38,978 bases of DNA from Xanthomonas sp. GTDB lineage: Bacteria; Pseudomonadota; Gammaproteobacteria; Xanthomonadales; Xanthomonadaceae. Location: the NCBI GenBank assembly GCA_018262705.1, contig JADFDQ010000016.1:1-38978 (forward strand). Direction: 5' to 3'. The position numbers were made by a program, and so were the translations under genes. Each line of letters starts with the position of its first letter. Positions within the stretch are counted from its first letter, which is position 1. Below, one piece after another: positions 1 to 38,978 of the stretch. The notes beneath the pieces are model-generated. The model saw only the letters and a list, made by a program, of their open reading frames with translations, ran no database searches and was not told the DNA's origin.

Positions 1-47
1 TCGGCTACCTCAGCCCGGAGCAGTACGAGCTGGCCCATGTCGCTTAG
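1..47 (+). mobile_element. IS3-family transposase (OrfB) C-terminus, cut by window edge
   Basis: The first bases read in frame from position 3 as GYLSPEQYELAHVA followed by a TAG stop at 45-47. This resembles the extreme C-terminus of IS3-family OrfB (DDE integrase), which commonly ends with a YLSP-x-(E/Q)-(F/Y)-E motif shortly before the element's right end. Only 14 residues are visible, so the subgroup cannot be set and the catalytic DDE triad lies outside the window. The inverted repeat that follows immediately (48-77) supports the call. The element interrupts the RHS gene on the opposite strand. The identification rests on a short peptide plus the terminus and is inferred. Confidence 0.68.
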
Positions 48-77
48 ATGGGTGTCCGAAGTTCAGGGGCAAGATCA
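48..77 (+). repeat. Right terminal inverted repeat of the IS3-family element
   Basis: Read from the outside inwards, the end begins TGATCTTGCCCCTGAACTTC and continues with GGACACCC. This has the 5'-TGATCTT-x-CCC...GGACAC layout known from IS3 termini. The outer tip is at 77. The three outermost bases (75-77) form the TGA that now ends the RHS reading frame on the minus strand. The left repeat and any target-site duplication lie outside the window. Confidence 0.65.
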
Positions 78-2646
78 TTTCTTGGTCTGGATCAGCTGCC
101 CGACCGCGCTGTAGCTGAAGCTGGTGGCGCCGGTGTCCGGGCTGCTCTGGCCGAGCAGGTTGCCGAGCCCGTCGTAGACATAGCTGGTGGCGTTGTTCCT
201 GGCATCGCGCACCTGCGCGACCTGGCCCAGCGCGGTGTACTGGATCAGCGTGGTGCCACCCGCCGCATCGGTGATGGCCGACACCCGGCGATGGCGGTCG
301 TGGGCATAGTGCGTGCTGTTGCCCTGCGCGTCGGTGGTCTGATCCAGATCGCCGTTGGCATCGTAGTGGTACGTCGTCACCTGCCCGTGTTCGCCCACCT
401 GCTGGCTCAGGAAGCCGCCGGTGTCGTAGACGTAGGTGGTGCGCTGGTGGAGGTCGGTGGAGTCGAACGGAATCGGGGGGCTTTGATCGCCGCCGCGTAT
501 CCCCTGAAGTGGAAACGGCATCGGGTCTATCCATCTTCCCGTATGCCGCGTGCTGCGCTCGACCGTTGTCGGCTGCGAGAGCAGGTTGTAAGTGAACGTC
601 TGTCGCTCCGTGGTCACCTCGTTGATGGTCTCCGGATCGCCGTCTTCGGAGGCATAGCTCTTGTACACCGAGATCACGCGTCCATACACGTCATAACCGG
701 TATCAACCCAGTTGCCGTCAGGCAGGGTCGCCCGCACCGGCCGTCCTTGGGTATCGTAGGTCGTCGTCGTCACCTGCGCCGCGCCGTTGACCGTGCGCGC
801 TTCGGTCAGCACCTGCCCGCGTGCGTTGTAGGTGTACTGCGTGACCGCCCCGTTGGCCGACGTCACCTTTCCCGGCTGGCCCAGCGCGTTGTAGTTGGCG
901 TAGGTCGCCGCGTGGTTCAGGCTGTTCTTCGCCGTCAGCAGGTTGCCGGCGGCATCATAGGTATAGGTGACGGCATCGCCGCTGCCGGCCAGCGGGCCGT
1001 CCACCGTCATGCTGGCGACCATGCCGTTGGGATGCAGGGTGTAGGCATAGCTGGTCGTGCGCGTGCCGACATCGCCGCCGCCCTGATTGCTGACGGTGAC
1101 GGATTGCAGCAGGCGCGCGCGGGCGTCACCGTCCGGGTAGTAGGCATAGCTGGTGGTGTTGAGCAACTGGCTGGTGCTGGCGCCGTAGACCTTGATCTGG
1201 TTCAGCCGGCCCTTGCGGGCGGCATCCCAGACGTACTCGGTGATCTGCTGCTGGTCGGCCTCGCCATTCGGGCCGATGCCGGTGGTCTTGCGGGTCAGGC
1301 GGTCGTCGGCGTCGTAGACATACTGCGTCTGCACGCCGTTCTGGTCCTGCTCCGACGTCACGTTGCCGTTGGCGTCGTAGAACGACTCGGCCATGCTGCC
1401 CGAGCAGGTCGGCGACGGCGGCCGCTCCACGCCGACGATCCGGCGCGCGCCGTCGGTCTCGCTGATGTAGTAGGTCGTGGTCTGGCCGAGGGCGTTGGTG
1501 ACTGCGGTGGTGGTGGCCGTATAAGCGAACGTGCTGCGCTCCACCCCGTTTTCCAGCCCCGACCACGCCACCCGGCCGTCGGCCTGGTAGGCATAGCGCG
1601 AATAGCGCACGCCGTTGATCGAGATGCCGGTCAACCGGCTGGCATCACGGGAATCTTCATAGTGATAGCTGCGGGTGCCCAGATTGTCCGGATAGGTGAC
1701 GCTGGCCAGATACCCTGCGCCATTGTAGGTGTACGAATACACCTTGCCGTTGGGGGCGGTAATGGCGCTGACTTTGCCGTTCGTCCACGCAAACGACAGC
1801 GTGCGCCCGGAGGTATGGGTGATCGTCGCAAGCGCACCGCTGCCGTTGTAGGCGTAGGTCAGACCGATGCCGCGTTCGTCGAGAAGCGTGAGGGGTTGCC
1901 CGGCACCGTTGAATTGCCACTGCCGTCCGTCTGGAAATTCCACACGCCAGCTTGACCCGTCCTGCACGATGCTCTTGGTTTCCGACAACCACACACCGCT
2001 CCCGGCGGGTGTGAATTTGATCGCACTTGGACCATCCGCAAGATAGATATTCGTCACCGCAGCCTGTGAGCAGGTGCGGGTGCTGGCCAAGGACCCGGCG
2101 CATTGGCTGCCGTCAGCGTATTCAAACACCAACGTGTGTTCGATGTTGCCAGACCAACCCCAGCCAAAGACGCCGGCGTGCTCTTGCGTCTTGCGATAGG
2201 TGCGAAATACTGCAAGCACGCCCGAATCCGCAGGAAGCAGGATATCCGGTTCGAACAGGAGCTTGTCGCCGGTGGGAATTGCAACCGGCCGGCCGGTTGT
2301 TTCACAAGGATCGGGCAAGGAACTTTCCTGCACCGTGCGGGCGACTTCTTCCTCGTTCTGGCCAGCGCGACCAATGCCGCCGCCCGGAAACAGGAAAGCA
2401 TCATTGAAGCCGTTGGAAGAACCTCTGCCGACAAGGCGTTCGAAATCCGAGGCGTCTGATTCCCACCGGCAATTGGTTTTGATGCCGACAACCGTACAGC
2501 CGATTGGTCTTCCTTCAGGATCCATCCGACAGACGGCCTCGCTGTCGTAATCACATACTGTGTGAATCGCCGACGCCTGCCCACTTGCCAGTGACAAGGC
2601 AAGGGTCAGCAGTACCCCCCCCCCCCGCAAATCCGTTCCAATGCAT
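75..2646 (-). pseudogene. RHS/YD-repeat secreted protein, 3'-truncated by an IS and out of frame at a G12 tract
   Basis: From about 2630 down to 78 the minus strand encodes about 850 residues of a classic RHS protein. There is a hydrophobic signal segment (VLLTLALSLASGQASA), a DUF6531-like N-terminal region (PVAIPTGDKLLFEPDILL), then many YD repeats such as YTYNGAGYLASVTYPD, YTYDAAGNLLTAKN and YVYDGLGNLLGQSS. RHS proteins are large secreted or surface proteins, often polymorphic toxins, with a conserved core followed by a variable C-terminal tip. Here the frame stops mid-repeat (SAVGQLIQTKK, then TGA) where the IS3 terminus begins, so the rest of the core and any toxin tip are lost or displaced. 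At the 5' end the best start is ATG at 2646, preceded at 7 nt by GGGGAG (2654-2659), but twelve Gs (2615-2626) put it out of frame. A TTG at 2630 is in frame without a convincing ribosome site. Eleven or fourteen Gs would restore the ATG frame and give a normal signal peptide. Confidence 0.82.
2615..2626 (-). repeat. Homopolymer tract of 12 Gs in the RHS signal-peptide region
   Basis: On the plus strand positions 2615-2626 are twelve consecutive Cs, so Gs on the coding strand. The tract lies about 18 nt after the best ATG (2646) and just before the hydrophobic core of the signal peptide. Poly-G tracts of this length slip during replication and are a known basis of contingency switching. They are also a common site of sequencing error. 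As written, the ATG frame ends at 2551 after 31 residues. Confidence 0.9.
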
Positions 2647-2939
2647 CCCGAATCTCCCCATTGAAGCCGCAGGCAAGCCCACCGCTGCGTGATTGATGAT
2701 GGGAGTTGATACCATGATTTTCTTGCAGATGAAACCCTCTGCGAACAGCTTCGGTCGCCCGACCTGCATGGCCACGGAAATCGCTGCTGCGTATGCCGCC
2801 ACGCGCCATGGTTCGCTGCCGCGGCGCAAGGGACCAGTCCGGCGCATGCGCCCGGAGCCGGGCCGGCTTGCCGCGCCGCGGTCTGCGCAGGTCTGTTAGC
2901 CTTCGGTATCCAGCGTCCGCACTGCCGAGGAAACTCCAC
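2647..2939. other. Divergent intergenic region between the RHS gene and the M2 peptidase gene
   Basis: About 290 bp separate two divergently oriented starts. The GGGGAG ribosome site (2654-2659) for the RHS start lies at the left and GAGGAAA (2927-2933) for the peptidase at the right. I see no convincing -35/-10 pair, no strong hairpin and no conserved small gene. Short open frames in both directions have no recognisable features. Confidence 0.5.
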
Positions 2940-4982
2940 ATGAATCTGCGCCCCGCCCTGCTTGCCATTGCCGTCGCCAGTTCGCTGGCCCTTGCCTCCT
3001 GCGGCGGCGGTGGCGGTCCCACCGGGGCCAGCCGTTCGTCTGGCCCGGCCAACGAAACCCCGGAGCAGTTCGTTGCCCGCGTCAATGACGAGATGCGCGA
3101 AGTCAGCACCGAACTCAATTCGGCGCAGTGGCTGTCCAACACCTACATCAACGACGACAGCGAGCTGATCGCGGCCAAGGCCAACGAGCGCTGGCTGGGC
3201 CGGCTCAACGAATGGATCGCGCAGGCCAAGCGTTTCGAAGGCAGGCAGATGTCGCCGGAGGTGGCGCGTCAGATCAAGCTGCTCAAGCTGATGACGGCGA
3301 TGCCGGCGCCGAAGGACGCCAAGGAATTGGCCGAACTCACCCGAATCGCCAGTAAGCTGGAAGGCATGTATGGCTCGGGCAAGTACTGCACCGGCGAGGG
3401 TGCCAACCAAACCTGCCGCGACATCGGCCAGCTCAGCGACGTGCTCGCCGGCAGCCGCGATTACACCGCCCAGCTCGACGCGTGGCAGGGCTGGCACACG
3501 GTCGGCGCGCCGATGCGCAACGACTACAGCCGCTTCGTGGAACTGGTGAACAAAGGCGCACGCGAAATGGGTTTCGCCAATGCCGGCGAAATGTGGCGCT
3601 CCGGCTACGACATGCCGCCTGCCGAACTTGCGCAGGAAACCGACCGTCTGTGGGATCAGGTCAAGCCGCTGTATGAACAGCTGCACTGCTACGCGCGCGG
3701 CAAGCTCGACGACAAATACGGCAAGGATAAAGGCGAAGTGTCCGGCGGCATGCTGCCCGCGCATCTGATGGGCAACCTGTGGCAACAGGACTGGACCAAT
3801 CTCTGGGACGTGCTTGCCCCGTATCCGAATGCCAGCAGCCCCGACGTCAACGCGGCGCTGCAGCGCACCGCCGAAGCCAACCTCGGCAGGGAATTGATTC
3901 GTCCCGGCACGCCCAATGCCACTGCCGCCGAACGCGGCTTCATGGCCCAGCGCGCTGCGCAGCTCGACACCGCGGTGGACATGATGCGGCGCGCGCAGGA
4001 TTTCTACACTTCGCTGGGCATGCCGACCCTGCCCGACAGCTTCTGGCACAAGACCCAGTTCATCAAACCGCTCGACCGCGACGTGATGTGCCACGCCAGC
4101 GCCTGGGACATGAACATGCGCGGCGACGTGCGCATCAAGATGTGCATCAACCCGAGCGAGGAAGACCTGACCACCATCTATCACGAGATGGGACACATCT
4201 ATTACGACCTCGCCTACAACAAGCTGCCGCCGCTGTTCCAAAACGCCGCCCACGACGGTTTCCACGAAGCCATCGGCGACACCATCGTGCTGTCGATGAC
4301 GCCGCAGTATCTTGCCTCCGTCGGTTTGATCACGCGTCCCCAGCAGAACCAGGAATCGCTGGTCAACGCGCAGATGCGGATGGCGCTGTCGAAGGTCGCC
4401 TTCCTGCCGTTTGGGTTGATGATCGACCGCTGGCGCTGGGGCGTGTTCGACGGTTCGATCACGCCCGATCACTACAACCAGGCGTGGTGGTCGCTGAAGG
4501 CGAAGTATCAGGGCGTGGCTCCGGTGACGGCGCGCGGCGAAGAGTTCTTCGATCCGGGCGCGAAGTACCACGTCCCGGCCAACACGCCCTACACCCGCTA
4601 CTTCCTCGCCAACATCCTCGAATTCCAGTTCTACAAGGCGCTGTGCGACGCCTCCGGCTTCAAGGGGCCGCTGTACGAATGCAGCTTCTACGGCAATCGC
4701 GAAGCCGGCGCGAAGTACTGGGCGATGCTTTCGCGCGGCGCCAGCCAACCGTGGCAGGCCACGCTGAAGGAGCTGACCGGCAGCGAGACGATGGACGCCG
4801 CGCCGCTGCTGGAATATTTCGCGCCGCTGCAGGGCTGGCTCAAGCAGCAGAATGCGGGCAAGACCTGCGGCTGGAATGCGGAGGGCGCGGCCGCGTCCGC
4901 CGCTCCCGCAGAAGCTGCGCCAGCGTCCGCACCGGCAACGCAAGGTGCAGGAACCGGCGGACGGGCACGGGCGCGCGGCTGA
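2940..4982 (+). CDS. M2-family peptidyl-dipeptidase (bacterial ACE homologue), lipoprotein
   Basis: This 680-residue protein belongs to the angiotensin-converting-enzyme family of zinc peptidyl-dipeptidases, which release C-terminal dipeptides. Zinc ligands and catalytic Glu are visible: HEMGH at 415-419 and the third ligand E443 within HEAIGD. The 24-residue spacing from the second histidine matches ACE. The start at 2940 is chosen because GAGGAAA precedes it and because it opens a lipoprotein signal (hydrophobic stretch ending LASC, then a Gly-rich linker), which predicts export and membrane anchoring. The last 35 or so residues are an Ala/Pro-rich low-complexity tail. Bacterial ACE homologues are known in xanthomonads; the physiological substrate is not known and is probably nutritional peptides. 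It stands alone, divergent from the RHS gene and upstream of the gcvP riboswitch. Confidence 0.93.
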   Translation: MNLRPALLAIAVASSLALASCGGGGGPTGASRSSGPANETPEQFVARVNDEMREVSTELNSAQWLSNTYINDDSELIAAKANERWLGRLNEWIAQAKRFEGRQMSPEVARQIKLLKLMTAMPAPKDAKELAELTRIASKLEGMYGSGKYCTGEGANQTCRDIGQLSDVLAGSRDYTAQLDAWQGWHTVGAPMRNDYSRFVELVNKGAREMGFANAGEMWRSGYDMPPAELAQETDRLWDQVKPLYEQLHCYARGKLDDKYGKDKGEVSGGMLPAHLMGNLWQQDWTNLWDVLAPYPNASSPDVNAALQRTAEANLGRELIRPGTPNATAAERGFMAQRAAQLDTAVDMMRRAQDFYTSLGMPTLPDSFWHKTQFIKPLDRDVMCHASAWDMNMRGDVRIKMCINPSEEDLTTIYHEMGHIYYDLAYNKLPPLFQNAAHDGFHEAIGDTIVLSMTPQYLASVGLITRPQQNQESLVNAQMRMALSKVAFLPFGLMIDRWRWGVFDGSITPDHYNQAWWSLKAKYQGVAPVTARGEEFFDPGAKYHVPANTPYTRYFLANILEFQFYKALCDASGFKGPLYECSFYGNREAGAKYWAMLSRGASQPWQATLKELTGSETMDAAPLLEYFAPLQGWLKQQNAGKTCGWNAEGAAASAAPAEAAPASAPATQGAGTGGRARARG

Positions 4983-4986
4983 GCCT

Positions 4987-5025
4987 TTTCGCGGTGCCGC
5001 GTAGAGACACTGCGGCACCGCGAAA
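4987..5025 (+). terminator. Strong hairpin after the M2 peptidase gene
   Basis: A perfect 14-bp inverted repeat (4987-5000 and 5012-5025, arms TTTCGCGGTGCCGC and its complement) with an 11-nt loop starts 5 nt after the stop codon. It lacks a trailing T run, so it may be a weak or Rho-assisted terminator, or mainly a 3'-end stabiliser. Its right arm overlaps the expected -35 region of the gcvP promoter. Confidence 0.6.
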
Positions 5026-5038
5026 GCCGCTGTATAAT
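5010..5038 (+). promoter_or_regulatory. Sigma-70 promoter for the glycine riboswitch-gcvP transcript
   Basis: A perfect TATAAT -10 box lies at 5033-5038. The hexamer 17 bp upstream (CTGCGG, 5010-5015) is a poor -35. A start about 7 nt after the -10 box would fall near 5045, immediately before the P1 stem of the first glycine aptamer (5047), so the box position agrees well with the RNA structure. Confidence 0.65.
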
Positions 5039-5046
5039 CGCCTGAC

Positions 5047-5262
5047 ATGGTGGGAGAAGCGCGCGTGTCACTGGTCACGCGACGCTGCCGAAGGCGCAAC
5101 TGCCCGGAATCGCTCAGGCTCAAGACCGCCATGGAACCACACTCTGGAGAGATCGGCGCGCGTCTGAACCACGTCCGCCGGCGCCGAAGGGGCAAGACCG
5201 CAGCGTTCGCCTTCCCTCCCCCCTTGGCGATGTGGTTCAAACTCTCAGGCAAAAGGACAGAG
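5047..5262 (+). ncRNA. Tandem glycine riboswitch upstream of gcvP
   Basis: Two successive glycine aptamers are visible. Aptamer 1 (about 5047-5132) is closed by a 7-bp P1 (ATGGTGG 5047-5053 with CCGCCAT 5126-5132) and contains GGGAGA and GCCGAAGGCGCAA. Aptamer 2 (about 5142-5262) is closed by CTCTG/CAGAG and carries the family signatures GGAGAG, GCCGAAGGGGCAA and CTCAGGCAAAAGGACAGAG. The linker between them is about 9 nt. Such riboswitches typically turn on glycine-cleavage genes when glycine is abundant, which fits gcvP starting 38 nt downstream. No clear terminator follows aptamer 2, so control may act at translation initiation; that is inference. Confidence 0.95.
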
Positions 5263-5300
5263 CGGGCATCCTTTCACGCTGCACGCGCCCGGATGCCGTC

Positions 5301-8207
<2,907 letters not shown>

Positions 8208-8233
8208 CTGCCGACACCTTGTTGGATGAATCG

Positions 8234-8270
8234 GAAGGCTCCCACGGGCTCATGCTCCCGTGGAGCCTTC
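8234..8270 (+). terminator. Hairpin after gcvP
   Basis: GAAGGCTCCCACGGG pairs with CCCGTGGAGCCTTC with one bulged base, starting 27 nt after the gcvP stop. There is no T run afterwards, but the stem is strong and well placed to end the gcvP transcript. Confidence 0.55.
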
Positions 8271-8379
8271 GAACGCAGCCGGAAAACCGAGCATCGCGCG
8301 CAGGGCGCGCCAACGACAATCGCACCCTGCTTGAAGCGGCTCCAACCGCGACCCGAATACGGCTGGCAAGCCTTGACTC

Positions 8380-8457
8380 CGTGATCCCGGCGCCAGCCAG
8401 GATCCAGTTTTTCCCAATTCACCAGAGAGCTGGATCCCGGCTTGCGCCGGGATGACG
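8380..8457. repeat. Palindromic intergenic repeat (two inverted arms of 28 bp)
   Basis: The left arm (8380-8407) and right arm (8430-8457) are near-perfect inverted copies built around GATCCCGGC and GCCGGGAT, ending in CTGGATCC/GGATCCAG. The central spacer is 22 nt. This style of GTCATCCCGGC...GCCGGGATCCAG palindrome is widely dispersed in proteobacterial intergenic DNA. Located between convergent genes, it may act as a bidirectional transcript end. Confidence 0.75.
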
Positions 8458-8587
8458 GCTTGGGATGACGTCGCGACCGACTGCGATTCGCGGACGCAGG
8501 CCATCCGTGACCTGCTCGAATCCTGCGGGGCAACCACACCCCGCTTCGCACATTCGACCTCTGGCCTCTGCCCCCTGACCCCTGCCC

Positions 8588-11251
8588 TCAAACCCCCTGC
8601 TGCTTCAACCACGCATCAATTTGCGGACGCAGCTGCTCGCGCAGGTGGATCCGGGTCTGGATCGCATTGATTGTGCGGTCTGCGTCCCGACGCGAGGTCG
8701 GCGCGATATGGGCTTCGGCAAAAGCGCGGATCTTTTCGACCATCTTCTGGTCGGTCGCGCCGCGGCCCAGCCCCGGGTAATAGCGCGACAGTGAGGTGGA
8801 ATCCACCAGCGTGTCCACCTGCTGGCGATGCGCCACGGCGAAGTCGAACGCCATGTCCGGGTGTTCCCGCGATACCGCAGCGATCATCGACGCGCCCAGC
8901 GTCGCGCCGGGCTCGCCGGTCAGCGCCAAATCCAGCGCGCGCTGCGCCAGCGCCTTGTCCTTGGCCATCGCCAGCAAGCCGTAATACTGGTCGCGCGGCA
9001 TCGAGGATTTCTCCGCCCGCGCCAGCGCGAGCAAGCGATCCCAAGTGGCCGCGTCCGCGCTGTACGCGACCATGCCCAACACGGTGCGGCGCAGTTCGGG
9101 CGATAGCGATTCCGGGTTGGCAAGGAAGGCTTCGAAGCGGCGTCGCGCCTCCGCCAGCACCGAGGCATCGCCCAGGCCGCCGAGGATCGAAACCAGGCTG
9201 GTTCGGAGTTGCTTGACCGAGGTCGAATCCCCGGCACGCTGCTCCCAACCCAACTGGGCAAACTTGGGCGCAAGCCGGGCAATCACGAATTTCCGCACTG
9301 CCGCCTGGCGCACCAGGTCGTCCTTGTACAAGTCATCCAGCCCGCCCAGCGAGCCGGCCGCCATCTGCCAGAGCTCGGGTGCGGCATCCAGCGGCACCTG
9401 CAACGCCAAATCCAGACTGTCCGAACGTGGCTGCAGCCCGGTTTCCGAAAGCGCTAACGCATCCAGCATCACGCCCACCTGATCCACCACCGGCAGCCGA
9501 TTGAAATTCGAGGTCAGCGCCTTGAACTGCGCCGGCGCGTACAGGGTGCGGAAATAACCCTTCTGCCCGGCGTTGACCACCACTGGCGCCGCGCAGCCCG
9601 GAAAGGACGCACTGGCGTGGCCGTCGACCAGCACTTTGACCACCGGACCGGTGCCAGCCTGCAGGCTTACCGGCACGCGCCAGCGCAGTGGCGTGCGGTC
9701 GGGACGATCGACGCTGAACTCGCCCTGCTCCAGCGTGACGACGGTATTCCCGTCGTTGCAGGCGCTGGCGACGCGGATCAGCGGCACGCCGGGCTGGCGC
9801 GTGAAATCGTGCGCCACCTCGACGAATTGACGACCGGGTGCCGCCACGTCCATCTCGGCCCACAGATCATCCGTGACGGCGTTGCCGTAGGCGTGTTTGT
9901 GGATGTAGCTGCGCACGCCGCTGCGCCAGGCGTCCTCGCCCACATAGTCCTCGAGCATCGCAATCACCGCCGCGCCCTTGCCGTAGGTGATGCCGTCGAA
10001 GGCCTGGCTGGCCTGCTCGACGGTGGCAATCGGCTGGATGATCGGATGGGTTGTGGCGTAGGCGTCCCCGCCCATCGCGCCGCGGCTGGTGAAGGCGGCA
10101 TCGGCGCCGCCGGTGTCCCATTCCGGATGCAGCTTGCGATAGGTTCGATTCTCCATCCACGAGGCGAAGCCCTCGTTCAGCCACAGATCGTCCCACCAGC
10201 GCATCGTCACCAGATCGCCGAACCACTGGTGGGCGATCTCGTGCGCGGCGGTGGAGAAGATCCGCTGCTGGTCAAACACGCTGGAGGTGGCCGGATCGAG
10301 CAGCAGGGAAGATTCGAAAGTGAAGATCGCGCCCCAGTTTTCCATCGCGCTGAAGAACTGGCTGCGGCCCGGCGCGGCGATGTTGTCGAGCTTCGGCAGC
10401 GGGTACTTCACGCCGAAATAGTCGTTGTACTCGCGCAGCACATCGCGACTGGCCTCCATCGCGTAGCGCGCTTGCTCCGCCTTGCCGCGCAGGGCGATCA
10501 CGCCGATCTGGACACCGCCGTCCTCCAGCGTCAACCGGTCGAAATCGCCGACGCCCAGAAACAACAGATAGGTGGACATCTTCGGCGTGGTGGCGAAAGT
10601 GGTCCGGCGCAGGCCGCTGCCGGCATCTTCGACCGTCTTCGCCGGCATGTTGCCGACCACCATCTGGTCTGCCGGTGCCACCACGCTCAGATCGAAGGTC
10701 GCCTTGAAGTCCGGCTCGTCCCAGGACGGGATGAAGCGGCGCGCATCGGAGTTTTCGAACTGGGTGTAGAGCGCGCGGCCCTGACCGGCTTCGGTGGGAT
10801 AGTCCAGCGCGAAAAATCCGTTGGCTTGGGTGCCGAGCTTGCCCACGTAATCGGTGACGAGCTGGTAGCGGCCCGGCTTCAGCGGCACAGCAAAGGCAAA
10901 GGTCGCGGTCTGGCTGGCCGCATCCACACTGACGCTGGCCGGAAGCATCTTGCCGTCCGGCGTTTTCAGGCGGCTGTTGGCGAATGTCATGTCGACTGCC
11001 TGCAGCACCAGCCGGTCGGTGGCCTGGGTAACGTCAAGATCGATGGTGATCTTCCCGTCGAAGGTCATCGCCTGCGCGTGCGGGGTGACTTCGATGGCGT
11101 AGTGCGATGGGCGCGCGGTGCGCGGCAGTTGGGTGGTGGTTTCCGCCCGGATCACGGTGCCGTCGGCGCCAGTCGGCGTTGCGAAAGCGACACCCGACGC
11201 GCAGGCAATCAACACGGCCAAGGTCAGGGGACGAAGCGAGGTACAGCGCAT
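8588..11251 (-). CDS. M1-family zinc metallo-aminopeptidase, exported
   Basis: The 887-residue protein is a gluzincin aminopeptidase that removes N-terminal residues from peptides. The substrate-anchoring GAMEN motif appears as SAMEN (301-305), the zinc site as HEIAH (337-341), and the third ligand E360 lies in NEGFASW at the canonical spacing. An ERAP1-like C-terminal alpha domain follows. The start at 11251 (MRCTSLRP) is preferred because GGAA sits just upstream and a Sec signal peptide ending near ASGVAFA follows, implying periplasmic or secreted location. An ATG two codons earlier is equally possible. The hemolysin-III gene lies 109 bp upstream on the same strand and may or may not be co-transcribed. 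The precise specificity cannot be read from sequence. Confidence 0.93.
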   Translation of the reverse strand: MRCTSLRPLTLAVLIACASGVAFATPTGADGTVIRAETTTQLPRTARPSHYAIEVTPHAQAMTFDGKITIDLDVTQATDRLVLQAVDMTFANSRLKTPDGKMLPASVSVDAASQTATFAFAVPLKPGRYQLVTDYVGKLGTQANGFFALDYPTEAGQGRALYTQFENSDARRFIPSWDEPDFKATFDLSVVAPADQMVVGNMPAKTVEDAGSGLRRTTFATTPKMSTYLLFLGVGDFDRLTLEDGGVQIGVIALRGKAEQARYAMEASRDVLREYNDYFGVKYPLPKLDNIAAPGRSQFFSAMENWGAIFTFESSLLLDPATSSVFDQQRIFSTAAHEIAHQWFGDLVTMRWWDDLWLNEGFASWMENRTYRKLHPEWDTGGADAAFTSRGAMGGDAYATTHPIIQPIATVEQASQAFDGITYGKGAAVIAMLEDYVGEDAWRSGVRSYIHKHAYGNAVTDDLWAEMDVAAPGRQFVEVAHDFTRQPGVPLIRVASACNDGNTVVTLEQGEFSVDRPDRTPLRWRVPVSLQAGTGPVVKVLVDGHASASFPGCAAPVVVNAGQKGYFRTLYAPAQFKALTSNFNRLPVVDQVGVMLDALALSETGLQPRSDSLDLALQVPLDAAPELWQMAAGSLGGLDDLYKDDLVRQAAVRKFVIARLAPKFAQLGWEQRAGDSTSVKQLRTSLVSILGGLGDASVLAEARRRFEAFLANPESLSPELRRTVLGMVAYSADAATWDRLLALARAEKSSMPRDQYYGLLAMAKDKALAQRALDLALTGEPGATLGASMIAAVSREHPDMAFDFAVAHRQQVDTLVDSTSLSRYYPGLGRGATDQKMVEKIRAFAEAHIAPTSRRDADRTINAIQTRIHLREQLRPQIDAWLKQQGV

Positions 11252-11360
11252 GGGCATTCCGGAATCGGGGGTGAGGCGACGATGGTCGCGCACGCCGCCG
11301 CGCTCCGATACCGCCTGAAGTCATGCCCCGCGCGAGAACCCGGTCAGGGCAATCGCCAGA

Positions 11361-12029
11361 TCAGACCAGATGGCGCATCACCGCCACGTAGTGGCAGAGG
11401 CTGCCGGCCAGCACGAAGCCGTGCCAGATCGCGTGCGCGCCTCGCAGCTGCGGGCGCATGTAGAAGAAGGTGCCCGCCGTATAGGCCAGTCCGCCCGCCA
11501 GCAGCCAGACCAGCGTGGCGGTGTCCAGCGCGTGCAGCATCGGCCCGATCGCCGCCACGATCAGCCAGCCCATTCCCAGGTAGATGAAGGTCGAAAGGCG
11601 CCGGAAGCGGCCGGTGAAGAACAGCTTGAACACCACCCCGGCCAGCGCCAGCGTCCAGACCGTGCCGAACATCCACCAGCCCACGGTTCCGCGCAACCCG
11701 ACCAAGGTAAAGGGCGTGTAGGTGCCGGCGATCAGCAGATAGATCGCACAGTGGTCGAACACCTTCAGCCGTCCCTTGGCGATCGGGTTCGAAATCGCGT
11801 GGTACAGGGTCGAAGCAGTGTAGAGAATCAGCGTCGCCGCGCCGAACACGATCGCCCCGGCCAGCTGCCAACCGTCGCCGTAAATCGCCGTCAGCGTGAC
11901 CAGCACCGCGCCCGCGGCCAACGCCGCCGTCGCACCGAGTCCGTGGGTCAGCGCATTGGCCAGTTCTTCGCCGGCACTCTGGAGGCGGACGAGGGAAGCG
12001 GAGGACACCGGCGTTGTGGTCGCGTACAT
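11361..12029 (-). CDS. Hemolysin III / TrhA family seven-helix membrane protein
   Basis: The 222-residue protein has about seven hydrophobic helices and the family's conserved polar residues in STLYHA and DHCAIYLLIAGTYTPF, with a C-terminal histidine-containing helix (AIWHGFVLAGSLCHY). These resemble the zinc-coordinating histidines of the PAQR/hemolysin-III superfamily. Members such as YqfA/TrhA have been linked to membrane-energetics homeostasis, and the name hemolysin is historical. Start 12029 (MYATTTPV) is chosen because the family region begins soon after and upstream codons look non-coding. The Shine-Dalgarno is weak. No neighbour hints at a specific partner. Confidence 0.88.
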   Translation of the reverse strand: MYATTTPVSSASLVRLQSAGEELANALTHGLGATAALAAGAVLVTLTAIYGDGWQLAGAIVFGAATLILYTASTLYHAISNPIAKGRLKVFDHCAIYLLIAGTYTPFTLVGLRGTVGWWMFGTVWTLALAGVVFKLFFTGRFRRLSTFIYLGMGWLIVAAIGPMLHALDTATLVWLLAGGLAYTAGTFFYMRPQLRGAHAIWHGFVLAGSLCHYVAVMRHLV

Positions 12030-12182
12030 CGGCCCAGCATACCACCGCGTACGGACTCCTTGATGACACGGACTCCTGTCCAGTGAGCATGGCAATCCTC
12101 CGCCGATGTCTCTCATGCCGTCGATCAAGCAGTGGGAGGCCCGGCCCATCCCGGCCATCGCGTCATCCTGTCACGGATTGCA

Positions 12183-12198
12183 TTGATCGCACGATCAA
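12183..12198. promoter_or_regulatory. Perfect short palindrome, possible operator
   Basis: TTGATCG and CGATCAA face each other across 2 nt in the gap between the divergent TrhA-type gene and the small membrane ORF. It could be a dimeric regulator site, but a single occurrence cannot prove it. Confidence 0.25.
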
Positions 12199-12275
12199 GC
12201 TCGCCGAACTTGCCGCGCGCGGCGTCGGCGCCGTCGAGCTTGATTCGAATGCCGAACGTGCTGATAGTCTGCGCC

Positions 12276-12503
12276 ATGGGCACTCAATCCAAATCCATAG
12301 GCAACACCATTGCCGGCAATGTTCTCGTGTGCATTGGCCCGATCCTCGGCACGATGTTCTGGTCGGGTTTCATGCTGGGCCTGATCGCCCCGGAGTCGAT
12401 GGGCTGGCTGGCCAAATGGCTGTTGCTGGGGCCGATCCTGCTGATCGGTGCCGGGCTGGTGATGACGTTGCTGTCCGGTGTGTTCGGTCGGTTGCTGCGC
12501 TGA
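12276..12503 (+). CDS. Small hypothetical two-helix membrane protein
   Basis: I do not recognise this 75-residue protein. After MGTQSKSIGN it has two long hydrophobic segments (about residues 11-36 and 46-68) separated by a short polar turn (PESMGWLAK), ending FGRLLR. This pattern is consistent with an inner-membrane hairpin protein. An in-frame ATG at 12249 would add nine residues (MPNVLIVCA). Neither start has a convincing ribosome site. It is convergent with purA and divergent from the TrhA-type gene. Hydrophobic coding character is clear, but expression is unproven. Confidence 0.55.
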   Translation: MGTQSKSIGNTIAGNVLVCIGPILGTMFWSGFMLGLIAPESMGWLAKWLLLGPILLIGAGLVMTLLSGVFGRLLR

Positions 12504-12549
12504 ATCACGCCTGCCACGCCGCTGTCCATCCACGGCTAGTACACCTCCA

Positions 12550-12593
12550 AGGAAGGGATGAACAACTCCATCTTGGAGTTGTTCGGCCCTTCC

Positions 12594-12594
<1 letters not shown>
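12550..12594 (-). terminator. Long hairpin at the 3' end of purA
   Basis: A nested inverted repeat pairs AGGAAGGG and AACAACTCCA (12550-12570) with TGGAGTTGTT and CCCTTCCT (12574-12594). A 3-nt internal mismatch and a 3-nt loop interrupt it. It abuts the purA stop codon. There is no T run; it may serve both purA and the convergent small membrane gene. Confidence 0.6.
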
Positions 12595-13904
<1,310 letters not shown>

Positions 13905-13949
13905 TCAGCCCCGCGACCCGGGGCGACCCGGCCCTGCGCTCGCGCAAGG

Positions 13950-13976
13950 AAAAAGCCGAGGCGAGCCCCGGCTTTT
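13950..13976 (-). terminator. Rho-independent terminator between the DUF2065 gene and purA
   Basis: On the minus strand AAAAGCCGGGGCTCGCC leads into CGGCTTTTT, a GC-rich stem followed by a T run. It lies 46 nt after the DUF2065 stop and 63 nt before the purA start. It probably ends the hfl transcript. It could also act as a leader attenuator if purA is read from upstream. Confidence 0.75.
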
Positions 13977-14021
13977 GGAAATACTACCGGATATGGACAG
14001 TCATTGCAGTGCTAACTAGGT

Positions 14022-14210
14022 TCATCCACCGCGCACCAGCCACAGCGAAACCAGCCCGAGCGCCATGACGATGGCGCCGAGCGTGCGGACGCGTGCGGTC
14101 GGGAGTTCCAGCATGCGTTCGGCCGCACGTTTCCACGCGCCGGGGGCGATGAACAGGAACAGGCCTTCGAGCACCGCGACCAGGCACAGTGCCGCCAACA
14201 GCTCAGCCAT
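14022..14210 (-). CDS. DUF2065 small inner-membrane protein
   Basis: The 62-residue protein has two hydrophobic helices (about 2-22 and 43-60) flanking a basic segment (KRAAERMLELP), the usual form of DUF2065 proteins found between hflC and purA. It starts 39 nt after hflC and very probably belongs to that operon. Function is unknown; the neighbourhood suggests an accessory to the HflK/HflC membrane complex, which is inference only. Confidence 0.85.
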   Translation of the reverse strand: MAELLAALCLVAVLEGLFLFIAPGAWKRAAERMLELPTARVRTLGAIVMALGLVSLWLVRGG

Positions 14211-14249
14211 TCGCGCCGCTCGGGATTGCGCAGCGCAAAAACCGACGCA

Positions 14250-15116
14250 TCAGCGGTCGGTCTTCATGTACTGCAGGAAGGGATCGTTGCGGTCGAGCAC
14301 GATCACGCTGTCGTGTTTGCCGTCGAAGGCCGCGCGATACGCTTCCAGACTGCGCTGGAAGGCATAGAACGCCGGATCGCGGTTGGCCGCCTCACCGTAG
14401 ATTCGGGTCGCTTCGGCATCGCCTTCGCCGCGCAGCTTCTGGGCGTCGCGTTCGGCTTCAGCGAGGATCACCTGGCGGCTGCTGTCGGCGCTGGCGCGCA
14501 CCTGGTTCGCCTGCTCTTCACCCTCAGCGCGCAGGCGGCTGGCCACCTGCTGGCGCTGCGCGCGCATCCGGTTGTAGACGTCGTCGATGACGCGGCTGTC
14601 GGTCGGAAGATCGATCTGCTTGATGCGCAGGTCGGTGATGCGGATGCCGAGGGTCGACGCACCGCGATTGATGGCGTCGAGTTGGCTGCGGACGATCGCG
14701 GTGCGGTCACCCGAGACCGCCTGCTGCAGCGTGCGCGAGTTGATTTCGTTGCGAAGCGCGTCCTTGATGATCGGCGCAAGCCGATCCACCGCCGCACTCT
14801 CGTCACCGCCGGTGGCGCGATAGAACGCGCGCGCATCCTCGATCTGGCCGACTGCGAAGAAATCCACGCTGACGTCCTTGCGCTCCGAGGTCAGGTAGCG
14901 CTCCGGCTCGGCCGGCAGCACCTGCAGTCGGGTGTCGAAGACCCGCGCGCTTTCCACCAGCGGCCATTTGAAGTGCAGGCCCGGACCAAGATTGACCCGC
15001 GCCACCCGCCCCATGTTCAAAACGATGGCGGTATGACCTTCACTGACCACGAACACCGAACTCAGCAGCAGCACCAGCGCCAGCGCCAGCGTGCCCAGCC
15101 AGATTTGCGGTTTCAT
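14250..15116 (-). CDS. hflC: HflC, SPFH/band-7 modulator of FtsH
   Basis: The 288-residue protein has an N-terminal membrane anchor (about 6-24) and a band-7/SPFH domain with a long charged coiled-coil stretch (RMRAQRQQVASRLRAEGEEQ). HflC and HflK form a large membrane assembly around the protease FtsH and modulate its access to membrane substrates. The ATG at 15116 overlaps the hflK stop as ATGA, indicating translational coupling. The frame continues upstream only as a shadow of hflK. ftsH itself lies about 8 kb away in the same window. Confidence 0.96.
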   Translation of the reverse strand: MKPQIWLGTLALALVLLLSSVFVVSEGHTAIVLNMGRVARVNLGPGLHFKWPLVESARVFDTRLQVLPAEPERYLTSERKDVSVDFFAVGQIEDARAFYRATGGDESAAVDRLAPIIKDALRNEINSRTLQQAVSGDRTAIVRSQLDAINRGASTLGIRITDLRIKQIDLPTDSRVIDDVYNRMRAQRQQVASRLRAEGEEQANQVRASADSSRQVILAEAERDAQKLRGEGDAEATRIYGEAANRDPAFYAFQRSLEAYRAAFDGKHDSVIVLDRNDPFLQYMKTDR

Positions 15117-16225
15117 CGCACCACCTCCTCGCGCGCCGTGGTCGGACGGCCGCTGCGCCCAGGTCGCGTCGAATTCGCATCCGGGGCTTCGGCCCGCACC
15201 GGTGGCGAGACCAGCTCCGGCAGCAGCGGCGGAGTCGGCGTGGACGACGTCCCAGCAGCGCCCTGCATCGGCACATAGATCAGCTGGCGACCGTCGCCAC
15301 CCACAATCGTCGGGTTCTGCGAAAACACTTCTTGCAGGGTCTCCAGCCACAGCCGTTTGCGGGTGACGTCGGGTGCGTTGCGGTACTGTTCGACCAGCAA
15401 GGTGAAGCGTTCGGCATCACCGGTGGCGCGCGCAATCATGGCGGTCTTGTAGCCTTCGGCCACGGTGCGCACCCGCGACGCTTGGCCGCGCGCCTCGGGC
15501 ACGACCTTGGCGGCGTAGGCGCGGGCCTCGGAAATCAAACGCTGCTGGTCTTGCTGCGCGCTGTTGACGTCATCGAAGGCCGGCTTCACCTGCTGCGGCG
15601 GACGTGCGTCGGGCAGATTGAATTCGGTCACGATCAGGCCGGTGCGGTACGCGTCCAGCGATTTCTGCAGCTGCTCACGCGCCATCACCGCCAGTTGCTC
15701 GCGCGCGCCCAGCACGGTGTCGAGGTCGGAACGTCCGACCTGCTCGCGCACCGTGCTCAGGGTGGCCTGCTGCAGGACTTCATCGCCGTTGCGGGTGCCG
15801 AACCGGTACAACACGGCGTCGGAGACCTTGTACTGCACGTTGACGGCGACTTCGACGATGTTCTCGTCGCGGGTCAGTACCGGCACCCGGTCGGAATAGT
15901 TCTTGATCTCGGTGGCATTGATCTTGATGACATGTTCGATCGGCCACGGCAGCTTGAAGTTCAGGCCCGGCTGCATCACCCGCGACAGTTGTCCGAAGCG
16001 CAGCACCACGCCGCGCTGTTGCTCGGTCACCAGCACCACGCTGGTGAAGACCAGCCATAGCGCCAGCACCAGCGCAGCCCAGTGCAGCGGGTTGAATCCG
16101 CCCAGATCGGGCAGCCGTCCGCCCAGCCGGCCCCACAGGCCGCCGCCGCTGCCCGCGCCACCCGGTCGATTCCAGGCCATCCAGGCCTTCCATGGCCCGC
16201 GCGGGCCGCTGTTTTGCATGGTCAT
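15113..16225 (-). CDS. hflK: HflK, SPFH/band-7 modulator of FtsH
   Basis: The 370-residue partner of HflC has a Gly/Pro-rich cytoplasmic N-terminus, one transmembrane helix (about 47-68), the band-7 domain (RFGQL...PGLNFKLPWPIE) and a Pro-rich C-terminal tail. The start at 16225 overlaps the hflX stop as ATGA, while an ATG two codons later is also possible. The hflX-hflK-hflC chain with ATGA junctions on both sides points to one tightly coupled operon. Confidence 0.96.
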   Translation of the reverse strand: MTMQNSGPRGPWKAWMAWNRPGGAGSGGGLWGRLGGRLPDLGGFNPLHWAALVLALWLVFTSVVLVTEQQRGVVLRFGQLSRVMQPGLNFKLPWPIEHVIKINATEIKNYSDRVPVLTRDENIVEVAVNVQYKVSDAVLYRFGTRNGDEVLQQATLSTVREQVGRSDLDTVLGAREQLAVMAREQLQKSLDAYRTGLIVTEFNLPDARPPQQVKPAFDDVNSAQQDQQRLISEARAYAAKVVPEARGQASRVRTVAEGYKTAMIARATGDAERFTLLVEQYRNAPDVTRKRLWLETLQEVFSQNPTIVGGDGRQLIYVPMQGAAGTSSTPTPPLLPELVSPPVRAEAPDANSTRPGRSGRPTTAREEVVR

Positions 16226-17568
16226 GGCGTCAATTCTACGGGAAGGGGCGGACTTTCGGAGGGCAACAATGCGCGCAGCGGCTGGCCATCGGCCTGCGCC
16301 GCCAAGCGTTTGGCATCGTCCACGGACAAATCAAGCTGCAAACGCCAGCCGTCGTCCACGTGGGTCTCGGCGCGCACCGCGCCCAGCGCGTGCAACCGCG
16401 CGCGCAGGCTGGCGGATGTTCCAGGCAACACCAGATCGGCGACGATCCGTCGCAGTCCCAGCCGCGTGCCAATCGCCTCGCGCAGCAGGTCCAGCCCCAA
16501 CCGTTCGCGCGCCGACAGCCAGACCGCCGCCGGCGCGTGTTCGCGCTGGTCGATGCGCGGAAGTGCGCCCTCGATCCGGTCGATCTTGTTGAACACCAGC
16601 AATTGCGGAATGTCGCCCGCGCCGATTTCGTGCAGCACGGCATCGACCTGCGCCATGCGCTCGTCGCGCAGAGGATCGTCGGCATCCACCACGTGCAGCA
16701 GCAGATCGGCTTCGCGCACCTCGCCGAGGGTGGAGCGAAACGCCGCCACCAGTTCGTGCGGCAAATCGCGGACGAAGCCGACGGTATCGGCCAGCATCAC
16801 GTTGCCATCACCCGCCTCCGCAGCTGACGACAGACTGATCCGGCGCACGGTTGGATCGAGGGTGGCGAACAGTTGATCGGCGGCGTAAGCCTCGGCGCCG
16901 GTCAGCGCGTTGAACAGGGTCGATTTGCCGGCATTGGTGTAGCCGACCAGCGCCAGCCGCGGCAGCTCGCTGCGCACCCGCGCGCGACGCATCTGGGTGC
17001 GCTGCACCTCGACTTTCTCCAAGCGTTTTTGCAGGATCTCGACGCGCTTTTGCAGCAGGCGGCGGTCGGTTTCGAGCTGGGTTTCGCCGGGCCCGCGCAG
17101 GCCGATTGAGCCGCCGCGCTGGCGTTCGAGATGGGTCCAGCCGCGCACCAGACGCGTGGCCATGTGCCGCAGCTGTGCCAATTCGACCTGCAGCTTGCCT
17201 TCGAAACTCCGGGCGCGCTGGGCGAAAATGTCGAGGATCAATCCGGTGCGATCGACCACGCGCCGTTCCAGCGCTTTTTCCAGGTTGCGCTCCTGCAGCG
17301 GCGTCAATGCATGATTGATCAGCACCAGATCGGCGCCGCTGGCCTCGCAAACGGCTTTGACTTCGTCGAGCTTGCCGGTTCCGATCAGGATCGATGGGCT
17401 GGGCCGGTCGATCCGCGCCGGAACGCTGGCGACCACGCGCGCACCGGCCGAGCGCGCCAGTTCAGCGAACTCTTCCAGCACATCGGGCGCAGTCGGGCCC
17501 CCGGCATGGGGCTGGATCAGCAGTGCGTTTTCACCGCCGCGCGAGCGTTCGAAAAATTGTGTCGACAT
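16222..17568 (-). CDS. hflX: Ribosome-associated GTPase HflX
   Basis: The 448-residue protein has the HflX N-terminal domain (IGTGKLDEVK, GPGETQLETDRRLL) followed by an Obg-type G domain with P-loop GYTNAGKST (209-217), switch II DTVGFVRDLPHELVAAF and NKID. HflX is known to split stalled ribosomes under stress. It follows hfq by 56 nt, the classical hfq-hflX order. The Shine-Dalgarno is weak. Confidence 0.96.
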   Translation of the reverse strand: MSTQFFERSRGGENALLIQPHAGGPTAPDVLEEFAELARSAGARVVASVPARIDRPSPSILIGTGKLDEVKAVCEASGADLVLINHALTPLQERNLEKALERRVVDRTGLILDIFAQRARSFEGKLQVELAQLRHMATRLVRGWTHLERQRGGSIGLRGPGETQLETDRRLLQKRVEILQKRLEKVEVQRTQMRRARVRSELPRLALVGYTNAGKSTLFNALTGAEAYAADQLFATLDPTVRRISLSSAAEAGDGNVMLADTVGFVRDLPHELVAAFRSTLGEVREADLLLHVVDADDPLRDERMAQVDAVLHEIGAGDIPQLLVFNKIDRIEGALPRIDQREHAPAAVWLSARERLGLDLLREAIGTRLGLRRIVADLVLPGTSASLRARLHALGAVRAETHVDDGWRLQLDLSVDDAKRLAAQADGQPLRALLPSESPPLPVELTP

Positions 17569-17624
17569 TACTCAGGCAAATGCGGGCGCGAGGTTGCAAT
17601 TGCAAGCCCCCAAGCGATTCCCGC

Positions 17625-17918
17625 TCAGGCCGGTTCGCCCGCAGCGCTCTCGTCAGGCTCAGCGCTGTCCTGCGCCATGCCGGCAATGCGCACGTTGCGC
17701 GCCGGCACCACGGTCGAAATCGCGTGCTTGTAGATCATCTGGCTGACGGTGCTGCGCAGCAGAACCACGAACTGGTCGAAGGATTCGATCGTGCCCTGCA
17801 GCTTGATGCCGTTGACGAGAAAGATCGACACCGGAACGCGCTCGCGGCGCAGCGCGTTCAAAAACGGATCCTGCAAGGATTGCGGTTTGGGCGAAGGCGC
17901 CCCATTGCTGGCGTGCAT
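17625..17918 (-). CDS. hfq: RNA chaperone Hfq
   Basis: The 97-residue protein contains the full Sm fold: [32 protein letters not shown] and [10 protein letters not shown]. Hfq hexamers pair small RNAs with mRNAs. Rim arginines (R24, R25, R27) and proximal-face K64-H65 are present. Relative to E. coli it has an N-terminal extension of about eight residues ([12 protein letters not shown]) and the distal-face tyrosine equivalent to Tyr25 is Phe33. The C-terminal tail is short and acidic. It sits between miaA (63 nt upstream) and hflX, as in many proteobacteria. Confidence 0.97.
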
Positions 17919-17981
17919 CGAATTGTTCTTGTTGTGAGAGGATCCCGTCGCATCCCCTGCGTACGACGAGGAATGCCGATG

Positions 17982-19010
17982 TTAGCGCATGGGCCGCGGC
18001 TTGGGAGAAGACAGGAACGCATCGACCTCGGCATCGATCTGCGCTCGCTGGCTCTGCGGATCGAACCATTGCACGTTTTGCAGGCCGCGCAGCCAGGTGA
18101 ACTGGCGCTTGGCCAGCTGCCGGGTTGCGGCGATGGCGTGCTCGCGGAAATGCTTTTCCCTCTCCCCGCAAGCGGGAAGAGGGTGGCCGAAGCCCGGGTG
18201 AGGGGCCGCTTCCATCGCATCGAGAAACTCCCACGCCTGCCGATAGCCGACCGCGCGCAGCGCCGGCAGCTCCAGCGGCGCCGGCTGCGCGGCCAACTCC
18301 GGCAGCGCGCGCAGCCCGCGCACTTCATCGAGAAAGCCGGCGTCCAGCATGGCGTCGAAGCGCGCCTCGATGCGCGCATGCAAGTCGGCGCGCTGCGCTG
18401 GCGCAAGGACAAGCGTGAGCACGTCGAGCCACGGATCGGCATTGCGCCGTTCGCGCTGCCATGCGCTGATCGGTTTGCCGCTGAGCCGGTACACCTCCAG
18501 CGCGCGCTGGATGCGCTGGGCGTCGCTGGCATGGATCCGCGCCGCAGCCTGCGGATCGACCTGCGCAAGTTCGCCATGCAGCGCCGCCCAGCCGCGCATT
18601 GCCGCCTCTGCGGCCAGCTGCGCGCGCAGCTGCGGAACTGCCGCAGGCATCGCGGACAGGCCCTCCAGCAGCGCGCGGAAATACAGCCCGGTACCGCCGG
18701 CAAGAATCGGCAGCCTGCCGCGCGCTGCAATCGCGTCGATCACGGCACGGGCATCGGTCGCGAACTCTGCCGCAGAATAGGCCTGCCACGGCGCGCGCAG
18801 ATCGAGCATGTGGTGCGGGACGCGCGCACGTTCGGCCGGCGTCGGTTTGGCCGAACCGATGTCGAGCCGCTTGTAGACCAACGCCGAATCGACGCTGACG
18901 ATTTCGCCGTCCAGCCGCTGCGCCAATTCCAGCGCGCAGGCGCTCTTGCCCGACGCGGTCGGACCCATCAGCGCTATGGCGCGCAAACGCACGTCGCCGG
19001 CCTTGACCAT
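17982..19010 (-). CDS. miaA: tRNA dimethylallyltransferase, with a repeat-derived internal insertion
   Basis: The 342-residue enzyme adds a dimethylallyl group to A37 of UNN-reading tRNAs. P-loop GPTASGKS, the SVDSALVYK motif and the C-terminal [13 protein letters not shown] signature are present. Near residues 269-288 a segment ([19 protein letters not shown]) interrupts the normally short link between the [13 protein letters not shown] helix and ATRQLAKRQ. Its DNA (18152-18206) is a palindromic dispersed repeat inserted in frame. The start at 19010 overlaps the putP stop by one base (TGATG), so translation is probably coupled. Confidence 0.94.
18152..18206. repeat. Palindromic dispersed repeat inserted in frame within miaA
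   Basis: The plus strand reads CCCTCTCCCCGC-AA-GCGGGAAGAGGG (18158-18183), an imperfect 12-bp hairpin, then a GGTGGCCGAAGCCCGGGTGA segment and GGGG. This CCCTCTCCCC...GAGAGGG...GGGTGAGGGG form is a familiar dispersed intergenic palindrome in proteobacterial genomes. Here it is translated as Pro/Gly/Arg-rich sequence without breaking the miaA frame. Confidence 0.7.
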
Positions 19011-20512
19011 CAATAGCCGGATTCGCGCAACTGGGTGTGCACGCGAAGATGGCGCGTCTGCACGTCCTGCGACGGCACTGGCGACAGAAAACTGCCGATG
19101 ACAATCGCCGCGCTCGCCGCGGCAAAGCCCGGAATCATCTCGTAGATCCCGATCTGGTAGATGTCCACCGCCACCAGCTTCCAAGCGATCACGGTGGCGG
19201 CACCGACGAGCATTCCTGCCAAGGCTCCGGCGCGTGTCATCCGACTCCAGAACAACGAGAACAGCACCACCGGACCGAACGCCGAACCAAAGCCGGCCCA
19301 CGCGTAGCTGACCAGCCCCAGCACGCGGCTGTCGGGATCGCGGGCAATGAAAATCGCCAGCAGCGCCACTGCCAGCACCATCAATCGGCCGATCCAGACC
19401 AGCTCTTTTTCGCCGGCATGCTTGCGCACGAAACCGTGGTAGAGGTCTTCGGTCAGCGCGCTCGAACACACCAGCAGCTGGCAGCTGAGCGTGCTCATGA
19501 TCGCCGCCAGAATCGCCGACAGCAGCACGCCCGCAATCCACGGATTGAACAGCGCTTGAGTCAGCACGATGAACACCCGCTCCGGGTTCTCGCCCAGCAC
19601 GGCAGCCGACTGTGGGTGCGCCGCTGCCCAGGGAATACCCGCCAGCCCGACGGCGATTGCGCCAAACAGGCACAGCACCATCCAGCTCATGCCGATCTTG
19701 CGCGCTTCGGGGATGACCTCAAGGGAATCGGCAGCCATGAAGCGCGCCAGGATATGCGGCTGTCCGAAATAGCCCAGTCCCCAGGCCAGCACCGAAACGA
19801 TGGCCAAAACGCCGCCACTGCCCACCAACGACAGCCGCAGCGGGTCCACCGCGCCGATCCCGCGCAGCGTCTCCTGCGGTCCGCCGAGGCTGAGTATCAC
19901 GATGATGGGCGTCAGCAGCAGCGCGAACAGCATCAAGGTGGCCTGCACGGTGTCGGTCCAGCTCACCGCAAGAAACCCGCCGACCAGCGTGTAGAGAATG
20001 GTCGCCGCCGCACCCCACCACAGCGCCTGCGCGTAGGGCAGCCCGAACACGCTCTCGAACAGGCGCGCGCCCGCAACAATCCCGCTGGCGCAATACACCG
20101 CGAAGAACACCAGAATCACCAGCGCCGACACCACCCGCAGCAGGTGGCCATCGGCGGCGAAGCGCGTGGTGAAATAGTCCGGCAAGGTCAGCGCATCGTC
20201 GGTCAGTTCGGTATAGACGCGCAGCGGACCGGCCACGAAGCGCCAGTTGAGCCAGGCGCCGACGATCAGCCCTAACGCGATCCACGCTTCCGACACGCCC
20301 GTCAGATACAGCGCGCCGGGCAGGCCGAGCAGTAGCCAGCCGCTCATGTCCGAGGCACCAGCCGACATCGCGGTGACGTAGCCGCCGAGCGAACGCCCGC
20401 CGAGGATGTAGTCGTCGAGGTTTTGGGTCGACCGCCACGCGGCCAAACCAATCCCGACCATCAGCAGCAGGTACAGCCCGAATGTGATCAACAGCGGCGT
20501 ACTGGCGGTCAT
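19010..20512 (-). CDS. putP: Sodium/proline symporter PutP
   Basis: The 500-residue solute:sodium symporter has about 13 hydrophobic helices with the family signatures [32 protein letters not shown] and the later [20 protein letters not shown]. It imports proline with Na+ across the inner membrane. Close paralogues move other substrates, so proline is the best but not the only possibility. Its stop overlaps miaA. folP ends 46 nt upstream, so it may be read from the ftsH-folP side. Confidence 0.9.
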
Positions 20513-20558
20513 GGTGGCCTCCGTGGAAACCGTTGCACTTTACCGCAGCCTTCGCGCC

Positions 20559-21452
20559 TCATTCCGGCCAGACGATCTCGGGTTTGCCGGCGATCTTGCG
20601 CGGCGGCGGAATCGCCGCCACCGCATTCCAGACCTTGAGCGCATCGACGGTCGCGGCAACGTCGTGCGTGCGCAGCAGCATGGCGCCGTTCTGCGCGGCA
20701 ATCACATGCGCGGCCACGGAACCGGCAACGCGCTGTTGCGGATCCTCGCGCCCGGTCAGCTCGCCGATGCTGCGCTTGCGCGACAACCCCGCCAGCACCG
20801 GCACGCCCAGTTCGGTGAATCGGCGCAGTTGCGCCAGCAGCTGCAGATTGTGCGCGGTGGTCTTGCCGAAGCCGAAACCGGGATCGACCACGATCTTCTT
20901 GCGGTCGATACCCGCCATCTCGGCGGCAAAGATGCGCTCGGCGAGAAAGCGATGCACCTGCCCCACCACGTCGTCATAGCGCGGATCGGCCTGCATCGAA
21001 CGCGGCTCGCCCAGCATATGCATCAGCACCACCGGCACGCCGAGCCCTGCAACCATATCCAGCGCGCCTTCGCGGCGCAGCGCATAGACATCGTTGATCA
21101 TGCCGGCTCCAACCGCGACCGCGGCGCGCATCACCTCCGGCTTGCTGGTGTCGATGCTGATCGGCAGCACGGTCGCTTTCGCCAGCCGTTCGATGACCGG
21201 AAGCACGCGACGCAGCTCTTCTTCCACGGGGACATCGGCGGCACCGGGTCGGGTGGACTCGCCGCCGATATCGAGCGCATCGGCGCCCTCTTCAGCCAAT
21301 TGCAAACCGCGCGCGACCGCTGCCTCGACGTCGTCGCGCAAACCGTCGCCGGAAAAGGAGTCCGGCGTGACGTTGACGATCCCGAGCACGCGCGGGCGGT
21401 CGAGGCGCAGGCTGCGGCCGTTGCAATCCAGATGCGGGCTGGTGTCGAACAT
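20559..21452 (-). CDS. folP: Dihydropteroate synthase
   Basis: The 297-residue TIM-barrel enzyme condenses p-aminobenzoate with dihydropterin pyrophosphate in folate synthesis and is the sulfonamide target. Motifs NVTPDSFSGDG, DIGGESTRPGA, INDVYALR, DPGFGFGKT and GLSRKRSIG are intact. Start 21452 has AAGGAA just upstream, inside the last codons of the preceding gene. Only 4 nt separate the two genes, implying co-translation. folP normally follows ftsH directly; here a TPR gene sits between them. Confidence 0.96.
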   Translation of the reverse strand: MFDTSPHLDCNGRSLRLDRPRVLGIVNVTPDSFSGDGLRDDVEAAVARGLQLAEEGADALDIGGESTRPGAADVPVEEELRRVLPVIERLAKATVLPISIDTSKPEVMRAAVAVGAGMINDVYALRREGALDMVAGLGVPVVLMHMLGEPRSMQADPRYDDVVGQVHRFLAERIFAAEMAGIDRKKIVVDPGFGFGKTTAHNLQLLAQLRRFTELGVPVLAGLSRKRSIGELTGREDPQQRVAGSVAAHVIAAQNGAMLLRTHDVAATVDALKVWNAVAAIPPPRKIAGKPEIVWPE

Positions 21453-21456
21453 GGGT

Positions 21457-23265
21457 TCACATTTCCTTGACCTGACTGTCCAGCGGCGATGGCATGCCGA
21501 TCTTGCTGCAGAACGCGGCAAGCCTCGGGTCACGCCGGTAGCGCATGACGAAAGGATCGACAAGAATCGATTCCATCCCGGAATCCCGATCCCGATAGGC
21601 GCGTTCCAGCCAATCGAAGGTGGCATCGGGCTCTCCGCGCAGCGCGTGGACCTGTGCGATCTGGTAAGGCGCGACTTCGGAATACTTGTCGATCAGGGTC
21701 TTCAATGCAGCATCGGCCGCCGGACGATCCTTGCTGATTTGCAGCGCCATCGCCAGGGCGATGGCACGCCACAGCGGCTCGGTTTCCTGTTGCGCGGCAT
21801 GCAGGGCAGCCGCGGCATCGCCACGCCGGATTTCGACAGCTGCCATTTGCGTCCACAGTGAATTTCCATGCGGCTGCAGCGCAATGGCTTTTTTGATCGC
21901 GTCCGTGGCGTCATCCAGTCGCCCTGCAGCCATGAGATAGCTGCTGTACCAATTCCACCAGCTGGCCTCCAGCGGATCGTCGTTCAGCGCAAGCTGGATT
22001 TGCCGCAAGGGTTCATCGAGCTGACCCATCAGCGCCTGCATGCCGTAGGCATTGAATCTGGCCCATGGATTCCCCGGCGCCAGGGCGAAAGCCTTCTGGT
22101 ATTCATTCAGCGCGCCGGGCCAGTCGAGCCGTGCGTTTTCAAGCCACCAGGCGCGCGACATATGCGCATCGGCAAGCTTCGGAGCCAGGGCGAGCGCCTT
22201 GCTGCTGGAAGCGTCGGCCTCCGCGTACAGCCGCCGCTGTTCATCCTGGCCGTAGACGTACGTGGCGAGGGATACCTGAAAACGGGACAGCTCCGCCCAA
22301 GCCGCCGCATACTTCGGATCCAGCTCGATGGCCCGACGCATCAGTTCGATGGCCTTGCGTAGGGCTTGCTCATTGCCCTGGGACGCATTGAACTTGCCCT
22401 GCAGATAGGCCGCGTAAGCATCCAAATTGCCGCTGGGCGGGCGCGCACCCACGGTATCGGCCTGCGGCAACAGCCGCGCCTTGAGCACGCCGGCAATCGC
22501 CCCGGTCAGGTCATCCTGAAGGGCAAACAGGTCGCGGTAGGGGCGATCGTAGGATTGCGACCACTGGGTGACGCCATCGCTGGTGCGCACGACTTCGGCG
22601 CGCACCCGCACCGTCTCGCCCTGGCGTTGCACGCTGCCGCCGAGCAGATAGACGGCGCCCAACCTGGCGCCGATGGCATGCGCGCCTTCCTTGCTCTCGC
22701 GAAACTGGAACGAGGACATCCGGCCGATCACGCGCAGTCCATCGAACTTCGACAAGGCATCGATCAGGCTTTCCGACAAGCCATCCGAAAAAAACTGCTG
22801 CTCTGGATCATTGCTGACGTTGACCAGCGGCAACACTGCGATCGAAGGCGCCTGCCTGACCTGCGCCGGTTCGGCCACCGCGGGGTTTGCGGGCAGCGCA
22901 GACTCACGCCGCGACACGAACTGGTTGGCGAGCAACAGCACCACCGCCACCGCCAGCACCGCAATGATCCACTTGTCGAGCCGGCGGTCGTGGGCATGCG
23001 CGTTTGGATCGGCAGGATCCAGTTCGCTCTCGCGCTTCAGGCCTTCGGTCGTGAATTCGTAGAACCACGAGAACGCGATCCAGAACGGAAACCCGATCAA
23101 TCCTGCCGCGACGAACCAGCGCGTCGCCCACTCGCCGAATCCGAAGATCGGGGCCAGCTGGGCAATTCCCTGTGCCAGCGCCCAGACCGCGCCGACGTAG
23201 AGCGCCGCTGCGCGCAGCACGTTGCGGCGCTTGAGTTCGGAAAAAAAACCCGCTGGCTGGCTCAC
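21457..23265 (-). CDS. TolB-like/TPR-repeat inner-membrane protein
   Basis: The protein of about 602 residues begins with FFSELKRRNVLR, two hydrophobic helices, an FYEFTTEGLKRE motif and a third helix (about 100-120). It then has a TolB/FlgO-like domain (PSIAVLPLVNVSNDPEQQFF, SESLIDAL) and a run of tetratricopeptide repeats. This architecture is common as multi-copy families in Xanthomonadaceae, with or without an adenylate-cyclase or winged-helix domain; here neither is present. The role is unknown, perhaps scaffolding or signalling. GTG at 23265 is the chosen start because the conserved block follows at once. The frame extends to 23385 without a better site. An 8-T run lies just inside the start. 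It separates ftsH from folP. Confidence 0.8.
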   Translation of the reverse strand: MSQPAGFFSELKRRNVLRAAALYVGAVWALAQGIAQLAPIFGFGEWATRWFVAAGLIGFPFWIAFSWFYEFTTEGLKRESELDPADPNAHAHDRRLDKWIIAVLAVAVVLLLANQFVSRRESALPANPAVAEPAQVRQAPSIAVLPLVNVSNDPEQQFFSDGLSESLIDALSKFDGLRVIGRMSSFQFRESKEGAHAIGARLGAVYLLGGSVQRQGETVRVRAEVVRTSDGVTQWSQSYDRPYRDLFALQDDLTGAIAGVLKARLLPQADTVGARPPSGNLDAYAAYLQGKFNASQGNEQALRKAIELMRRAIELDPKYAAAWAELSRFQVSLATYVYGQDEQRRLYAEADASSSKALALAPKLADAHMSRAWWLENARLDWPGALNEYQKAFALAPGNPWARFNAYGMQALMGQLDEPLRQIQLALNDDPLEASWWNWYSSYLMAAGRLDDATDAIKKAIALQPHGNSLWTQMAAVEIRRGDAAAALHAAQQETEPLWRAIALAMALQISKDRPAADAALKTLIDKYSEVAPYQIAQVHALRGEPDATFDWLERAYRDRDSGMESILVDPFVMRYRRDPRLAAFCSKIGMPSPLDSQVKEM

Positions 23266-23356
23266 GCTGTGCGTCCGGTTGCGCTGTCGGGACAGTGTCG
23301 ACGAAACGCGAAGCCGCGCGCAAGGCGGCGGTCGGCAACGCCGAACAAGAATGACC

Positions 23357-23378
23357 AAGGCCGGGTTTCCCCGGCCTT
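23357..23378 (-). terminator. Hairpin after ftsH
   Basis: AAGGCCGGG and CCCGGCCTT form a perfect 9-bp stem with a 4-nt loop, about 52 nt after the ftsH stop. A modest T-containing stretch (GGTCATTCTTGTT) follows on the minus strand. It probably ends or reduces the ftsH transcript before the TPR gene. Confidence 0.65.
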
Positions 23379-23429
23379 CAGCCATGCACCCAGGTCGCCT
23401 GAACGCGCTCCTGGAAGCGCCAAGTGGCG

Positions 23430-25328
<1,899 letters not shown>

Positions 25329-25357
25329 GCGTTTCCCGGTTCGGCGCAGGCGCCGAC

Positions 25358-26005
25358 CTATTTCATTTGGGCCAGTTTACCCGTAGCCAGCGCATACACT
25401 TCGGGCGAGCGCTGGCGCGAGGCGGCGGGCTTGCGGATGACGACTTTCGCATAGCGCTTGCGCAACTCGTGCACGTAGTCGTCGAAACCGATGCCCTGAA
25501 ACAACTTGATGAGAAAATCGCCGCCCACGCGCAACTGCCGGTCGGCAAAATCCATCGCCAGTTCCGCAAGGTGCATCGCGCGCGGCTGATCCACGGCATC
25601 CATACCACTCTTATTGGGGGCCATGTCGGAAAGCACAAGGTCCACCGGCTGGCGACCCAGTAATTCCAGCAGTGCGGCCAGCAGTGCGTCTTCGCGGAAA
25701 TCACCGAGCAGGAAGTCGACCCCTGCCAGAGACGGCATCTCAAGGATGTCACTAGCGATCACCCGCCCCGGCCGATTCGGATCCAGCCGATCCAGTTCAC
25801 GCCGAACCCACTGCGACCAGCCGCCCGGCGCCGCACCCAAATCGACCACCACCATGCCCGGCTTGAGCAGGCGGTCGCGTTCGATCAATTCTTCGAGCTT
25901 GTAGACCGCGCGCGAGCGCATCCCTTCCGCCTGCGCTTTTTTCACGTAGGGGTCGGAAAAATGCTCCTTGAGCCAACGTTGGCTCGATTTGCTGCGGGTG
26001 GCCAT
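25358..26005 (-). CDS. rlmE: 23S rRNA 2'-O-ribose methyltransferase RlmE
   Basis: The 215-residue FtsJ-family enzyme methylates U2552 of 23S rRNA late in 50S assembly. The SAM-binding motif [14 protein letters not shown], the catalytic region SDMAPNKSG and C-terminal K-bearing [10 protein letters not shown] are present. Start 26005 ([11 protein letters not shown]) matches the family N-terminus; the frame extends 11 codons further without support. It is divergent from yhbY with 71 bp between, and leads the ftsH operon. Confidence 0.97.
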
Positions 26006-26076
26006 GAGCCCGACAAGCGCTGAGGAATGACGTGGCATGATACCCTGCGCTTCCTGAATTCATTGCCACACACTGC

Positions 26077-26382
26077 ATGCCAATCGCGCTGACCAACGCC
26101 CAGATTCGCTTCCTGCGCGGTCAGGCGCACGATCTCAAGGCCGTTTTGCAGGTCGGCGGCAAGGGCATCACCGACGCTCTGGTCGCCGAACTCGATCTGG
26201 CGCTGGAACACCACGAGCTGATCAAGGTGAAGATCGGTGCGCAAGACCGCCAGCAGCGCGCCGCGCTGATCGACGCCCTCGTCCAGCGCAGCGGCTCGGC
26301 GCTGGTGCAACGGATCGGGCATATCGCGGTGTTGTACCGTCAATCCAGCGAAAAGCGGCATATCGTCCTGCCGCGCGCCTGA
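26077..26382 (+). CDS. yhbY: YhbY, CRS1/CRM-domain RNA-binding protein
   Basis: The 101-residue protein is a single CRM domain (LTNAQIRFLRGQAHDLKAVL, QVGGKGIT, HHELIKVKI) that binds pre-50S ribosomal particles. The divergent yhbY/rlmE arrangement is conserved in gammaproteobacteria and both act in 50S maturation. Confidence 0.95.
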   Translation: MPIALTNAQIRFLRGQAHDLKAVLQVGGKGITDALVAELDLALEHHELIKVKIGAQDRQQRAALIDALVQRSGSALVQRIGHIAVLYRQSSEKRHIVLPRA

Positions 26383-26393
26383 GTGCCGGTGCC

Positions 26394-26771
26394 ATGCAAC
26401 TCAATTTCGAACGGCCGGATTACGAATACTCCCTGCGCAGCGCGGACGGCAAAGGGGCTCGCGTCAACGAGCGCTGGCTGACCGCGAGCTTCGCGATTGC
26501 CCCCAACGCGCTGATCGAAAGCTGGCCGGTACGCGAGGCCTCTTCGATGCTGGCATCCGACCTGGAGGCGCTGCTGGCGCTGCGCCCGGAACTCATCCTG
26601 CTGGGGACCGGGGCGCGGCAGACATTCCCGCCGGCCGTCGTTCTGGCCGCCTGCCTGCAGCAGGGAATCGGGATTGAAGTCATGTCCAACGATGCCGCAG
26701 CGCGCACCTACGCCATTCTCGCTTCCGAGGGCCGGCGCGTCGTTGCCGGCTTTCTGTTCCCGGACGGCTGA
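26394..26771 (+). CDS. Mth938/Xcc1710-like (NDUFAF3-type fold) protein
   Basis: The 125-residue protein matches the Mth938 domain family (proteobacterial Xcc1710 type, related to mitochondrial NDUFAF3): a beta-rich start (FERPDYEYSLRSADGKG), then LRPELILLGTGARQTFPP and GIGIEVMSNDAAARTYAILA. The biochemical role is unknown. It starts 11 nt after yhbY, so the two probably share a transcript. Confidence 0.88.
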   Translation: MQLNFERPDYEYSLRSADGKGARVNERWLTASFAIAPNALIESWPVREASSMLASDLEALLALRPELILLGTGARQTFPPAVVLAACLQQGIGIEVMSNDAAARTYAILASEGRRVVAGFLFPDG

Positions 26772-26852
26772 CGGTACCGGCCATGAACGGCAGCCGCCGC
26801 AACGGTTGCCGGAAGTGCGTTTCGTGGCTAATGTTTACCTGAACGTATCCAA

Positions 26853-27040
26853 GGCAACGCAGATCAACTCAGCGTTGCCGCGCGCCATGGATGGCGCGCC
26901 CGCGGATCGAGCACGCAAGTGCCTGATCCGGCGTGAGCCGAGGCCGGACATGTGCCGGACTCGGCGGCGCTGTTAAAAACCAGGACGGACTTTTTCAGCT
27001 TGTCCTCATTTCGCGGGCGACGCGCCAGCCACGTCGCCCG
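26853..27040 (+). other. Chain of five hairpins upstream of rnk (structured leader or dispersed element)
   Basis: In the 294-bp gap between the Mth938-type gene and rnk, five stems follow in line: GGCAACGC/GCGTTGCC (26853-26879), GCGCGCCAT/ATGGCGCGC (26880-26899), CGGATC...GATCCG enclosing GCAC/GTGC (26903-26930), GCCGAG/CTCGGC enclosing CCGG/CCGG (26937-26965), and CGGGCGACG/CGTCGCCCG (27014-27040). An A5...T5 stretch (about 26975-26995) lies between the fourth and fifth. The last stem ends 11 nt before the rnk ribosome site. No open frame with coding character is seen. Confidence 0.55.
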
Positions 27041-27065
27041 TGCTGCTTTGCAGGAGCCAAACCCG

Positions 27066-27494
27066 ATGACCAACTCAGCCAAGCGTCCTACCCTGTTGCT
27101 TTCCCGTATCGACGTCGAGCGGATCGAAGCGCTGCTGGACAGCCCGCAGTACCGCGGCATGAATACCGCCGCGCTGCGCGAAGAACTCGAACGCGCGGAG
27201 CTGGCCGAGCCGGCTAACCTGCCGGCCGACCTGATCACCATGAACACCACGGCGCTGGTCAAAGTGGTCGACGGCGACAACGGCGAACACCAGTACGAAT
27301 TGACTCTAGTCTACCCGCGCGACTCCGATGGCAGCGGCGTAAAAGTGTCGATCCTGGCCCCTGTCGGCAGCGCCCTGCTCGGGCTGCGGGTGGGCGACAG
27401 CATCGACTGGCCGATGCCGGGTGGACGCAGCGCGCGCCTGCACGTGTTGGCCGTTCGCTACCAGCCGGAAGCCGCAGGCGAATTGCATCGCTGA
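27066..27494 (+). CDS. rnk: Rnk, nucleoside diphosphate kinase regulator
   Basis: The 142-residue protein has the Rnk N-terminal coiled-coil (PTLLLSRIDVERIEALLDS, then the ELERAELAEP segment) and the GreA/GreB C-terminal FKBP-like domain (VYPRDSDGSGVKVSILAPVG, PMPGG). Rnk binds RNA polymerase in the secondary channel without GreA-like cleavage activity and was named for effects on nucleoside diphosphate kinase levels. Start 27066 has AGGAG at 27052-27056. It is convergent with recO; an inverted repeat pair lies between. Confidence 0.93.
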   Translation: MTNSAKRPTLLLSRIDVERIEALLDSPQYRGMNTAALREELERAELAEPANLPADLITMNTTALVKVVDGDNGEHQYELTLVYPRDSDGSGVKVSILAPVGSALLGLRVGDSIDWPMPGGRSARLHVLAVRYQPEAAGELHR

Positions 27495-27514
27495 GCGGCG
27501 ACTGGCCCCATGCA

Positions 27515-27588
27515 GGCGCGCACCGCAGGGGCGCGATGCATTTTTGCGATACCACGCGAAAGCCATCGCGCCCCTGCGGTGCGCGCCT
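27515..27588. repeat. REP-like inverted pair between rnk and recO
   Basis: Two perfect 25-bp inverted arms (27515-27539 and 27564-27588; core GCGCACCGCAGGGGCGCGAT) flank a 24-nt spacer. The TAG that ends recO (27587-27589) lies in the right arm's outer end. The palindrome probably works as a bidirectional transcript end for the convergent genes. Copies recur at 28337-28415 and 31321-31563. Confidence 0.85.
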
Positions 27589-28327
27589 ACGGTTCCGATG
27601 GTGGGTTTTTACTCAACCGCCCCAGCGCGCCCAGCATCTCCCACGACTTCAACCCGCGCCCACCCAAATGGTGCAATAGCACTGCGCGCAGCGGCAGGCG
27701 CAGGCTAGCTAAATCCTCACTGTCCGGCTGCGCGTCACTTGCCAACGCCAACAGCGCGCGCCCGGTCGCCAGTTCGCGGCGTTCGCCGGCGCGCTCGCTC
27801 AGCACGCGGCGCGGGCCATGCTCGGGGTCCAGCCGATAACGTGCCGCCGGATCAATCGCGTCTTCTTCACCGGCCAAGGCATAGTCCAAACCCACGCCCA
27901 ACGCGTCCAGGACATCGCGCTCAAACCGACGCAGCGTCCATGCCAACGGCTCGCCAGCGCGCAGTCGCTCGCGTACCTGCGCATACACCGCATGCAGTTC
28001 GGGTTGTGGCGCTTGCCGCGGTGCCAATCGCAGGCACAGTTCATTGATGTAGAAGCCTGCCAGCGCGGCATCGCCGTGCAGCAACGGTGCGGCATCCACC
28101 GCTTCGGCAGCGGTCAATTGCGCCAGTTCCCCTCGCTGCGAGGCGTCGAACCGGATCGATTGCAACGGCTGCAAAGCGGCACGCAGCAGATGTTTTTTCG
28201 GACCCTGCACCCCGCGCGCGACCAGCCCGATGCGCCCGTGTTCGGCGCTCAATGCTTCCACCAGCAAGCTGGTTTCCCGCCAGCGGCGCGCGTGTAGGAC
28301 AAAAGCAGGTTCGGCGACGTAGCGCAT
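27587..28327 (-). CDS. recO: DNA repair protein RecO
   Basis: The 246-residue protein loads RecA with RecF/RecR in gap repair. It has an N-terminal OB fold ([29 protein letters not shown]) and a helical C-terminal part ([15 protein letters not shown]). The cysteine zinc knuckle seen in some RecO proteins is absent. Start 28327 (MRYVAEPAF) gives the normal N-terminus. The expected ribosome-site region is occupied by the end of a REP-like element, leaving a weak site. The stop TAG is part of another REP copy. Upstream is era, the usual neighbour. Confidence 0.93.
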
Positions 28328-28336
28328 GCCGTCATT

Positions 28337-28415
28337 GTAGGAGCGCACCGCAGGGGCGCGATGCCACTTGCAGGAATTTCGCGAAAGCATTCGCGCCCCT
28401 GCGGTGCGCTCCTAC
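28337..28415. repeat. REP-like inverted pair between era and recO
   Basis: The arms (28337-28363 and 28388-28415) match the 27-bp repeat beginning GTAGGAGCGCACCGCAGGGG in inverted orientation, with one inserted T in the right arm and a 24-nt spacer. It separates the era stop (28432) from the recO start (28327), a junction that is usually short. Confidence 0.85.
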
Positions 28416-28431
28416 GGAGACAACGTGGGAT

Positions 28432-29355
28432 TCAGTCGTGATACCCCAGCGCGCGCAAAGCGGCTTCGTCGTCACTCCAGCCTTCGCGCACGCGCACCCA
28501 GGTTTGCAGAAACACCTTTGCGCCGAATAGCCGTTCCATCTGCTGGCGGGCGTGTTTGCCGATGTCGCGCAGACGCTCGCCGCCCTTGCCGATGACGATG
28601 GCCTTCTGGCCTTCGCGCTCGACCCAGATCACCGCGTCGATGCGGTACATCACGCCGGTTTTGGGTGAAGGCTCTTCTTCGAATCTTTCGACTTCGACCG
28701 TGGTCGCATACGGCAATTCCTCGCCCAGCCGACGCATCAATTGCTCGCGTACCAATTCACCGGCAAGGAAACGCTGGCTCTTGTCGGTGATTTCGTCCTC
28801 GCCGTACATCGGCTCGGCTTCGGGCACCAAATCCATCAAGGTCGCCACCAGTTGTTCCAGCCCGCTGCGCTTGAGCGCCGACAGCGGGTGCACGGCGGCA
28901 AATTCGCGGCCTTCCGTCACCTTGGTGATAAACGGCAGCAGGGTGGTTTTGTCTTTTTGTTTGTCTACCTGGTTGACCACCAGCACCACCGGCAAACCGG
29001 CATCGCGCAGGGCGTCGTAGGCCAGGCCGTCTTCATTGTCCCAGCGGCCCGCTTCGATCACCAGCAAGGCCACATCCACCCCTTCCAAGGCACCGCGCGC
29101 GACGCGATTCATCATCCGGTTCATCGCCTTGCCGGAGCGCTTGCCCTGCTCGCCGTGGATGCCGGGAGTGTCCACCAATTGCAGCTGGCCACCGGGGAAG
29201 GTGGCGACACCCAGCAGCCGGTGCCGCGTGGTCTGCGGCCGGTTCGACGTAATACTGATCTTGGCGCCCACCAGCGCGTTGACCAAGGTGGATTTGCCGA
29301 CATTGGGACGGCCGATCACGGCCACGGCGCCGCTGCGTGGGGGTGTGCTGCTCAT
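28432..29355 (-). CDS. era: GTPase Era
   Basis: The 307-residue protein has the Era G domain with P-loop GRPNVGKS (15-22), switch region [16 protein letters not shown] and NQVDKQKD, then a C-terminal KH domain ([13 protein letters not shown]) that binds the 3' end of 16S rRNA during 30S maturation. The start overlaps the rnc stop as ATGA, the classic coupled rnc-era pair. Confidence 0.98.
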
Positions 29356-30026
29356 GTTTCCAATTCTTTGAGTGCGGCCTCGGCCGCTTGTTGTTCTGCC
29401 GTCCGCCGTGAACTGCCTTCACCCTCGGTGCGCAATGCCGGCTCCCTGAGCGTGCAGCCGATCCTGAACACGCGCGCATGGTCTTCGCCCTGCTCATCCA
29501 GCAAGACATAGGCGGGCAGCGGATGCTGGCGCGCCTGCAGCCATTCCTGCAGCCGGGTCTTGGCGTCCTTGCCTACCTTGTTCGGCGGCGGTAGTGCCTC
29601 CAGCAGCGGTGCAAACCAGGACAACACCAAGGCACGGCAGGTTTCGAATCCGGAATCAAGGTAAATCGCCGCCGTCAGCGCTTCCACCGCATCGGCCAGG
29701 ATCGAATCGCGGTGCCGCCCACCGGATTTCATCTCGCCCGGGCCGAGCACCAGCCGATCGCCGAGCTTGAGATTGCGCGCGATCTGCGCCAGCGCGGACT
29801 CGCGCACCAATTCGGCGCGCGCACGGGTCAATGCGCCCTCATCGGCCTTGGGCCAACGGCGGTACAAGGTGTCGGCAACGAACTGGTTGACCAGAGAGTC
29901 GCCGAGAAATTCCAGCCGCTCGTTATGCGGACTGCCAGCGCTGCGGTGGGTCAACGCGCGCGCGAGCAGCGCCGGATCCGAGAATCGGTATCCGGCGAAT
30001 TCGACCACTGACTCATTCCGCGTCAC
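29352..30026 (-). CDS. rnc: Ribonuclease III
   Basis: The 224-residue enzyme cleaves double-stranded RNA, including rRNA precursors. The signature [12 protein letters not shown], the second acidic site (DAVEAL) and the C-terminal dsRNA-binding domain ([27 protein letters not shown]) are present. The start is uncertain. GTG at 30026 overlaps the DUF4845 gene by 14 nt and gives a length near E. coli's 226; ATG at 30053 would add nine residues and overlap more. Neither has a strong ribosome site, suggesting coupling to the upstream gene. Confidence 0.96.
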
Positions 30027-30399
30027 CGCGGCCCGCAAGCGGCTGCTCTGCATGGAACTTGCCGACAACGTCGAGATTCAAGAAAAGCGGCTCGCGACGT
30101 TCGTAGTCCACTACCATCTTCATGCCGCCGTCGCCGCGCTCGAATTTGAGCGCATCCTTCTGGGTTCTCACATATTCGGCATAACTCATGCTCAGTCGCC
30201 GGTCGAAGAAGGTGCGGATTTGATCCTTCGGCGCTGTAGCTTGTTCGCTGGAGCTTGCAATACCCTTGAGCGCCGACTTGACCGAGTAGAACTCGATGTA
30301 CATCGGAACGATCTTCATCCCGCAATAGAGAAAAAAGATCACCAAACACAGGGTGATCAAAAAACCCGACATCGACAAGCCACTCTGCGTCCGCTTCAT
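30013..30399 (-). CDS. DUF4845 membrane-anchored protein
   Basis: The 128-residue protein has one N-terminal transmembrane helix ([20 protein letters not shown]) after a short basic start (MKRTQSG) that looks pilin-like, then a periplasmic domain ([15 protein letters not shown]). Genes of this family lie between lepB and rnc in many gamma- and betaproteobacteria. The function is unknown. GGGAGAG lies 6 nt before the ATG. Confidence 0.9.
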
Positions 30400-30495
30400 C
30401 TCGAGCTCTCCCTCGCCGATCCCCGGCTATCAAGGGGTGATTTTGCACGTTAACGAGCCTTTCAGGCAAAAATTCGTCCTCGACCCCGGTTCCGG

Positions 30496-31284
30496 TCAGG
30501 GAATCCGGGTTCCGATCCGCGACCAATCCACCTTGTTGGGTGCATCGAAATCGACGTTCATCCAGATCAGCATGGCCTTGCCGCGCAGGTTTGCCTCGGG
30601 CAGGAAGCCCCAGAAACGGCTGTCGTCGCTGTTGCCGCGGTTATCGCCCATCACGAAATACTGGCCTTCGGGGACGGTCCAGTCGCCCTCGCCCTGGCTG
30701 TTCACGCCCTCCAGCACGTGGTGCGGGTGCCCCGTCACCCCCTCGGTCAGCAGGGTATCGCCGGTCTCGCCAATGCCCGAACCGACGCCAGTGTAAACGC
30801 CGTCCACCCGGTACGGAAGTTCCTTGCCGTTGATGGAGACCTTGTGCTGGTGGTAGCCGATCACGTCGCCAGGCAGGCCGATCACGCGCTTGATCCAGTC
30901 TTCGCGCGGGTTGCCGGGCGGCCGGAACACCACCACTTCGCCGCGCTGCGGCTCGCCGTTGCTGAGGAATTTCTTGTTTGTGATCGGCAGGCGCAAGCCG
31001 TAGGAGAACTTGTTGACGAGGATGAAATCGCCCACCAGCAGGGTCGGCATCATCGAGCCGGAAGGAATCCGAAACGGTTCGGCGACGAAGCTGCGCAGGC
31101 CAAGCACCAGCGCCAGCACCGGAAAGAACGCCTTGGAGTAATCGACCAGCGGCGGATCTTTCGGCACCTCATCGCCAATGGCTTCCGCCAGCCGGCGCTT
31201 GGCAAAGAACAGTTTATCGATCAGCCAGACCAGACCGGTCAGGAGCGTCAGCAGCACCAGCACCGTTTCAAACCAGACCATCAT
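30496..31284 (-). CDS. lepB: Signal peptidase I
   Basis: The 262-residue protein has two N-terminal membrane helices, then the S26 catalytic domain with nucleophile S77 (PSGSMMPTL) and general base K132 (DWIKRVIGLPGD). Box E (GDNRGNSDDSRFWG) is intact. It removes signal peptides from exported preproteins. Tandem ATGs occur at 31284 and 31281. GGAG lies 8 nt before the first. The upstream in-frame extension is made of tandem repeat DNA and is not taken as coding. Confidence 0.97.
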   Translation of the reverse strand: MMVWFETVLVLLTLLTGLVWLIDKLFFAKRRLAEAIGDEVPKDPPLVDYSKAFFPVLALVLGLRSFVAEPFRIPSGSMMPTLLVGDFILVNKFSYGLRLPITNKKFLSNGEPQRGEVVVFRPPGNPREDWIKRVIGLPGDVIGYHQHKVSINGKELPYRVDGVYTGVGSGIGETGDTLLTEGVTGHPHHVLEGVNSQGEGDWTVPEGQYFVMGDNRGNSDDSRFWGFLPEANLRGKAMLIWMNVDFDAPNKVDWSRIGTRIP

Positions 31285-31320
31285 GCATTTGTCTCCAAAT
31301 TGCCTTGCGCTGCGCTTGCG

Positions 31321-31563
31321 CCATCGCGCCCCTGCGGTGCGCGCCTGCTCGAGGCAGCTCACTGAGGGTGTCGATGGCTGCCTCCAGCGTAACCATCGCG
31401 CCCCTGCGGTGCGCTCCTGCTCGAGGCAGCTCACTGAGGGTGTCGATGGCTGCCTCCAGCGTAGCCATCGCGCCCCTGCGGTGCGCTCCTACTCGAGGCA
31501 GCTCACTGAGGGTGTCGATGGCTGCCTCCAGCGTAGCCATCGCGCCCCTGCGGTGCGCTCCTA
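31321..31563. repeat. Tandem array of 72-bp units (3.4 copies) carrying the REP-like sequence
   Basis: Unit starts are at 31321, 31393, 31465 and 31537 (last copy 27 bp), exactly 72 bp apart and nearly identical. Each unit is the REP-like sequence (CCATCGCGCCCCTGCGGTGC and 8 more bases) plus a linker of about 44 bp with its own inverted repeat (GAGGCAGC...GCTGCCTC). All copies point the same way, unlike the inverted pairs elsewhere. The first bases on the lepA side supply the lepA stop codon. Because 72 is a multiple of three, several frames stay open throughout. It fills the lepA-lepB gap. Confidence 0.95.
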
Positions 31564-33369
31564 CTTGCTGTCCATTTGCAGCACCGCGAGGAACGCCTCC
31601 TGCGGAATTTCGACGCGGCCGACCATCTTCATCCGCTTTTTGCCTTCTTTCTGTTTCTCGAGCAGCTTTTTCTTGCGGGTGGCATCACCGCCGTAGCACT
31701 TGGCCAACACGTTCTTGCGCAGCGCCTTGACCGTGGTACGGGCGATGATCTGACCGCCGATCGCGGCTTGGATCGCCACGTCGAACATCTGCCGCGGGAT
31801 CAGCTCCTTCATCTTTTCGGTCAACTCGCGTCCGCGCCGGTCAGCGTGACTGCGGTGCACGATGACCGACAGCGCATCGACGCGATCGCCGTTGATCAGG
31901 GTGTCCACCCGCACGAACGGGCCGGCGTCGAAGCGCAGGAAGTGGTAGTCGAGTGAAGCGTAACCGCGGCTGACCGATTTGAGCTTGTCGAAGAAATCCA
32001 GCACCACTTCGGCCATCGGCAGCTCGTAGCTGATCTGCACCTGGCTCGCCATGTAGGTGATGCCGACCTGCACGCCGCGCTTGTCCTCGCACAGTTTGAT
32101 GATGCCGCCGACATAGTCGGGCGGGGTGAGGATATTGGCGCGGATGATCGGCTCGCGAACTTCCTCGACCTGGTTGACCGGCGGCAGCTTGGCCGGGTTG
32201 TCCATGTTGACGATGTCGCCGTCGGTCTTGAGCACTTCATAGACCACGGTCGGCGCGGTGGTGACGAGGTTGAGGTCGTACTCGCGCTCCAACCGTTCCT
32301 GCACGATTTCCATGTGCAGCATGCCGAGGAAGCCGCAGCGGAAACCGAAGCCCATCGCTTCCGACGACTCCGGCTCGAAGCGCAGCGCGGCATCGTTCAG
32401 GCGCAGCTTTTCCAGCGCTTCGCGCAAATTCGGAAAATCTTCCGCGTCGACCGGAAACAAGCCGGCGAACACCCGCGGCTGCATTTCCTGGAAGCCGGGC
32501 AGCGGCGTCGGCGCGGGGTCGCCCGCCAGAGTGAGCGTGTCGCCCACCGGTGCGCCGTGCACGTCCTTGATGCTGGCGGTGATCCAGCCCACTTCGCCCG
32601 CCCTGAGTGCCGCAGTCACCTTGCGCTTGGGCGTGAACACGCCGACCCCGTCGACCAGGTGGGTGCGCCCGGTGCTCATCACCAGCATTTTGGCGCCGGG
32701 CTTGATTTCGCCCTGCATCACCCGCACCAGCGACACTACGCCCAGGTAATTGTCGAACCATGAATCGATGATCAGCGCCTGCAGCTTGTCGGTGGCGCGC
32801 GGTTTGGGCGGCGGAATGCGCTGGACGATGGCTTCCAGCACTTCACCGACGTTCAGACCGGTCTTGGCGGAAATGGCGACCGCATCGGACGCATCGATGC
32901 CGATCACGGCCTCGATCTCTTCTTTCACCTTGTCGATGTCGGCGGTGGGCAAATCAATCTTGTTGAGCACCGGCACCACTTCCAGGCCTTGCTCGACCGC
33001 GGTGTAGCAGTTGGCCACCGATTGCGCTTCCACGCCCTGCGCAGCGTCCACCACCAGCAGCGCGCCTTCGCAGGCGGCCAGCGAGCGACTGACTTCGTAG
33101 CTGAAGTCCACGTGGCCGGGGGTGTCGATGAAATTCAGAAAATAGGTCTGACCATCTTTGGCGGTGTACGGCAGCGAGACCGACTGCGCCTTGATGGTGA
33201 TGCCGCGCTCGCGCTCGATCGGATTGTTGTCGAGCACCTGCGCTTCCATCTCGCGCTCGGTCAGGCCGCCGCAGATCTGGATGATGCGGTCGGCCAGCGT
33301 CGACTTGCCGTGGTCGACGTGGGCGATGATCGAGAAGTTGCGGATGAACCGCATCGGGTCGGGCTGCAT
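31561..33369 (-). CDS. lepA: Elongation factor 4 (LepA)
   Basis: The 602-residue translational GTPase has G1 HVDHGKST, switch region [23 protein letters not shown] and the LepA-specific C-terminal domain ending [16 protein letters not shown]. It acts on ribosomes and is implicated in initiation and 30S biogenesis. Start 33369 ([12 protein letters not shown]) or 33354 (MRFIRNF) are both possible; neither has a clear ribosome site. The TAG stop lies in the first bases of the repeat array. lepA-lepB linkage is normal, but the array separates them. Confidence 0.97.
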
Positions 33370-33423
33370 GGCGGCTGGGCGTTGCGGCCGTCGTTGCGGG
33401 CGCGATGGGAAAGCGAGCCGATT

Positions 33424-33429
33424 ATTATC
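33424..33429 (-). promoter_or_regulatory. Possible -10 box upstream of lepA
   Basis: GATAAT lies on the minus strand about 55 nt before the lepA start, just after the mucD hairpin. No good -35 lies 16-18 bp upstream, so the call is weak. Confidence 0.28.
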
Positions 33430-33444
33430 GCACACGACCGCTGA

Positions 33445-33471
33445 CCGGCGGCGCACGACCCGCGCCGCCGG
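33445..33471 (-). terminator. Hairpin between mucD and lepA
   Basis: CCGGCGGCGC and GCGCCGCCGG form a perfect 10-bp GC-only stem with a 7-nt loop 12 nt after the mucD stop. It lacks a T run. Confidence 0.5.
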
Positions 33472-33482
33472 GCGATTCTGGC

Positions 33483-35078
33483 TCAACCTTCCGATGGATC
33501 CACCGCAAGGTACTGGCTGACGTTGCCGCGCTGAACCAGCAGCATCACCGGTTTGCCGGAGGCCACGTTTCGCAGCTGTTCGTCCAGCGCACGCGGGCTG
33601 CCCACGCCGCTGCGCCCGACGGCAAGGATCACGTCGCCGGGGCGCAGTCCAGCCGCCCGCGCGGCCCCACCCTCGACGCCGGCCACCAGCACGCCTTCGC
33701 CGGCCTTCAATCCAAGCCGGTCGCGCTGCGTATCGCTCAGATCGCGACCGATGATGCCAAGGCGATTGCCGGGTGCTGCGTCGGGCGCGGATTTCCCGGA
33801 CGGCGCGGTGTCGTTGTCGGCGCGCGCGGTCGGATCGTTCAGCGCACCGAGGGTCGCAGTCAGGGTGCGGTTGCGGCCGTCGCGGATGATTTCGACGCTG
33901 ACGTTCGCGCCTGGGGCCAGCGAGCCGATGATCGGCGGCAGGTCGCTGGCGTCGAGGATGGGCTTGCCGTTGACGCTGCGCACCACGTCCTGACGCTGGA
34001 TGCCGGCGCGTTCGGCCGCGCTGCCCGGCTCGACCGACGCGACCAGTGCGCCGTCGGCCCGGTTCAACCCCAGCGCGCGCGCGGTGTCGTTGGTCAGCGG
34101 TTGAATCTGGATGCCGAGCTGCCCGCGCACCACCCGGCCGGTGCTCTTGAGCTGATTGACCGCGTTCATCGCCACGTCGATCGGGATGGCGAAGCTCACG
34201 CCCATGTAGCCGCCGGAATTGCTGAAGATCTGCGAGTTGATCCCGACCACCTGGCCGCGGGTGTCCAGCAGCGGACCGCCGGAATTGCCGCGGTTGATCG
34301 CCACGTCGGTCTGGATGAACGGCACGTAGCGCTGGTCGGCGTAGGGATTGGCGCGGCCGACCGCGCTGACGATGCCGGCGGTGACGGAATGGTCGAAACC
34401 AAACGGCGAGCCGATCGCCACCACCCACTGACCCGGCTTGAGCGCGGACGACTGTCCGATCCGCACCGTCGGCAGATCCTTGGCGTCCACCTTGAGCAGG
34501 GCGATGTCCGACTGCTCGTCGCTGCCGACAACGCGCGCCGCCAGTTCGCGGCGGTCGGCCAGCCGAATGCGGACGCTATCGGCGCCATCGATCACATGCC
34601 GGTTGGTCAGGATGTAGCCGTCGCTGGAAATGATGAAGCCGGTGCCCAGAGACGTGCCCTGTGGGCGCTCCCTCTGCTGCCCGGGTCCTGCGCCCGGGCC
34701 AAAAAACCGCCGGAAGATCTCCGGCATGTCCTCGTCATCGCCATAGTCGCCGCCGTCGTCTTCGCCATTGGGGATCTTTTGGCTATTCGGGGAATTCTGG
34801 CTGTTGGGCGAATTCTGGCGCGTGCGCCCCGCCTGCGCCGGTCGCCCGCCGACCTCGGCCTGCACGCTCACCACCGCCGGCCCGACCTGATCGACCAGCG
34901 CGGTGAAATCCGGCAAACCGGCGACCAATTGCGGTGGCAGCGGCGCAGGCGCTGCCTGCGGCGCAGCATTGCCGGGTGCGGCTGCGGTTGTCTGGCCGCT
35001 GCAGGCACCGACGCCGGCAACGGCCAGGGCGAGCGCCAGCACCAGTGGGCGCAACGCGGGAAGTCTGAACTCACGCAT
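33483..35078 (-). CDS. mucD: Do-family periplasmic serine protease MucD/DegP-like
   Basis: The 531-residue protein is a trypsin-like protease with two PDZ domains that degrades misfolded envelope proteins. The catalytic triad is H161 (TNRHVID), D191 (SDIALLK) and S266 (GNSGGPL). The N-terminus has a signal segment ending VGAC, so it may be a lipoprotein rather than a soluble periplasmic form. Between the signal and the protease domain is a polar linker with a duplicated NSPNSQ unit followed by an acidic stretch ([13 protein letters not shown]). It follows rseA by 67 nt in the sigma-E operon, as in Xanthomonas and Pseudomonas. Confidence 0.94.
34779..34814 (-). repeat. 18-bp direct duplication in the MucD linker
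   Basis: Two adjacent 18-bp units (34797-34814 and 34779-34796) encode NSPNSQ twice. They differ at a few bases, mostly silent. They lie in a disordered linker, so copy-number change would be tolerated. Confidence 0.75.
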
Positions 35079-35145
35079 GGGAAAATATCCTTGTCGTTGT
35101 CGTCATTGTTCAGGAAACGCGCGCCAACCCCAATACGCAATGCGC

Positions 35146-36045
35146 TCAAGGCTGTGGGGCGGCATCGATTCCCTTGTGCACGGAATCCGAACCGGAACGC
35201 TCGGACGCGTTCACGCCATGCGCCGCCTTCGGCGCCTTCAGCAGTCGCAAAGGCGCCGCGAATCTCGGCGGCGTGGCAAGCGGGTCGATTTCGGAAATGC
35301 GCGGCGGCAGCTCGCCCAAGCCCACGGCCAGATTGCCGTTGCCGTACTGGGGCAGCACCGAGCGCGGCCAAGGACGCACAGTTGCCTCCAGCGGCACCGA
35401 AGGCATGACCGCAAACGCCGCTGGCGACGTCGATTCGACGACGTTCGGAATGACAATGTTCCCTGCCGTACCGCGCGTTGCTTTGCGTCGTTCCGGCCGC
35501 GCCGCAGCCACCACCAGCGCAACCGCAACTTCCGAGGCCGCGACTGGCGAAGCGGCCGAGGCTGGCGCCTGCGGATATTCGACAGGTGTCTGCGGCGAAG
35601 CTGGCTTCGCAGGTTGCGGGGCCGTTGTCGTCGCCACTGCCGCTGTCGCATCGGGCGTCGATTCGCCCTTCGGAAGCGCCATGATCGCCATCACCGCGAT
35701 CGCCGCCGCCAGCGCCGCGCCGCCGCTCCAGCGTCTGCGCCTACGCTGCGCGACGCGCACGGCTGCTCGCGCTGCCGCAGTCATCGGCACGTCCTCCAGC
35801 AGGGCCGTCGCAACCCGGGCGGAAAAATCGTTCGGCAGGCGTCGCGTTGGCGCAATTCCGCGCATGGCGTCGGCGACCGTGCGCCAGCGCTCCCAGCAAC
35901 CGGCCAGCCCGGCGTCGTGCTGCAAGCGGCGCAGCAGGAACCGGGTCTGGTCTTCCGGCAAGGCGCCATCCATCAGCGCCGAGAGCTGTTCGCGGCTGCA
36001 CAGCTGGGTGAGATCGTTGCAGTGGCGGTCGGTATCGTTGTTCAT
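35146..36045 (-). CDS. rseA: Anti-sigma-E factor, RseA/MucA-type
   Basis: The 299-residue protein has an N-terminal RseA-like sigma-binding domain (SREQLSALMDGALPEDQTRF, CWERWRTVADAMRG), one transmembrane helix (about 125-143, ALAAAIAVMAIMAL) and a long Ala/Pro-rich periplasmic part. It should hold sigma-E at the inner membrane until regulated proteolysis releases it. The ATG at 36045 overlaps the rpoE stop as ATGA. The periplasmic part is low-complexity and poorly conserved, and no rseB follows in this operon. Confidence 0.9.
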   Translation of the reverse strand: MNNDTDRHCNDLTQLCSREQLSALMDGALPEDQTRFLLRRLQHDAGLAGCWERWRTVADAMRGIAPTRRLPNDFSARVATALLEDVPMTAAARAAVRVAQRRRRRWSGGAALAAAIAVMAIMALPKGESTPDATAAVATTTAPQPAKPASPQTPVEYPQAPASAASPVAASEVAVALVVAAARPERRKATRGTAGNIVIPNVVESTSPAAFAVMPSVPLEATVRPWPRSVLPQYGNGNLAVGLGELPPRISEIDPLATPPRFAAPLRLLKAPKAAHGVNASERSGSDSVHKGIDAAPQP

Positions 36046-36659
36046 GCGCGTGAACGTTTCGGCAAATCGTCGTGTTCGAGCAGCGGCCGCATGCGGGCGT
36101 CGATCGTCTCGCGGGCGCGGAAGATGCGCGAACGCACGGTTCCGATCGGGCAACCCATGCGCTCGGCGATCTCTTCGTAGCTCAGCCCCTCCACTTCGCG
36201 GAGGGTGATCGCATCGCGCAGATCCTGCGGCAGTTCTTCGACCGCGGACAGCACGGTTTGTTCCAACTGTTGCCGCATCAATTCGCGTTCCGGCGTGTCG
36301 GTGTCGCGCAGGCGCAGTCCGGATTCGAATTGTTCGGCATCTTCCAGATCGATCGCATCCGTGGGTGGCCGGCGGCTGCTGGAAGTGAGATGGTTCTTGG
36401 CGGTGTTCACCGCGATCCGGTGCAGCCAGGTCGAAAACTGGGCGTCACCGCGAAAACTGCCGACGGCGCGGTAGGCGCGAATGAAGGTGTCCTGGGCGAC
36501 GTCCTGCACCTCGGCCCAATCGCGGACATAACGTGAGATGACGGCGGCGACCCGATTCTGGTATTTGCGGACAAGCAGGTCGAACGCGGCCGAGTCGCCG
36601 CGCTGTACGCGCGCCACCAGATCCTGATCCAGAGCTTGCGACACCCGATCCTCCGCCAT
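36042..36659 (-). CDS. rpoE: RNA polymerase sigma-E factor (AlgU/RpoE)
   Basis: The 205-residue ECF sigma factor is very close to E. coli RpoE: region 2 (FDLLVRKYQNRVAAVISRYV, FSTWLHRIAVNTAKNHL) and region 4 (LPQDLRDAITLREVEGLSYE, CPIGTVRSRIFRAR). It directs the envelope-stress response. Start 36659 (MAEDRVSQ) gives the family length; the frame extends 34 codons further through the promoter region. A sigma-E-type promoter (36700-36727) lies upstream, indicating autoregulation. Confidence 0.97.
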   Translation of the reverse strand: MAEDRVSQALDQDLVARVQRGDSAAFDLLVRKYQNRVAAVISRYVRDWAEVQDVAQDTFIRAYRAVGSFRGDAQFSTWLHRIAVNTAKNHLTSSSRRPPTDAIDLEDAEQFESGLRLRDTDTPERELMRQQLEQTVLSAVEELPQDLRDAITLREVEGLSYEEIAERMGCPIGTVRSRIFRARETIDARMRPLLEHDDLPKRSRA

Positions 36660-36699
36660 CACGCGGCGCCCCCGTTTCCGGCCCGGCCGCAACCGAGCC

Positions 36700-36727
36700 T
36701 GTGACATGCATCCTCGGCCGAAGTTCC
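36700..36727 (-). promoter_or_regulatory. Sigma-E-type promoter for rpoE
   Basis: On the minus strand GGAACTT (36721-36727) is followed after exactly 16 nt by TCACA (36700-36704). This fits the sigma-E -35 (GGAACTT) with a -10 of the TCnnA type. The leader to the rpoE ATG would be about 35 nt. Autoregulation of rpoE is well known in related bacteria. Confidence 0.65.
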
Positions 36728-36820
36728 GTCGACCCAGCCCTGCCTGAACAAAACTGGACATTTATTCAGGTTCTTGCGGGCTACGATAGCGCCAACCCAA
36801 TCGCCGTGGATGAAGTGCAG

Positions 36821-38896
36821 ATGGCTGAAACGACGAAAGACCGCTTTGTCGGGCTCCGCCTCCGGCATTGGCGACCGCAGTTGCGCGAAGACGGCGTGCT
36901 GGTGCTGTACTTCGACCGCGAAGGCGCAGCCGTCAATGCGTTCTCGCAGGATGTGCTGATCGAGCTGGGCGATGTGCTGGAGCGCATCGCGCTGGAATTG
37001 CCGAAAGCGCTGGTGATTGCCTCGGGTAAAGCCAGCGGCTTTATCGCCGGCGCGGACCTGAAGGAATTTCAGGAATTTGACCGCAAGGGCACGGTGGACG
37101 ATGCCATCCGGCGCGGGCAAACCATGTTCCAAAAACTCGCGCAGTTGCGCTGCCCCACGGTGGCGGCGATTCACGGCTTTTGCATGGGCGGCGGCACCGA
37201 AATCTCGCTGGCTTGCCGCTACCGCGTGGCCAGCAGCGATGCCTCCACCCGCATTGGGTTGCCGGAAGTGCAGCTGGGTATCTTCCCCGGCTGGGGCGGC
37301 AGCGCACGCTTGCCGCAGTTGGTGGGCGCGCCCGCCGCGATGGACATGATGCTGACCGGCCGTGCGTTGTCGGCCAAGGCGGCGTTTGGAATTGGTTTGA
37401 TCGACAAGATCGCCGAGCCGGCCAACCTGATCGACACTGCGGCCGCGCTGGCATTGAAAGGTCGCGTTCGTCCGTTCAAACAGCGCCTGTTGGCGTGGTC
37501 CAGCAATACCTTTGCCGCGCGCAAACTGCTGGCGCCGCAGATGATCAAGCAGGTGGCACGCAAAGCGCCCAAGGCGTTTTATCCCGCGCCGTATGCACTG
37601 ATTGCAACGTGGCAGCGCAGTGCAGGCAAGCCGATCCGTGCGCGCCTGGATGCCGAACGCCGCGCCGTGGTCAAACTGGCCGGCAGCAGCACCGCCCGCA
37701 ACCTGATCCGCATTTTCTTCCTGACCGAGCGCATGAAAGGCTTGGGCAAGGGCGATGCCAATATCCGCCATGTGCATGTGGTGGGCGCCGGCGTGATGGG
37801 TGGCGACATCGCCGCGTTTGCCGCGTACAAAGGGTTTGATGTGACGTTGCAAGACCGCGAGCAGCGCTTTATCGACGGCGCGCTGCAACGTGCGCAAGCC
37901 CTGTTCGAAAAGAAAGTGAAAGACCCCGGCAAGCGCCCGGCAGTGGCGGCGCGCCTGATCTCCGACCTCAATGGCGAGGGCGTGGCCAAGGCAGACCTGG
38001 TGATCGAAGCCATCATCGAAAACCCCGACGCCAAACGCGAGCTGTATCAATCGGTCGAGCCGCGCATGCACGCCGGTGCGCTGCTGACCACCAATACCTC
38101 GTCGATTCCGTTGGATGAACTGCGCCCGCATATCGCCCGGCCCGCGCAGTTTGCCGGCCTGCATTACTTCAACCCGGTGGCGCAAATGCCGCTGGTGGAA
38201 ATCATCCATCACGACGGCATGGATGCCGAAACCGAACGCCGCTTGGCCGCATTCTGCAAGGCACTGGGCAAGTTCCCGGTGCCGGTGGCGGGCACGCCCG
38301 GCTTTCTGGTCAACCGCGTGCTGTTTCCATACATGTTGGAAGCGGCAACAGCCTATGCCGAAGGCATCCCCGGCCCCGCGATTGACAAGGCCGCGGTGAA
38401 GTTCGGCATGCCGATGGGCCCGATAGAATTGCTGGATACCGTGGGTCTGGATGTGGCCGCCAGTGTAGGCAAGGAGCTTGCGCCCTTCCTCGGCCTCGAC
38501 GTACCGGCAGCACTGGCCAGCGTGGATGCCGGCAAGCGCGGCAAAAAAGACGGCCAAGGCATTTATGCCTGGGAAAACGGCCGCGCCAGGAAACCCGAAC
38601 TGCCGGCCGGCTACGCAACGCCCGATGATTTGGAAGACCGCCTGATATTGCCCCTGCTCAATGAAGCCGTGGCCTGCCTGCACGCCGGCGTGGTGAGTGA
38701 TGCCGACCTGCTGGATGCCGGCGTGATCTTCGGGACCGGCTTTGCCCCATTCCGTGGTGGCCCGATCCAACACATCCGCGCCACCGGAGCCGATGCCCTG
38801 CTGGAAAGGCTCAAGGCATTGCAGGCGAAATATGGCGAACGCTTCGCCCCGCGTGCAGGTTGGGATAACCCGGTGTTGCGCCAGCCGGTGGCGTGA
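36821..38896 (+). CDS. FadB/FadJ-type bifunctional enoyl-CoA hydratase/3-hydroxyacyl-CoA dehydrogenase
   Basis: The 691-residue protein joins an N-terminal crotonase domain (IAGADLKEFQEF, oxyanion-hole region GFCMGGGTEISLAC, PEVQLGIFPGWGG) to an NAD-binding 3-hydroxyacyl-CoA dehydrogenase (VVGAGVMGGDIAA, NTSSIPLDEL, HYFNPVAQMPLVEI) and its C-terminal helical domain (GTPGFLVNRVL). It carries out two successive steps of fatty-acid beta-oxidation. FadB and FadJ cannot be told apart with confidence. Start 36821 (MAETTKDRFVGL) is chosen; the Shine-Dalgarno is weak. It is divergent from rpoE. No thiolase (fadA) fits in the 82 bp that remain before the window edge. Confidence 0.92.
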   Translation: MAETTKDRFVGLRLRHWRPQLREDGVLVLYFDREGAAVNAFSQDVLIELGDVLERIALELPKALVIASGKASGFIAGADLKEFQEFDRKGTVDDAIRRGQTMFQKLAQLRCPTVAAIHGFCMGGGTEISLACRYRVASSDASTRIGLPEVQLGIFPGWGGSARLPQLVGAPAAMDMMLTGRALSAKAAFGIGLIDKIAEPANLIDTAAALALKGRVRPFKQRLLAWSSNTFAARKLLAPQMIKQVARKAPKAFYPAPYALIATWQRSAGKPIRARLDAERRAVVKLAGSSTARNLIRIFFLTERMKGLGKGDANIRHVHVVGAGVMGGDIAAFAAYKGFDVTLQDREQRFIDGALQRAQALFEKKVKDPGKRPAVAARLISDLNGEGVAKADLVIEAIIENPDAKRELYQSVEPRMHAGALLTTNTSSIPLDELRPHIARPAQFAGLHYFNPVAQMPLVEIIHHDGMDAETERRLAAFCKALGKFPVPVAGTPGFLVNRVLFPYMLEAATAYAEGIPGPAIDKAAVKFGMPMGPIELLDTVGLDVAASVGKELAPFLGLDVPAALASVDAGKRGKKDGQGIYAWENGRARKPELPAGYATPDDLEDRLILPLLNEAVACLHAGVVSDADLLDAGVIFGTGFAPFRGGPIQHIRATGADALLERLKALQAKYGERFAPRAGWDNPVLRQPVA

Positions 38897-38978
38897 GGAA
38901 TGGGGTCACCATTTCGCCGCCCGGGTCAATAGGCACGATGAAGTTTCTCCCGTGTCCGGGCTGAAGGTATCGCCTTGA

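What the first reader, a model, noticed from the sequence alone, without database searches (positions are those of the whole stretch)
2604..2661. G12 tract puts the RHS start codon out of frame: possible phase-variable switch
The best start (ATG 2646, with GGGGAG 7 nt upstream) reads into twelve Gs and then falls out of frame, ending at 2551. With eleven or fourteen Gs the same ATG would run straight into VLLTLALSLASGQASA and the whole RHS protein. A homopolymer inside the signal peptide of a surface or toxin-type protein is a textbook contingency position. It is also where a base-count error is most likely.
Basis: partly seen in the sequence, partly recalled or inferred. Interest (0 to 1): 0.72.

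Follow-up and report, generated by a model that had tools for sequence, protein, structure and literature searches.

The report
G-tract splitting an RHS signal peptide
A run of twelve Gs sits between the start codon and the rest of a secreted RHS-repeat gene in a Thermomonas bacterium; related species keep such a run at the same place with other lengths, as expected of a slippage-driven on/off switch, but in this genome the gene is also cut in two by a mobile element.

Summary
Twelve Gs (minus strand, 2626-2615) lie between the ATG at 2646 and the hydrophobic core of a signal peptide; the ATG frame does not match the RHS frame. It is the only G/C run longer than 6 in the window. Relatives bear on the interpretation: four Thermomonas orthologues (G000, G019, G005, G014) carry a pure G run here, of 12, 14, 10 and 6, and all four are out of frame with a Shine-Dalgarno-preceded ATG. 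They form one group in a protein tree (91/93) although G005 and G014 are only 56% identical to G000. The sister gene in G022 has no tract and reads straight through from the corresponding ATG. G000/G019 dN/dS is 0.25 over 828 codons. This fits a contingency tract in a functional gene better than chance or decay; no reads were available to show switching. The kind is known (Neisseria pilC, Bifidobacterium pilus genes); the member appears new.

The parts
2654..2659 (-). Shine-Dalgarno-like GGGGAG
   Evidence: sequence; 20-column windows from here into the gene's start are 75-90% identical to G019, against 15-55% in alignment columns 71-260 of the intergenic region
2644..2646 (-). ATG start codon of the split leader; its 31-codon out-of-frame ORF ends at 2551
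   Evidence: the tract-less homologue in G022 starts at the corresponding ATG
2615..2626 (-). G12 homopolymer, candidate slippage tract
   Evidence: G14, G10 and G6 at the same place in G019, G005 and G014
2568..2615 (-). hydrophobic core and end of the signal peptide in the RHS frame (VLLTLALSLASGQASA; its first codon uses the last G of the tract)
   Evidence: equivalent cores in G019, G005, G014 and G022. Signal peptide judged by eye, no predictor was run
78..2567 (-). 5' half of the RHS/YD-repeat gene (830 codons)
   Evidence: PF05593 E 4e-45 and PF20148 (DUF6531) E 8e-9; 88% identical orthologue in G019
78..80 (.). 3-bp target-site duplication at the IS junction
   Evidence: the two flanks align to the G019 orthologue with a 3-bp overlap, L012rc 3994-3996
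1..77 (.). end of an IS3-type element (terminal repeat about 50-77; transposase C-terminus GYLSPEQYELAHVA* at 3-47 on +). The RHS stop at 75-77 lies inside it
   Evidence: 100% identical ends at 4 other places of the genome; rve_2 E 8e-16 for the same transposase tail in L104. The RHS 3' half is at C9:30893-29349
2940..4982 (+). divergent neighbour: M2-family peptidase; bounds the intergenic region
   Evidence: PF01401 E 9e-204

Best explanation
The G tract is a slipped-strand contingency tract in the signal-peptide coding region of a secreted RHS/YD-repeat protein. Replication slippage changes the number of Gs. In two of three length classes, translation from the SD-ATG leaves the RHS frame within the leader and no exported protein is made (off); in the third, the n-region is joined in frame to the hydrophobic core and the protein is exported (on). 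The sequenced copies of all four tract-bearing species are off. Shown: tract, start codon, frame offset, recurrence in one group of orthologues with different lengths, purifying selection on the coding part. Inferred: slippage within a population, reversibility, expression, export. In the window's own genome the switch is decoupled, because an IS element has split the gene downstream.
For: Tract and frame. Rarity. Same position in orthologues, G14/G10/G6. One group for the 4 tract-bearing genes (support 91/93; 94% of 200 bootstrap trees), with tract-less G022 beside it. Start codon: G022 homologue intact from MDWKTLPGGSLLLAA; SD-ATG-n-region conserved between G000 and G019 while alignment columns 71-260 of the intergenic region are not. 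Function kept: dN 0.065, dS 0.265, ratio 0.25 over 828 codons G000/G019; stop-to-stop frames of 1,474 and 1,463 codons without inner stops in G019 and G005, 1,388 of them from the core on in G019. GGG is a minor glycine codon here (14 of 91 in the RHS half, 3 of 58 and 8 of 75 in two neighbours), so a need for glycines would not by itself give a pure G run. mutS is present, so this is not a mutator for lack of that gene.
Against: No read data, no second strain of any of these species, no expression data. All 4 of 4 tract-bearing alleles are out of frame; random phase gives this in (2/3)^4 = 20% of cases, so it is compatible with random phase, but no 'on' allele was seen. Of 36 homologous loci printed, only these 4 show the tract (several starts not visible), so it is not a general feature of the family. 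The window's own gene is broken by an IS, and the G014 and G007 copies have a further frame break in the body of the gene. The G014 run is only 6 long. Distant pairs have higher dN/dS (0.39-0.40, dS near 1), and gene conversion between RHS genes could disturb these estimates. By eye, most of 30 other G runs read in the genus are intergenic or within ordinary glycine-coding stretches, so there is no clear genome-wide contingency system.
Confidence: 0.62

Rival explanations
1. The RHS gene is a decaying gene; the frame offset and the tract are part of that decay.
For: IS insertion in G000; frame breaks in the body of the gene in G014 and G007; all 4 tract alleles out of frame.
Against: dN/dS 0.25 between G000 and G019; long frames without inner stops in G019 and G005; pure runs of 10-14 Gs at one place in genes whose proteins are only 56% identical. 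Decay does not predict a pure run at one homologous site.
Confidence: 0.17
2. The true lengths are in frame and the assemblies have miscounted the homopolymer.
For: Homopolymers are prone to such artefacts; a paper on tracts says Illumina gives spurious indels, especially above 14 bp (PMC8808543, passages). All 4 assemblies disagree with their own ATG.
Against: Four independent assemblies would all have to err. Even if a base is wrong, a long tract at this position remains, which is what makes it slippage-prone.
Confidence: 0.1
3. The tract acts at the RNA level (transcriptional slippage), so that a fraction of the mRNAs is in frame whatever the DNA length, giving low constant expression.
For: Would explain purifying selection with every allele out of frame.
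Against: Not tested. The bacterial slippage survey seen in a search listing (PMC1088944) concerns runs of A and T; for G tracts the studied case in Bifidobacterium is replication slippage (PMC9187656, abstract and passages).
Confidence: 0.07
4. Translation starts elsewhere in the RHS frame (for example TTG at 2630), and the tract has no switching role.
For: A TTG lies in the RHS frame 18 nt upstream of the LLTLALS core in G000, and another TTG 27 nt upstream of the core in G019.
Against: These two codons are not at homologous places, lack a good Shine-Dalgarno (by eye), and are missing in G005 and G014, where the nearest in-frame ATG/GTG/TTG lies 99 and 150 nt upstream of the core. The shared unit is the SD-ATG.
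Confidence: 0.04

Closest known systems
Neisseria pilC1/pilC2 homopolymer phase variation (Jonsson et al. 1991: not held, content recalled; its citation, the statement that both pilC genes vary through tracts in the reading frame, and a table line 'G (9-20), genic, known' seen as passages of PMC5953494)
   Same: Homopolymer inside the coding sequence; a frame offset switches a surface protein. That the run lies in the signal-peptide region is recalled, not read.
   Different: Different gene (pilus-associated protein), host-adapted bacterium, switching shown by experiment.
Bifidobacterium breve sortase-pilus genes bbr_0113/bbr_1889 (PMC9187656; abstract and passages)
   Same: Sec signal and the rest of the surface protein encoded by two ORFs separated by a G tract; expression depends on replication slippage.
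   Different: Mixed lengths shown by sequencing (37% G11, 59% G12, 3% G10 at one locus); pilin, not an RHS protein; gut commensal.
RHS/YD-repeat proteins with exchangeable C-terminal tips
   Same: YD repeats, DUF6531, RHS core end, and C-termini that differ between G000 and G019.
   Different: A G tract at the N-terminus; no phase-variable RHS gene was found in the paper searches.

Membership tests
Simple-sequence contingency (phase-variable) locus | long pure repeat in coding or promoter sequence, rarer than chance | tested here: met
Simple-sequence contingency (phase-variable) locus | repeat number decides whether the start codon reads into the gene | tested here: met
Simple-sequence contingency (phase-variable) locus | tract length differs between orthologues | tested here: met
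   12, 14, 10 and 6 in 4 species; these are different species, not strains
Simple-sequence contingency (phase-variable) locus | intact gene downstream | tested here: inconclusive
   no inner stops in G019 and G005; broken by an IS in the window's genome; a further frame break in G014
Simple-sequence contingency (phase-variable) locus | length mixture within a population and reversible switching | not testable with these tools
   no reads, no same-species strains
RHS/YD-repeat protein | YD repeats over the family cut-off | tested here: met
   PF05593 151.8 bits against 22; TIGR01643 128.5 against 15.8
RHS/YD-repeat protein | RHS-associated core end with variable tip | tested here: met
   TIGR03696 68.6 against 32.5 in G019; PF03527 30.8 against 27.9 in the C9 half; tips differ
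NCBIfam RHS element core protein (NF041261 equivalog) | score over the curated cut-off | tested here: not met
   80.7 bits (window half) and 154.2 bits (G019 gene) against 2000
IS3-type insertion sequence (the interrupting element) | integrase core, imperfect terminal repeats, 3-bp target duplication (features recalled) | tested here: met
   rve_2 58.4 bits against 22 (tail of the copy in L104); TGATCTTGCCCCTG...GGACACC at both junctions; 3-bp overlap. A complete element was not read

The most novel reading that the evidence does not exclude
A clade of Thermomonas RHS genes carries an old, selectively kept G-tract switch that turns export of an RHS (polymorphic-toxin-like) protein on and off in an environmental bacterium, mostly resting in the off state. 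By the searches named in this report it would be the first RHS gene, and the first Thermomonas gene, under such control.
Probability: 0.5. Interest if true: 0.55.

Novelty: new member of a known kind. Interest (0 to 1): 0.4.

Why it matters
Contingency loci are known mainly from host-adapted pathogens and gut commensals (general knowledge). A G-tract switch kept across several species of an environmental genus, in front of an RHS gene, would suggest that bet-hedging on costly contact or competition proteins also occurs outside hosts. It also warns annotators that such genes are not simply pseudogenes because their start is out of frame.

Tried and rejected
Alternative starts in the RHS frame: not conserved. 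A genus-wide set of G-tract contingency loci: G10+ runs occur in 17 of 25 Thermomonas genomes. I read by eye the context of 30 runs other than the RHS ones (27; 3 of the own genome, two of these only G9); the runs of G012, G013, G016, G020 and G021 were not read. Many looked intergenic or within ordinary glycine codons, so no general system is claimed. One further signal-peptide case stood out (G005, L078); its gene has no match in the other 24 genomes. Promoter or terminator patterns in 2600-2960: none found. Relatives in viral contigs: 6 stretches matched a pattern, none confirmed. Named relatives in genome contigs: 2 loci, G019's record (a Thermomonas MAG) and one distant Rhodanobacteraceae hit. 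The 1,725-codon minus-strand frame 5252-75 is, upstream of the RHS part, mostly a chance open frame antisense to the M2 peptidase gene.

Limits. One search printed 36 loci on the assumption that the match begins at base 1501. This misplaces loci cut by contig ends (L109 and L115 clearly), and in L122, L125, L018, L020 and L021 the start is not visible, so 'only 4 have the tract' holds for the rows whose start could be seen. G236 was dropped from the tree (18 of 19 rows kept) because its row was cut; G007 is only 39% filled; the root is a midpoint, and the tool notes that one origin is not ruled out rather than shown. dN/dS is an NG86 estimate on aligned codons, gaps removed.

Full report
What is there. 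The window is the whole of contig C7 (38,978 bases) of a 2.49-Mb, 24-contig genome. The only close named relative found is a Thermomonas MAG, the same contig as G019's, which the tool lists in the same genus. On the minus strand an ATG at 2646, seven bases after GGGGAG, reads MHWNGFAGGGG and on in a frame other than that of the RHS part, ending at 2551. Between the ATG and the RHS part lies G12 (2626-2615). Directly after it the RHS frame gives VLLTLALSLASGQASA, a signal-peptide core (judged by eye), then 830 codons of an RHS/YD-repeat protein with DUF6531.

More than chance. The next longest G/C runs in the window are two of 6; a Markov model expects about 0.006 runs of 12 or more. The genome has only two runs of G10 or more. 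GGG is used for 14 of 91 glycines in the RHS half, so codon choice does not explain the run.

Relatives. Of the 25 genomes of the genus searched, 13 (own included) have a match to the RHS half. G019 has an 88% identical orthologue in the same setting: window 78-6000 aligns piecewise with its record L040. It carries G14 at the same place; G005 (56% identical) carries G10 and G014 (56%) G6. In all four an ATG with a purine-rich Shine-Dalgarno lies 17-28 bases upstream of the tract, and in 4 of 4 it is out of frame with the RHS part. The G022 gene (58%) has no tract: MDWKTLPGGSLLLAAMFLFAPFQAQA runs from the corresponding ATG without a break. This supports the start codon. In a tree of 18 rows the four tract-bearing genes group together with support 91/93, next to G022. 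One origin and long retention is the simplest reading, though the tree only fails to exclude it. At about one synonymous change per site between G000 and G005 (dS 1.01, near saturation), an unselected pure run would be expected to be interrupted; slippage itself can also restore purity. In the family search 178 of 296 genomes, Thermomonas included, have some match. Of 36 loci whose upstream DNA I printed, none but these four showed a G run of 6 or more just before the signal-peptide core; in at least seven the start was cut, misplaced or not visible.

Selection. G000 against G019: dN 0.065, dS 0.265, ratio 0.25 over 828 codons, 0.15-0.34 in eight overlapping windows; more distant pairs give 0.39-0.40. 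From the Shine-Dalgarno to the end of the signal peptide, 20-column windows are 75-90% identical. Alignment columns 71-260 of the intergenic region are at 15-55%, and columns 261-310, just upstream of the Shine-Dalgarno, at 55-80%. The gene has therefore probably been translated and useful for much of the time since these species parted, although each sequenced copy is out of frame at the start. A slippage switch accounts for both facts; a long-dead gene does not.

The gene in this genome is split. The RHS frame ends at 75-77, in sequence that does not belong to the gene. Bases 1-77 are the end of an IS3-type element, with the transposase C-terminus GYLSPEQYELAHVA* at 3-47 and identical ends at four other places of the genome. 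A longer copy of the tail in L104 hits the integrase core (rve_2). The rest of the RHS gene, 514 codons with RHS repeats and RHS core end, lies at C9:30893-29349 beside the other IS end. The two flanks align to the G019 gene with a 3-bp overlap, the target duplication. I compared the halves apart and did not join them. Whatever the tract does, a complete protein cannot be made from this copy as assembled.

How it most likely works. Slippage at the run changes the frame between n-region and hydrophobic core of the signal peptide, so export of the RHS protein is all or nothing. Shown: anatomy, start, recurrence, selection. Inferred: switching and export. Neisseria pilC (citation and passages seen in PMC5953494; details recalled) and the Bifidobacterium pilus genes (PMC9187656, abstract and passages) work like this. 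In the latter the Sec signal and the remainder of the pilin are two ORFs parted by a G tract, with 37% G11, 59% G12 and 3% G10 found at one locus.

Against. No reads, strains or expression data were available. All four alleles are off, which random phase gives in 20% of cases but which also fits miscounted homopolymers or decay. G014 and G007 have further frame breaks. Transcriptional slippage remains possible.

Literature. Searches for Rhs with phase variation and homopolymer (6 papers), Thermomonas with phase variation (none), YD repeat with phase variable and poly-G (none), Xanthomonadaceae with phase variation and simple sequence repeat (none), polymorphic toxin with phase variable and Rhs (4 papers) and Xanthomonas with phase variation and homopolymeric tract (3 papers) listed no title or abstract start that reports such a gene. 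Of these papers I saw passages of four: PMC13183296, PMC1574311, PMC6211672 and PMC12419801. In none of the passages is an RHS gene tied to a tract; in PMC1574311 Rhs appears in expression tables only. The others were seen as listings. Subscription papers are mostly missing from this library, so this is weak evidence of absence.

Verdict. A new member of a known kind.

Noticed in passing
L078:1900-2705 (G005:C7:81299-82104): A second signal-peptide gene with a G10 run, here at the end of the signal peptide (MTHIKQKAGLRLAVGLICVCMSTQVFGQQ), also out of frame with its 228-codon downstream part, which has no Pfam match and no match in the other 24 Thermomonas genomes.
   Followed up: partly
L040:9324-10416 (G019): A second RHS-like piece downstream of the G019 RHS gene matches the C9 half at 84%; it looks like a displaced C-terminal tip.
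   Followed up: no
L075:2350-2600 and L040:8900-9122: The C-terminal tips of the G000 and G019 RHS proteins differ after the shared RHS core end.
   Followed up: no
window 2660-2700 (-), alignment columns 261-300 of A1: A stretch just upstream of the Shine-Dalgarno (around ATCATCAATCACGC) is 60-80% identical to G019 inside an otherwise diverged intergenic region; possibly the promoter, though no sigma-70-like site was found.
   Followed up: no
G012 and G020: 3301 and 122 matches to G10; in G012 the listed ones come from very long G runs. Probably assembly artefacts of those records.
   Followed up: no
L092:1989-2006 (G019:C10:290388-290405): A G18 run near a contig end followed by very G/C-rich low-complexity sequence.
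   Followed up: no
L015 and L024 (G014, G007): RHS genes with a break between two overlapping frames in the body of the gene.
   Followed up: no
G000:C20:6165-6175, C11:84668-84676, C1:77822-77830: The other three G9+ runs of this genome; none was shown to be a switch.
   Followed up: partly
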